A stretch of DNA of 53,568 nt from Acidobacteriaceae bacterium (GTDB lineage Bacteria; Acidobacteriota; Terriglobia; Terriglobales; Acidobacteriaceae). The stretch is taken from positions 1-53,568 of the forward strand of contig PKUV01000013.1 of assembly GCA_003131315.1 (NCBI GenBank), given 5' to 3'. Within the stretch, counting starts at the first letter, position 1, and every line of letters starts with the position of its first letter. Of the stretch, positions 1 through 53,568 are shown piece by piece. The position numbers and the translations under genes are program-made. The notes below the pieces were generated by a model. It was not told the DNA's origin. It did no database searches and saw nothing but the letters and a program-made list of their open reading frames with translations.

Positions 1-22
1 GTTCAAATTTTTCTTTCGCCAT
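1..22 (-). CDS. tuf: Elongation factor Tu, first codons only (partial)
   Basis: On the minus strand the first seven codons read MAKEKFE, the usual start of bacterial EF-Tu, and the frame runs off the window edge. An ATG at 20-22 is preceded by a GGAG-like ribosome-binding site about four bases upstream. EF-Tu delivers aminoacyl-tRNA to the ribosome. Its place directly after fusA matches the classic str operon order rpsL-rpsG-fusA-tuf, which is the main reason for the call despite the very short visible piece. Confidence 0.8.
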
Positions 23-104
23 TGCTCTCCGCTCCGTCGTTCATCCCTACTGGGGCTGATGCTCAGTTTGTTTCCGCTGTTTCAGCGAACCATCCACTGC
101 AAAC

Positions 105-2198
<2,094 letters not shown>

Positions 2199-2229
2199 GG
2201 CTCTTAACTCTTTCCAGGGCTCCGAAAAT

Positions 2230-2302
2230 CAGCTTTTAGCTCTTGGCCTTTAGCAAAACCAGCTCTGAACAAGCTAAGAGCCAACAGCTAAAGGCTAACG
2301 GC
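2230..2302. repeat. Word-repeat palindrome (TTAGCTCTT type)
   Basis: Between fusA and rpsG. Left arm 2230-2254 reads as repeats of TTAGCTCTTGGC-like words; right arm 2271-2302 carries the inverted words (GCTAAGAGCC, AGCTAAAGGC). The two can fold into a long imperfect hairpin with a short loop. A related one-armed copy lies at 49582-49626. Confidence 0.75.
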
Positions 2303-2305
2303 TGT

Positions 2306-2788
<483 letters not shown>

Positions 2789-2810
2789 TCAGCTTTAATT
2801 TCGCAGCGCG

Positions 2811-2845
2811 TCACTGGCAACTGGCCACTGACCACTGGCAACTGT
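2811..2845. repeat. Tandem words of CAACTGGCCACTGACC type
   Basis: Gap between rpsL and rpsG. The words CACTGGCAACTGG, CCACTGACCACTGG and CAACTG follow each other and run up to the rpsL stop codon. This is another member of the different-word, same-style repeat class seen in many gaps of this window. Confidence 0.6.
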
Positions 2846-2847
2846 TT

Positions 2848-3225
2848 CTACGCTTTCTTCGCGCGCTTGGTGCCGTACTTCGAGCGCCCCTGGTTGCGGC
2901 CCGCAACGCCGGTCGCGTCGAGCGTTCCGCGGACCACGTGATAACGCACGCCCGGCAGATCCTTCACGCGGCCCCCGCGGATCAGCACAATCGAGTGCTC
3001 CTGCAGGTTATGGCCAACGCCCGGGATATACGTCGTCACTTCGATTCCATTCGTCAGGCGGACGCGCGCCACTTTGCGCAGCGCCGAGTTCGGCTTCTTC
3101 GGCGTCTGGGTATACACGCGCGTGCACACTCCACGCTTCTGCGGACACGATTGCAGAGCTGGACTCGCCGTCTTATACCGGGGCCTCTCGCGGCCAAATT
3201 TCACCAGCTGATTAAAAGTAGGCAC
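2848..3225 (-). CDS. rpsL: 30S ribosomal protein S12
   Basis: Decoding-centre protein of the 30S subunit. Hallmarks are PTFNQLV at the N-terminus, [19 protein letters not shown] and [14 protein letters not shown]. The lysines whose mutation gives streptomycin resistance in E. coli (second K of TPKKPNS, K of RVKDLPG) are the wild-type ones. I place the start at the GTG at 3225 (VPTFNQLV) because GGAG lies eight bases upstream and S12 begins there in relatives; an in-frame extension to 3249 is possible but unlikely. It is the first gene of the str operon. Confidence 0.96.
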
Positions 3226-3235
3226 TCTCGCCACT

Positions 3236-3302
3236 CCCAGACGCGGCAAGCCGCGTCTCTACCGCACATTTCCGTAGAGTAGAGACGAGGCTTCCCTCGT
3301 CT
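3236..3302. repeat. GC-rich palindrome pair (GAGACGCGGCTTGCCGCGTCTC type)
   Basis: Two successive hairpins in the str leader: AGACGCGGCAAGCCGCGTCT at 3239-3258, and GAGACGAGGCTTCCCTCGTCTC at 3282-3303. The same element type occurs at 24187-24219, 33776-33800 and, decayed, at 51905-51925 and 43085-43105. Confidence 0.65.
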
Positions 3303-3608
3303 CAGGTCTGGCACGGGCTCTCTCGCCCAGCCATGCTCTCACCGCGCACCAATGCCGGTGAGAATTCGTTCAGTTTCCCGCTCAGACTAAATCGCCGACG
3401 ACGGTGACGCCACGCCTCACCCCAACCAGGTTCGGAGGCGTTCCGTTTCGTCTGCTTTCCCCTGCATAGCCTCGCGTGACTCCCAGGCTTTTACTTCATG
3501 GCCCGGGCGCAAAGGTTTTCGCAGGACGTTTCAGCGAGGGCGTCCCCGGTCCTGCTTCCAAACCGGGTACGTATTTCTTCAAAGCTCTCAAACTCGCGGA
3601 ACTGTTTG

Positions 3609-3637
3609 ATAATAACAACTAGCTTGCACATCGTCAA
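3609..3637 (-). promoter_or_regulatory. Sigma-70-type promoter of the str operon
   Basis: Minus-strand TTGACG (3632-3637), a 17-base spacer, then TATTAT (3609-3614). Both hexamers are close to consensus and spacing is ideal. The predicted start near 3602 leaves a leader of about 375 nt before rpsL. The stretch 3303-3600 holds no gene; it is leader with no S7- or S12-like binding site that I can recognise. Confidence 0.7.
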
Positions 3638-3662
3638 CCACTGTTCGACGCATCGAAAGAAC

Positions 3663-3760
3663 AAGGTTTCAAAGTTTCAAGGTTTCAGAGTTTCAAGGTC
3701 TCTAAGGTCACCACGGCCCCCTGTCCTTAGAAACTTTGCAACCTTGAAACCTTGAAACCT
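3663..3760. repeat. Word-repeat palindrome (AAGGTTTCA type)
   Basis: Left arm 3663-3706 repeats AAGGTTTCA/AAAGTTTCA; right arm 3724-3760 repeats the inverse TGAAACCTT. It ends with the shared AAGG...CCTT core near a 17-base loop. Further arrays of the same word lie at 11365-11410 and 21736-21953. Confidence 0.8.
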
Positions 3761-3780
3761 GACAGCCGACCTTCTACACT
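3752..3780 (+). promoter_or_regulatory. Promoter whose -35 lies in the word repeat
   Basis: TTGAAA (3752-3757), 17-base spacer, TACACT (3775-3780), with a predicted start near 3787 for the lipoprotein gene. The -35 hexamer is the last copy of the inverted AAGGTTTCA repeat. Confidence 0.45.
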
Positions 3781-3840
3781 GACAGTTTTCCGCCCAACAA
3801 CATTATGCTCGCGCCTGGCAAACGGACGCGAGGAGGGTTC

Positions 3841-6264
3841 ATGCATCGTTGCGGTTCCGGTTTTCTTCTTACGCTGGCCATCACCTTCGTCGTCGCCCTC
3901 ACCGGCTGCCTCGGCAAGAGCAGCAGCAACTCCGGCAACGGAGGCGTGCAATCCGTTACGCTGAGCCCCGGCAACATCATCTCCATCGACGTCGGTGGCA
4001 CTCAGTTCTTTAGCGCCACCGCCAAGAATGCCATCGGCGGCACCGTCCTCGGCGTCGACATTCAATATGTTGCTGGGGTCCCGCAAGGTACGACCGGCCC
4101 CGCGGCAATCTCGATCAACAGCAATGGGAACGCTTGCGCCGGCACCTGGGACCAGACTGGCACCATGTGCACTCCCGGCACTCCCGGAGTCGCCACCGTA
4201 ACGGCTGTCACCTCAGGCGCCAGCAGCACGCCCACTACCGTCTACGTCCACCAGCACATCGACAGCATTCAGATTAAGAACGCTGAGGCCCAGCCGCCCC
4301 AGTATGACTGTTTTTCCCAGGGACAAACCTGGCAGTTCCAGGGGATCGCGTACAGCAACAACGTGGACATCACCAATAGCGTCGGCCCCATGAACTGGTC
4401 GTCGAGCACTAGCGGCGTAGTCACTGCAACTCCCTATGTGCCCCCAAAACAGCCCAACGTGCTCAACCAGGTTCAGACCACCGCCAAGACCCCCGGTATC
4501 ACCCAGCTTTTTGCCAGCGTCTCCGGCACCACCAGCAACCCCTATCCGTACACGACATGCTTGATCCAAGCCATCTACCTCCAGATCGGGGGCCAGAACC
4601 AGGCAGGAAACTCGATCACCGTAAACAACGGCGGCAGCGTACCCATCACGGCTATCGCCGTCGATACGTTGTGCGGCACAGCCAATAGCACCCCGCTGCT
4701 CAACCCGCCCCTCACCTGGAGCACGACCAATCCTGAAGTTGCAGCCTTCAGCAGCACCACCAGCAGCTCGATAAGCAACAGTGCGACCGCCCGCAACAAC
4801 CTCGGCGGCGCCACCCTCACCGCTTCCTGCACTCCCCCAACCTGCAATATCGGAGTTCTACCCAGTCTCCCCATCTACGCCAGCGACTACGACGCGACCA
4901 ACCCTCCCCCCACAAAATGCCAGCCGCTGAACGTGACGAAAGGTTATGGCACGATCTCCGTTGACGTAACTGCTAGCCCTACCTCCAAGCCACCCACCTA
5001 CACCGCCTGGGCCGCGACCACCGACTGCCAGAACCAGCCCGGCTGCTCCAGTGCAATGTTCTCGGTGACCCCTGGGACCACCCCCATCGGCTCCATCATA
5101 GGCGTGCCCCGCACTCCCAATTCCATGATGTTCAACCATCTGTCGGCAGCGCGCGTCTACCTCGGCAGCGATCAGGGCCTGATGTTCGTCGATGTCACCG
5201 CCAGCAGCCCGGCCGTTGCCGTGGTATCCAACTCGTCGATACCCTGCAACGTTTCCTTGTGCGGCAAAGTGCTCACGATTTCGAACGATGGCAAACTGGT
5301 GGTCGTCTCCGACACAGTTTCCACCCCCAGCCAGGTCTACATCTACAACGGCAGCAGCACCACTGCCCCCGTTGACCTCATCATCCCCGGCGAAACCGCC
5401 ACCGCCGCCGCCTTCTCTCCCGACCAGTTAAAACTTTTCATCCTCACCAGCACCGGCAATATGTACGTTTACTCCACGGTCGATGCGCTCAACTCGGTTC
5501 CAATCGCGACCTCGGTAACCGACGTCGAATTCTCGGCGGACGGCAGCTTCGCCTATGTCGCGGGAACGCCTGCAAGTTCGGTGTCTGCCTTCTCGACCTG
5601 TTCCCTGCCTACCATTCCAACTGTGGACATCGGAAGTGTCACAGCGTCGAGCACGCCGTTGAAAATCTTTCCGTCACCTAACGTTCCGCCACCTTTCGTT
5701 CAGGGCGGCTTCCTGTGGGCAACGCAGAACATAATCGCTCTCGAACCACCGAACATTGAGTTCTTGACTGCACAGTTCAGGCAAGATCCGATAATTCATG
5801 ATGATCAGCTCACGTGCAATCCTCCGATCATCCCGCCCCCGCCCAACGGCTTCAGCAAAGGCGCGTCCTACAACCTCGGCCAGGGCAATTTCATTCCGCT
5901 CTACGCGCAGCTCGTTGCCGACGGCAGCGAAGTCATACTCGTCGCCAAGAATATCCACGCCGTGCTCCTCTTCAACGTGGCCAATGGCACCACCTCATCC
6001 ATCCCGCTCGCCGGCAGCGCCGACCCGCTCTCCGCCTCCGCCTCCACCGACGGAAGCCAGGTCTACGTCGCCGCCTGCGATCAGTATGACAAGGACGGCA
6101 TAACCTGCGCCGTCGGCTCCGTGCACATCATCAACACCGTCAGTGGAGGCGACCAGCAGGTCCCTTATGTCAACGTCAACAACAACGACCGCAACATGTG
6201 CAACAACGGGGGCAACCCTGCACCGCAGTGCCTCCCCAACCTCGTCGCCATCAAGCCGCAGTGA
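3841..6264 (+). CDS. Large lipoprotein with Ig-like and beta-propeller-like regions
   Basis: Predicted exported lipoprotein of 807 residues. I choose the ATG at 3841 because GGAGG lies five bases upstream and because it gives a clean lipoprotein signal (MHRCGSG, hydrophobic core, lipobox ALTGC). After a Ser/Gly/Asn linker, residues about 30-370 are low-complexity, Thr/Ser/Pro-rich beta-strand sequence resembling bacterial Ig-like (BIG2-like) domains. From about 420 there are repeated blades such as VYLGSDQGLMFVDV, VYIYNGSS and AYVAGTPASSVSAF, typical of YVTN/beta-propeller folds. Function is unknown; surface binding or adhesion is inference. It is monocistronic. Confidence 0.75.
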   Translation: MHRCGSGFLLTLAITFVVALTGCLGKSSSNSGNGGVQSVTLSPGNIISIDVGGTQFFSATAKNAIGGTVLGVDIQYVAGVPQGTTGPAAISINSNGNACAGTWDQTGTMCTPGTPGVATVTAVTSGASSTPTTVYVHQHIDSIQIKNAEAQPPQYDCFSQGQTWQFQGIAYSNNVDITNSVGPMNWSSSTSGVVTATPYVPPKQPNVLNQVQTTAKTPGITQLFASVSGTTSNPYPYTTCLIQAIYLQIGGQNQAGNSITVNNGGSVPITAIAVDTLCGTANSTPLLNPPLTWSTTNPEVAAFSSTTSSSISNSATARNNLGGATLTASCTPPTCNIGVLPSLPIYASDYDATNPPPTKCQPLNVTKGYGTISVDVTASPTSKPPTYTAWAATTDCQNQPGCSSAMFSVTPGTTPIGSIIGVPRTPNSMMFNHLSAARVYLGSDQGLMFVDVTASSPAVAVVSNSSIPCNVSLCGKVLTISNDGKLVVVSDTVSTPSQVYIYNGSSTTAPVDLIIPGETATAAAFSPDQLKLFILTSTGNMYVYSTVDALNSVPIATSVTDVEFSADGSFAYVAGTPASSVSAFSTCSLPTIPTVDIGSVTASSTPLKIFPSPNVPPPFVQGGFLWATQNIIALEPPNIEFLTAQFRQDPIIHDDQLTCNPPIIPPPPNGFSKGASYNLGQGNFIPLYAQLVADGSEVILVAKNIHAVLLFNVANGTTSSIPLAGSADPLSASASTDGSQVYVAACDQYDKDGITCAVGSVHIINTVSGGDQQVPYVNVNNNDRNMCNNGGNPAPQCLPNLVAIKPQ

Positions 6265-6291
6265 TCCCCCCGGGAAACTCTGATTAGCTCG

Positions 6292-6342
6292 TGTAGGGAC
6301 GGGCGCCCTCGCCCGTCCAGGCGGAGCGAAGCTCCGCAAAGA
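6292..6342. repeat. GC-rich palindromes (GACGGGCGCCCTCGCCCGTC type)
   Basis: Downstream of the lipoprotein: GACGGGCG-CCCT-CGCCCGTC followed directly by GCGGAGC-GAA-GCTCCGC, two strong hairpins. They may act as a transcription end or mRNA stabiliser; no T-run follows, so I do not call a terminator. Relatives occur at 20170-20255, 40394-40449, 44739-44794 and inside cca. Confidence 0.65.
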
Positions 6343-6511
6343 TTTGGGGATGGGCATAGCTTTGAAATCCTGAGCTTCTCTTTTTTCGTTTTGGATTTTG
6401 GCTAACCGTGGTGTAGGAGAACTGCACACATGAAGCAGATTCACCCGAAAAATGAACCGCCCTGCTTTTCCTGAAGACTGAAAGCTGACAGCTGAGAGCT
6501 GCCAGCCGTCT

Positions 6512-6922
6512 CTACGGCCCTACCTCTTTCCCCACACTATCCAGCACTCCATTGATAAACTGCACCGACTCTGGCGTCGAAAACTTCCGCGCAATTTCGA
6601 GCGCCTCATTAATCACCACCGCCCGCGGCGTCGCCGGATACCCCAGAAACTCCGCCACCGCTCCCCGCAGCACATTCCGGTCCACCGTCGCCATGCGGTC
6701 CATGCGCCAGTGCTGCGTGTGCTTGCCGATCAGCCCGTCGATCTCCGCCATCCGGTCGCTCGCGACGCGAAACAGGTCGTCCGCAAACCCGCGCACTTCT
6801 TCATCCACGTTGGTCCGCTCCGCCCAGAACGTCTCCCGGACAAGCTCCGGCGTCTGCTTCCCCATGTCCGCCTGAAACAGCATCTGCAGAACCAGTTCTC
6901 GGGATTTGCGTCGAGTGCCCAT
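6512..6922 (-). CDS. nusB: Transcription antitermination factor NusB
   Basis: Component of the rRNA antitermination complex that binds boxA RNA with S10 (NusE). The 136-residue all-helical product starts MGTRRKSRELVLQMLFQAD and ends with the conserved VVINEALEIARKFSTPES and FINGVLD, the standard NusB signature. It lies just after ribH on the same strand, a common bacterial pairing. The upstream region has no clear ribosome-binding site because it is made of the GTTCGC-word repeat. Confidence 0.95.
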   Translation of the reverse strand: MGTRRKSRELVLQMLFQADMGKQTPELVRETFWAERTNVDEEVRGFADDLFRVASDRMAEIDGLIGKHTQHWRMDRMATVDRNVLRGAVAEFLGYPATPRAVVINEALEIARKFSTPESVQFINGVLDSVGKEVGP

Positions 6923-7066
6923 GGTCGTCGTTCGCTGTTCGTCGTTCGCTCTTCGCTCTTAGTGTACAGGCAGGATTGCACTATGAGAGGAGTCAACGCT
7001 TCGGCTTGTTGTTCCTGCCTTTGGTTTTGCTTTTGCGAACAGCGAGCGACAAACGACGAACGACGT
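6923..7066. repeat. Word-repeat palindrome (GTCGTTCGCTGTTC type) between nusB and ribH
   Basis: Left arm 6923-6960 repeats GTTCGCTGTTCGTC-like words; the inverse words GCGAACAGCGAGCGAC and AACGACGAACGAC lie at 7035-7066. The right arm falls inside the 3' end of ribH, so it encodes the basic C-terminal tail of that protein. A one-armed relative is at 25685-25738. Confidence 0.65.
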
Positions 7067-7766
7067 TCTTGCCTTTACCAACGATGCTTTCCCGCAGGCT
7101 TGCCATCTCCACCGCCGCCAGCGCCGCCTCAAATCCCTTGTTGCCCATCTTCAACCCGGCGCGATCGATCGCCTGCTCCAGCGTCTCGCAGGTCAGCACT
7201 CCAAACGCATGAGGAACCCCAGTCTCCTGCGCCGACTGCCCAATCCCCCGAGTAACCTCATTCACGATCACGTCGTAATGCGCCGTGTCGCCGCGCAGCA
7301 GACAGCCAATGCAGAGGATCGCGTCGTACTTCTTGGTTTCTGCGAGCGTGCGGGCCGCCGAAGGAATCTCGAACGCCCCAGGCACACGAACCAGCGCGAC
7401 GTCCTTCTTTTTAGCGCCAGAGCGCAGCAGTCCGTCGTAGGCGCTCTGAAAGAGCCTTTCCGTGATGAAGGCGTTGAACCGCGAGACAACAATCGCAAAC
7501 CGCTTTCCGGCAGCGCAGAGGCTGCCTTCGATAGCAGGAACCGCTGGCGCGGGAAGACGCTCGGGTTTTATTTTTTCTTTCGTGTTTTTCTCCGCGCCTC
7601 TGTGTCTCCGTGGTGAATTCGCCCTTGATCCGCGCGAATCCCCTGTGTCCCTCTGTGTCCCCTGTGGTGAAGCCTTTGACTTACTTTCCCTTGAACTGCG
7701 CCGCCCGCTTTTCCAGAAACGCCGCAGTCCCTTCCTTCTTATCCTCGGTAGCGCAGCAAACGCCAA
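6993..7766 (-). CDS. ribH: 6,7-dimethyl-8-ribityllumazine synthase, start unclear
   Basis: Condenses the ribityl-aminouracil with dihydroxybutanone phosphate in the penultimate riboflavin step. The conserved core runs from about IEGSLCAAGKRFAIVVSRFN (near 7532) through VPGAFEIP, GCLLRGDTAHYD with the catalytic His, FGVLTCETLEQA and AGNKG-like KMGNKG. No ATG, GTG or TTG exists in frame between the core and a TTG at 7766, which lies inside the upstream enoyl-CoA hydratase gene. The 257-residue reading is therefore far longer than the usual 155-160, and residues 30-65 are translated repeat. The basic tail (KSKTKGRNNKPKR) is also repeat-derived. The true start is unresolved. Confidence 0.85.
   Translation of the reverse strand: MAFAALPRIRRKGLRRFWKSGRRSSRESKSKASPQGTQRDTGDSRGSRANSPRRHRGAEKNTKEKIKPERLPAPAVPAIEGSLCAAGKRFAIVVSRFNAFITERLFQSAYDGLLRSGAKKKDVALVRVPGAFEIPSAARTLAETKKYDAILCIGCLLRGDTAHYDVIVNEVTRGIGQSAQETGVPHAFGVLTCETLEQAIDRAGLKMGNKGFEAALAAVEMASLRESIVGKGKNVVRRLSLAVRKSKTKGRNNKPKR
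7575..7680. repeat. Word repeat of CCTCTGTGTCCC type upstream of ribH
   Basis: Words CCTCTGTGTCTCCGTGGTGAA and CCCTGTGTCCCTCTGTGTCC fill the gap between the enoyl-CoA hydratase stop and the ribH core. The same word family forms full palindromes at 9985-10056, 37148-37228 and 48189-48344. Confidence 0.65.
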
Positions 7767-8463
7767 ACAAAGTCGCCTCCAGATACAGCCCCTCGGCCAG
7801 CGTCATCTCCAACCCCTTGTTGACCGCCTCCATAGCGTACTGCACCGCCAGCGGAGCGTTGGCGACGATCTTCGCCGCAATCGCCTCGGCCCGCGGAATC
7901 AGCTCCGCCGCCGCCGTCACTTCATTCACCAGCCCAATCCGATGCGCTTCCTGCGCCGTGATCGTCTCCCCGGCCAGCACTATTTGCATCGCTAGCCCCT
8001 TGCCCACCAGACGCGGCAAACGCTGCGACCCGCCATATCCCGGAATAATTCCGAGCTTCACCTCCGGCTGCCCCAGCTTCGCGTTGTCGCTCGCCAGACG
8101 CATAGTGCAAGCCAGAGCCAGTTCGCATCCGCCGCCGAGCGCAAATCCATTGATGCACGCAATCACCGGCTTGCCCAGGTTCTCGATCAGGTCGAGCACT
8201 GACTGCCCGCGATGCGTGTACTCCTTGCCGGTGACGGCGTCATGTTTAGCCAGTTCGCCAATGTCCGCGCCCGCAATGAACGCCTTCTCGCCCGCTCCGG
8301 TCAAGATCGCCACGCGGATCGAGGCGTCGGACTTAATGTCGGTGAACGCCGCCCGCAACTCTTCCATGGTGGCCATGTTGAGCGCGTTGAGCACCTTCGG
8401 CCGGTTGACGGTGACGTAGGCGATCGAATTTTTCTTTTCGAGAAGTATGTTTTCGTAGGTCAT
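7681..8463 (-). CDS. Enoyl-CoA hydratase / crotonase family
   Basis: Hydrates trans-2-enoyl-CoA to 3-hydroxyacyl-CoA in fatty-acid or butanoate metabolism. The 260-residue length fits the crotonase family. The oxyanion-hole segment KAFIAGADIGELA, GFALGGGCELALACTMRLAS with the first catalytic Glu, and PEVKLGIIPGYGGSQRLPR with the second Glu are all intact. It sits on the same strand as 3-hydroxybutyryl-CoA dehydrogenase and thiolase further right, consistent with one catabolic module split by the toxin-antitoxin pair. Exact chain-length preference cannot be read from the sequence. Confidence 0.93.
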   Translation of the reverse strand: MTYENILLEKKNSIAYVTVNRPKVLNALNMATMEELRAAFTDIKSDASIRVAILTGAGEKAFIAGADIGELAKHDAVTGKEYTHRGQSVLDLIENLGKPVIACINGFALGGGCELALACTMRLASDNAKLGQPEVKLGIIPGYGGSQRLPRLVGKGLAMQIVLAGETITAQEAHRIGLVNEVTAAAELIPRAEAIAAKIVANAPLAVQYAMEAVNKGLEMTLAEGLYLEATLFGVCCATEDKKEGTAAFLEKRAAQFKGK

Positions 8464-8503
8464 AAAGAGTCCGCAATAATCATAGCCTACGCAAATGGAA
8501 GTA

Positions 8504-8521
8504 TGCTATACTTGTATAGCA
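8504..8521. promoter_or_regulatory. Palindromic operator over the antitoxin promoter
   Basis: Perfect inverted repeat TGCTATAC-TT-GTATAGCA. It contains a -10-like TATACT and ends 13 bases before the antitoxin ATG. This is where an RHH antitoxin would be expected to bind for autorepression. GAGGAG at 8522-8528 is the ribosome-binding site. Confidence 0.6.
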
Positions 8522-8534
8522 CGAGGAGAATGAC

Positions 8535-8759
8535 ATGCTAGCCATCCGTCTTCCCGAGACCATCGAGAAACGCCTCGACCGGCTCGCCAAGCGCACCGGT
8601 CGCACCAAGACCTACTACGCGCGTGAAGCCATCCTCCAATATCTGGACGACCTGGAAGACATCTACTTCGCCGAGAAGGCGCTGGCAGAAATCCGTTCCG
8701 GACGCAGCAAGCCGATTCCCATCGAAAAGGTAATGCGCCGCTATGGCCTGGAACGTTGA
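8535..8759 (+). CDS. RHH-type antitoxin (RelB-like)
   Basis: Small DNA-binding antitoxin of 74 residues. The N-terminus MLAIRLPETIEKRLDRLAKRTGRTKT followed by YYAREAILQYLDDLED is a ribbon-helix-helix fold as in RelB/CopG-type antitoxins. The C-terminal part would wrap the toxin. It overlaps the toxin gene by 17 bases, so the two are translationally coupled, with the antitoxin first as usual. Expected role: neutralise the toxin and repress the shared promoter through the palindrome at 8504-8521. Confidence 0.88.
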   Translation: MLAIRLPETIEKRLDRLAKRTGRTKTYYAREAILQYLDDLEDIYFAEKALAEIRSGRSKPIPIEKVMRRYGLER

Positions 8760-9012
8760 GGTTTCGCCAAGGGCCCAGAGACAACTCGACGAACTCGACA
8801 AACCCGTCGCGCGGCGTATTTCCAGGTTTCTCTACGAACGAATCGGAAAACTCGACGACCCCCGGCAGATTGGCGAGCGCCTGCAAGGGACTCTGAGTGA
8901 ATTCTGGCGGTACCGTGTCGGCGACTACCGCATCATTTGCTCTCTCGAACACGAACGCCTGGTCGTGCTCGTTCTCCGCGTCGGTCACCGCCGCGAAGTG
9001 TACAAACGCTGA
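8743..9012 (+). CDS. RelE/ParE-superfamily toxin
   Basis: Toxin of a type II pair, 89 residues. The RelE/ParE fold signatures are present: N-terminal VEVSPRAQRQLDELD, a central LQGTLSEFWRYRVGDYRIIC and the C-terminal LVVLVLRVGHRREVYKR, where the basic His-Arg cluster resembles the mRNA-cleavage site of RelE. By family knowledge it is a ribosome-dependent endoribonuclease, though ParE-like gyrase inhibition cannot be excluded from sequence alone. It overlaps the antitoxin gene. Confidence 0.88.
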   Translation: MAWNVEVSPRAQRQLDELDKPVARRISRFLYERIGKLDDPRQIGERLQGTLSEFWRYRVGDYRIICSLEHERLVVLVLRVGHRREVYKR

Positions 9013-9077
9013 AGCCTGAATAAAATCCAATTTCGCGAGCCTTTACTTCTGCAATCCGACCTCTGACCTCTGCAATC

Positions 9078-9971
9078 TCAGAACTTCCCCGCCACCGGCT
9101 TCGCCGGGTCCGAGTAATCGTAAAACCCGCGCCCCATCTTGCGCCCATACCAGCCCGCCATCACCATCCGCTTCAGCAGCGGAGGCGACGCGAAACGGCG
9201 CTCCTTAAACTCGTCATACATCACGTGCGTGATGTAATACGTCGTATCGAGGCCGACGAAATCGAGCAGCGTAAACGGGCCCATCGGATACCCACAGCCG
9301 AGCTTCATTGCGTTATCAATGTCCTCGATCGACCCCACGCCCTCTTCATACGCCCGGATCGCATCCAGCAGATACGGCACCAGCAGCCGGTTCACGATGA
9401 ACCCCGTCTTGTCCGACGTCCGCACCGGAACCTTGCCCAGCCGCTTCGCAAACTCGTAGGCCGCGTCGTACACGGCGGGAGCGGTGGCAATCGTCTTCAC
9501 CACCTCCACCAGTTTCATCAGCGGCACCGGATTAAAAAAGTGCAGCCCGATGAATCTTTCCGGCCGCTTGACCGCCGTCAGAAGCTCAGTGACGGAAATC
9601 GAAGAAGTATTCGAGGCAAAGATCGCGTCTTTTTTCACGACGGCATCGAGCGACGCATACATCTTCTTCTTCTCCTCGACGTTCTCGATGATGGCCTCGA
9701 TGACGATGTCGCAATCGGCCAGATCAGCTTTGTTAGTCGTGCCCTTCAGCCGCGCGCGAATCTCGTCTTTCTGCTGCGGAGTGATTCCGCCCTTCTCCAC
9801 CGGCCGCTCGGCAAACTTCGCCAGCGACTTCTCAATCCCGGCAAAGCCCTTGTCGAGATACTTCTGCTCGACTTCGAGCACGGTAACGTCGAATCCCGCC
9901 GTCGCGCAAACCTGCGCGATGCCGGAACCCATCAGGCCACAACCGAGAACGCCAACTTTCTTGATTTCCAT
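9078..9971 (-). CDS. 3-hydroxybutyryl-CoA dehydrogenase
   Basis: NAD-dependent oxidation of 3-hydroxyacyl-CoA to 3-ketoacyl-CoA. Rossmann motif GCGLMGSGIA at the N-terminus, SNTSSISVTEL, the catalytic-His segment GLHFFNPVPLMKLVEVV, and the C-terminal dimer region GCGYPMGPFTLLDFVGLD identify the family. I start at the ATG at 9971 (MEIKKVGVLGCG), which has AAGGA five bases upstream; five extra codons to 9986 are possible. The thiolase gene follows upstream on the same strand across a perfect-looking palindrome. Confidence 0.94.
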   Translation of the reverse strand: MEIKKVGVLGCGLMGSGIAQVCATAGFDVTVLEVEQKYLDKGFAGIEKSLAKFAERPVEKGGITPQQKDEIRARLKGTTNKADLADCDIVIEAIIENVEEKKKMYASLDAVVKKDAIFASNTSSISVTELLTAVKRPERFIGLHFFNPVPLMKLVEVVKTIATAPAVYDAAYEFAKRLGKVPVRTSDKTGFIVNRLLVPYLLDAIRAYEEGVGSIEDIDNAMKLGCGYPMGPFTLLDFVGLDTTYYITHVMYDEFKERRFASPPLLKRMVMAGWYGRKMGRGFYDYSDPAKPVAGKF

Positions 9972-9984
9972 ACGAGTCCTTTTC

Positions 9985-10056
9985 AACCACAGGGGTCACA
10001 GAGGAACACAGGAGAAACCTAGCCTTCCTCTGTGTTCCTCTGTGACCTCTGTGGTT
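9985..10056. repeat. Word-repeat palindrome (ACAGAGGAACACAGG type)
   Basis: Near-perfect hairpin: AACCACAG / CTGTGGTT outermost, then GGTCACAGAGGAACACAG paired with CTGTGTTCCTCTGTGACC around a short loop. It fills almost the whole gap between the thiolase and dehydrogenase genes. Confidence 0.85.
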
Positions 10057-10084
10057 AAGCTCTTCCTCTGCACGGCGAAGAAGC

Positions 10085-11284
10085 CTACTGAAAGCTCTCC
10101 ACCACCATAGCAATCCCCTGCCCGCCGCCGATGCACGCCGTCGCCAGCCCATACTTCTTCTTCCGCCGCCGCAACTCATAGAGCAGCGTGATCACCAGCC
10201 GCGTCCCGGTTGCACCCAGCGGATGCCCCAACGCAATCGCTCCGCCGTTCACGTTCACTTTTTCGCGATCGAGTCCCAATTCTTTTTCCACCGCCAGATA
10301 CTGCGCAGCGAACGCCTCGTTCACTTCTATCAAGTCGATGTAGTCCAAAGTCAGCCCCGCGCGCTGCAGCGCAATCTTCGTGGCCGGGACCGGACCGCGC
10401 CCCATCAGCTTCGGATCGACACCCGCAATTCCCCAATTCACAATCCGTCCCAGCGGACTCAGATCCCTCTTCTGCGCCTGCTCCAGCGACATCACCACCA
10501 CCGCCGCCCCGCCATCCACAATCCCGCTCGCATTCCCCGCCGTCACCGTCCCATTTTTCCCAAACGCAGCGCGCAGCTTCGCCAGGCCCTCGATCGTCGT
10601 CTGCGGACGCCGGTGGTCGTCCTCGGTCAGCATCTCCCCCGTCGCCTCGCCCTTCGAATTCCGCAGCGGCACTGGCGTGAGCTCTTCCTGCACCCGCCCC
10701 GCCTTATAAGCCGCGTCGGCCGCCTGCTGCGAGCGCAGCGCGAACTCGTCCTGCGCCTGCCGCGTGATGCCCTGCTGTTCGCCATACAGTTCCGCCGTAT
10801 TCGCCATGTACAGTCCGCAATAAGTATCGAGCAGCGCCACCATCAGCGAATCTTCGAGCTTCCCGCCCGGAGCCAGCGTGAATCCATCGCGCCCCCGGAT
10901 CACAAACGGCGCCTGCGACATCGATTCCATCCCGCCCGCCAGCACTACCTTCGCTTCTTCCGTCTGGATCATCTGCGCCGCGCTGACTATCGCCTGCATC
11001 CCCGACCCGCAGAGTCGATTTACGGTCAGCGCCGGAGTCTCAATCGGCAATCCCGCCCGCAGCGCCGCGTGCCGCGCTCCGTAGATCGCGTCGCCCGAAG
11101 TCTGCTGCGCATTCCCGAACACGGCATGATCGAACTCTTTCGCATCGATCCCCGCCCGCTCGATCGCAGCCTTCGCCGCCACCGCGCCCAATTCCTGCGC
11201 CGTGTAATCTTTGATCTTTCCGCAATAGCGTCCAAAGGGCGTGCGCGCCCCGCTGACAATGGCAATGTCTCCAGGTTTCAACAT
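10085..11284 (-). CDS. Acetyl-CoA acetyltransferase (thiolase)
   Basis: Condenses or cleaves acetoacetyl-CoA. About 399 residues from the chosen ATG at 11284 ([18 protein letters not shown]), which follows GGGA six bases upstream. The active-site Cys lies in [12 protein letters not shown], the catalytic His in [16 protein letters not shown], and the second Cys in CIGGGQG, so all three catalytic residues are intact. With the neighbouring 3-hydroxybutyryl-CoA dehydrogenase and crotonase it forms a C4 acyl-CoA interconversion set, useful for butanoate or polyhydroxybutyrate precursors or for beta-oxidation. Confidence 0.94.
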
Positions 11285-11364
11285 GAGTCCCAACCAGATA
11301 AGAAGAGTGCGCTGGCCCAAGGCCAACCTGTGAGTTTAACAGCAGAAAGAGAACATCAGAAGGG

Positions 11365-11445
11365 CAAGGTTTCAAAGTTGCAAGGTTTCAGGGTTTCAAG
11401 GTCTTAAGGGTTTTCTCGGCGCACTCGGCGTCTCGGCGGTTAAAG
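11365..11445. repeat. One-armed word repeats (AAGGTTTCA, then CTCGGCG)
   Basis: Between the thiolase gene and the TPR gene: AAGGTTTCA-type words at 11365-11410 followed by CTCGGCGCACTCGGCGTCTCGGCGG. No inverted partner is obvious here. Confidence 0.6.
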
Positions 11446-11448
11446 TCC

Positions 11449-14019
11449 TTACGCCACCGCCGCCGATGTAGCGAACTGCGGCGACTGACTCACAATCTTT
11501 CCCGCGCCCTGCGCCACCGCCTGCTCCAGCGCGTGATCGGCGCGGTTGGCCACTTCGGTCACAATGTCCACCGGATCGAAATGCTGCCGCATCACCGCCG
11601 GCGCCAGCCCGGCGCTGAACTCGACTCCCTTGTCCTTACCCGGGAAACGCACTTCCGCCAGCAGCCGCCGCAGTTTCTCCACCGCCAGCAGCGCTTCTTT
11701 TTCGCCCGTGTCGCCCAGCACCAGCGCGACCGTGGTCGTTTCATAGCGGAACGCCAGATCGTTCGACCGGATGTTCGCCGAAAACAGCTGCCCGATCTGC
11801 TCCATCACCGCCGTCACCGCCTGCTCGCCATATTCCTTGATCAGCGCGCCGCGCCGTCCAAACTGCATCAGCAACACCGTCACCGCCGTCCCCTGCTGTA
11901 ACCCGCGCCGGGTTTCCGCCTGCAGAAGATCCAGATACGAAGCCCGTTTCAGCAGCCCCGATTTCTCGTCCGTCACCGAAAGATTTTTCACCAGCCGCCG
12001 CAGCCCGGCATTGTTGAGCGCAATCAACACCTGGTCGCTCAACGTCCGGATCACCAGCACCTCCGAAGCCTGCCACACCCGGCCTGTGTTCTGGGTCAGG
12101 ATCAGCACTCCGATCTGGTCGTTGCCTTCGGTCAGCGGCAGCGCCAGCAGCGATTCGATCTGCAACTCCTCGACTGAGCTGCGCACGCCCATCAACTCCG
12201 GAGCATTTCTCGCATCGCCGACCGTCACCGTGCCTCGCGCCACCGCCAGATCCTGCAGCGTTTCCACCAGGCTAACCAGAGCCGCCGAACTCGCCGGAAT
12301 CAGCCCCTCCATGTGATATTCCTGCACGCTCGACGGCGGCAGACCCGGCTTGCGCAAGGCCGCAATGCAACGCGCCGTCCGCCAGTTCGCGCCGATTTCG
12401 TTCGCCGCCGCTTTTAAAACTCCTTCCGCGTTCCCCTGGTGGTAGAGTTTGCGCGTGATTTCAGCCACTTTCGCCAGACTGCTGACGTCGGCCGCCTCGC
12501 TCGCCGCCGTCGCAGCAGCAGCCGGCGATGCCTGATCGCCACTCGCCGCCGGCACAGTCGACGCGGCTGTCGGCGCTGACCGCGCATACTGCGGCTCGAT
12601 GCCTGCCGCTATGTACAGCCGCTGCAGTTCCTGGTTGCGCTCTTCCTCGCGCGGAAACAGTTCCTGAATGCGCTGCAAACGCTCGATGGCCTTCGAGCGC
12701 ATCCCGTACTGCACCAGGATCTCGGCTTGCAGCATCAGATCCTGCAGCGCGGCCGCTCCCAACGTCGGTTCCTGGACCGTGACTGCCTGCTCTTCTTTCT
12801 TCACCGCCGTAAACCGCGATGCGATTACGTTGAAGCGCTGATCGTCGATCTTGCCCCGCAGCGCCTCCAGCCGTTTCTGATGTCCCGGCTCGTACGGATC
12901 CACTTCCGCCGCCCGGTCCAGACACTCGCCCGCTCTCTGGTAATCGTGCTTCGTGCAATACAGATCAAACAGCTTCAGCAGTGCCTGTGCGTAGTCCGTT
13001 TCACGATTCGACGCGTTGAACAGCTCCGCCAGAAACTCCAGCATTTCGGCCGACGGACGGTGCGATGCCAATAGTTCCTGCATCGTCGCGATGAACGATC
13101 GTCGTTCCCCACGCCGCCGCTGGAAAGCTTCCAGCTTCCGCGCCAGCGCCACCGCCTCCGCATCCAGCTCGGAATCGATCATCTTTCCGATCAGGTTCAC
13201 CACCTGGTGCATGCGCGCCGGGTTCTGCTCGAACATCTGCCAGATCAGCGGCTCGCTTTCCACGCACCGTTCCGCGGACAGCAGCGCCTGCGCATACAGG
13301 TCGCGTAGCTCAAGCGATGCATCTCCGGAATGCACTAGCGGCTCGAAAATAAAAATCGCCGCTCCCGCCTCGCCCCGCGACAGCAGGCTCTTGCCATAGG
13401 CCACCGCGATTTTCGAATCCGTCGGATTCTCCGTGTACGCTCGCTCGAACCACGGGCTGGCGGTTTCCCCCGAAGTTTCCGCCAGTTCCGCCAATTGCAA
13501 AAATGACTGCGACGCCATCTCGTGCTCGCCCAGTTCCGCCGACAATTCCGCCACCCGCAAATGGTTGGGCTGCGATGGTTCCAGACTCACAATCCGCCGC
13601 AAAACCAGCAACACCTCTTCTTTCCGTCCCTGCCGCTGCAAGTCTTCCAGCGCATTTTCATACGTCCCGATCGCCAGCTTTTTGTTCGAATGCTCCAGCA
13701 GTTGCCCAAAGCGCACTTTCTGTTCCCACGTCGGGTTGGCATACCGCGCCAGCTTCTTGTAGGTCAGGCTCGCTCGCGTCGCATCCGTCGCCGCCACCTG
13801 CCGCTCAAACAACTCTCCCAGCAGCCGCACCGCCTGCGCCCCCTTATTTAAAGAGAGACACAGGTCCGCCGCCATCTGCCGCACATTGTCGTTTTGCGGA
13901 TCGCTTTCCAGGATTTGCAGGTATTCCGCCAGCGCGTCCGCCGTCTTCCCCTTCTGCAAAAGCTTCTCCGCCTTTTCTACGCGGCGGGCTATTTCGGCAC
14001 GATTAGGATTTTCCGGCAT
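11449..14019 (-). CDS. TPR-GAF protein with degenerate GGDEF domain
   Basis: Cytoplasmic signalling or scaffold protein of about 856 residues from the ATG at 14019 (MPENPNRAEIARRV); an upstream GTG/ATG extension to 14079 is less likely. Residues 1-450 form helical TPR-like repeats such as LLQKGKTADALAEYLQILESDP. An Ala/Ser/Pro-rich linker lies near 500-530, a GAF-like region around 545-690, and a GGDEF-fold domain at the end. The signature is RYETTTVALVLGD instead of RYGGDEF, so cyclase activity is not expected. The stop codon is followed by repeat, not by another gene of the same operon. Role unknown; sensing with protein-protein docking is inferred. Confidence 0.75.
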   Translation of the reverse strand: MPENPNRAEIARRVEKAEKLLQKGKTADALAEYLQILESDPQNDNVRQMAADLCLSLNKGAQAVRLLGELFERQVAATDATRASLTYKKLARYANPTWEQKVRFGQLLEHSNKKLAIGTYENALEDLQRQGRKEEVLLVLRRIVSLEPSQPNHLRVAELSAELGEHEMASQSFLQLAELAETSGETASPWFERAYTENPTDSKIAVAYGKSLLSRGEAGAAIFIFEPLVHSGDASLELRDLYAQALLSAERCVESEPLIWQMFEQNPARMHQVVNLIGKMIDSELDAEAVALARKLEAFQRRRGERRSFIATMQELLASHRPSAEMLEFLAELFNASNRETDYAQALLKLFDLYCTKHDYQRAGECLDRAAEVDPYEPGHQKRLEALRGKIDDQRFNVIASRFTAVKKEEQAVTVQEPTLGAAALQDLMLQAEILVQYGMRSKAIERLQRIQELFPREEERNQELQRLYIAAGIEPQYARSAPTAASTVPAASGDQASPAAAATAASEAADVSSLAKVAEITRKLYHQGNAEGVLKAAANEIGANWRTARCIAALRKPGLPPSSVQEYHMEGLIPASSAALVSLVETLQDLAVARGTVTVGDARNAPELMGVRSSVEELQIESLLALPLTEGNDQIGVLILTQNTGRVWQASEVLVIRTLSDQVLIALNNAGLRRLVKNLSVTDEKSGLLKRASYLDLLQAETRRGLQQGTAVTVLLMQFGRRGALIKEYGEQAVTAVMEQIGQLFSANIRSNDLAFRYETTTVALVLGDTGEKEALLAVEKLRRLLAEVRFPGKDKGVEFSAGLAPAVMRQHFDPVDIVTEVANRADHALEQAVAQGAGKIVSQSPQFATSAAVA

Positions 14020-14326
14020 GGGCGGTCTTGCGACAGAGAGTTCCGCCTTGATTCTAGGATTCGCCCCCCGCACCAGCAACGCGGTTCCCCCGCTCTGCGA
14101 TTACGAAAGTCATGCGATCCGCTCGCTCCCCGGGTGCCTGAGGTCTATGCGTGTGTTTGAATTATCCCAGCCCATATTAACTGGTTCTATTTGTTCAGCA
14201 CGTTGGTTCCGGCCGGAAGGAAACTACTCAAGTCGCGGATTTCAGACCGGAACGGCAGAAGATCTGGAGTTTTCCACCGCCCATAACGATCTCAATGGTT
14301 GGAGCTGAAGTGTCTTTCCACAACTG

Positions 14327-17557
<3,231 letters not shown>

Positions 17558-17782
17558 CTGGAGAGACGGAAGTTTAGGCTTAAAGTGAAATGCGGGGCGT
17601 GGTCAGCGTGCGTTGCCACTCAACTTGCGCATCCTGACTCGCCGCCCCGGTACTGCCTTACAACTCGCTCCCCGGCAGGAAGCTACGGGACTTCCACACT
17701 TACATCGAAAAGTGAAAGAGCCCCTTATAAACAATCCGTTTTCTCGGGAACTTTCCCTCGGCTTCTGATAAAACGAACCTCC

Positions 17783-19135
17783 ATGTCTTCTCCATCCTCG
17801 AACCCCGAATCCGGTCTTCGCCACCAACTCACCGCCGGACAGATAACCATGGTCGCTGTCGGCGGTTCCATCGGCACCGGACTCCTCCTCGGCACCGCTG
17901 CCGCCATCGAACTCGCCGGACCCGCCGTCATCCTAAGCTTCGTCTTAGCCGCCTTTATCAGCTGGACCGTCGCCCTCGCCCTCGGCGAACTCGCCAGCAC
18001 TCATCCCGCCGCCGGTTCCTTCGGCGTCTATGGCGACCTCTACCTCAACCACTGGGCCGGCTTCATTTCCCGCGCCGGCTACTGGCTCGCCATCGCCGTC
18101 TCCATCGGAGCCGAGATGGTCGCCTCCGCCACCTACATGCAGCTCTGGTTTCCGCGCGTCCCCGCCATCCTCTGGGTCTTCGTCTTTTCCGCGTTCCTTC
18201 TCTCCACCAATTTCCTCGCCGTCCACAGCTACGGACGCTTCGAATTCTGGTTCGCCATGATCAAGGTCGCCGTCATCGCCACCTTCATCGCACTCGGAGC
18301 CGCCCTACTCCTCACCGGACGAGCCGCCCCCCAATACACCGCCCACGGCGGATTCTTCCCGCTCGGACCCGCCGCCCCGCTCCTCGCCATCACCTTCGCC
18401 ATCTACACCTTCGGCGGCGTGGAATTCGTAGCCGTAGCCTCCGGCGAGTCCAGTTCCGCCACTGCCATCGCCCGCGCCGTTCGCATGACCTTTCTTACCC
18501 TTACCTTCCTTTATCTCGGTGCCATCACCATCCTCGTCGGGATCATGCCCTGGAACCGCGCCGGCGTCACCGAAAGCCCCTTCGTCACCGTCTTCCGCTC
18601 CGTCAGCCTCCCGGGCGCCGCTCACTTCATGAATTTCGTAGTCCTGACCGCCGCCCTCTCCGGAGCCAACGCCGCCCTCTACATTTCTTCCCGCATGCTC
18701 TTCTCGCTTGCCCGCACCGGATGGGCTCCCCGCGCCCTTGGCCGCCTCAGCGCAAAAGGCACTCCGACCCTGGCCCTGCTCGTCTCTTCTTACGGAATCA
18801 TCGTCGCCCTCGTGCTCGAACGCTGGGCCCCAGCCAAAGCCTTCGAGTACATCCTCCGCGGCGCCTTCTTCGGCATGATGCTCTCCTGGATCATTTCGCT
18901 CGCCGCCCACATCTCCTTCCGCCACCGCCTCACCGTCGCACAGTCCGCCGAAATTCCCGCCCGCTCACCTCTTGGCAAATGGGGATCCATCATCGGCCTC
19001 GTCGTAGTCCTGGCATCCGTCGCCAAAACCTGGTGGGATTCCCGCATCAACCTGATCGCCGGACTAACTTTCCTGATCGCCCTAACCATCCTCTATTTCC
19101 TCCTCCGCCCAAACGCAATGCAGAACGACTCGTAG
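17783..19135 (+). CDS. Amino-acid permease, APC superfamily
   Basis: Inner-membrane secondary transporter, 450 residues, about 12 hydrophobic segments. The N-terminus GLRHQLTAGQITMVAVGGSIGTGL is the classic APC/AAT-family start with the GSIGTGL helix-1 break that binds the substrate alpha-carboxylate. The second conserved block is ISWTVALALGELASTHPAAGSF, and helix 6 contains FAIYTFGGVEFVAVASGE. I choose the ATG at 17783 because the 66 codons upstream do not resemble the family. Substrate is not predictable beyond an amino acid. No operon partner is evident. Confidence 0.9.
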   Translation: MSSPSSNPESGLRHQLTAGQITMVAVGGSIGTGLLLGTAAAIELAGPAVILSFVLAAFISWTVALALGELASTHPAAGSFGVYGDLYLNHWAGFISRAGYWLAIAVSIGAEMVASATYMQLWFPRVPAILWVFVFSAFLLSTNFLAVHSYGRFEFWFAMIKVAVIATFIALGAALLLTGRAAPQYTAHGGFFPLGPAAPLLAITFAIYTFGGVEFVAVASGESSSATAIARAVRMTFLTLTFLYLGAITILVGIMPWNRAGVTESPFVTVFRSVSLPGAAHFMNFVVLTAALSGANAALYISSRMLFSLARTGWAPRALGRLSAKGTPTLALLVSSYGIIVALVLERWAPAKAFEYILRGAFFGMMLSWIISLAAHISFRHRLTVAQSAEIPARSPLGKWGSIIGLVVVLASVAKTWWDSRINLIAGLTFLIALTILYFLLRPNAMQNDS

Positions 19136-19314
19136 TGGGCTGAGTCGAAAGTCCGCTGATGAACTCGCGGAGCTTTGAAGGAGCGCGGCTAAAGCTGCCG
19201 AGGGTCGCCCCTTCATAGAATCCAGTCTTGCCAACGAGAGCTAATCGGACAATCCCGTAGCAGGTTGTCGCCAGCGTACGGTCGTAGAATTTTCCTTCGT
19301 GATCTTTCTGCCCC

Positions 19315-19342
19315 TTGTGTTTAGAAATTGTGTTTAGATAAT
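19315..19342 (+). promoter_or_regulatory. Promoter immediately before the FAH-family gene
   Basis: TTGTGT (19315-19320), 16-base spacer, GATAAT (19337-19342). The predicted transcription start would fall at or within a base or two of the ATG at 19349, implying a nearly leaderless mRNA. Confidence 0.4.
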
Positions 19343-19348
19343 GCTCTG

Positions 19349-20152
19349 ATGAAATACTGCCGATTCGATCTCAACGGTTCCACCCACTACGGCCTGGTCG
19401 AGTCTGTTGCGGGCAGCGACGAAATCACTCGCCTGCTCCTCCAACCTCCGCAGGATAGCGATGGCGACGTCGAAGGCCTTCCCAGCCGCCGCATGGACCG
19501 CATCCCGCTCGCCCAGGCATCTCTGCTGCCGCCGGTGCAGCCTTCGAAGATCGTCTGCGTCGGTCGCAACTATCGCGAGCACGCTGCCGAACTCGGCCAC
19601 GAAGTTCCGCAGGAGCCGCTGCTATTTTTCAAGCCGCCCTCTTCCTTACTGCCGCCGGGTGGAACGATTCTTCGGCCAAAAGTTTCCGAACGCACCGACT
19701 ACGAGGGAGAACTGGGAGTCGTGATAGCCCGGCGCTGCCACCAACTCACCGAGAGCGATGACGTACGTCCCTACATCCTCGGCTACACCTGCGTCAATGA
19801 TTTCACCGCCCGCGATCTGCAAAACAAAGACGGTCAGTGGACGCGCGCTAAAGGCTTCGATACCTTCTGCCCGGTCGGCCCCCTGGTCGCCGACGGCCTC
19901 GATCCATGGGCCGGCGTCCTGGTCGAAACCCGCGTGAATGGCGACGTGCGGCAGTCCGGCAACACGCAGGATTTTATTTTCCCGCTCGACGTCGTCATCC
20001 GCTACATTTCGCAAATCATGACGCTCGAACCCGGCGACTTGATCGCCACCGGCACGCCCAAGGGCGTTGGACCGGTAGTGGCCGGCGATGCCATCGAAGT
20101 TTCGATCGAAGGCATCGGCCAGTTGCGCAATCCGGTAGCCGACCAACCATAG
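19349..20152 (+). CDS. Fumarylacetoacetate hydrolase family protein
   Basis: Metal-dependent hydrolase or isomerase acting on 1,3-diketo or oxo-diacid substrates, as in aromatic catabolism. The 267-residue product has the short N-terminal region of bacterial FAHD proteins. It then shows KIVCVGRNYREHAAELG, DYEGELGVVI with the metal-ligand acidic residues, YTCVNDFTARDLQ, KGFDTFCPVGP and the C-terminal DLIATGTPKGVGP, all standard. The start at 19349 is preferred to a TTG seven codons earlier. The exact substrate is unknown. No ribosome-binding site is visible, in line with a near-leaderless transcript. Confidence 0.92.
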   Translation: MKYCRFDLNGSTHYGLVESVAGSDEITRLLLQPPQDSDGDVEGLPSRRMDRIPLAQASLLPPVQPSKIVCVGRNYREHAAELGHEVPQEPLLFFKPPSSLLPPGGTILRPKVSERTDYEGELGVVIARRCHQLTESDDVRPYILGYTCVNDFTARDLQNKDGQWTRAKGFDTFCPVGPLVADGLDPWAGVLVETRVNGDVRQSGNTQDFIFPLDVVIRYISQIMTLEPGDLIATGTPKGVGPVVAGDAIEVSIEGIGQLRNPVADQP

Positions 20153-20159
20153 CGAGCAA

Positions 20160-20257
20160 GCACGTGGAGAGACGGGCGGCCTCGCCCGTTCAGGGCCGCG
20201 TAGGGACGACAGCCGACCCCCGGCTGTCCAAGCCGAGCGCAGCTCGGCCTGGCGGAC
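20160..20257. repeat. Cluster of GC-rich hairpins after the FAH-family gene
   Basis: Successive palindromes: GACGGGCGGCCTCGCCCGTT, ACAGCCG-ACCCC-CGGCTGT and GCCGAGC-GCA-GCTCGGC. The type is the same as at 6292-6342. No T-run, so a terminator role is only possible. Confidence 0.6.
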
Positions 20258-20407
20258 CGCTAAGCCCGTGATTATAAGAGACATGGGACAGGGGTCCTTC
20301 CATCCCAGTCCTAACCAGCACACACCGTTGGAGCGCCGCAACCTTGCTCACGTTACTCGCGACTTTCCCCCGGCAAGCTTGCTCCCCGATCTATGCATCA
20401 AACCGTC

Positions 20408-20413
20408 TATAAT
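20408..20413 (+). promoter_or_regulatory. Consensus -10 box upstream of the S41 gene
   Basis: Perfect TATAAT; no good -35 at 16-18 bases. It argues that the ATG at 20411 overlapping it is not the start codon and that translation begins at 20496. Confidence 0.35.
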
Positions 20414-20495
20414 GAAACATCGGTTCCTTGGGAAGAGCTTGTCTGTTTCCTCGGAAGACCGTCAAGCTGAAGATCAAAAGAGCGAAGATCAAAAT

Positions 20496-21734
20496 ATGTC
20501 GACGAAGTTGAAAGTCACAATTCTTGCCAGTTCGCTGGCCATTCTGCTGTTCACCATCGTTGGCGGTTTTGTCAACGTTCGCGCGTCGTCGAATGATGGC
20601 GCGTATCGCCAGCTGTCGGTTTACAGCGAAGTGCTGTCTCGCATCCGCCTCGAATACGTTGAAGAGCCCAATATCGCTGGCGTCACCGACGGCGCGCTGC
20701 ACGGGCTGCTGGAGTCGCTCGACGCCAATTCCAGCTACCTGTCGGCGGCCGAGTACAAGCACTACAAGACGATGAAGACCGACGGCAAGGCGGAGATCGG
20801 CGCCACCGTCTCGAAGCGCTTCGGATACGCTGCCGTGGTCGCGGTGATTCCCGGAGGCCCGGCGGACAAGGCCGGTGTCGAAAACTCCGACATCATCGAG
20901 TCCATCGAGGGCAAGAGCACGCACGAGATGTCGCTGGCTGAGATTCACGGCATGCTGTCCGGGGAGATCGGATCTACGATCACCGTGGCTGTGGTCCGGC
21001 CACGGCGAGCCGAACCGCAGAAGATTGTGATCACGCGCGACGTGGTCGCCATCCCGCCCGTCAGCGACAAGATGCTCGCGGACAACGTCGGCTACATCAA
21101 GGTGGACGCGTTCCCCGAAGGCAAGTCGCAGGAAATCGCCGGCAAGATTCGCGACCTGCAGAAACAGGGAGCGAAGAAGCTCGTACTCGATCTGCGCAAC
21201 TCCGCCAGTGGCACGGAGTCTGAGGGTGTCGCCACCGCCAATCTTTTCCTTGACCATGGCACCATCACTTATCTGCAAGGGCAGAAGTATCCCCGCCAGG
21301 CTTTCAACGCCGATCCCGCCAAGGACATCACCAAGCTTCCCGTGGCCGTGCTGGTGAATCGTGGCACGGCGGGCCCAGCCGAGATTGTGGCTGCCGCGAT
21401 CCTCGAGAACGCGCGGGGCGACGTGGTCGGAGACAAAACCTTCGGCGACGGCTCGGTGCAAAAACTGATCGAGATGCAGGACAACTCCGCCCTGATTCTT
21501 TCGGTCGCGAAATACTACTCGCCGAGCGGAAAAGCAATTCAGGATGCGGCCGTCACGCCGAACGTCCTGATCGCCGACACTGCTGAAGACGACGGTGGAT
21601 TGCCCGACGAAGATCAGCAGGCAGCTCCCGGCGAAAAGCCCAGCGAGAAGAAAGACGAGAAACCGAAGAACCAGCAGGACGACCAGTTGAACAAAGCGTT
21701 GGAAGTGTTGAAGAACCGGGAAGCCAAGGGGTAA
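20496..21734 (+). CDS. S41 C-terminal-processing-protease homologue, catalytically dead
   Basis: Exported, membrane-anchored protein of 412 residues: an N-terminal hydrophobic anchor (residues 5-25), a CTP N-domain, a PDZ domain (about 90-165, with GYAAVVAVIPGGPADKAGVENSD), then the S41 core. In active enzymes the nucleophile is the Ser of a T/S-A-S-x-S-E motif and the general base is the Lys 25 residues later in FGKG. Here the equivalents are Gly293 (GTAGPAEI) and Asp318 (FGDGSVQ), while the Gln at +29 is kept. The fold is preserved, so a non-proteolytic scaffold or substrate-binding role is likely. The acidic/lysine-rich tail (EKPSEKKDEKPKNQQDDQ) is low complexity. Penicillin-binding protein 1A follows. 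Confidence 0.88.
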   Translation: MSTKLKVTILASSLAILLFTIVGGFVNVRASSNDGAYRQLSVYSEVLSRIRLEYVEEPNIAGVTDGALHGLLESLDANSSYLSAAEYKHYKTMKTDGKAEIGATVSKRFGYAAVVAVIPGGPADKAGVENSDIIESIEGKSTHEMSLAEIHGMLSGEIGSTITVAVVRPRRAEPQKIVITRDVVAIPPVSDKMLADNVGYIKVDAFPEGKSQEIAGKIRDLQKQGAKKLVLDLRNSASGTESEGVATANLFLDHGTITYLQGQKYPRQAFNADPAKDITKLPVAVLVNRGTAGPAEIVAAAILENARGDVVGDKTFGDGSVQKLIEMQDNSALILSVAKYYSPSGKAIQDAAVTPNVLIADTAEDDGGLPDEDQQAAPGEKPSEKKDEKPKNQQDDQLNKALEVLKNREAKG

Positions 21735-21735
21735 A

Positions 21736-21953
21736 GGTTCCAAGGTTTCAAGGTTTCAAGGTTTCAGGGTTTCAAAGTTCATAATCGCTCGCCTTGGCGG
21801 GCGATTTCCTTTTTGTTTCTCAGAAGATTTGAGCGCAACACCTGACGCCCCCAGGAGACATTGAAACCTTGAAACTCTGAAACCTTGAAACCTGCTCTTT
21901 TGCGTTAACATTGAAACCTTGAAACCTTGAAACTTTGAAACCTTGAAACCTGA
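21736..21953. repeat. Opposed AAGGTTTCA arrays flanking a terminator
   Basis: Forward words at 21736-21778 (AAGGTTTCA three to four times); inverted words TTGAAACCT at 21861-21893 and again, five copies, at 21910-21953. They could pair across the terminator. The last inverted copy ends three bases before the likely PBP start codon. Confidence 0.8.
21783..21815 (+). terminator. Rho-independent terminator of the S41 gene
   Basis: Stem AATCGCTCGCC with GGCGGGCGATT (one G-T wobble), followed by a CCTTTTTG run. It lies between two opposed AAGGTTTCA arrays. Confidence 0.7.
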
Positions 21954-21956
21954 CCC

Positions 21957-24167
21957 TTGCTGACGATAGAAATTGCCGGACGGAAGTTGGTCGGACTCGT
22001 CCTGTTCGGATTGCTTGTCCTGCTTTCCGCCGCGGTGGGCGCGGCCGCTGGGCTGCTTCTGGTCTACTCGACGGACCTGCCCCAGGTCGAAGAGCTCGAA
22101 CGTTACCGTCCCAGTTCCGTCACCGAACTCTATGACGGACAGGGCAGAGTCATCGGCACCTTCGCGCTACAGCGCCGCGTCATTGCCAACTATGACGATT
22201 ATCCGGAAGTTCTTCGCAATGCGCTGGTCTCGATCGAAGACAAAGATTTCTACCGGCACTCGGGCATCAACATCTGGCGCATTGTAGGCGCGGCGTATCG
22301 CGATATCGAATCCGGCGGGAAAGTGCAGGGAGCATCCACGCTCACCATGCAACTCGCCCGCAATCTATTTCTTTCTCCCGACCGCTCGTTTTATCGCAAG
22401 GTGCAGGAGGCGCTGCTCGCCATCCAGATCGAGCGCCGGTTCACCAAGCCGCAGATCTTCACGCTCTACGCCAACCAGATATTCCTGGGCCACGGCGCCT
22501 ACGGCTATGAGGCCGCCTCGCGATTCTATTTCAGCAAACCGGCCAAGCAACTAAAACTCGAAGAAGCCGCGCTCCTCGCGGGACTTCCCAAGGCGCCGCA
22601 ATATTACTCGCCGGTCAACCACCCGGAACGCGCCCTCAAGCGGCGCAATCTCGTGCTCAATGCCATGCTTGAGGACGGCAAGATCACCGCGGCCCAAGCG
22701 GCGGAAGCAAAGAGCAAGCCGATCGTGCTCGACTTGCAGAAAGATCCCAATTCGCTGGCTCCGCACTATGTGGAAGAAATCCGGCGCTACCTCGAAGCGA
22801 AGTATGGCAGCGACCAGGTTCACGAAAGCGGGCTGCGCGTTTACACCTCGCTCGATATGGATCTACAGAAGTCCGCGCGCCAAGCGCTGCTCGACGGCCT
22901 CGCCGCCTACGAGCGCCGGCATGGTTGGCACGGCAAACTCCTGAATGTAATTGCCCAGGGTCAAAAGCTCGACAAATACACAGATCCGGATTGGGATGAG
23001 GAGCCCGAAATCAACGGATACATGCACGCGCTGGTCACGCAAGTCTCGCCGGGCGCGGCCGAAGTCCGCTTCGGGCAATACACGGCCACTCTCTCGCAGG
23101 CTGATGTGTCTTGGACGAAACTCAAGCTCAAGCTTCCCGACATTCTCCATGCCGGCGACGTCGTCTACATCAAACTGCTCTCGCTCGATGCGGGCGGAAG
23201 ATCGCGCGTCAGCCTGGAGCAGGATTCAGGGGCTGAAGGAGCGCTCGTCGCCATCGATAACGCGACCGGAGAGATCAAGGCCATGGTCGGCGGCCGCGAT
23301 TTCCATCTCTCGAAATTCAACCGCGCCACGCAGGCTTTGCGCCAGGTCGGGTCGTCTTTCAAGCCCTACGTCTATACTGCCGTGATCGACCAGGGCGGCA
23401 GCCCCGACGACACCATCCTGGATGCGCCGGTAACTTTTCAAACTGCCTCCGGCCCCTATTCGCCGCACAACTACGACGACAAATTTGAGGGCACCATCAC
23501 GCTGCGGCGCGCTCTCGCCCAGTCCAGAAACATCCCCGCGCTCAAGCTGGCCGACCACATCGGCATTAAGACCGTGATCGACTATGCGCACCGCTTCGGC
23601 GTTACGTCAAACATTCCCGCATATCTTCCGGTGGCGCTGGGCTCGGCGGAAATCACGCCTATCGAGCAGACCTCAGCCTTCAGCGTGTTCCCCAACGACG
23701 GCGTGCGCGTCGCTCCGCGCTACATCACCAAGGTGACCGACTACGAGGGCCGCATTCTGGAAGAAGATTTTTCCGACATCAAAGACGTCGTCAGTTCGCG
23801 CACCGCACGCGTCATGACATCCATGCTGCGGGAGGTCGTGCTCCATGGCACAGCGGTCGCCGCCGCCAAAATGCCTTATCCGCTGGCGGGCAAGACGGGA
23901 ACCACCAACGATTTCACCGACGCCTGGTTCGTGGGCTTTTCTCCGTCGCTCACCTGCGGCGTCTGGATCGGCTACGACGAAAAAAAATCCCTCGGCGAGA
24001 AAGAGACCGGAGGCCACGCCGCGCTGCCAATCTGGATGCAGTTTATGAACGTCGCTCTGGCCGGCAAAGATCCCGGCGAATTTCAGCCTGTGCCGGGGAA
24101 TTCGGCCGTCGCGCAGAAAAAAGTCGACACGCCAGACGTCGCGCCCGGTGACGGCGAAACGCATTAA
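21957..24167 (+). CDS. mrcA: Class A penicillin-binding protein (PBP1A type)
   Basis: Bifunctional peptidoglycan synthase, 736 residues, anchored by one N-terminal helix (about residues 10-35). Glycosyltransferase (GT51) motifs are EDKDFYRHSGIN with the catalytic Glu, GASTLTMQLARNLFL, RKVQEALLAIQIE and YANQIFLGHGAYG. Transpeptidase motifs are SSFKPYVYT (SxxK), SRN and KTGTTNDFTDAWFVG (KTG). All are intact. The only start that fits is a TTG at 21957, because an in-frame TGA sits two codons upstream inside the repeat array; no ribosome-binding site is visible. The symbol reflects family, not proven orthology. Confidence 0.93.
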   Translation: MLTIEIAGRKLVGLVLFGLLVLLSAAVGAAAGLLLVYSTDLPQVEELERYRPSSVTELYDGQGRVIGTFALQRRVIANYDDYPEVLRNALVSIEDKDFYRHSGINIWRIVGAAYRDIESGGKVQGASTLTMQLARNLFLSPDRSFYRKVQEALLAIQIERRFTKPQIFTLYANQIFLGHGAYGYEAASRFYFSKPAKQLKLEEAALLAGLPKAPQYYSPVNHPERALKRRNLVLNAMLEDGKITAAQAAEAKSKPIVLDLQKDPNSLAPHYVEEIRRYLEAKYGSDQVHESGLRVYTSLDMDLQKSARQALLDGLAAYERRHGWHGKLLNVIAQGQKLDKYTDPDWDEEPEINGYMHALVTQVSPGAAEVRFGQYTATLSQADVSWTKLKLKLPDILHAGDVVYIKLLSLDAGGRSRVSLEQDSGAEGALVAIDNATGEIKAMVGGRDFHLSKFNRATQALRQVGSSFKPYVYTAVIDQGGSPDDTILDAPVTFQTASGPYSPHNYDDKFEGTITLRRALAQSRNIPALKLADHIGIKTVIDYAHRFGVTSNIPAYLPVALGSAEITPIEQTSAFSVFPNDGVRVAPRYITKVTDYEGRILEEDFSDIKDVVSSRTARVMTSMLREVVLHGTAVAAAKMPYPLAGKTGTTNDFTDAWFVGFSPSLTCGVWIGYDEKKSLGEKETGGHAALPIWMQFMNVALAGKDPGEFQPVPGNSAVAQKKVDTPDVAPGDGETH

Positions 24168-24186
24168 CGAAAGAGGCACCTGATTT

Positions 24187-24267
24187 CCTGTAGAGACGCG
24201 GCTTGCCCCGTCTCTACAGGCGGAAGAAATTTTCGCATCGCTAAGCGATACCCCGATACGAACCTCA
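24187..24267. repeat. Palindromic elements after PBP1A (two families)
   Basis: GTAGAGACGCGGCTTGCC/CCGTCTCTAC hairpin at 24189-24219, then GCATCGCTAAGCGATACCCCGATACGAACC at 24236-24266. The second is a copy of the element also found at 28141-28212, 33826-33901 and, inverted, 51957-51985. Confidence 0.65.
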
Positions 24268-25467
24268 CCAGAGCAACTTCCGCATCAGTCGGCCAATGCG
24301 CACGAATCGATAAAGAGGAAAAAGTGCTTCCGGCAATCGCACCGCCGCAATATCTCCCGCGCCCGGCGTCCAGACCAGCCGCCAGAGATATCGCAAACGG
24401 TCGCCGCGTCGCTCACGCAGTTTCAGGATCAGCCGGAAGTATTCCGTGGATTCGAAATCATAGGCCGCACCGCGAGCGAGACGCTCGGCGAATTCGCTGC
24501 CGAGAGCGGGCACCCGAGGATCGGCCGCAATCATTTCCTCCGCGGGTTTGGAAAGCTCCGCTCGAAGCACGTTCTTCACCAGCCAGAAACTTACGCCGAG
24601 AATACGAGCGATTCCCAGGGCGCGCGCTTGGGAAAACACCAGCGAGTAGTCGATGGTCTCGGTTCGCAAAGTCTCCGCAATGTCCGAAAGCCAGATCAGC
24701 CGCGTCCAAAGATGCTTGGCGGCGTGCAGGCACAGCACCAGCAGCGAATCAACGGGAGACAGGCAAGGCACTTCGCACCCGCCCGCAACTGTGCGGCCGG
24801 CGCGCGCCAGCAGATCCTCCAGGCCCAGATCAACCGCATAGAAATGCGGCAGCAACGCCCACTGCAGTTCGACCAGGTGCTTGCCCGCTGTGCTATCAAA
24901 CGAGCGCTCGTAGCCTGTCCGCAGCCACAATCGCTCGACGGCCGAGGTAAGGTCCGCGGAAGGGCGATATCCGATTTCAGCAAGAGCCTGCTTCGCTGGC
25001 TCGAAGGCCGCGGGAGAGATCAGGAAGTCGAGATCCGAAAAACTTCGCAGTCCCAGATCGAGGTAAAGCGATTGCGCCAGCACCGGCCCTTTGTACGGGA
25101 GAGCCCGCAACTGCCTGTGCTCGAAGTGCTGCATGATGCGCGCCAGTTCGACGGTGAACCATAAGCTGCGCCGCAGGTTCGCTTCGTACGCAGATCGCAG
25201 TGAGCGCTCGATTTCCGGCGGAAGCCCGCGACCATGTTCGACGCGAGCATGTTCGATCAGGTTGCGCGCCGCGAGCGGAAGAACTCCATGGTGCTCAGCG
25301 AGGCGAAGGAGTTCGCTCCAGTCGAGCGTTGAGAGATTCCAATTCGCAATGCGATCGAGGCGCTCCGGAGCCAGCTCCGTGCCGGCTAACGTGCACAGGA
25401 GCACGAATTCATCGTCTTTTTGTGGCGCAGTGCTCGACATGGGAGACTGAGGCAAGAGTTCGGTCAT
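24265..25467 (-). CDS. Nucleotidyltransferase-fold protein of RiPP-cluster type
   Basis: 400-residue protein resembling the uncharacterised nucleotidyltransferase family (PF14907-like). The key segment is RALPYKGPVLAQSLYLDLG followed by RSFSDLDFLI, where the D-x-D pair matches the metal-binding motif of the polymerase-beta fold. Two further helical regions carry conserved His-Trp pairs such as CLHAAKHLW. This family is often found beside PqqD-like and lasso- or radical-SAM peptide genes. Here it is divergent from the ABC exporter of the cluster. The substrate is unknown; modification of the peptide by nucleotidyl transfer is inference. Confidence 0.75.
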   Translation of the reverse strand: MTELLPQSPMSSTAPQKDDEFVLLCTLAGTELAPERLDRIANWNLSTLDWSELLRLAEHHGVLPLAARNLIEHARVEHGRGLPPEIERSLRSAYEANLRRSLWFTVELARIMQHFEHRQLRALPYKGPVLAQSLYLDLGLRSFSDLDFLISPAAFEPAKQALAEIGYRPSADLTSAVERLWLRTGYERSFDSTAGKHLVELQWALLPHFYAVDLGLEDLLARAGRTVAGGCEVPCLSPVDSLLVLCLHAAKHLWTRLIWLSDIAETLRTETIDYSLVFSQARALGIARILGVSFWLVKNVLRAELSKPAEEMIAADPRVPALGSEFAERLARGAAYDFESTEYFRLILKLRERRGDRLRYLWRLVWTPGAGDIAAVRLPEALFPLYRFVRIGRLMRKLLW

Positions 25468-25554
25468 GGAAATTCAGCATCTCGAGGCGCGTCAATGTTA
25501 GAGCATGTGCGGGCTGCCTAAACAGCTTACGGAAAAGGTACTCTCTGCGCGGCA

Positions 25555-25738
25555 GTCTGACCGCAGCGGCTAAAGCCGGTGCTGAAGAAAGCCCGTTATC
25601 GCAGCGCTAAAGCGCTGCGCCACCCAAAATCAATAGGGATCGCGAATCGCCACTATAATACAGAGTCTTCGGTGCGCGTCCGAACCTCGGTTCGCTATTC
25701 GCTGTTCGCGCTTTCGCAATTCGTCGTTCGCTATTTCA
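25555..25738. repeat. Palindromes and GTTCGC words in the divergent gap
   Basis: GCAGCGGCTAAAGCCG-like and GCAGCGCTAAAGCGCTGC hairpins at 25560-25615, then one-armed GTTCGCTATTCGCTGTTCGC words at 25688-25735. They fill the 276-bp gap between the divergent nucleotidyltransferase and ABC genes. Confidence 0.6.
25654..25659 (+). promoter_or_regulatory. Consensus -10 box before the ABC transporter genes
   Basis: TATAAT, about 85 bases before the ABC ATPase start. The -35 region at the right distance (CAATAG) is poor, so an activator or weak promoter is possible. Confidence 0.35.
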
Positions 25739-25743
25739 CTGTC

Positions 25744-26529
25744 ATGGACCAAGTCGTCTTCGAATCCGTCCGCAAGATCTTTCGTCATCGTCCGGCGCTG
25801 TTCAACTGGCTTGGACGGGAGCGGGGCGGCGAAACCATTGCTTTGAAAGACGTTTCTTTTTCGGCAGCGCGCTCGGAGGTCTTGGTGCTGCTCGGCCCGA
25901 ACGGCAGCGGAAAAACCACGGCCCTCAAGTTGATCTCTACCATGCTCCTGCCCGATGCTGGGTCGGTACGAGTGGGCGGCTTCGATGCGCGGCGCGATGC
26001 CGGTGCAGTCCGGCGGCAAGTCGGCATCGCCGTGGCCGCGGAGCGCTCGTTCTTCCCTCGTCTCTCGGCTCGTGAGAACCTCGATTTCTTTGCCGCCCTC
26101 GACGAAGTCTCCCGCAGCGAGCGAGCACATCGGATCAAAGAGGTTCTCCGCGATACCGGCCTCGAAGAGCAGGCCGACACGCTGGTCATGAAGTTCTCCA
26201 GCGGCATGTACCAGCGGCTGGGGATCGCGCGCGCCCTGGTGAAGCGCCCCAGCGTGCTTTTGCTCGACGAACCGACGCGCAGCCTCGACGCCGCCACCAC
26301 GGCACACTTCTGGGCCACGATCCGTGCCCTGGCGCGGCAAGAGACCACGGTTCTGCTCGCCACCCACAACTTCGCGGAAGCGGCCGCCGTTGCAGATCGC
26401 CTGCTCCTGCTGCATCGCGGCGAATTGCTCGCCGACCGCTCCGTGGGTGACGGCGAAAGCGCGGACGCACTGCGCTCTTTCTACTTTCGCATGACCGGCG
26501 AGATCGATGAGGCGATTTGTAATTGGTAA
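25744..26529 (+). CDS. ABC transporter ATP-binding protein (exporter of the peptide cluster)
   Basis: Cytoplasmic ATPase subunit, 261 residues from the ATG at 25744. Walker A is GPNGSGKTT, the signature is SSGMYQRLGIARALV, Walker B is VLLLDEPTRSLD, and the H-loop is LLATHN. All residues needed for ATP hydrolysis are present. An unusual N-terminal segment, KIFRHRPALFNWLGRERGGE, precedes the first strand, as in ABC-2 exporters of the sugar/peptide export type. It is followed by its permease gene at 26612, and with the downstream precursor and maturation genes it is the likely exporter of the modified peptide. No clear ribosome-binding site. Confidence 0.9.
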   Translation: MDQVVFESVRKIFRHRPALFNWLGRERGGETIALKDVSFSAARSEVLVLLGPNGSGKTTALKLISTMLLPDAGSVRVGGFDARRDAGAVRRQVGIAVAAERSFFPRLSARENLDFFAALDEVSRSERAHRIKEVLRDTGLEEQADTLVMKFSSGMYQRLGIARALVKRPSVLLLDEPTRSLDAATTAHFWATIRALARQETTVLLATHNFAEAAAVADRLLLLHRGELLADRSVGDGESADALRSFYFRMTGEIDEAICNW

Positions 26530-26607
26530 TTTGTAATTGGTAATTTCGAACCAGGCGCTCTGAGCGATATATTCAGAAACACAATTACCAATTACAAATC
26601 ACAAATT
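26515..26607. repeat. Word-repeat palindrome (AATTGGTAATTTGT type)
   Basis: Left arm 26515-26546 repeats TTTGTAATTGGTAA; right arm 26582-26607 carries CAATTACCAATTACAAATC. It spans the gap between the ABC ATPase and permease genes and is far more AT-rich than its surroundings. A mixed relative lies at 48228-48290. Confidence 0.8.
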
Positions 26608-26611
26608 TCTT

Positions 26612-27412
26612 ATGACCTCGACTCTCGACAAGCTCTTCGCCATCCTGCGGCGCGATCTGCTCACGGCCATCCGCCACCGCAGCGGTTTCGTCGTTCAGCT
26701 GGTCGGAGTGTTCACCGAATTGGCGGCTTTTTATTTTCTGTCCCGCGCCATCGGTCCCGGCTTTCGTCCCGGTGGCGTCGAGTACTTCCCCTTCCTTCTG
26801 GTGGGCACTGGCGTCTACACGTTCTTCGTAATGAGCGCGCAAGCCTTCCTGAGCGCGGTGCAGGAAGCACAGCAGACGGGAACGCTGGAAGTGCTTATGA
26901 CGACCTCCACCGCCCCGGCCGAGCTCGTCATCCTCAGCTCCATTTCCGCGTTTGCCGGAAACCTGGTCAATCTGCTGGTCTATCTTTTCGCGGGGGTGGC
27001 AGTTTTCCGGGCATCGATTCATGCCAACTTTCTCTCGTGCGCGGCAGTATTGATTTTTTCTCTGGCGATCGCCTTGGCCCTGGGGATCGCCGCGGCAACG
27101 CTTCAGGTTGCGTTCCAGAAAGGCTCGGCTCTGCTGTGGCTGCTCGGTTCCGGACTCTGGTTTCTGAGCGGAACCATGTTCCCGATCCAGAGCTTGCCCC
27201 GCCCGCTGGAGCTTCTCGCTCGCGCGGTTCCTCTCACTTACGCCATCGATGGAATGCGCCGGGCGCTGCTGGAAGGGCAGCCCATGACGGCGATGGCTCC
27301 CACACTGGCCGTCCTGGCCGGTTTTAGCGTGGTCCTGCTTCCGCTCGCGCTCGCCGGCCTGTCGCTAAGTTTGCGGCGGGCGCGGCAGGACGGAACCCTC
27401 TCATTTTATTGA
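26612..27412 (+). CDS. ABC-2 type transporter permease
   Basis: Integral membrane subunit of the exporter, 266 residues, six predicted hydrophobic segments. After a cytoplasmic N-terminus (LFAILRRDLLTAIRHRSGF) come the first helix and the ABC-2 coupling region TGTLEVLMTTSTAP. The end segment SGTMFPIQSLPRPLELLARAVPLTYAIDGMRRALL is a hallmark of ABC-2 permeases. The gene follows the ATPase gene on the same strand. Export of the 27545-27727 peptide product is inferred from position only. Confidence 0.9.
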   Translation: MTSTLDKLFAILRRDLLTAIRHRSGFVVQLVGVFTELAAFYFLSRAIGPGFRPGGVEYFPFLLVGTGVYTFFVMSAQAFLSAVQEAQQTGTLEVLMTTSTAPAELVILSSISAFAGNLVNLLVYLFAGVAVFRASIHANFLSCAAVLIFSLAIALALGIAAATLQVAFQKGSALLWLLGSGLWFLSGTMFPIQSLPRPLELLARAVPLTYAIDGMRRALLEGQPMTAMAPTLAVLAGFSVVLLPLALAGLSLSLRRARQDGTLSFY

Positions 27413-27452
27413 GGATGTTGATTCGCTTTCTCCGGATTGCGGCCAAGTCATA

Positions 27453-27482
27453 TTGGCACTGGGGAAAGCCGTGTAGTACACT
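27453..27482 (+). promoter_or_regulatory. Promoter of the precursor-peptide gene with palindrome
   Basis: TTGGCA (27453-27458), 18-base spacer, TACACT (27477-27482). The arms GTGTA and TACAC around one base (27471-27481) overlap the -10 and could be a repressor site. Predicted start near 27489, about 55 bases before the peptide ATG. Confidence 0.45.
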
Positions 27483-27544
27483 GCCCTTACTCTTATCAAA
27501 ACTGGGGGATAAGTCAGCTGTTTGACCAACTGGCTTGACCAACT

Positions 27545-27727
27545 ATGAACGACAATAGAACCACTCGCGAGAAGCCTCAGCAACCGGGCAACGCGAGTAA
27601 AGAGAAGAAGCTTTACCAGAAGCCGGCATTCCGCTACGAACGAGTTTTCGAGACGCTCGCTCTATCTTGCGGCAAGGTCGTCGTCACCCAAGGCACATGT
27701 CAGGGGGCCTCGCGAAAAACTTCCTGA
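27545..27727 (+). CDS. Putative RiPP precursor peptide, 60 residues
   Basis: Small gene placed between the exporter and maturation genes, with its own promoter. The charged leader (residues 1-30) contains the KLYQKPAFRYE segment, similar in style to YxKP leaders bound by PqqD-like chaperones. The C-terminal part has two cysteines, C42 and C52, in LALSCGKVVV and TQGTCQGAS, followed by a basic RKTS end. I propose residues from about 38 as the core, with Cys and neighbouring residues as targets of the radical-SAM enzyme. Its last 31 bases overlap the start of the next gene if that gene begins at 27697. No family is recognised with certainty. Confidence 0.65.
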   Translation: MNDNRTTREKPQQPGNASKEKKLYQKPAFRYERVFETLALSCGKVVVTQGTCQGASRKTS

Positions 27728-28449
27728 CGCTGGAAAACACCCCGAGTTCGCCGCGCTCGAATTGGAGCGCGGTACGCTCAGATTTGGTGGCGGACGCTTT
27801 GCGTCGCAGCGGTCGTTTGCGGGTGCGTCTGCGGGTTCACGGGGAAATTCACGGCGAAAGCATGCTGCCCACTCTTTGGCCGGGCGATGTGGTCGAGATC
27901 GAAAGCTGCTTGCTCGAAGACATCCGGCCCGGCGAGATCGTGCTCGCCCGGCGTGACGACCGCCTCGTCCTACATCGCCTCGTCGCTCCCTGCACAGCGA
28001 ATGGTTTCCTGCTGCGCGGCGATTCCGTGCCTGGTCCTGATCCTCTGTTCCCTCCCGAAGCATTGCTGGGGCGGCTTGTGCGCGGCGCTGACGAAGGGCG
28101 AGCCGCGTCTGCACGGGCTGCGGAAAAAGTCGCCTTTCGATGCCCAGCCCCTAAAGGGGCATCTGATTTCGAAGAAGTTACGGTATCGCTAAAGCGATAC
28201 CCTGATACGAACCGGAGTTTTTCCGCAGCCTGTACTGCCGCTCTGCGCCCTGGATTTGGCGAGAAGTGGTTCGGCGTGAAATGGTCTCGCGCGCTGGGAA
28301 TGCTGCTCTGTCATTGCGGCATGGCGCGCCGTCTTGCTCTGAAACTTCATAGCCGCTGGAAGGCATCGGCGCGCGAACTGCGAAACCCTGAACACGGTGC
28401 GGAGATAAGTTCCGCAGAGCTGGGTTCTGCAGAGCGGGGAGCGTTGTGA
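27697..28449 (+). CDS. S26-like signal peptidase with Ser/His dyad (peptide cluster)
   Basis: About 250 residues from the ATG at 27697; GTG/TTG codons at 27787-27790 are alternative starts. VHGEIHGESMLPTLWPGDVV holds the nucleophile (Ser55), and VLHRLV (His93) replaces the Lys of ordinary bacterial leader peptidase, as in the SipW/ER type. RGDSVPGPDP completes the S24/S26 fold. No transmembrane anchor is seen, so it may act in the cytoplasm on the precursor. A 115-bp palindromic element is inserted in frame at 28116-28230, adding roughly 38 unrelated residues. After it the sequence returns to a helical ARRLALKLHSRW tail. The stop overlaps the next ATG. Confidence 0.75.
   Translation: MSGGLAKNFLTLENTPSSPRSNWSAVRSDLVADALRRSGRLRVRLRVHGEIHGESMLPTLWPGDVVEIESCLLEDIRPGEIVLARRDDRLVLHRLVAPCTANGFLLRGDSVPGPDPLFPPEALLGRLVRGADEGRAASARAAEKVAFRCPAPKGASDFEEVTVSLKRYPDTNRSFSAACTAALRPGFGEKWFGVKWSRALGMLLCHCGMARRLALKLHSRWKASARELRNPEHGAEISSAELGSAERGAL
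28116..28230. repeat. Palindromic MITE-like element inside the peptidase gene
   Basis: 13-bp perfect terminal inverted repeats, GGCTGCGGAAAAA at 28116-28128 and its complement at 28218-28230. They enclose two inner hairpins: GCCCAGCCCCTAAAGGGGC-like near 28142-28162, and GGTATCGCTAAAGCGATACC near 28182-28203. The inner part is the same element as at 33826-33901. Confidence 0.8.
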
Positions 28450-29270
28450 TGGCCGCGCCCCGAAAAGTCGCGTGTGTCGAGATCGGAGGGATTCCGATTG
28501 CTTTGTCCACCTGTGACGAGGGCTTTCTCGATCTGCTGCGCCAGCGCTATGACGGGTTCCTGAGTTCTTCGCGTCCCGAGTTTGAGCTGGAGTTTGATCT
28601 CACGAGCACGGGACCGGTTTCCGATGACGACGTTCGGGTGCGCCGCGAAGGTGACGAGTGGCTCATCGAGCGCGGAGACTTCCACGCCCGCTGGGACCCA
28701 CGCACCGGACGAGGCAGCGTGCGGCAAAATGCCAACCCGTATTCCCTCGATTCGGTGCTACGCATTCTGCACAGCCTGATTCTTGCCGAGCGCGGCGGAT
28801 TCCTGCTGCACGCCGCCAGCGCGATTTGCGATGGACGGGCTTATCTGTTCTCGGGGGTATCGGGCGCGGGCAAAACCACGATGACGCGGCTGGCGCCGGC
28901 GGACATCACCCTGCTTACCGACGAAATTTCCTACCTGCGCCCGGGCGCCGACGGGTACGCGGCATTCGGTACTCCTTTCGCCGGAGAGCTGGCCAAGGCC
29001 GGTGAGAACTGCACAGCTCCGGTCTCCGCTCTGTTTTTTCTGGAAAAGGGTCCGGAGAACCGCGTCGATGAGTTGTCGTCCGCCGAGGCCGTCCGCCGCC
29101 TGATGCGCAATATTCTGTTCTTCGCCGAGGACCAGGGCCTGGTGGAAAAGCTTCTCGCCACCGCTTGCGATTTCGTCGGCAGGGTTCCCATTCGCCGCCT
29201 GACGTTCTATCCTGATGCCAGGGTGTGGGAGCAAATCCGTAACTTCCAGGGGGTGCCAGAGCATGCCTGA
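28449..29270 (+). CDS. HPr-kinase-like P-loop ATPase of the peptide cluster
   Basis: 273 residues from the ATG at 28449, which overlaps the previous stop (TGATG). The P-loop SGVSGAGKTT near residue 137 follows GGFLLHAASAIC, the usual context in HPr kinase/phosphorylase C-domain relatives, and LLTDEISYL supplies the acidic Walker-B-like segment. The N-terminal 110 residues are beta-rich and unlike HPr kinase. Such HprK-like proteins are known in lasso-peptide and other RiPP clusters, some acting as peptide kinases. Phosphorylation of the precursor is thus one possible role. Its stop overlaps the PqqD-like gene by eight bases. Confidence 0.78.
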   Translation: MAAPRKVACVEIGGIPIALSTCDEGFLDLLRQRYDGFLSSSRPEFELEFDLTSTGPVSDDDVRVRREGDEWLIERGDFHARWDPRTGRGSVRQNANPYSLDSVLRILHSLILAERGGFLLHAASAICDGRAYLFSGVSGAGKTTMTRLAPADITLLTDEISYLRPGADGYAAFGTPFAGELAKAGENCTAPVSALFFLEKGPENRVDELSSAEAVRRLMRNILFFAEDQGLVEKLLATACDFVGRVPIRRLTFYPDARVWEQIRNFQGVPEHA

Positions 29271-29571
29271 AGATTGCATTTACATTGCGCGCAGTTCTGC
29301 CATTGCCGCCCGCGCGCTGGCTGGCGAAATGATGGTCATGAATTCGGCCGATTCGACGTTCTTCACGCTGAACGAGGTCGCAACCGCCATTTTCCAGGCT
29401 GCCGACGGCCACACTCCTCTGCGGGAGATTGTCCGCGACCGAATCTGCGAGCAGTTTGATGTCGATTCCGAACAGGCCCAGGCAGACGCCGAGCAGTTCG
29501 TCGCCGAGCTTTCCAGCCATGGAATTCTTCTCGTTTCGAATCAACCGCTGGCCCCGGAGGCTCCCCGATGA
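29263..29571 (+). CDS. PqqD-family peptide chaperone
   Basis: 102 residues starting at the ATG at 29263 (MPEDCIYIARSS), eight bases inside the end of the HprK-like gene. The sequence MMVMNSADSTFFTLNEVATAIFQAADGHTPLREIVRDRI is the RRE (RiPP recognition element) winged-helix pattern of PqqD relatives, which bind the leader of the precursor and present it to the modifying enzyme. DSEQAQADAEQFVAELSSHGILL ends the domain. Its stop overlaps the radical-SAM start by four bases, so the pair is translationally coupled, as expected for a working RRE-enzyme couple. Confidence 0.88.
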   Translation: MPEDCIYIARSSAIAARALAGEMMVMNSADSTFFTLNEVATAIFQAADGHTPLREIVRDRICEQFDVDSEQAQADAEQFVAELSSHGILLVSNQPLAPEAPR

Positions 29572-30686
29572 GCCTGATGAGCGAGGTGGGCCAGAAGGCA
29601 TTTAACCTGGGCGTGCCCCTTGCCGTGCACATGGATGTCACGTATCGCTGCAACGAGCGCTGCGTGCATTGTTATCTCGATCACGATGACCACGGCGAGA
29701 TGACGACCGCCGAAATCAAGGACGCGCTCGATCAACTGGCCGAGGCAGGCGTTTTTTTTCTCTCGTTCAGCGGCGGCGAGGTCTTCCTGCGCCGCGACTT
29801 CTTTGAGATTGTCGAATACGCCCGGCGTCTCCTGTTCAACGTCAAGATCAAAACCAACGCGGTTATGATCCACGAAAAAGAAGCGCGGAGAATCCGCGAA
29901 CTGGCCGTAGACACGATCCAGATCAGCGTCTACTCGCATCGTCCCGAAGTTCACGATGCCATCACCAAGCTGCCGCACTCGTTCGAGCGCACCATCAAAG
30001 CAATTCGCTTCTTACACGAACAAGGGGTGCGAGTGACCATCGCTAATGTGCTGATGACCGTGAATTCTTCCGATCACAGCGGGGTGCAAGAACTTGCCGC
30101 CGAACTCGGCGTTCAGTACACGCTCGATCCCACGATCACGCCTATGATGGATGGCGACACATCCGTTCTCTCGCTGCGCATCCCGGGAGAAGAACTCACG
30201 GAAGTTTTCCACAATCCCGCGCTGGTCGGCAGCCAGGAAGAGTTCTGTGCTCCTCCCAAGCCCCCCTCGGAGGAGGATCTTGAGGGTTACTCGTGCAGCG
30301 CGGGCCATTCTTTCTGCTACATTTCGCCCTATGGGGACGTCTTTCCCTGCGTGCAGTTTCCACTTCCCACGGGAAATATTCGTCAGCAGAAGTTTTTGGA
30401 TATCTGGAATTTATCCCCCGAGCTGAAAAAGGTTCGCTCGATCCAGGCCAAAGACCTGACCGTCTGCTCGTCGTGCTCGCACGTCAGCAGTTGCACGCGT
30501 TGTCCGGGCTTGGCCTATATGGAAGGAAGTATGCGGGGCCCATCCACCGCGGATTGCGAGAAATCGTTCTACCGGACGGGCGTGCCGACGGCGAACATGC
30601 TGCAGCAAGGGCTGTCGAAACCACGCACTTTATCAGGCAACCCCGCACCGCTGATCCAGATTCGGCCGATTGCCGTGCCCGCTTGA
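29568..30686 (+). CDS. Radical SAM/SPASM peptide-maturation enzyme
   Basis: 372 residues. The radical-SAM cluster motif is C28-x3-C32-x2-C35 (CNERCVHC), followed by the GGE motif in FSFSGGEVFLRRDF. The C-terminal third is a SPASM domain with several Cys-rich groups: FCYISPYGDVFPCVQFP, VCSSCSHVSSCTRCPG and a last Cys near DCEKSF. These would hold one or two auxiliary iron-sulfur clusters, as in PqqE and sactipeptide or ranthipeptide maturases. It overlaps the PqqD-like gene, and the cluster ends here, 14 bases from a convergent gene. The expected reaction is a C-C or thioether crosslink on the 60-residue precursor; the exact bond is unknown. Confidence 0.92.
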   Translation: MSLMSEVGQKAFNLGVPLAVHMDVTYRCNERCVHCYLDHDDHGEMTTAEIKDALDQLAEAGVFFLSFSGGEVFLRRDFFEIVEYARRLLFNVKIKTNAVMIHEKEARRIRELAVDTIQISVYSHRPEVHDAITKLPHSFERTIKAIRFLHEQGVRVTIANVLMTVNSSDHSGVQELAAELGVQYTLDPTITPMMDGDTSVLSLRIPGEELTEVFHNPALVGSQEEFCAPPKPPSEEDLEGYSCSAGHSFCYISPYGDVFPCVQFPLPTGNIRQQKFLDIWNLSPELKKVRSIQAKDLTVCSSCSHVSSCTRCPGLAYMEGSMRGPSTADCEKSFYRTGVPTANMLQQGLSKPRTLSGNPAPLIQIRPIAVPA

Positions 30687-30700
30687 TACGGGAGTGCCCG

Positions 30701-33481
30701 TTAGAGTGTGCCCCCGGCAACAGCGTTGTGGCTACGCTTTAGATCAACGACCGCTTCCAAGCTGGCCAACTGCTCCAGGATGCGCTGCAAGGCGGCGCGT
30801 TCCTCGTGCGTCGCTTCATTGAACTTCAGCGCCGCTCCAATCCCCATGTCCATGCGCACGACCTCGCTTTCAATGGTAACGTTCGTATGTTCGTGCGAGA
30901 AGGTGAGTTTCAACTGCGATCCGGGCAACAGGAGGCCGCTGGTTTCAACATAGCAACCGCCCAGGCTCAGGTTGGTAACGATGCCCAGCATCGCCAGTTC
31001 CTGACCGCTTCCAGAAATTTCCGTGGTGAGCCGGCCCCGCACCCGCGGATACAGACGGTGGTTCTTCTGAGTCGACTGACTCTGCTTCTGCAGGTACATG
31101 CGTTTGTCGGCTTCCGAGAGGATCTTTTCGGCGTCCATCCCGTCTTCGGGATACAAGGCCTTGCCAACGCTCAGCGATAGAATGTCCTCGTTGCAGACGT
31201 CCTTTCCAGCTTGTTTTGCCAGGTCTCGCATCTGTTCCGCTTTGCGCGCGGCAGCTTCGGGCGTGAGTCCGGGAGCGATGACCACGAATTCGTCGCCGCC
31301 CATGCGCGCGACATAATCGTACTCACGGCTGGTTTCCTTCAGGGAGTGCGCAAACAGCCGCAGTACGCGGTTCCCTTCCAGGTGTCCAAAGCGGTCGTTG
31401 ATCTGCTTGAAGCCGTCCAGGTCGGCGACCATCACCGTCAGCGTTTTGTCGTCGCGTTTGCAGCGCGCCAGTTCCCGGTCGAGTTGCAGGAATAGCGAGC
31501 GCGCATTGGGAAGACCGGTGAGGTAATCGGTAACCGCCGAACTCTCCGCCTGCTCGTACTTCATCGCGTTCTCGATGGCGAGCGCCATCTTGGAACTTAT
31601 AGCAAGCAGAATGCGCAGGTGGTCGGAGGTAAAGAAATCTTTTTCCGCGTGGTACAAAGCGACCACGCCGGCCACGCCCTGCAAGCCCTCGAGCGGAACG
31701 GCGAGCGCCGAGTTCAGCGTGCTGTACTTCGAAGCATCGTTCAGATAACCGGGCTCGACCGAAGGATTGCCATTCAGGATGGGTTTAAGGTTTTGCGCTA
31801 CCCACCCCGAGAGCCCCTGTCCAATCGGAATGCGCAGCGAAGCAAACAGCCGGAAGTTGTCGCCATTCACATATTCCGGCACAAGTTCATCGCCGTGGCG
31901 GACGTAGATCGCAATCGCATCGTAAGGCATCGCCCGGCGCAGCTTCACCGCAAACACCGAGAGCGTTTCGCCCAGACTGAGCGAAGCCCCCAAATCCTGG
32001 CTGAGTTCGAAAAGAGTCTGCGCTTCCTGACGAGCCGCCGCGATCGAACTCAGAAAACTGCGCTCCGGCAATTGCCGCTTCCCTTGCGCCTCGAACCCGG
32101 CTGCCGGCTTGATGGCCGGCTCAGCCTTCGCGTCTTGGTCTTTGACTTGCGTGGACAATTTCTGCTTGCCCAAGCTGTCCGTGCGTTGGTGGACCAGTTG
32201 TTCCAGCTCCACGTATCTTCGTTCGAGCACGCTGACCACTTGCGGATCGAAAGACTTTCCCGATTCGTCCACCAGTCGCGCCATCGCTTCATGCAGAGGC
32301 AGCGCCCGCCGATATTGCCGATCCGAAGCCAGCGCGTCCAGAAAATCCACCGCCGCCAGGATGCGGGCGCCAATCGGAATCTGCGTCCCGCGCAATCCCA
32401 GCGGATAGCCAGTCCCGTCGTACTTTTCGTGATGGGCCCGTACGATGGGCACGACCGGGTATGGAAAGCGCACCCGTTCCAGGATTTCCGCTCCCACCAG
32501 CGGATGAATCTTCATTTTCTCGAATTCTTCCGGCGTCAGGCGGCCCGGTTTCGAGACGATGTGCTCGGGAATCGCCAGCTTGCCGATGTCATGCAGCAAG
32601 GCTGCGGCCTGCAGGGCATCCATCCCCTCCCGGTCAATCTTGAGCTCCTTCGCAACCTCGACGGCGTAGACGCGAACTCTCTGCAAGTGGTCGTGGGTCG
32701 TCTGATCCTTGGCCTCGATGGCGAGTGCGAGCGCCTCGATCGTGCGCATATGCAAGTCGGCCATCTCTTCCACGTGCCGCTTCTCGTCTTCCAGTTTGCC
32801 GAGGTAAAGGCGGTAGGAACGATAGATGAGGTACACCACCGGAAGCGTCAGCAAAGACGTCTGCCAGTCTGTAAAGCCGTGCAGCCAGCTCATCATGCCA
32901 GCCACACCCGCACCCACCAGGTAGTACGGGAAGCTCCAAAAGTAGCAGTCTGCCCAGATCTTTCGCAGCGACCTTCGCTCCGTCAACGAGATGACGGCTG
33001 CAACCGGAAGCGTATTGGCGACGAAGTAAACGCACGCCGCCAGAAATAGCAATGTAGAGGGGTTGTTCACCGCGCGATGCGACAAGGAGTAGCGATACGA
33101 GGCGAACGTCACCGCGATGGCCAGCGCCGTCGAGCAGACGTTAAAGGCAATTTGAATCGGATTCGGACGATCGCGGTCGAGGCACTGCACTACCACCGCC
33201 GCGCAGCCCAGCGCCATGGCTTCCGACAAGCTCAGTTCCAGCACACCCAGCAGCAGAAATAGAAAGTTCACCGACATCGTCCCAGTAATACCGGGCAGGT
33301 TCACCTTGAGCCGGGAGGCCGCCAGCGCAATCACCAGATAACAGACAAATTTGAGCGGGTTCTCGCTTCTGCCGTGCATGACCGAATAGGTCAGCACGGC
33401 CGTCCCGCAGAGCACGACCACGGCAATAAAAAAGCGTGGCGCCGCGCTCATGTCCCTCCAGGATTGCGGGCGAGTTTTCAT
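30701..33481 (-). CDS. Membrane HD-GYP / GAF / GGDEF / PilZ cyclic-di-GMP protein
   Basis: Multidomain protein of about 926 residues. I prefer the ATG at 33481 (MKTRPQSWRD), with GGAG ten bases upstream, to a GTG 21 codons earlier. About six to eight membrane helices occupy residues 15-225. The HD-GYP phosphodiesterase is at about 240-420, with HDIGKLAIPEH, then HHEKYDG and GTGYP. A GAF domain follows (about 510-650), then GGDEF with intact ARMGGDEF near 727 and an upstream RxxD inhibition site. A PilZ-like domain ends it (about 810-925; RLYPRVRGR and SLGGCYVE). It could make, break and bind cyclic-di-GMP. Confidence 0.9.
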   Translation of the reverse strand: MKTRPQSWRDMSAAPRFFIAVVVLCGTAVLTYSVMHGRSENPLKFVCYLVIALAASRLKVNLPGITGTMSVNFLFLLLGVLELSLSEAMALGCAAVVVQCLDRDRPNPIQIAFNVCSTALAIAVTFASYRYSLSHRAVNNPSTLLFLAACVYFVANTLPVAAVISLTERRSLRKIWADCYFWSFPYYLVGAGVAGMMSWLHGFTDWQTSLLTLPVVYLIYRSYRLYLGKLEDEKRHVEEMADLHMRTIEALALAIEAKDQTTHDHLQRVRVYAVEVAKELKIDREGMDALQAAALLHDIGKLAIPEHIVSKPGRLTPEEFEKMKIHPLVGAEILERVRFPYPVVPIVRAHHEKYDGTGYPLGLRGTQIPIGARILAAVDFLDALASDRQYRRALPLHEAMARLVDESGKSFDPQVVSVLERRYVELEQLVHQRTDSLGKQKLSTQVKDQDAKAEPAIKPAAGFEAQGKRQLPERSFLSSIAAARQEAQTLFELSQDLGASLSLGETLSVFAVKLRRAMPYDAIAIYVRHGDELVPEYVNGDNFRLFASLRIPIGQGLSGWVAQNLKPILNGNPSVEPGYLNDASKYSTLNSALAVPLEGLQGVAGVVALYHAEKDFFTSDHLRILLAISSKMALAIENAMKYEQAESSAVTDYLTGLPNARSLFLQLDRELARCKRDDKTLTVMVADLDGFKQINDRFGHLEGNRVLRLFAHSLKETSREYDYVARMGGDEFVVIAPGLTPEAAARKAEQMRDLAKQAGKDVCNEDILSLSVGKALYPEDGMDAEKILSEADKRMYLQKQSQSTQKNHRLYPRVRGRLTTEISGSGQELAMLGIVTNLSLGGCYVETSGLLLPGSQLKLTFSHEHTNVTIESEVVRMDMGIGAALKFNEATHEERAALQRILEQLASLEAVVDLKRSHNAVAGGTL

Positions 33482-33544
33482 TTCTGACGAACTCCTGCTC
33501 GGGAAGCCGGGTTGCAATTCCCAGGGGAAAAGATAGGGGAACAC

Positions 33545-33688
33545 TCATTGATAACAGGCACCGGACGGGCAGGAAAGCATTCGGATATTTGGAGGTAAAC
33601 TTCCGTAACTCGGGACGGTGACCTTTTGTCACTGCTTCGCCCCCGAGCGCTGGGAATACAGCTCTTAAGCCATAGAAAAGACAGTGCC
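33545..33688. other. Gene-free upstream region of the HD-GYP gene
   Basis: Nothing recognisable was found between the HD-GYP gene start and the TPR-like remnant. The likely promoter of the minus-strand gene should lie here, but no convincing pair of hexamers was seen. Confidence 0.4.
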
Positions 33689-33778
33689 AACCACCGCCTC
33701 GGCGAAGCATGGAAAGACGCCGACCTCGACGTCCCGCTGCTTCACGAAGCCAAAGCCGAATACGCGAAACTGCAGTAG
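33689..33778 (+). pseudogene. C-terminal remnant resembling a TPR protein
   Basis: A 29-codon stretch reads NHRLGEAWKDADLDVP then LLHEAKAEYAKLQ and stop. It looks like the last repeat of a TPR-type ORF, where a W-K-D-A-D segment is followed by an AKAEYAKLQ tail. No start or upstream body is present in frame. The stop codon is shared with the following palindromic element, which suggests rearrangement at a repeat. Confidence 0.35.
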
Positions 33779-33901
33779 AGACGCGGCTTGCCGCGTCTCA
33801 GATCGCCGACAAACTCGGATGTCGACGCCCAGCCCCTAAAGGGGCGTCTGATTCGGGGAAACTTAGCGGCATCCCTAAAGCGATGCCCTGACACGAACCC
33901 A
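33776..33901. repeat. Palindromic elements before the TonB receptor gene end
   Basis: GAGACGCGGC-TT-GCCGCGTCTC at 33779-33800, then GACGCCCAGCCCCTAAAGGGGCGTC (33825-33849) and GGCATCCCTAAAGCGATGCC followed by CTGACACGAACC. The latter pair is a full copy of the element inserted in the S26-like gene. Confidence 0.7.
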
Positions 33902-33907
33902 CGTCCG

Positions 33908-36613
33908 CTAGAAGTGGAACCCGATCTGAGCCGTCAGCGCGCGCGGCGTCACATAGTGCGTCCCGCTGAAGGTCGATAGGAAGTTATACAGCGCCACTTT
34001 GTTGGTTACGTTGATGGCGGTAAGCGTAAGACTCCATTTGTAACGTTCGCCTTTGAACAGGTTGTCGTCGCCCACTGCAACATCGAACAGGTTACGCGGC
34101 GCGATGCGCGGCGGATTGTGGTCGTCGTTCTCCGTCCCGGGGGCCGGTATCTTCACCAGATTCGAACCGTATTGCGACGGGGCACAGGTAGTGAGAGGCG
34201 CCGTAAGTGTGGGGTACTGGCTACCGCAGAACAATCCCGCCTGCATCTGCTGATCCGCCGTAAGCCCGGTCAAAACCACCGGAGTGGTCGTGTCCGATGC
34301 GAATGGCACCGCGCCGGCTACCAGACCGCTGTCGTACCGCCAGTTGAAGCCAACCCAGGGCCCCGTCTTCCACGGCTGGTATTGCAAGTGCGTCGTCTGG
34401 TTGAACTTTTCGTCGTGGTCAATGCGGAAAGGCAGCCCGCTCTGTCCTACGGTAGTTCCCAGGCCGCTGGTTTGAGGCGGGAAGAAACGGGCGGCCACGC
34501 TCGACATCACCACCAGCGCCGAGAGTCCGTGGAAGTCAGGCACGCTGACGCGAATTGCGTAGCCCGGAACCTTGGAATTGTGCCATCCAACCGGGAAGAA
34601 GATCGGCGTCGCGGCCAGCACGCTGAAATCGTAGCCGGTGTGCGTGTACTTCCAGATGTAATCCCCACTCACGACCGCATACTTCCCGAGGGCTTGCTGC
34701 AGGCCTGCATGGAATTCGTTGCGATAGCCAGGTGTATTTGGCGCGGGCACGCACGGGATGAGGTCCTGGATGACGGCGTAATTGCATCCTTCGCTCGCCA
34801 GGACAAGATTTTCATTGAACGGACTCTCCAGCGTTCGCGCATAAGAAACGCGGAGCACCGTGCTGCTCGGCTTGATATTGTAAGAAACGCCCAGGCGAGG
34901 CTCGGCTTGACGAGCAACGACCAGGCCGTTGTACAAATCGCCACGAATTCCCAGGTTGACCGACCAGTTCCCTTTGGTGATCTGATCCTGGATGTACAGG
35001 GCGGTCTCTTTCACGTCGGTGTGGCCGTGAAATGGGTACAAAGCGCTGCTGGAACTGGGGCAGTTATCGTTGGACGACGGAATCGGCCGGGTCAGGTCGT
35101 AGCAGCCTAACAAGGGGATGAAGGGGCTCACAGCATTCGGGCTTGTATTGGGCTGCAAGCCGGCTGCGCGGCATTGGGATGGATCAGTGAAACCCGTGAC
35201 CGGGTTGCTGTTCCCATCCAAGCATGGTGAGTTTAGCAACGGAGCGACGATTCCGAGCTTGAAATTCTCCGTCAGAAATGTCTGTTGATACGTAATCCCC
35301 GCCTTCACGTTGTGAATCCCTTTCACATAAGAGAGAGCGGAGCGAAGGCCCGTGTTAGCGAGCGTCCGATTCTGTGAGACCGTCTCCTGCTGAAGATTGG
35401 GCGGACCAAGATCCGCTAAGGGGTTACCGCTGGGATAGTAGTTATAAGCGTCCCGCCGCACCCAGCCGCCAAGAGTAAGAACGGTTGTCGGACTGATCAC
35501 TCGCGTCCATGTGGGAGCAATGTTGAAGGTCTTAATCTGGGAGCGTTGGTCGGTCGAACCGACGGGATTGCCGAACTGGTCCAACACGTTGAGGTTGTCA
35601 TACGCATTCGGAGTCTGGAACCAGGACCGCGTAAAGCCCAGGTTCAAGTGGATCGAGTCCGCCGCGGAGAGTTGGTAATCCACACGATCGAAAACACTCT
35701 CTTCGTTGCCCTTGTCGTGCATCACCGCGAACTCGGGCGCGTCCAGGAACCGGCCGCTGTTCATCCCGTTCACCGCGATGAAGTTCCCCCACTTCTCGCC
35801 TCCGTAAGCCAGATCGAAGCCAACGTTGGATGAGCCAAACGAGCCGTACGAAGCGTTCACGCTGCCGTGCGGAGTGGTGACGCCCTGGCCCGAGCGCGTG
35901 GTCGCCACAATCACCAGGCTTGTCTTGCCTCCGTATTCCGCCGGCGGCGCACCCGGGATGACCTCCAGAGAATCAATCGAATCGACGGTGATCTGGTTCG
36001 AAAAGATTTTGCTTTGCTGATCGGTGATGGGCTGGCCATCGACCGAGAACGAGTTCGACGCGTGGTCGCCCATCCCATGAAACATTCCGTTCGAGTCGGC
36101 TGCCACTCCCGGAGACGCAAGCGTGACCAGCGAACTCACCGACGATGACCCACTTCCCAAAGGGATCTTGTCGAACAGGTCCTTGGCAACGTCGGTGTGA
36201 CCCGTCGGATCGTTCTCCACCAGATCTCCCGCAGCCTCGACCGTGACCGTGTCGGAGCTGCCGGCGACCGTCAAACTGACTTTCACATTCACGCCCACTA
36301 CCGACCGGACATCCACATCCTGCGCGCTTTGAGCGAATCCCGCGGCCGTCACGGTCATGTGATACGGATTAAACGGTACGTTCGGGAAACTGAACTTCCC
36401 GTTACTGTCTGTGGTGGTCGTTCGGTCAAAACCGCTGACCGCGTTATGAATTTCAACACTTGCATTCGCCACCACCGCGCCCGAAGGGTCCAGGACGGTA
36501 CCGCTAATCGATGCCGAACTTCCGCCCGACTGCGCATTCGCAGCCCCAACACTCAACACCACGGCAACGGCCACCATAGCCGCAGCCAGCCAGTTCTTAT
36601 AAAAGAAACGCAT
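33908..36613 (-). CDS. TonB-dependent receptor with CarboxypepD_reg domain
   Basis: Outer-membrane receptor of 901 residues. The start at 36613 is set by GGAGGAATC directly before ATG. The signal peptide MRFFYKNWLAAAMVAVAVVL is cleaved after AANA. Residues about 35-110 form a carboxypeptidase-regulatory-like beta-sandwich (GTVLDPSGAVVANASVEI, FSFPNVPFNPYHMTVTA). A plug domain follows (about 125-240, with FSVDGQPITDQQSK and IDSLEVIPGAPPAEYG), then a long beta-barrel. The C-terminus ends in aromatic GFHF, as needed for BAM insertion. This Oar-like architecture is abundant in Acidobacteria. Substrate unknown; the small His/Cys-rich protein gene just upstream hints at a metal. Confidence 0.9.
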   Translation of the reverse strand: MRFFYKNWLAAAMVAVAVVLSVGAANAQSGGSSASISGTVLDPSGAVVANASVEIHNAVSGFDRTTTTDSNGKFSFPNVPFNPYHMTVTAAGFAQSAQDVDVRSVVGVNVKVSLTVAGSSDTVTVEAAGDLVENDPTGHTDVAKDLFDKIPLGSGSSSVSSLVTLASPGVAADSNGMFHGMGDHASNSFSVDGQPITDQQSKIFSNQITVDSIDSLEVIPGAPPAEYGGKTSLVIVATTRSGQGVTTPHGSVNASYGSFGSSNVGFDLAYGGEKWGNFIAVNGMNSGRFLDAPEFAVMHDKGNEESVFDRVDYQLSAADSIHLNLGFTRSWFQTPNAYDNLNVLDQFGNPVGSTDQRSQIKTFNIAPTWTRVISPTTVLTLGGWVRRDAYNYYPSGNPLADLGPPNLQQETVSQNRTLANTGLRSALSYVKGIHNVKAGITYQQTFLTENFKLGIVAPLLNSPCLDGNSNPVTGFTDPSQCRAAGLQPNTSPNAVSPFIPLLGCYDLTRPIPSSNDNCPSSSSALYPFHGHTDVKETALYIQDQITKGNWSVNLGIRGDLYNGLVVARQAEPRLGVSYNIKPSSTVLRVSYARTLESPFNENLVLASEGCNYAVIQDLIPCVPAPNTPGYRNEFHAGLQQALGKYAVVSGDYIWKYTHTGYDFSVLAATPIFFPVGWHNSKVPGYAIRVSVPDFHGLSALVVMSSVAARFFPPQTSGLGTTVGQSGLPFRIDHDEKFNQTTHLQYQPWKTGPWVGFNWRYDSGLVAGAVPFASDTTTPVVLTGLTADQQMQAGLFCGSQYPTLTAPLTTCAPSQYGSNLVKIPAPGTENDDHNPPRIAPRNLFDVAVGDDNLFKGERYKWSLTLTAINVTNKVALYNFLSTFSGTHYVTPRALTAQIGFHF

Positions 36614-36709
36614 GATTCCTCCAATAAAGGGTTCTGGAGCGAGTCCGATCACAGATCACAGATCGAAGATCGCGGTCTTTTGGGAATACTTACTGAATTG
36701 GGCGCGGGA

Positions 36710-37003
36710 TCAGAACGCAGGTGGAGGACGAATAAACTGGGTGGTGACGGGACGGAAGATCGGGGAAACTTCTGAAACCGAACTCGCTAGGGCTGCCGTA
36801 GCCAAAACCGGCGCGGACGCAACCGTCTGGGTGCTAAGTCCGGCATGAGTTGTCGCGCAAATCGAGCAGGTGTGGTGGGATGTGGTTGAGTTCTCGGGAT
36901 GCGAGTGGGTCGCCTGTACCGTCCCCATCACGCATACCAGGGCGACGCAGAGCACACACACAACTCTGACCAATCCGCCCCGATTTGCCGATACCCTCAA
37001 CAT
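36710..37003 (-). CDS. Small exported His/Cys-rich protein upstream of the receptor
   Basis: 97 residues with an N-terminal signal-type helix (VRVVCVLCVALVCVMGTVQA) and a compact metal-binding-like segment, THSHPENSTTSHHTCSICATTHA, holding five His and two Cys. It ends in VTTQFIRPPPAF. The layout (signal, HSH, CxxC, terminal R-x-P-P) resembles DUF2946-like proteins, but the match is only by eye. It is read in the same direction as the TonB receptor 96 bases downstream, so the two probably form an operon for uptake of, or defence against, a transition metal. That role is inference. Confidence 0.65.
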   Translation of the reverse strand: MLRVSANRGGLVRVVCVLCVALVCVMGTVQATHSHPENSTTSHHTCSICATTHAGLSTQTVASAPVLATAALASSVSEVSPIFRPVTTQFIRPPPAF

Positions 37004-37011
37004 GCTATCCC

Positions 37012-37056
37012 CGTGTTGCTTATTTAGACGTGTTGCTCTTTATACGATTCTATCGT
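37012..37056 (-). promoter_or_regulatory. Repeated motif and -10 region upstream of the small protein/receptor
   Basis: Direct repeat CGTGTTGCT at 37012-37020 and 37029-37037, then a minus-strand TATAAA (37039-37044), then the inverted repeat ACGAT-N3-ATCGT (37044-37056). The arrangement suggests a regulated promoter; the regulator is unknown. Confidence 0.4.
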
Positions 37057-37147
37057 GAGATGGTCATCCGTGGAAACGTGCCGCACGAAAAAGTCTCCTC
37101 CCCCGGGCACCCGGCGGAACATGGCCTTCGGGCGCAGTGACGAGCTG

Positions 37148-37228
37148 AAGCACAGGGGGCACAGGGGTCCACAGAGGACACCAAGTATCGCCTTTCCCCC
37201 GTGTTCCTCTGTGTCCCCCGTGGTTAAG
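37148..37228. repeat. Word-repeat palindrome (CACAGGGGNCACAGG type)
   Basis: Left arm CACAGGGGGCACAGGGGTCC and right arm CCTCTGTGTCCCCCGTGGTT, with ACAGAGGACAC and GTGTTCCTCTGTG inside. It is directly upstream of the cysteine-desulfurase-like gene. Confidence 0.75.
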
Positions 37229-37248
37229 CTTTTTGGCCGCGGATTAGA

Positions 37249-38538
37249 ATGTCTGCTATGCCAATCGCTGAACCGACTCCACCTTCCTCGACGGCCCTCG
37301 ACCTCGCCTGGGTGCGCGCACAGTTCCCTGCGCTCGCGCAAAAGGTCAACGAAAATCCCGCAGTCTTTCTGGATGGGCCTGGTGGCACGCAGGTGCCGCA
37401 GCGGGTGATTGACGCCATCGCGGACTATCTCGCGCGCAACAACGCCAACACGGGCGGCGCTTACCACACCAGCCGCAACACCGACCGCATGATCGCGGAA
37501 GCGCGGTCGGCGATGGGCGATTTCCTGAATTGCGATGCGGATGAAATTGTTTTCGGCGCGAACATGACGACGCTGACCTTTGCGATGAGCCGCGCTCTCG
37601 GGCGGGAACTCGGGACCGGTGACGAGATCGTCCTGACGCTGCTCGACCACGACGCGAATTTCTCGCCGTGGAAAGCGCTGGAAGAAAAAGGCGTGGTGAT
37701 CCGCACGGTGAAGTTTAACGAAAGCGATTGCACGCTCGACATGCACGACCTGGCGGCAAAGATAAAGCTCGGTAAGCGCACGCGTCTGGTTGCAGTCGGT
37801 TATGCGTCGAATGCGGTGGGCACGATCAACAACGTCGCCGAAGTGGTGCGACTGGCACGGCAAGTGGGAGTACTGAGTTACATCGATGCCGTCCATTACG
37901 CTCCGCACGGCCCGATTGACGTGCGCGCCCTCGACTGCGATTTTCTGGTCTGCTCGACTTACAAATTTTTCGGTCCGCACATGGGCGTTCTCTACGGCAA
38001 GCGCGAACACCTGAAGCGGCTCCGTCCGTATAAAGTCCGGCCCAACACCGACAACATTCCTAACTGCTGGGAATGGGGGACGCTCAACCACGAGTGCATC
38101 GCGGGAATCAAAGCCTGCGTCGATTACTGGGAGGAACTCGGCCGGCGCGCAAAGCCCGCGGTCACGACCCGGCGCGGTGCGATCCTGGCCGCGCACGAAG
38201 CGATTCATGGGCACGAACGAAAGATGATGGAGAAGATGATCGCAGGCTTGCTTGCGATTCCCGGATTGAAGCTGTACGGCATCAGCGACCCGCGGCGCTT
38301 TGAGAACCGTTGCGCGACGATCGTGGTCCGCATCGAAGGGCACACGCCGCTGGAGCTGGCAACGAAACTCGGCGAGCGCGGCTTCTTCACGTGGGACGGA
38401 AACTACTATGCGCTGAACCTGACCGAGCAGTTAGACGTCGAGCGGCTGGGAGGATTTCTGCGCATCGGACTGGTGCACTACAACACGATGGAGGAAGTGG
38501 AGCGGCTGCTGGCGGCGCTGCGGGAGATAGTGGGTTAA
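37249..38538 (+). CDS. Cysteine-desulfurase-like PLP enzyme (class V aminotransferase fold)
   Basis: 429 residues. The fold is that of SufS/NifS and related class V aminotransferases. The PLP lysine sits in CSTYKFFGPHMG, the cofactor-binding Asp in SYIDAVHYAPHGP, and the N-terminal start RAQFPALAQKVNENPAVFLDGPGGTQVP matches the family of desulfurase-like proteins typified by TIGR01976. GANMTTLTFAMSRAL and LLDHDANFSPW are also typical. The usual desulfurase active-site Cys loop is not obvious, so the substrate is uncertain. ATG at 37249 or three codons later. No suf/isc genes are adjacent. Confidence 0.85.
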   Translation: MSAMPIAEPTPPSSTALDLAWVRAQFPALAQKVNENPAVFLDGPGGTQVPQRVIDAIADYLARNNANTGGAYHTSRNTDRMIAEARSAMGDFLNCDADEIVFGANMTTLTFAMSRALGRELGTGDEIVLTLLDHDANFSPWKALEEKGVVIRTVKFNESDCTLDMHDLAAKIKLGKRTRLVAVGYASNAVGTINNVAEVVRLARQVGVLSYIDAVHYAPHGPIDVRALDCDFLVCSTYKFFGPHMGVLYGKREHLKRLRPYKVRPNTDNIPNCWEWGTLNHECIAGIKACVDYWEELGRRAKPAVTTRRGAILAAHEAIHGHERKMMEKMIAGLLAIPGLKLYGISDPRRFENRCATIVVRIEGHTPLELATKLGERGFFTWDGNYYALNLTEQLDVERLGGFLRIGLVHYNTMEEVERLLAALREIVG

Positions 38539-38545
38539 CCTGACG

Positions 38546-38605
38546 AAAGCGCTGTCGGGCTTCGCCCGACTGGACAGCCGAGGGCGCCTGTCCCTACGTG
38601 AGATG
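38546..38605. repeat. GC-rich hairpins between convergent genes
   Basis: GTCGGGC-TTC-GCCCGAC followed by GGACAGCCGAGGGCGCCTGTCC, between the desulfurase-like gene and rpiA, which converge here. A bidirectional transcription end is plausible but lacks a T-run. Confidence 0.5.
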
Positions 38606-38613
38606 GGCCAGTG

Positions 38614-39291
38614 CTAGGGCCGCAATTCTTCCACGCGGCCTCCGCGTCCTACCAGCGCTACGCTCGCTAGTCCTATGAACAGGCCGTGTTCGACTATGCC
38701 GGGGGTATTGCTCAGGGTAACCGCCAGCGCCGGTGGATCTGCGATTTTTCCAAAGCTGCAATCGAGAATCTGGTTGCCGTTGTCGGTTAGGAAGGGGCTG
38801 CCGTCAGGCTTCGTGCGCAATTTGGGCGACGCGCCGAGCGCCACGATCTTCTTCTCGACCACGGTCCGCGCAAACGGAATTACTTCGACTGGCAAAGGAA
38901 ACTTGCCGAGCACGGGAACAATCTTTGCGGAGTCCGCGACCACGACCATCCTTTTCGATGCGGACGCGACGACCTTCTCGCGCAGCAGCGCACCGCCGCC
39001 GCCTTTGATCAAGTTGAGCTTGGGATCGACTTCGTCGGCGCCATCGATGGTGATGTCGATTGCCGGATGTTCGTCGAGCGTGGTCAGCGGAATGCCAAGT
39101 TGGCGCGCCAGGTCAGCGGTCTGCACGGAAGTTGGGATTCCGATTATTTTCAGTCCCGATTTCACGCGCTCGCCCAGAGCAACGACCGCGAAGTAGGCGG
39201 TTGAGCCAGTGCCCAATCCGACGATGTCGCCGTCACGCACCAGCTTGGCGGCAGCGCGGCCGGCGGCTCCTTTTTCCTGCTCATTGGCCAT
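38614..39291 (-). CDS. rpiA: Ribose-5-phosphate isomerase A
   Basis: Interconverts ribose 5-phosphate and ribulose 5-phosphate in the pentose phosphate pathway. The 225-residue product has GLGTGSTAYF (phosphate-binding loop), DGADEVDPKLNLIKGGGGALLREK with the catalytic Asp, Glu and Lys, and VVADSAKIVPVLGKFPLPVEV. The length and order match RpiA. The ATG at 39291 is preceded by AGGTGA six bases upstream. Nothing indicates an operon; the next gene on the same strand is separated by a 157-bp palindromic element. Confidence 0.96.
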   Translation of the reverse strand: MANEQEKGAAGRAAAKLVRDGDIVGLGTGSTAYFAVVALGERVKSGLKIIGIPTSVQTADLARQLGIPLTTLDEHPAIDITIDGADEVDPKLNLIKGGGGALLREKVVASASKRMVVVADSAKIVPVLGKFPLPVEVIPFARTVVEKKIVALGASPKLRTKPDGSPFLTDNGNQILDCSFGKIADPPALAVTLSNTPGIVEHGLFIGLASVALVGRGGRVEELRP

Positions 39292-39326
39292 GGATCACCT
39301 GTTGACCTCCAATGTATTCGAGCAGT

Positions 39327-39483
39327 CTAGTGTAGTGCCCGCAAGTTCGTGGCGTAAGTACACACTGTCATCCTGAGCGAAGCGAAGGACCTATGTATTT
39401 GAAGTCGCTATGCAAGAGATCCTTCGCTTCGCTCAGGATGACACCCTAAATTTGTGTCAAGAATTTACGGGACACGACACTAG
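39327..39483. repeat. MITE-like imperfect palindrome with GTCATCCTGAGCGAAGCG core
   Basis: 157-bp element. The ends CTAGTGTAGTGCCCG and its near-complement (CGGGACACGACACTAG) enclose a strong inner hairpin, TGTCATCCTGAGCGAAGCGA / TCGCTTCGCTCAGGATGACA (39368-39387 and 39432-39451). The right end supplies the stop codon of the agmatinase-family gene. Confidence 0.75.
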
Positions 39484-40301
39484 CTCAAAATCATCTTGCC
39501 CAGGATCTCTTTGAGCAGCTTGGCGGCGACCGTGGCGGTGATTTGGGTGTTGTCTTGCGCGGGATTATATTCCACGATGTCGGCGCCGGCGATTTTCCCG
39601 GTGATGGCCTGCAGGTGCGCGATCGCTTCCCTGACCGACATTCCACCGGGCTCGCGATGCGAAATGCCGGGGGCAAAGGCGGGATCGAGCGCGTCCATGT
39701 CGAAGGAGATGTAGATGGGGCCATCGACTTTCATGCGGTCGAGCGCGGGCAGGTGGCGCATTTCGATCACTTCGACGCCGAATTTCTTGGCTTGCTCGCG
39801 TTGATGCCCAGTCATAGTCCGAATGCCGACCTGGATCAAGCGCTTGGCTGCGCCCTCTTCCATGATGCGGGCGAAGGGGCAGGCGTGCGACAGTCGGTTA
39901 CCTTCGAGTTCGTCGTAGAGGTCGGGGTGGGCATCGAAGTGGAGGATGGTCAGTCCGGGGATGCGCTTGCCGAAGGCGCGGACGATCGGCAGGGTAATGG
40001 AGTGGTCGCCACCAAGGCAGACTGGGCGCAAGTCCTTGTCAAGCAATTCGCCGACTCTCGCTTCGATGGCGGCGAAGGGCTCCTGGAAGGTGAACTTCAA
40101 ATCGCCGGCATCGCAGTACGTACCTTCGGCGCTAAGGTCGACGCCGGTTTCTGTCCACGAGTTCGACGAAATGGAATTGAAGGCCACGCGGATGATCGGC
40201 GGCGCTCCGGCCGCTCCACGCAACCAGGAGGAGTTGGCGTCGAATGGGATGCCGAGAATGACAGGAGTTCCGGGCTTGGCCGCGTCGGGACGAAGTGCCA
40301 T
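39480..40301 (-). CDS. Agmatinase/arginase family enzyme
   Basis: Ureohydrolase-fold enzyme of 273 residues using a two-Mn2+ centre. The three metal motifs are intact: GGDHSITLP, HFDAHPDLYDE and SFDMDALDPAFAPG. The start MALRPDAAKPGTPVILGIPFDANSSWLRGAAGAP is like agmatinase or formiminoglutamase relatives, and the ATG is preceded by AGAGGA. Agmatine, guanidinobutyrate or a related guanidino compound is likely, but the exact substrate cannot be fixed. Its last codons run into the palindromic element at 39327-39483. Confidence 0.88.
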   Translation of the reverse strand: MALRPDAAKPGTPVILGIPFDANSSWLRGAAGAPPIIRVAFNSISSNSWTETGVDLSAEGTYCDAGDLKFTFQEPFAAIEARVGELLDKDLRPVCLGGDHSITLPIVRAFGKRIPGLTILHFDAHPDLYDELEGNRLSHACPFARIMEEGAAKRLIQVGIRTMTGHQREQAKKFGVEVIEMRHLPALDRMKVDGPIYISFDMDALDPAFAPGISHREPGGMSVREAIAHLQAITGKIAGADIVEYNPAQDNTQITATVAAKLLKEILGKMILS

Positions 40302-40393
40302 GGGAATAGTCCTCTTGTTTCAGAATAATCTGTTTCAGAATAACCGCGGCGAGCGCATCTTGCAGTGATTGGTGGCACTGCGCTTCTCCGGCT

Positions 40394-40449
40394 GGTGGAG
40401 CGTCGGGCGTCCCCGCCCGGCGGACGGGCGAGACGCCCGTCGCTCCACC
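40394..40449. repeat. Palindromic element GGTGGAGCG...CGCTCCACC
   Basis: 56 bp with 9-bp perfect terminal inverted repeats (40394-40402, 40441-40449). Inner CGGGCGTCCCCGCCCG and GACGGGCGAGACGCCCGTC hairpins follow each other. A sister copy is at 44739-44794, and half an element lies inside cca at 50040-50066. Confidence 0.75.
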
Positions 40450-40515
40450 GTGTGATTCTTCCGGCTGAATCGGCCACACCGGGCGGCTCATCCGTTATTC
40501 TATAGAAGACCTTAT

Positions 40516-43017
40516 ATGTCTACTTCAACTCGGAATACCAGCGGAGACTCAGCTCCTGCAATCATTCAAGACTACGAACGGGAACGTGTGTTTGGGCTGT
40601 TCCGGCAATTTGGATATCTGGAGGCCGAACTGAACCCGCTCGGCCTGCTGCCTCCCCAACCGCATCCTGACCTCGAGATTGACAACGAGTGGGCACGGGA
40701 AGCACGGCGCATTTATTGCGGAAGCGTAGGCGTGGAGTTCATGCACATCGCCGACCCGGAGCGGCGGCGCTGGATCCAGGAACGCATCGAGGCGGAACCG
40801 GCCGCGGTCGACATCGACCAAGACCGCGCGCTGGACCTGCTGTTGCGCGCCGACCTGTTTGAGCAGACGCTGCAGCAGCGATATCTGGGCAACAAACGAT
40901 TCTCACTCGAGGGCAATACGTCTTTGTTGCCGGCGATGGATGAGGTTCTGGATGTAGCCGGCGAGCGCGGTGCGGTGGAACTGGTGATGGGCATGAGCCA
41001 TCGCGGGCGGCTGAACGTCATTATTCATTTGGCAAGGCGTCCGCCGGAGCAGGTGTTTGCGGAATTTGAGGATGTGGATCCACGCAGCGTATTGGGGTCG
41101 GGCGACGTGAAGTACCACATGGGCGCGACCGGCGAGTACGTCACCAGGAGCGGGAAGAAAATTCATATCCACCTGGTGTCGAATCCCAGCCACCTGGAAG
41201 CGGTGAATCCGGTGACGGTGGGACGCACTCGCGCCAAGCAGGACCGCGCCGGTGAAGGCGGCAAGGCGAAGTATCTGCCGCTGCTGGTGCACGGCGACGC
41301 CGCGTTCGCGGGGCAAGGCATCACGGCAGAGACGCTGAATTATGCGGACCTCGGCGGCTACACGGTGGGCGGAACGATCCACGTAATCGTCAACAACCTG
41401 ATCGGGTTCACAACGAATGCCCGCGAAGAGCATTCCTCGCGCTTCTCGGCGCAACTGGCGCGGCGGCAAGCGATTCCGATTTTTCACGTGAATGGCGAAG
41501 ACGTGGGTGCAGTGATGCGGATCGCGCGCATCGCAACCGAGTACCGCTACAAATTCGGCACGGACGTAGTCGTGGACCTGATCGGCTACCGGCGCCATGG
41601 GCATAGCGAGGTGGACGATCCCACGGTGACCCAACCGCTGATGTATAAGGCGATCAAAGAGCATCCGCCGTTGTATCGGATTTACGCCAAACAAATCGGC
41701 GTCGAAAATGTGGCAGAGCGAGCGGGGACGGTCAAGGGCGAGTACGAGGCCGCACAGAAGAGCGCGACGCAAGTCACCAAGAAGCCCTTGATGCGCGATC
41801 TTCCAAAGTACTGGGACAACTACTTCGGGGGCCGCTATAAACCGGATTACGAGCAGCCCACGGGCGTTGCGCGCGAGGAGTTGGTGGAACTCACGGAGCG
41901 TTTGACCACGTATCCGGAGGGTTTCCACATCCATCCGAAGGTGAAAAAGTTGCTGGAGCAGCGGCAGGAGATGGGGACGGGCAAGAAGCCGGTGGACTAC
42001 GGCATGGCGGAGGCGCTGGCTTTTGCGAGCCTGGTGAAGCAGGGGATTCCGGTGCGCCTAAGCGGTCAGGACACGCGGCGCGCGACGTTCAATCAGCGGC
42101 ACTCGGTGCTGCTCGATATTGAGGATGAGACGGAATACATTCCGCTGCGCCACATTGCGCAAGGACAAGCCGCGTGCGACATCTACAACTCGACGCTTTC
42201 GGAAGCGGGCGTGATGGGATTTGAGTACGGCTATAGCCGCGATTATCCCGAAGCGCTGGTGCTGTGGGAAGCGCAGTTTGGCGATTTTGCGAACGTTGCG
42301 CAGGCGGTGATCGATCAGTTTGTGTGTGCAGGCGAGGACAAGTGGAACCTGCTGTCAGGACTGGTGCTCTTGCTGCCCCACGGCTACGAAGGACAGGGTC
42401 CGGAGCATTCGAGCGCGCGCATCGAGCGATTTTTGCAGCTGGCGGCGCGGGACAACATCCAGATTTGTCAGCCCTCGAATGCGGGACAGTATTTCCACCT
42501 GCTGCGGCGGCAGGCGCTGCGCAAGTGGAGGAAACCGCTGGTGGTGTTCACGCCGAAAAGCATGCTGCGGCATCCGGATGCCCTGTCTCCGCTGGAAGAT
42601 CTGACGCATCAGCAGTTTCTGCCGGTGCTGCCGGACACAGAAGCGCAGGACGCCAAGCGGATTCTGATCTGCACCGGGAAAATCGGACACGAACTTCGCA
42701 CGGAACGGCAGAAGCGCAAGGACAAAGACGTGAGCACCGCCATCGTCTTCCTGGAACAGATGTACCCGTTCCCCGAGGCGGAGCTGACGGCGGAACTGGA
42801 GCGTCATAGTGCGGCGCGAGATATTGTATGGGTGCAGGAAGAGCCGTCCAACATGGGTGCGCTTTTCTACATGCTGCCGCGCTTAAGGCACATCGCAAAT
42901 CAGCGGCCAGTGCATTCGGTGAAGCGTTCCGGGAGTGCGAGTCCGGCTACCGGTTCGGCAAAGGCGCACGAGGTCGAGCAGAAGACGTTGTTGGCACTGG
43001 CGTTCACGCAGAACTGA
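40516..43017 (+). CDS. sucA: 2-oxoglutarate dehydrogenase E1 component
   Basis: Thiamine-diphosphate-dependent decarboxylase of the TCA-cycle 2-oxoglutarate dehydrogenase complex. 833 residues, shorter than the roughly 930 of E. coli because of a trimmed N-terminus. Landmarks are SHRGRLNV, the GDVKYHMGATGEY stretch with ThDP contacts, NNLIGFTTN, DVVVDLIGYRRHGHSEVDDP, and the C-terminal ARDIVWVQEEPSNMGALFYM that binds partner subunits. The E2 and E3 genes are not in the window. It reads divergently from the agmatinase-family gene across a repeat. Confidence 0.95.
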   Translation: MSTSTRNTSGDSAPAIIQDYERERVFGLFRQFGYLEAELNPLGLLPPQPHPDLEIDNEWAREARRIYCGSVGVEFMHIADPERRRWIQERIEAEPAAVDIDQDRALDLLLRADLFEQTLQQRYLGNKRFSLEGNTSLLPAMDEVLDVAGERGAVELVMGMSHRGRLNVIIHLARRPPEQVFAEFEDVDPRSVLGSGDVKYHMGATGEYVTRSGKKIHIHLVSNPSHLEAVNPVTVGRTRAKQDRAGEGGKAKYLPLLVHGDAAFAGQGITAETLNYADLGGYTVGGTIHVIVNNLIGFTTNAREEHSSRFSAQLARRQAIPIFHVNGEDVGAVMRIARIATEYRYKFGTDVVVDLIGYRRHGHSEVDDPTVTQPLMYKAIKEHPPLYRIYAKQIGVENVAERAGTVKGEYEAAQKSATQVTKKPLMRDLPKYWDNYFGGRYKPDYEQPTGVAREELVELTERLTTYPEGFHIHPKVKKLLEQRQEMGTGKKPVDYGMAEALAFASLVKQGIPVRLSGQDTRRATFNQRHSVLLDIEDETEYIPLRHIAQGQAACDIYNSTLSEAGVMGFEYGYSRDYPEALVLWEAQFGDFANVAQAVIDQFVCAGEDKWNLLSGLVLLLPHGYEGQGPEHSSARIERFLQLAARDNIQICQPSNAGQYFHLLRRQALRKWRKPLVVFTPKSMLRHPDALSPLEDLTHQQFLPVLPDTEAQDAKRILICTGKIGHELRTERQKRKDKDVSTAIVFLEQMYPFPEAELTAELERHSAARDIVWVQEEPSNMGALFYMLPRLRHIANQRPVHSVKRSGSASPATGSAKAHEVEQKTLLALAFTQN

Positions 43018-43033
43018 AAACGTGCGCAGAGAG

Positions 43034-43076
43034 AAAAAACAATAGCCCAGGAGCGATCTTTCGATCCTGAGCTATT
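43034..43076 (-). terminator. Rho-independent terminator of the 43131-43385 gene
   Basis: Hairpin AATAGC-CAGGA-...-TCCTG-GCTATT (43041-43076). On the minus strand it is followed by a run of six T (43034-43039). It also separates the convergent sucA gene. Confidence 0.7.
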
Positions 43077-43130
43077 TCAATGACGGGCAGACAGGGCAGG
43101 CCCCGTCTCTACAGCGACGAACGAATTGGC

Positions 43131-43385
43131 TTACGGCCAGCGCTTGGCCGCATCTTCCCAGCCACCGACGCGTGCCGGGGCGGTCGCACCCTGGGCGGCA
43201 ACTACCGGCGGAATTCGGACCGGTTGCTGCGGCCCGGTGGCAGTTAAGCTCGGCTTGGGCGCTTCAGCCAGCGGCTCTTTTTCGTCCGAAAGCAGCGGGG
43301 CGGCGACGCGCAAGGCCTCAACTTCTTTTTCCAGCCTGGTCAGTTCAAGTTCCTTCTGCCGTAAGACTTCATACACATTTTTCAT
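43131..43385 (-). CDS. Small coiled-coil protein of unknown function
   Basis: 84 residues. The N-terminal MKNVYEVLRQKELELTRLEK and EVEALRVAAPLL form a heptad coiled coil. The rest is Pro/Ala-rich and probably disordered (PKPSLTATGPQQPVRIPPVV), ending GGWEDAAKRWP. It reads as a real gene: good codon use, and a terminator right after the stop. I do not recognise a function. It lies alone between sucA (convergent) and the GAF/zinc-ribbon gene. Confidence 0.7.
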   Translation of the reverse strand: MKNVYEVLRQKELELTRLEKEVEALRVAAPLLSDEKEPLAEAPKPSLTATGPQQPVRIPPVVAAQGATAPARVGGWEDAAKRWP

Positions 43386-43484
43386 GCTTGGGCACCTGTG
43401 TGTTGGAACAACGGATTAAGCGCAGAGTATGGGTTCCCCCGGCAATTTGTCAAGGAAAACAGGCACTCGCCAGTGCATGAGTGG

Positions 43485-44576
43485 TTATCGAAACACCACG
43501 ACGGCGACCAGGATGCCCAGAATCAGGACGACGATCGCCAACAGATTGACGTGGTCCGCCAGCCACGATTCTTGTACGGGCAGTGCGTTTGCGAGGAAGG
43601 CCGGCACGAATTCCTCCGGCATCGGCGCCGCGGAGTCGGACGATGCGTCCTGCTCCTGCTCGCGTTGCTTGATCTTTTGTTGCTCGATCTCGCCCTGCTC
43701 CCGCTCACGCTGCTTCTTCTCGAAATCCTTCTTCTCGGTGTCCTTCTTCTCACAATCGAGGCAGAGCGTTCTCCCCTCGGAAACGGGGAATCCGCAGGAA
43801 GCGCATTTTTGCACGCGGAGCATCGCCTCGGGGACTGAAGCGGGCGCTGACGACGAAATTACGGGCGACTGGGCGGGAAGGACTGTAGGCTCGGCGAGCT
43901 CCGAGTTAAGGGGAATCGCGGCGGCCTGTCGCGCGCTGCTTGCCGCGGGAGGTTCGACGGGCTTTCCCGGTTCTCGCCTGGGCGCTGGCGCGGGTGCGAA
44001 GTTCTGGCGCTCCTCGGCCAGATCGAGGGCCGTCAAAGTGAGGTCGGCCATGCGCTCGAGTGCGACGAGATCGCGCTCCTCGAATGCGTAGGGGTGATCG
44101 GAAAATAGTTCGAACAGGCCGCGAACCTCGCCGTTACGCCGCAGCAATGGCAAAACGACGATCGAGGCAATGCCCAGCGCCCGGCAAGTTTCCAGATTCA
44201 CGCGCGGGTCGGCCTCCGCGTTGTCACAGCGCAGCAACTGCCGGCGGGAAATGCTTTCGCCGGTCAAACCGGAACGAACCTGCAGGCGCGCCCCGACTGC
44301 AGGCGCCGAAGAACCAGCGCTGGCGCGGCACACCATCTCCTCACCCTGGGGTAGAGCGAGGGCAGTTCCGGTCGCGCCGGTGATGTACTGCGCGCGTTCC
44401 ACTAACAACTGGAGTGCGGCGTCCAGTTCCGTTTCGTCAAGCGCGCGGCTCCCATTGGACTTATCGCCAACTGCGCCAACGGCGGAGGATCGATCCGACG
44501 TTTGATCCGTCCCAGCGATCGTGTCCTCGGTGCTCGCTGACGGGAATCGATCTTCGGGTTGGGCAAATCCGTGCAT
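43485..44576 (-). CDS. GAF-domain protein with zinc ribbon and C-terminal membrane anchor
   Basis: 363 residues from the ATG at 44576 (an in-frame TTG and GTG further upstream are less likely). A GAF domain occupies about residues 45-185 (LQLLVERAQYITGATGTAL, IASIVVLPLLRRNGEVRGLFELFSD). A proline-rich linker follows, then a zinc-ribbon-like pair CASCGFPVSE...LCLDC (about 265-285), a long charged coil rich in EKKDFEKKQREREQ, and one C-terminal hydrophobic helix LLAIVVLILGILVAVVVF. That makes it a tail-anchored cytoplasmic sensor. No partner gene is obvious. Function unknown. Confidence 0.75.
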   Translation of the reverse strand: MHGFAQPEDRFPSASTEDTIAGTDQTSDRSSAVGAVGDKSNGSRALDETELDAALQLLVERAQYITGATGTALALPQGEEMVCRASAGSSAPAVGARLQVRSGLTGESISRRQLLRCDNAEADPRVNLETCRALGIASIVVLPLLRRNGEVRGLFELFSDHPYAFEERDLVALERMADLTLTALDLAEERQNFAPAPAPRREPGKPVEPPAASSARQAAAIPLNSELAEPTVLPAQSPVISSSAPASVPEAMLRVQKCASCGFPVSEGRTLCLDCEKKDTEKKDFEKKQREREQGEIEQQKIKQREQEQDASSDSAAPMPEEFVPAFLANALPVQESWLADHVNLLAIVVLILGILVAVVVFR

Positions 44577-44738
44577 GGAATTGCTGTCCACGCCACTTTT
44601 AGGCAATCGAGAACACCGAAAGATTACACCGAAAGGGCTGAACCGAGTCTCGCCTTGGAGACTCCGGCTGTCAAGGGCCGGGGATGATTGCTAGTGCCGC
44701 GATCGCGTGATTGTTACTGCTGCCGATGCAAGCCTGGT

Positions 44739-44794
44739 GGTGGAGAGCCGGGCGTCCCCGCCCGGCTGGACGGGCGAAACGCCCGTCGCTCCAC
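44739..44794. repeat. Palindromic element, sister of 40394-40449
   Basis: GGTGGAGAGCCGGGCGTCCC at one end and CGTCGCTCCAC at the other, with inner CGGGCGTCCCCGCCCGG and GACGGGCGAAACGCCCGTC hairpins. It sits just after the phoU stop. Confidence 0.7.
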
Positions 44795-44806
44795 GATATG
44801 CGGGAG

Positions 44807-45535
44807 TTACTGCGATTTTTCTTCTTTGTGCCGCAGCCATTCGATAAACATCTGTTCTTTTGGTTTGTCGTAGGCCATGAGCAGGTGGCGGATGCTCCGT
44901 CCGCTGACAAAGTGGCAAACTTCTTCCGCCAGGTTCTTGGCATGGTCGCCGGCGCGTTCGAGAGATTGCGTCATGAAGATAACCTGCAGGCTGGAGTGGT
45001 GCGCGACGTTCTCCGGATTCTCGATGTGGCGCAGGAAGATGATATTGCGCAGGCGGTCCATCTCGGCATCGGCGCGGAGCACGTCGATGGCTTTCTTGAC
45101 GTCGCGCTGGGAAAAGGATTGGCCGACATCGGCCAGCATTTTTTCCAGAACCGTGGCCATCTGGGTCAAGTCGCGAGCATCCTGCGAGTCGAGGCGGCCT
45201 CCCACAGCTTGCGCGCTGGTGGCAAAGCTCAAGAGCAGGTCCCCGATGCGCTCGAGTCCGATCATGACTTTCATGCACGCCAGCAGTTGCCGGGTTTCGG
45301 CCTCCGGGACGTGGGTGATGGTCGAGGTCACACCGGAGTCTACTTCCACATCAATGGCATCGAGTTCTTTTTCGCACTGCCGGATGGCGTTCAGGCGGGA
45401 CATGGATCCGGTGGCAATTCCCTCGGCCGCAATGGCCGCGGCCTCGCGGGCCAGTTCGCAGGCTTCCACGGTTCGCTGCACCAAGCCAGAGTGCGAGGGC
45501 TCAGGCGAAGGTGTTTTTACGCTGGCTGTGCTCAT
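44807..45535 (-). CDS. phoU: PhoU-type phosphate regulatory protein
   Basis: Helical-bundle regulator that links the phosphate transporter to the PhoR kinase and represses the Pho response when phosphate is plentiful. 242 residues from the ATG at 45535. Two PhoU repeats are visible; the first has AIRQCEKELDAIDVEVDSG, the second includes DAEMDRLRNIIFLRHIENP and SLERAGDHAKNLAEEV, with the acidic/Arg metal-binding helices typical of the family. It is the last gene of a phoB-phoR-phoU set on the minus strand. No pst transporter genes are in the window. Confidence 0.92.
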   Translation of the reverse strand: MSTASVKTPSPEPSHSGLVQRTVEACELAREAAAIAAEGIATGSMSRLNAIRQCEKELDAIDVEVDSGVTSTITHVPEAETRQLLACMKVMIGLERIGDLLLSFATSAQAVGGRLDSQDARDLTQMATVLEKMLADVGQSFSQRDVKKAIDVLRADAEMDRLRNIIFLRHIENPENVAHHSSLQVIFMTQSLERAGDHAKNLAEEVCHFVSGRSIRHLLMAYDKPKEQMFIEWLRHKEEKSQ

Positions 45536-45695
45536 AAGCAAAACCGCCCTGCTTTATTGGATGCCGGATCCGCTCTGGTGGACGCGAGCGGTATCAACCC
45601 AGAGGGTGGCACACAATCCCAGAAAAAGCATAAGTCCCGGCGTCACGTGGCAGGTTACAACCCGGTGAATTTCTTGTCGCCGCCGGGTGAACACG

Positions 45696-47423
45696 TTACG
45701 CAGAATCGGGCTCGGAAGCGGTCAGGGTGAACAAAAAAGTCGAGCCGTGGTTGAGCTCGCTCTCGGCACGAATCGTTCCCTCGTGTGCCAGAACTATATG
45801 CTTGGCGATGGCGAGTCCGAGCCCAGTGCCCCCGGATTCCCGCGAGCGAGCTTTATCGACGCGGTAGAAACGCTCGAAAAGACGGGGCAGATGCTCGGAG
45901 GAAATACCGGGTCCGAAGTCCCTGACGTAGAATTCGACGCCGCTCGCAGCCGCGCGGGCTCCGAGAATAACTTTTTTTCCCGACGCCGCGTACTTCAATG
46001 CATTCTCGATTAGGTTGGAAAAAATCTGGTGGATGGCTTCGCGATCCGCATTCACATGGCTGGCGGGGACTGAGTTCTCAATCACCAGTTCGACTCCATA
46101 CGAGCGCGCCACTTCACGGAAGCTTTCCAGAGCATCGTGCAGCAGTTCCTCGACGCTGGCCGGCTGCGCGTCGAACCTCTGCTCGCCCGATTCCACGCGC
46201 GCCAGAGTGAGCAGGTCCTCCGTAAGGCGCGACATGCGGGCCGCGTTCTTGCGGATGATTTCCAGGAAATCGCGCACGTGCTTGTCTTCGAGAGGACTGT
46301 CGAGCAGCGTCTCGGTGTATCCCTGGATGGAAGTCAGCGGAGTGCGCAGCTCGTGCGAAACGTTGGCGATGAAATCGCGGCGGGTCTTTTCCATGCGCTC
46401 GGTCTCCGTGAGATCGCGGAGCACGGCGACGGCGCCGCCTCCGGGCATGGGTGCCGCGGTGACGTCGAAGGTGCGGCCGGAAGCGATGGTGTTCGAGCGC
46501 GCGGAAGTGACGACCTGATCGCGCGCCGCTTCTTGAATCGCGGCGAGAAAGTCCGGGTCGCGGACGCTGTCGATCAACGGCGCATTCAGCCGGGGAGCAC
46601 GAAGCAGCAGACGGTCCATGCCGCGATTGGCCCACTGCACGCGCCCGTCGACATCGACCGCAATCACAGCGTCCTGCATGCTGTTGAGGAGAGTTTCCAG
46701 TTCCCGCTGGCTGGTTTGAACGCGAGCGAAACTTTCTTCCACACGGCGCGTCGTCTTATCGAGTGCGGACGCCACCTGCCCGATCTCGTCACTCGAAGTG
46801 GACGCGATTCTGGCGGTCAGATCCCCGTTGGCCACGCGCTCGGCAAAGTTCACGATCCGCTGTAGACGCCGGCCAACATATTGAGAAGCGACCGTCGCCA
46901 CCATCACCGCGAAAACAAAAGCGGTGAGCGATCCCCAGAACAGGGCCACGCCCAGCGGACGATCCGTAATTTCGATCTCGGGCAACGGATACGCCAGACG
47001 CACCGCCCCTCCAGAAACCGGCGCCGCCACGTACACGAAAGGAACGGCAAGAGTTTGACTCTTGCGTTCATCCACGCCGACTTCGCCGGCGAGGGCGGAA
47101 ACAAACTCCCTGCGACGCGCGTGATTCTCCATCGTGCTGGGATCGGCTTCCGAATCGGCCAGCACCTTGCCGGTTGGATCGATGACGGTGGCGCGGGCTC
47201 CCGCCGCCTGACCCTCCTGGGAGGTGATGTCGGCCAGGGAGTGCTGCCGGTCCGTCTCCACGCGATGGGCAAACATCAAGGTTTTCTGTTTGAGATTGAG
47301 CTTGATCTGCTCGCGCAGGGTGCGTTCCCAGACCTTGTGCACGGTCAACTGCAACGTGATCGCGGTTACGCCAATCACCAGCAGAAACATAAACATCAAT
47401 TTAACGAAGATGCGACTTCTCAA
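45696..47423 (-). CDS. phoR: Sensor histidine kinase, PhoR-like
   Basis: Membrane kinase of 575 residues. Domains in order: helix 1 (about 8-28), periplasmic sensor, helix 2 (about 170-190), HAMP, PAS (about 245-355), HisKA with NVSHELRTPL (phosphorylated His), and HATPase with IFSNLIENALKYA, FGPGISSEHLPRLFERFYR and GTGLGLAIAKHIV. The gene starts with TTG overlapping the phoB-like stop (TTGA), so the two are translationally coupled. Assignment to phosphate sensing rests on the neighbouring phoU; the periplasmic domain alone would not prove it. Confidence 0.88.
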   Translation of the reverse strand: MRSRIFVKLMFMFLLVIGVTAITLQLTVHKVWERTLREQIKLNLKQKTLMFAHRVETDRQHSLADITSQEGQAAGARATVIDPTGKVLADSEADPSTMENHARRREFVSALAGEVGVDERKSQTLAVPFVYVAAPVSGGAVRLAYPLPEIEITDRPLGVALFWGSLTAFVFAVMVATVASQYVGRRLQRIVNFAERVANGDLTARIASTSSDEIGQVASALDKTTRRVEESFARVQTSQRELETLLNSMQDAVIAVDVDGRVQWANRGMDRLLLRAPRLNAPLIDSVRDPDFLAAIQEAARDQVVTSARSNTIASGRTFDVTAAPMPGGGAVAVLRDLTETERMEKTRRDFIANVSHELRTPLTSIQGYTETLLDSPLEDKHVRDFLEIIRKNAARMSRLTEDLLTLARVESGEQRFDAQPASVEELLHDALESFREVARSYGVELVIENSVPASHVNADREAIHQIFSNLIENALKYAASGKKVILGARAAASGVEFYVRDFGPGISSEHLPRLFERFYRVDKARSRESGGTGLGLAIAKHIVLAHEGTIRAESELNHGSTFLFTLTASEPDSA

Positions 47424-48112
47424 CGCGCGACCTCAAAGCGGTACCCGGCCCCCCGCACCGTCTTCAAGTATCGCGGGTTCTCCGGATCGGGCTCAATCTT
47501 TTCACGGATGCGTCGCACATAAACGTCCACCGAGCGCGGCGTGACGTACGCCGTATCGCGCCAGACCGAGTCGAGCAACTGGTCGCGAGTGAAAACGCGT
47601 CCGGCGTGTCGCATGAAGTGGTCGAGCAGCCGGAATTCGGTGGCCGTGGTCGGCACTTGTTCCCCGCGAACGGTCAGCGTCATCGCGCCGGGGTCAATGT
47701 GAATTTCGTCAATCTTGGTTGGGAGGGGCGGCAGCGGCCGCTCAAAACGACGCAGAACCGCTTTGACACGAGCCACCAGTTCGCGCGGGCTGAAAGGCTT
47801 GGGGATGTAGTCGTCGGCGCCCAACTCCAACCCCAGAACCCGATCCGCTTCGCCGCTCTTGGCGGTCAGGAAAATCACCGGGACCGACGCCAGCGACACC
47901 GACTGCCGGATCTGGCGGCAAAGTTCCAGACCGTCTTTTCCGGGCACCATGATGTCCAGCAGAAACAACGCCGGACGCTGGCGTTCAGCGTCGACAATGA
48001 CCAGATTGCCGGTCGAGTAGAGTCGCACGTTGAAGCTGGCCCCTTCCAGATGATGGCGAACCAGGCGGGAAATATCGGGGTCGTCTTCCACTACATAGAT
48101 CGTCGGCTTCAC
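47420..48112 (-). CDS. phoB: Response regulator, PhoB-like (OmpR family)
   Basis: Two-domain regulator, about 230 residues from a GTG at 48112 (VKPTIYVVEDD); a TTG 13 codons upstream is also possible. The receiver has VVEDDPDISR, LFLLDIMVPGKDG with the phosphorylated Asp, FLTAKSG and IPKPFSPRELVAR. The C-terminal winged helix includes TATEFRLLDHFMRHAGRVFTRDQLLD and TPRSVDVYVRRIREKIE. It lies directly upstream of the kinase gene and in the same cluster as phoU, so control of phosphate genes is likely. Confidence 0.9.
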   Translation of the reverse strand: MKPTIYVVEDDPDISRLVRHHLEGASFNVRLYSTGNLVIVDAERQRPALFLLDIMVPGKDGLELCRQIRQSVSLASVPVIFLTAKSGEADRVLGLELGADDYIPKPFSPRELVARVKAVLRRFERPLPPLPTKIDEIHIDPGAMTLTVRGEQVPTTATEFRLLDHFMRHAGRVFTRDQLLDSVWRDTAYVTPRSVDVYVRRIREKIEPDPENPRYLKTVRGAGYRFEVAR

Positions 48113-48188
48113 GCGACCATTGTAGCTGGGAAGTGTGTCAATTCGATACAAGAAGCGGGAGGGGTAGTGGTGCAGATTGGCAGAGAGT

Positions 48189-48344
48189 CCACCACGGAGA
48201 CACGGAGAAAATTAGTCATTGAGCAATTTGTCATTTGGTAATTTGAAACCGCTCCCGCGCCCTTGATCTCGATTTTCAATCGCCAAATGACCCGGTTACA
48301 AGATTCCCCAATTCTTCTCCGTGGCTCCGTGCCTCCGTGGTGGG
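48189..48344. repeat. Nested word-repeat palindrome (CACGGAG outside, CATTTGG inside)
   Basis: Outer arms CCACCACGGAGACACGGAG (48189-48207) and CTCCGTGCCTCCGTGGTGG (48324-48342). Inner arms GTCATTTGGTAATTTGAAA and TTTTCAATCGCCAAATGAC lie around 48228-48290. Two word families are nested in one palindrome between phoB and tsaD. Confidence 0.75.
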
Positions 48345-48430
48345 TGTTGGGTTCGAGCGGCAATTGGGCATGAATCCGAAATTCAGACTGAGACACTACC
48401 AGCGGAGGAGAACATTCCGCGGCGGCCCAC

Positions 48431-49582
48431 TCAACGCAGGGACATTCCGGCATCGGCGGAAAAATCCATGGGGACAAATTCCTGGCGCAGAAATTTCGGA
48501 AAGGCTGCGGCTGCGATCATGGCGGCATTGTCGGTGGAAAGCGCGCGGGACGGAAAGAAAACGGGAAGGCCCTGCATCCCCGCTTCGCGCTCAAACGTGG
48601 TCCGCAATTCCTGGTTGGCGGCAACGCCGCCGCTTACGAAGAGAGTGCGAACGTCATACTCGCGCGCCGCAGCCAGCGTCTTTGCGACGAGATCGTTGAC
48701 CATGGAGCGCTGGAAAGATGCCACCAGGTTGAGGGTTTGCCGGTCGCAGAGCCTGAGGCAGTCTTCGAGCATCGGCTTCTCGATGCCCGCGAGCGCCTGG
48801 CGGCGAACCTCGATCGCGGGTTTCAAGTTCTGCGTCTCGACGTAACGCAAAACCGCCGTCTTGATTCCGCTGTAAGAAAAATCGAAGTGAGGCCCATCTT
48901 CTTCCGCTGAGGGTTGCTTGTGATTGCGCCGGTCCGGGTGCTTGATCTGCGAAATCTGGAATTTGACCGCGTGCGGATCGCCGTGCGGTGCGAGCCGGTC
49001 GATGATAGGTCCTCCGGGATAGCCCAGTCCCAGCAGCTTCGCGACTTTATCGAACGCTTCTCCGGCGGCGTCGTCGCGAGTGTGGCCGACGTTCCGGTAG
49101 GTCCAGAGATTTTCCTGCAACTGGGCGAGATAAAGATGTGTGTGGCCGCCAGAGACAACCAGCGCGAGCACCGGGAAATGAAGGTCGGCATTTTCGCTTT
49201 GCCGCTGCTCGAGCAATACGGCATGGATGTGTCCCTCAAGATGGTTCACGGCGATCAGTGGCTTCTCCAGCGCGAAGGCGAGCGCTTTGGCGTAGCTGAT
49301 GCCAACGAGCAGAGCGCCCGCCAGTCCCGGACCTTGCGTGACAGCGATGGCATCGACGGACTCATAAGTCTGTCCAGCCTCGGCCAATGCCTGGCGCACC
49401 ACCGGAACAATGGCGCGCAAGTGCTCGCGAGAGGCGAGTTCCGGAACCACTCCGCCATAAGGCTGGTGCGTGGCGATCTGCGAGGCAACCACGTTCGACA
49501 AAATCTGCTGCCCTGAGCGCACCACGGCGGCGCCTGTCTCATCGCAGGAGCTCTCGATGCCAAGGATGTGCGCGTCAGGCAT
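48431..49582 (-). CDS. tsaD: tRNA threonylcarbamoyladenosine transferase TsaD
   Basis: Transfers the threonylcarbamoyl group from its adenylate to A37 of ANN-decoding tRNAs, with TsaB and TsaE. The 383-residue product has the ASKHA fold start ILGIESSCDETGAAVV, the metal ligands in NHLEGHIHA, GGHTHL, and a C-terminal LFVSGGVAANQELR with the DNAAMIA metal-ligand segment. An apparent extra Asn/Lys-rich insert (SQIKHPDRRNHKQPSAEEDG) lies in the middle. TsaD is essential in most bacteria, so the gene is expected to be functional. The ATG start is clear; the gap upstream is filled by repeats. Confidence 0.96.
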   Translation of the reverse strand: MPDAHILGIESSCDETGAAVVRSGQQILSNVVASQIATHQPYGGVVPELASREHLRAIVPVVRQALAEAGQTYESVDAIAVTQGPGLAGALLVGISYAKALAFALEKPLIAVNHLEGHIHAVLLEQRQSENADLHFPVLALVVSGGHTHLYLAQLQENLWTYRNVGHTRDDAAGEAFDKVAKLLGLGYPGGPIIDRLAPHGDPHAVKFQISQIKHPDRRNHKQPSAEEDGPHFDFSYSGIKTAVLRYVETQNLKPAIEVRRQALAGIEKPMLEDCLRLCDRQTLNLVASFQRSMVNDLVAKTLAAAREYDVRTLFVSGGVAANQELRTTFEREAGMQGLPVFFPSRALSTDNAAMIAAAAFPKFLRQEFVPMDFSADAGMSLR

Positions 49583-49626
49583 AATTAGCTCTTAGCTCTT
49601 AGCTGTTGGCTCTTAGCTATTTAGCT
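49582..49626. repeat. TTAGCTCTTAGC words
   Basis: One-armed tandem words TTAGCTCTTAGCTCTTAGC, TGTTGGCTCTTAGC and TATTTAGC directly upstream of tsaD. Same word as at 2230-2302. Confidence 0.65.
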
Positions 49627-49649
49627 TTCTAGTTTACGCGACTGCCGAC

Positions 49650-49783
49650 TAGAGCTGGTTTCATAAATCGGTTTTGGGTAGGGCACGGCTTCAGCCGTGC
49701 CGTTCAGGGCCTGAAAGAATGCGGGCTTTAGCCCCTGAGGGACGTGCCTTCCGGGTTGAAAGGAATTTATGAAACCAGCTCTA
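49650..49783. mobile_element. MITE-like element with 18-bp perfect terminal repeats
   Basis: 134 bp. Ends TAGAGCTGGTTTCATAAA (49650-49667) and its exact complement (49766-49783) enclose GGCACGGC-TTCA-GCCGTGCC and GCGGGCTTTAGCCC hairpins. No coding capacity. The right end is seven bases from the cca start codon, so the element forms most of the cca upstream region. TA at both edges would fit a TA target duplication, but is ambiguous because the ends are palindromic. Confidence 0.8.
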
Positions 49784-49790
49784 ACTACCG

Positions 49791-51164
49791 ATGTCTGACG
49801 CTAAACAACTCGCGACGGAAATCGTTCTCACGCTGCGCGAGCGCGGACACCGGGCCTACTTCGCCGGCGGATGTGTCCGCGACCTGCTGCTTGGCCGCGA
49901 GCCTGCCGACTACGACGTTTCGACCGACGCTACTCCGCGGCAGGTCATGCAAATCTTCCCGCAGACTTTCGCCGTCGGGGAGCAGTTCGGGGTGGTGCTC
50001 GTGCCGCTCCAACACGACGGCTCCCCTACCACGCTCCCCGGTGGAGCGACGGGCGCCCTCGCCCGTCACGCCGCCATCATCGAGGTCGCGACTTTTCGCT
50101 CGGATGTGGGCTACTCCGATGGCCGTCATCCCGACGAGGTTCGCTTTACTAAAGATCCCCGTGAAGACGTGCAGCGCCGGGATTTCACGATCAACGGCAT
50201 GATGCTCGATCCGGCGACAAACGAGATTTTGGATTTTGTCGGCGGGCGCGACGATCTGAAGGCCGGAATCGTGCGCGCCGTCGGCGAGCCCGAACGCCGC
50301 TTTGCCGAGGACAAACTGCGTATGCTCCGCGCCGTGCGTTTTGCGGCGCGCTTCGATTACAAGATCGATCCGGCGACTCTGGCGGCGATACAGCGGCTGG
50401 CGGTTCACATTCACCAAGTTTCGTGCGAGCGGGTGCGCGAAGAACTGACGAAGATGCTCACGGAGGGTCGCGCCCGCCGCGCCTTTGAACTACTCGACAC
50501 GAGCGGCCTCTTGCCAGAAGTTCTGCCGGAAATCGCCGCCATGAGGGGAGTGGAGCAGCCGCCACAGTATCATCCCGAGGGTGACGTGTTCGTGCACACG
50601 CTGCTTCTGTTGGAGAAACTGCAGGCAGGCTGTTCGAAGACGCTCGCGTGGGGGGCGCTGCTCCACGATGTGGGCAAGCCGCCGACATTCCGCGTCTCTC
50701 CCGACCGCATCCGCTTCGATGGCCACGTGGAAGTTGGCGTGAAGATGGCCGCCGAAATCTGCCGTCGGCTGCGCTTCTCAAACTACGAGACCGATCGGAT
50801 TCTGGCGCTGGTCGACAATCACATGCGCTTTGCCGACGTGCAGCGTATGAAGCAATCCACGCTGAAGAAGTTTTTTCGCTTGCCTGCCTTTGACGAGCAT
50901 CTGGAGTTGCACCGCATGGACTGTCTTTCCAGCCATGCCCAACTCGATTCGTATGAGTACTCACGCGAGCAGTTGTGTTCTTTGCCTCCCGAAGCGATTC
51001 GACCGGAGCCGCTGATGACCGGGCTCGACTTGATTGCAGCCGGATATGAGCCCGGACCACGCTTCAAAGAAATCCTGACCATGATCGAAGACGCGCAACT
51101 CGAAGGCCGCGTGGCAACGCGCGCAGCGGCAATGGAGTTGGTAGCGCGCGAATTTCCGCTCTGA
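49791..51164 (+). CDS. cca: CCA tRNA nucleotidyltransferase with HD domain
   Basis: Adds or repairs the 3' CCA end of tRNAs. 457 residues: nucleotidyltransferase head FAGGCVRDLLLGREPADYDVSTDATP with the catalytic D-x-D, RRDFTINGMM, and the ERRFAEDKLRMLRAVRFAARF region. An HD-type domain follows with ALLHDVGKPP. Between the palm-domain strands VVLVPLQ and IIEVATFRSD lies an in-frame insert of about 20 residues (SPTTLPGGATGALARHA), encoded by a palindromic GGTGGAGCG element at 50040-50066. The gene stays open, so function is probably kept. The start lies immediately after a MITE-like element and lacks a visible ribosome-binding site. Confidence 0.93.
   Translation: MSDAKQLATEIVLTLRERGHRAYFAGGCVRDLLLGREPADYDVSTDATPRQVMQIFPQTFAVGEQFGVVLVPLQHDGSPTTLPGGATGALARHAAIIEVATFRSDVGYSDGRHPDEVRFTKDPREDVQRRDFTINGMMLDPATNEILDFVGGRDDLKAGIVRAVGEPERRFAEDKLRMLRAVRFAARFDYKIDPATLAAIQRLAVHIHQVSCERVREELTKMLTEGRARRAFELLDTSGLLPEVLPEIAAMRGVEQPPQYHPEGDVFVHTLLLLEKLQAGCSKTLAWGALLHDVGKPPTFRVSPDRIRFDGHVEVGVKMAAEICRRLRFSNYETDRILALVDNHMRFADVQRMKQSTLKKFFRLPAFDEHLELHRMDCLSSHAQLDSYEYSREQLCSLPPEAIRPEPLMTGLDLIAAGYEPGPRFKEILTMIEDAQLEGRVATRAAAMELVAREFPL
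50032..50066. repeat. Palindromic element inside cca
   Basis: CGCTCC-CCGGT-GGAGCG followed by CGGGCG-CCCT-CGCCCG, matching the left half of the 40394-40449 element (GGTGGAGCG, CGGGCG, CGCCCG at the same spacing). It is translated in frame. Confidence 0.75.
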
Positions 51165-51288
51165 AGCCCTGCGGATCAGGTCATTCAGTGCAACTGAGCA
51201 CGCCCTAAGCCTCGGGTGCCACCTCCCAAGCCAGCCGCGAGATTCGCTTGTAGAGTCCGGACCCCATTCCGCGATACCATCTCTGGTG

Positions 51289-51876
51289 ATGCTCCGCGAA
51301 GCTACCATCGAACCCCGCCAGGAAATCCTGCGCACCGCCGCTCGCCTCTTTCAACAGCAGGGATACGATGCCACTTCTATGAACGATGTCGCCGCCGCCC
51401 TCAAACTCTCCAAGGGCGGCCTCTATCACCACTTCCAGTCAAAGGACGAAATCCTGTTCGATATCATGTCGCACGCCATGGACATCACCGAGGAACGGGT
51501 CATCAATGTGGTGCGTCGCATCGACGGAGCCGAAGAGCGCCTGCGCACGCTGATCCGGCTGCACATCCAGGTTGTGCTCAGTCCCGAAGACCGTGAGATT
51601 ACGGTCATGCTGCACGAGAACCATCCCCTGCCGCCAGCGCTCCGCCGCAAGATCAACGGACGCAAGAAGGATTACCTGGTCTTCGTGGAGAACCTCATCG
51701 CCGACGTCCAGCGCAAGCGCAATTCCCCGTCGTCGGTCACGCCGCGCGCTGCCGCCTTTGCCCTGGCCGGCATGATCAACTGGATCTATCAGTGGTACAA
51801 GCCCGACGGCCCGCTAACCGGCGAAGCCATCGTGCGTCAGTACACGGATATTTTTTTTCGAGGCGCGTTGGGGTGA
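51289..51876 (+). CDS. TetR-family transcriptional regulator
   Basis: 195 residues from the ATG at 51289 (one GTG codon earlier is possible). The N-terminal helix-turn-helix EILRTAARLFQQQGYDATSMNDVAAALKLSKGGLYHHFQSKDEIL is a textbook TetR DNA-binding domain. The C-terminal ligand domain (MHEN-HPLPPALRRKINGRKKDYL...WYKPDGPLTGEAIVRQYTDIFFRG) resembles regulators of fatty-acid or acyl-CoA genes. The target is not visible; no divergent gene shares its 5' region, so control of distant genes or itself is likely. Confidence 0.9.
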   Translation: MLREATIEPRQEILRTAARLFQQQGYDATSMNDVAAALKLSKGGLYHHFQSKDEILFDIMSHAMDITEERVINVVRRIDGAEERLRTLIRLHIQVVLSPEDREITVMLHENHPLPPALRRKINGRKKDYLVFVENLIADVQRKRNSPSSVTPRAAAFALAGMINWIYQWYKPDGPLTGEAIVRQYTDIFFRGALG

Positions 51877-51899
51877 AGCAGTACTCAGCACCCAGAATC

Positions 51900-52020
51900 A
51901 GGCGCAGAAACGCGGCTTGCCACGTCTTTTCGCAAACACACGACAATTGACGGTTCGTATCAGGGCATCGCTTCAGCGATGCCGAAATCGGCGCGAGAGC
52001 AATGCGCCTTCAGGCGCTGC
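51900..52020. repeat. Decayed palindromic elements between tetR and fpr
   Basis: AAACGCGGCTTGCCACGTC at 51907-51925, then an inverted copy GGTTCGTATCAGGGCATCGC-like at 51954-51985 (GCATCGCTTCAGCGATGC), then GCGCCTTCAGGCGC. The region holds no gene. Confidence 0.6.
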
Positions 52021-52048
52021 ACGCCGGATGAGGAAACTGGGAACTTCC

Positions 52049-52825
52049 CTACTCGCCAGCCGCCTTCGCCGGCACCCAATACACTTCTTCCTTTAAGTTC
52101 TCTTTCTTGAAACCGATCCGCTTCAGGATGCCCTTCCCGTGCTCGACCATCTCCGGATGCCCGCACAGATACGCAATGCTATTCGCCGCGGTGCATCCCC
52201 ATTGGTCGGCGTACTTGCGAATCAGTTCGTCCACGCGTCCGACCTCGCCCGTCCAACTCTCGTCCTCCCACGGACGGCTCACCGCGAAAACGCAGCGAAA
52301 CCATGGCGCTTGTTTCGAGAAGTTTTCCAGCTCCTCGCGATAACCGAACTCCCACGACCGGCTGGCGCCGTTCAGCAGAAATAATTTGTGGTCGCCCCCA
52401 AACCTGCCTTCTTTCCAGTCCTTGAACAGCGTTCGCACATAGCTGACAAAAGGCGCGACTCCGGTCACGGTGCTGAGCATCAAGTGGTTCGTACGTTCCG
52501 GTTGTGCGGTATCGAATGTGAAGCGCCCCTTCGCAACTTTGCGCACCAGAACTTCATCGCCCAGCTGAAGGTCATACAGCGGAGGCGTTGTCTCGCCGTT
52601 CGGCACGAGTTCGAAGAAGAATTCAATCTCCCGCTCATAGGGCGACGAGACGATGGAATACGGCCGCTCCAGCCGCCGTGTGTCTTTTTCTACACCCAGT
52701 GTGGCGTACTGACCCGGCGCAAAAGCAAATTCTGCCCTAGGATCGACACGAATCATCCAGAGATCAGGCGCGAAATCCGCGCGCTCGGTAATACGGGCCC
52801 GGTAGTGCTTGTCATCCAGTGACAT
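52049..52825 (-). CDS. fpr: Ferredoxin-NADP reductase
   Basis: FAD-dependent oxidoreductase passing electrons between NADPH and ferredoxin or flavodoxin. 258 residues, typical for the bacterial Fpr type. FAD site: RPYSIVSSPYEREIEFFFE with the R-x-Y-S motif. NADP-binding half: STVTGVAPFVSYVRTL and LFLLNGASRSWEFGYREEL; the end YLCGHPEMVEHGKGILKRIGF and EVYWVPAKAAGE is typical. It lies after the candidate RNA gene on the same strand, with a palindrome in between. Physiological partner unknown. Confidence 0.93.
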   Translation of the reverse strand: MSLDDKHYRARITERADFAPDLWMIRVDPRAEFAFAPGQYATLGVEKDTRRLERPYSIVSSPYEREIEFFFELVPNGETTPPLYDLQLGDEVLVRKVAKGRFTFDTAQPERTNHLMLSTVTGVAPFVSYVRTLFKDWKEGRFGGDHKLFLLNGASRSWEFGYREELENFSKQAPWFRCVFAVSRPWEDESWTGEVGRVDELIRKYADQWGCTAANSIAYLCGHPEMVEHGKGILKRIGFKKENLKEEVYWVPAKAAGE

Positions 52826-53194
52826 TCAGTATCCCCTTGAATCGAAATGGCAAAGGCAGCGGCTTACGGCGAGGCGTCGCAAGGGCTCCCCGCCTTCTCC
52901 GGCCACTCTGGCGTCTAGAGACTTGTGCGCCAGACCCAGCAAATCCGTTTTACGTGCAAGTCCAGCACCACACTCAACCAGACATGCACTGCTGCTTGCC
53001 AATTCAATTTCTTGATTGAATCAATCGGAAAAATGATTCGAAGGGGAGTTCTCAGTTCCCGGTTCTCAGTCCGCAGGGATGGAGGCGGAGGCCGAACGAA
53101 GCAACGAAGTTGGACTCCGGCAAGTTGAACCGGCCCTAGCAAGAACCGGCGTTCCAGTTTTCCTGAGAACTGGGAACCGAGAACTGAGAACTGG
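52826..53194. repeat. Gene-free stretch holding a GAGAACTGGG word-repeat palindrome
   Basis: No gene is seen in 52826-53194. Left arm 53045-53070 (GAGTTCTCAGTTCCCGGTTC) and right arm 53163-53194 (CTGAGAACTGGGAACCGAGA) are inverted words that can pair around a loop of about 90 bases. The fpr promoter must lie to the left of this, but was not recognised. Confidence 0.7.
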
Positions 53195-53196
53195 CT

Positions 53197-53495
53197 CCTG
53201 AAAAAAGAACAGCCCGCAAGCTTTTCAGCCTGCGGGCTGCCCGGTGGACTGTTTGGGATTGACTGAGGTGGTCACTCTCGTGGCCCCTCGCTCACTCCGG
53301 TGCCCGGCACAGCCTGTGCCCGGCGGATCAGCCCATACTCACGGATTGTTTGCGAGAGATGGTTCCCGATTCCCCCGACCAAAGGTTCCTCGAAAACTCC
53401 CCTTAGAGCAACCGCCCTAAGACTCAGCCACCTCACCTGGTCTGGTACTACTGTGACTTTCAGAACTTGTGATCCGACCACCTCCTCTCCGGTGT
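53197..53495 (-). ncRNA. Candidate structured non-coding RNA, class unknown
   Basis: Minus-strand transcript of about 300 nt predicted from three independent signs: a strong promoter just upstream, a 9-bp perfect closing stem (GAGGUGGUC from 53476-53484 with GACCACCUC from 53265-53273), and a terminator at its end. Inside are further stems: GACCA/UGGUC, CUUAG/CUAAG, and CCGGGCACAG-GC-UGUGCCGGG. The reading frames inside do not look like protein. It is not recognisably tmRNA, RNase P (no GAGGAAAGUCC), SRP RNA or tRNA. A divergent 6S RNA is possible, but the multi-branched inner stems do not fit the usual rod. Confidence 0.55.
53201..53239 (-). terminator. Rho-independent terminator of the candidate RNA
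   Basis: Stem CAGCCCGCA (53210-53218) with TGCGGGCTG (53231-53239), 12-base loop, then on the minus strand TTCTTTTTTC. Strong and correctly oriented for leftward transcription. Confidence 0.8.
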
Positions 53496-53501
53496 AAGCG
53501 C

Positions 53502-53530
53502 AGAGTACAAAAAAGCCGGCTCGGCGTCAA
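53502..53530 (-). promoter_or_regulatory. Strong sigma-70-type promoter of the candidate RNA
   Basis: Minus-strand TTGACG (53525-53530), 17-base spacer, TACTCT (53502-53507); start predicted near 53495. Confidence 0.65.
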
Positions 53531-53568
53531 CAGCACGGACGGGGACTGTCGTTAGCACATGATATGTC

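Follow-up and report, generated by a model that had tools for sequence, protein, structure and literature searches.

The window, meaning the whole 53,568-nucleotide stretch of Acidobacteriaceae DNA that was analysed (contig PKUV01000013.1), contains a real gene cluster at 24265–30686. We favour, by a modest preference, its reading as a RiPP cluster of the type that makes the linear polyphosphorylated peptides (LPP) of Bacillota (Popov et al. 2026, PMC13381572; May 2026), with an added radical SAM/SPASM maturase. All eight genes that a preliminary description had placed in this interval were found there. The gene for a PF14907 nucleotidyltransferase-fold protein (24265–25467, minus strand; Pfam NTP_transf_5, E 5.5e-58) is divergent from the operon, which lies on the plus strand and encodes a DrrA-like ABC transporter ATPase (25744–26529; Pfam ABC_tran), an ABC-2 type permease (26612–27412; Pfam ABC2_membrane), a 60-residue precursor peptide (27545–27727), recognized by its alignment and dN/dS, an S26-type (archaeal/SEC11-like) peptidase (27667–28449), an HprK-like kinase (28446–29270), a PqqD-like discrete RRE (29263–29571; Pfam PqqD, E 2.2e-15) and a radical SAM/SPASM maturase (29568–30686; Pfam Radical_SAM, E 4e-26; SPASM, E 4e-11). 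The last four genes were described as overlapping or abutting, and S26 and HprK-like genes indeed share 4 nt, as do the PqqD and radical SAM genes; the HprK/PqqD overlap is 8 nt, provided that PqqD starts at 29263, a likelier start than the upstream one of its listed ORF. For the S26 gene the start is uncertain, as the listed ORF begins within the precursor coding sequence. The ABC ATPase ORF, listed from 25579, has a likelier start further downstream at 25744, where same-genus conservation begins.

To assess conservation of the gene set, loci were chosen by their radical SAM enzyme in a search of the genomes' contigs. This search yielded 80 loci, of which 14 with less than 2.6 kb upstream of the radical SAM ORF were left out and 66 with at least 2.6 kb were counted. 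The order precursor–S26–HprK-like–PqqD–radical SAM recurs across Acidobacteriota, with the S26 peptidase and PqqD each present in 65/66 loci, the kinase in 62/66 and a conserved small gene in the precursor slot in 61/66. The recurrent enzyme set and the conserved precursor in the same slot support the earlier assignment to a RiPP-type cluster, and sequence conservation indicates that the 60-residue peptide almost certainly belongs with a constant set of enzymes as their conserved partner. Several observations count against our preferred explanation. The precursor was not seen in 5 of the 66 loci, and four loci lack a local kinase, their precursors nonetheless ending in Ser; a kinase was found elsewhere in the genome in 6/6 tested genomes without a clear local one. 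Because the PF14907 transferase and the permease lie within 6 kb of the radical SAM gene in only 31 and 13, respectively, of the 46 loci with enough flank, their partial presence is likewise counted against it.

The 60-residue peptide had no family match in Pfam and NCBIfam-type profile searches, and it is very probably the precursor of the cluster. Its 17-row alignment exhibits ten invariant columns (M1, Y24, P27, E32, A39, L40, C42, K44, C52 and S60), and the gene is under purifying selection, its dN/dS over 12 genes being 0.235 as a whole and 0.065 for the leader motif. Ser is the last residue in 95 of 98 unique precursor tails, a count to be read with the caveat that the search profile was made from Ser-ending precursors and that many tails are related; the remaining three are broken, and motifs were counted without them (n = 95). 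The 98 tails do not include a decayed fourth copy (L186:8899-9423), and the strict E-value kept out the distant precursor family. All 95 Ser-ending tails contain C-x-K plus exactly one other Cys, and the penultimate residue is variable (N, T, S, V, A, R, L and M were all found). The Tyr and Pro of a YxxP motif (YxKP here, 27614–27625) are kept in 94/94 close precursors that show this part of the leader, and the distance from this Tyr to the core Cys is exactly 18 residues in 94/94 close precursors showing it and in 15/15 distant ones. This strict spacing and the C-terminal Ser are direct targets for mutation.

The leader suggests how the first enzymes might act. YxxP is essential for RRE binding in LPP (PMC13381572), and the PqqD-like protein, whose nearest solved chain is the lasso protein TbiB1 (E 0.002), would bind the leader through YxKP, a step that we regard as highly likely. 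The S26 protein falls narrowly below the Pfam S24 cut-off (21.9 versus 23.3 bits), and its Kyte–Doolittle hydropathy is never above 1.06 over 19 residues. In its match to the SEC11A signal peptidase, S65, H103 and D125 fall on the Ser, His and Asp that form the SEC11A catalytic triad; all three are invariant in 19 aligned homologues, an alignment that leaves out one mis-picked ORF (L032). The protein is probably the leader peptidase. Our first reading of its site was cleavage before C42 by an A-x-A rule, with Ala at −3 in 94/95 tails and Ser, Ala or Thr at −1 in 88/95. Because LppS was demonstrated to cut after FET (PMC13381572), this site was ranked below a cut after T37 of the F-E-T at 27647–27655, a motif that reads FET in 72/95 tails and FVT in 19/95. 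Removal of the leader by the Ser-His-Asp peptidase at this position is reasonably likely.

The core that would be released (C-G-K-x(n)-C-x(n)-Ser-COOH, 27668–27724) ends in S60, the proposed phosphate site. The HprK-like protein lies below every curated profile cut-off, but its P-loop residues G137, S139, G142, K143 and T145 are invariant in 18 rows, and its AlphaFold model (pLDDT 89) matches the PEPCK/HprK fold; in the fold search PEPCK came first and HprK/P after it at E about 1e-4, a ranking that counts against a kinase. Plasmid searches with this protein and with the S26 protein returned no match. By analogy with the kinases of paeninodin-type lasso clusters, it may (poly)phosphorylate the C-terminal Ser, an assignment that we consider rather likely, and the PF14907 transferase, in which LR-x-F-x-D-x-D-x-L is conserved in 11 aligned rows (one a fragment), may next load a sugar or nucleotide onto that Ser phosphate. 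The assignment is weakened by the LPP and Bsf kinases, which use core Ser3 and not the C terminus: LppK targets the Ser3 just after FET, and BsfK the ring Ser3. These precedents favour an alternative in which the cluster makes a plain LPP, the kinase acting on an internal Ser near the new N terminus, around S41, to give a linear product, with any radical SAM modification minor or unrelated. The S41 position is Ser in 51/95 tails, as this alternative would have it, but Ala in 24/95 and Thr in 13/95, with other residues in the rest, and the S3T substitution abolished phosphorylation in LPP (PMC13381572). Moreover, no conserved Ser directly follows FET in the 95 tails, whereas the C-terminal Ser is nearly constant, and PqqD and radical SAM genes are adjacent in distant loci as well. 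We judge a plain LPP unlikely.

Returning to the preferred reading, the radical SAM enzyme would modify the core at C-G-K…C. Ten of its Cys residues are invariant in 18 rows (C28, C32 and C35; C243, C261, C300, C303, C309, C312 and C330), and its nearest solved relatives are SkfB and PqqE. The structural model is poor (pLDDT 59), so no particular radical reaction is supported beyond the conserved Cys. The most likely modification would be one or more Cys thioether crosslinks, although we put a thioether forward only tentatively. A SPASM maturase and a Cys-containing core are shared with sactipeptides and ranthipeptides, SkfB being the nearest solved relative, and the predicted thioether would correspond to theirs; in contrast to those systems, the RRE here is discrete and not fused, and a kinase and a nucleotidyltransferase are present. 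Crosslinking by the radical SAM enzyme, phosphorylation and the transfer of a nucleotidyl or sugar group are all predicted steps, after which the ABC pair, where present, would export the product.

Several other known systems were compared with the cluster. The SynChlorMet cassette (NCBIfam ScmC-F) likewise brings together SPASM enzymes, a PqqD-like protein and an HprK-like one, ScmC, which is the family that the kinase matches best (E 9e-12). Scores were, however, far under the curated cut-offs for ScmC (44.9/125 bits), ScmD (23.7/100), ScmE (100.5/400) and ScmF (58.3/400), and this cassette was rejected, as were the HPr-rel-A system (HprK_rel_A 16.9/200 and its PqqD partner 26.1/35 bits) and PQQ or mycofactocin (PqqE 97.7/381 and mycofactocin maturase 133.1/265 bits). 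Paeninodin-type lasso clusters (PMC8498205) typically have a discrete RRE, a [Y/W]xxP leader, an HprK-homologue kinase, a C-terminal Ser and a nucleotidyltransferase, a combination that raises the alternative of a lasso cluster here whose cyclase and B2 protease are supplied in trans. Neither a macrolactam cyclase nor a transglutaminase-like B2 protease is encoded between 24265 and 30686, as had been described, and the nearest PF13471 and Asn_synthase pairs of the genome are two loci on other contigs, C87 and C70. Those loci carry their own, weakly scoring PqqD matches. In addition, the S26 peptidase and the radical SAM enzyme here occupy the place of the cyclase and B2 protease, and a conserved ring-forming Asp or Glu was not seen in 72 tabulated cores, which were pre-filtered for 18 residues with Cys at 11 (fixing C1, K3, C11 and S18). 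The lasso alternative is rejected for this cluster as very improbable.

LPP and the phosphorylated or phosphoglycosylated lasso peptides provide mechanistic precedent for the proposed pathway (PMC13381572 and PMC8498205). In LPP, precursors with a YxxP…FET leader are served by a signal-peptidase-like leader protease, a discrete RRE, an HprK-like kinase and an NTP transferase. Our cluster has a Ser-His-Asp peptidase of comparable type, the same three further components with an ABC exporter, and a YxxP…F[E/V]T leader in which FET is two residues closer to YxxP than in the LPP consensus; lasso loci in the same genome are a further likeness. It differs in its phylum, in its exporter, which where present is an ABC-2 ATPase and permease rather than MsbA-like, in its C-x-K…C core with C-terminal Ser and in the radical SAM/SPASM enzyme of the operon, no such enzyme being reported for LPP. 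Relative to LPP, described in PMC13381572 as restricted to Bacillota, the integrated enzyme, the phylum and the core are new. The cluster had been called undescribed, which does not apply to its peptidase, RRE, HprK-like and NTP-transferase half, already published as LPP. The same half qualifies the claim of an unusual mix of activities, as does the C-terminal Ser phosphorylation by HprK homologues known from lasso peptides (PMC8498205). Among open-licence PubMed Central papers, we found none describing these genes together with a radical SAM enzyme; subscription atlases of radical SAM RiPPs may list the enzymes.

Extra precursors without adjoining enzymes lie at other places in the genome, often next to recR, and are also new relative to LPP; they may be served by the same enzymes in trans. 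The cluster precursor is broken in one genome (G017) and mostly deleted in another (G011), the enzymes being conserved and intact solo precursors persisting in both, a pattern that supports use in trans. Distant precursors were found via the precursor profile alone at 17 places, 16 of them within the 15 stretches examined (G302 was left out). Radical SAM and PqqD genes lie beside the precursor in 8/15 stretches, in support of the proposal, and six of these eight also have the kinase; the other seven show none of the three, which counts against the proposal. HprK-like matches occur in 57/59 genomes with a distant-profile match versus 58/337 without, uncorrected for kinship. At one locus (L214), the ATPase and permease adjoin a precursor and the other enzymes are absent.

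The distribution of the cluster bears on a further alternative, that the same enzymes make a conserved peptide with a housekeeping role, as a signal, in the envelope or in the manner of a cofactor (PQQ- or mycofactocin-like logic), and not an antibiotic-type product. The radical SAM enzyme is found in 23/24 same-genus genomes, the source genome included (E below 1e-160), synteny among same-genus loci is stable and the core is moderately conserved. However, core positions 4–10 and 12–17 vary widely in the 72 tabulated cores, genomes carry several different precursors, and presence is patchy in the remainder of the family and phylum. These observations make a housekeeping role improbable.

A broader possibility, which we raise with some reserve, is that these clusters form a RiPP class of their own, spread through the phylum Acidobacteriota, with a radical-SAM-crosslinked C-G-K…C and a (poly)phosphorylated, perhaps glycosylated, C-terminal Ser. 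One enzyme set would then serve scattered precursors, and the product would probably be a conserved peptide with a signalling or envelope role in soil acidobacteria, not an occasional antibiotic. To our knowledge, few peptide products of Acidobacteriota have been characterized. If correct, the LPP-like pathway would unite radical crosslinking, HprK-type Ser phosphorylation and signal-peptidase-like leader removal, which are usually apart in RiPPs, would widen such pathways from Bacillota to Acidobacteriota and would provide a conserved peptide open to testing in a major lineage of soil bacteria.

All eight genes that the preliminary description had placed at 24265..30686 were found in the window at those coordinates, and family assignment was clear or fair for seven of them; the 60-residue peptide had no match in family-model searches. 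A protein search with the radical SAM/SPASM enzyme across 61 genomes (its own and 60 relatives) returned matches at E <1e-160 in 23 of the 24 same-genus genomes, its own counted, and in some same-family genomes; the 23 include two (G014 and G016) with an in-frame split of the gene. The same-genus exception, G021, contains the remaining cluster, with a contig end falling within the PqqD gene. A profile of the enzyme was also used to scan public genomes. Among the best 80 of 158 relatives, which were retained, 78 are titled as Acidobacteriota groups, several of them Candidatus Sulfotelmatobacter; the other two, titled Burkholderiales and Proteobacteria, may be mis-binned. The precursor was present in 61, the S26 peptidase in 65, the HprK-like kinase in 62 and the PqqD-like protein in 65 of the 66 loci whose sequence extends 2.6 kb or more upstream of the radical SAM ORF, counts that, because the loci were picked by this enzyme, tell its partners and not its frequency. 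Of the 46 loci with enough flank, 31 carry the transferase no more than 6 kb from the radical SAM gene, and 13 carry the permease at such a distance. In two clusters (L138 and L142) a second PqqD-like match precedes the precursor, and a local kinase is missing.

The small gene is very probably the precursor of the cluster. As the preliminary description required, the precursor slot holds a conserved small gene: the peptide is present in 17 of 20 cluster regions retrieved for comparison, including one copy with a stop (L034) and one downstream of the radical SAM gene (L050), and was not found in L038, L045 and L051. Alignment of the window peptide with 16 others revealed invariant M1, Y24, P27, E32, A39, L40, C42, K44, C52 and S60, and dN/dS across twelve main-locus genes was 0.065 for the leader motif, 0.31 for the core and 0.48 for the first 20 residues. 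The 144 ORF matches in the fetched loci gave 98 unique tails, 95 of which end in Ser, although their independence is overstated because the profile derives from precursors ending in Ser and many of the tails are relatives of one another; the variable penultimate residue serves as an internal control. One of the three others has a run-on frame, one is a fusion and one stops prematurely. All 95 Ser-ending tails contain C-x-K and exactly one further Cys, and YxxP precedes the C-x-K Cys by a constant 18 residues in all 94 that show it, the remaining tail starting at a contig edge. Of the 95 tails, 72 carry FET and 19 carry FVT, and the core measures 18 residues from the first Cys in 78, its remaining positions being variable. 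By eye, the stretch before the precursor (27440-27545) resembles one in L038 (TTGGCA, then TAGTACACT), possibly a shared promoter.

A precursor-only search of 396 phylum genomes matched 21, 15 of them weakly and in other families. The radical SAM and PqqD genes adjoin the distant peptide in 8 of the 15 fetched stretches, six of which also have an HprK-like gene; none of the three was seen in the other seven. One locus (L223) unites transferase, kinase, PqqD, radical SAM, peptide and S26 genes; its precursor and S26 gene are separated by another radical-SAM-like gene (L223:8200-9618), which by eye looks like the B12-binding type. In all 15 distant peptides the Tyr is again 18 residues from the Cys; the last residue is Ser in 14 and Thr in one. 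A profile built from 14 of them matched at least 59 of the 396 genomes, and among the candidates scored an HprK-like match (E 1e-10) was present in 57 of these 59 versus 58 of the 337 others (Fisher p ~9e-34, with kinship ignored and part of the candidates scored).

Precursors also occur outside the cluster. At least two matches were found in 17 of the 24 same-genus genomes, and none in G014. Of 16 fetched extra places, one (L198) is a main cluster; no cluster enzymes were seen in the other 15 stretches, some of them short. Nine of the 16, the own genome's included, have recR nearby. In the own genome (contig C158, L186:8899-9620, near dnaX and recR), an intact solo precursor directly follows a decayed one with a changed first core Cys and a run-on frame. 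The cluster precursor is interrupted by a stop codon in G017 and mostly gone in G011, and both genomes conserve the enzymes and keep intact solo precursors. In the favoured reading, cluster enzymes serve such scattered precursors in trans. A clear local kinase is absent from 4 of the 66 loci; a kinase was present elsewhere in the genome in all six cases tested (these four and two distant genomes); two other genomes searched alongside for a different purpose are outside this count.

In the proposed pathway, the PqqD-like protein would bind the leader at YxKP and the radical SAM enzyme would modify the C-G-K…C core; of all the steps, this radical chemistry is the least secure, and the predicted structure of the enzyme is a weak model. 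The HprK-like protein, for which a fold search ranks PEPCK first, would phosphorylate the last Ser. LPP and Bsf kinases are described as acting on Ser at core position 3; here the phosphate is placed at the C terminus because no position directly after FET is conserved as Ser. C-terminal Ser phosphorylation is known from lasso peptides, in which, according to PMC8498205, a transferase glycosylates the phosphate with hexoses; the cluster transferase may likewise decorate the phosphate. The S26 peptidase would cleave the leader after FET and the ABC pair would export the product, consistent with a locus (L214) in which the precursor adjoins an ABC pair and the other cluster enzymes are absent. 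A REP-like palindromic repeat (GCCCCTAAAGGGGC core) lies at 28095-28251, in frame within the S26 gene and past its catalytic part, with a second copy at 33805-33853, near 33832. The own genome contains 50 copies of the motif with CTGATT and 0 of the reversed control.

Membership of SynChlorMet, HPr-rel-A, PQQ and mycofactocin systems was rejected, as curated cut-offs were not reached, as was lasso cluster identity. The own genome has two lasso-type loci (PF13471 plus Asn_synthase) on contigs C87 and C70 (L210 and L211), the former with a small ORF bearing YTKP. The LPP system, as described in PMC13381572, offers direct precedent for the peptidase, RRE and kinase steps; it has the same gene set except for the radical enzyme, a leader motif related to the one here, and lasso loci residing in the same genome. 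The cluster had been proposed as undescribed and its mix of activities as unusual; that no longer holds for the non-radical gene set, published for LPP, but does, within the open literature, for the radical SAM/SPASM integration and the Acidobacteriota host. LPP is described there as restricted to Bacillota, and neither ‘radical SAM’ nor any word starting ‘Acidobacter’ occurs in the main text of PMC13381572. Therefore, the cluster is best called an LPP-like pathway of Acidobacteriota into which a radical SAM/SPASM maturase has been integrated.
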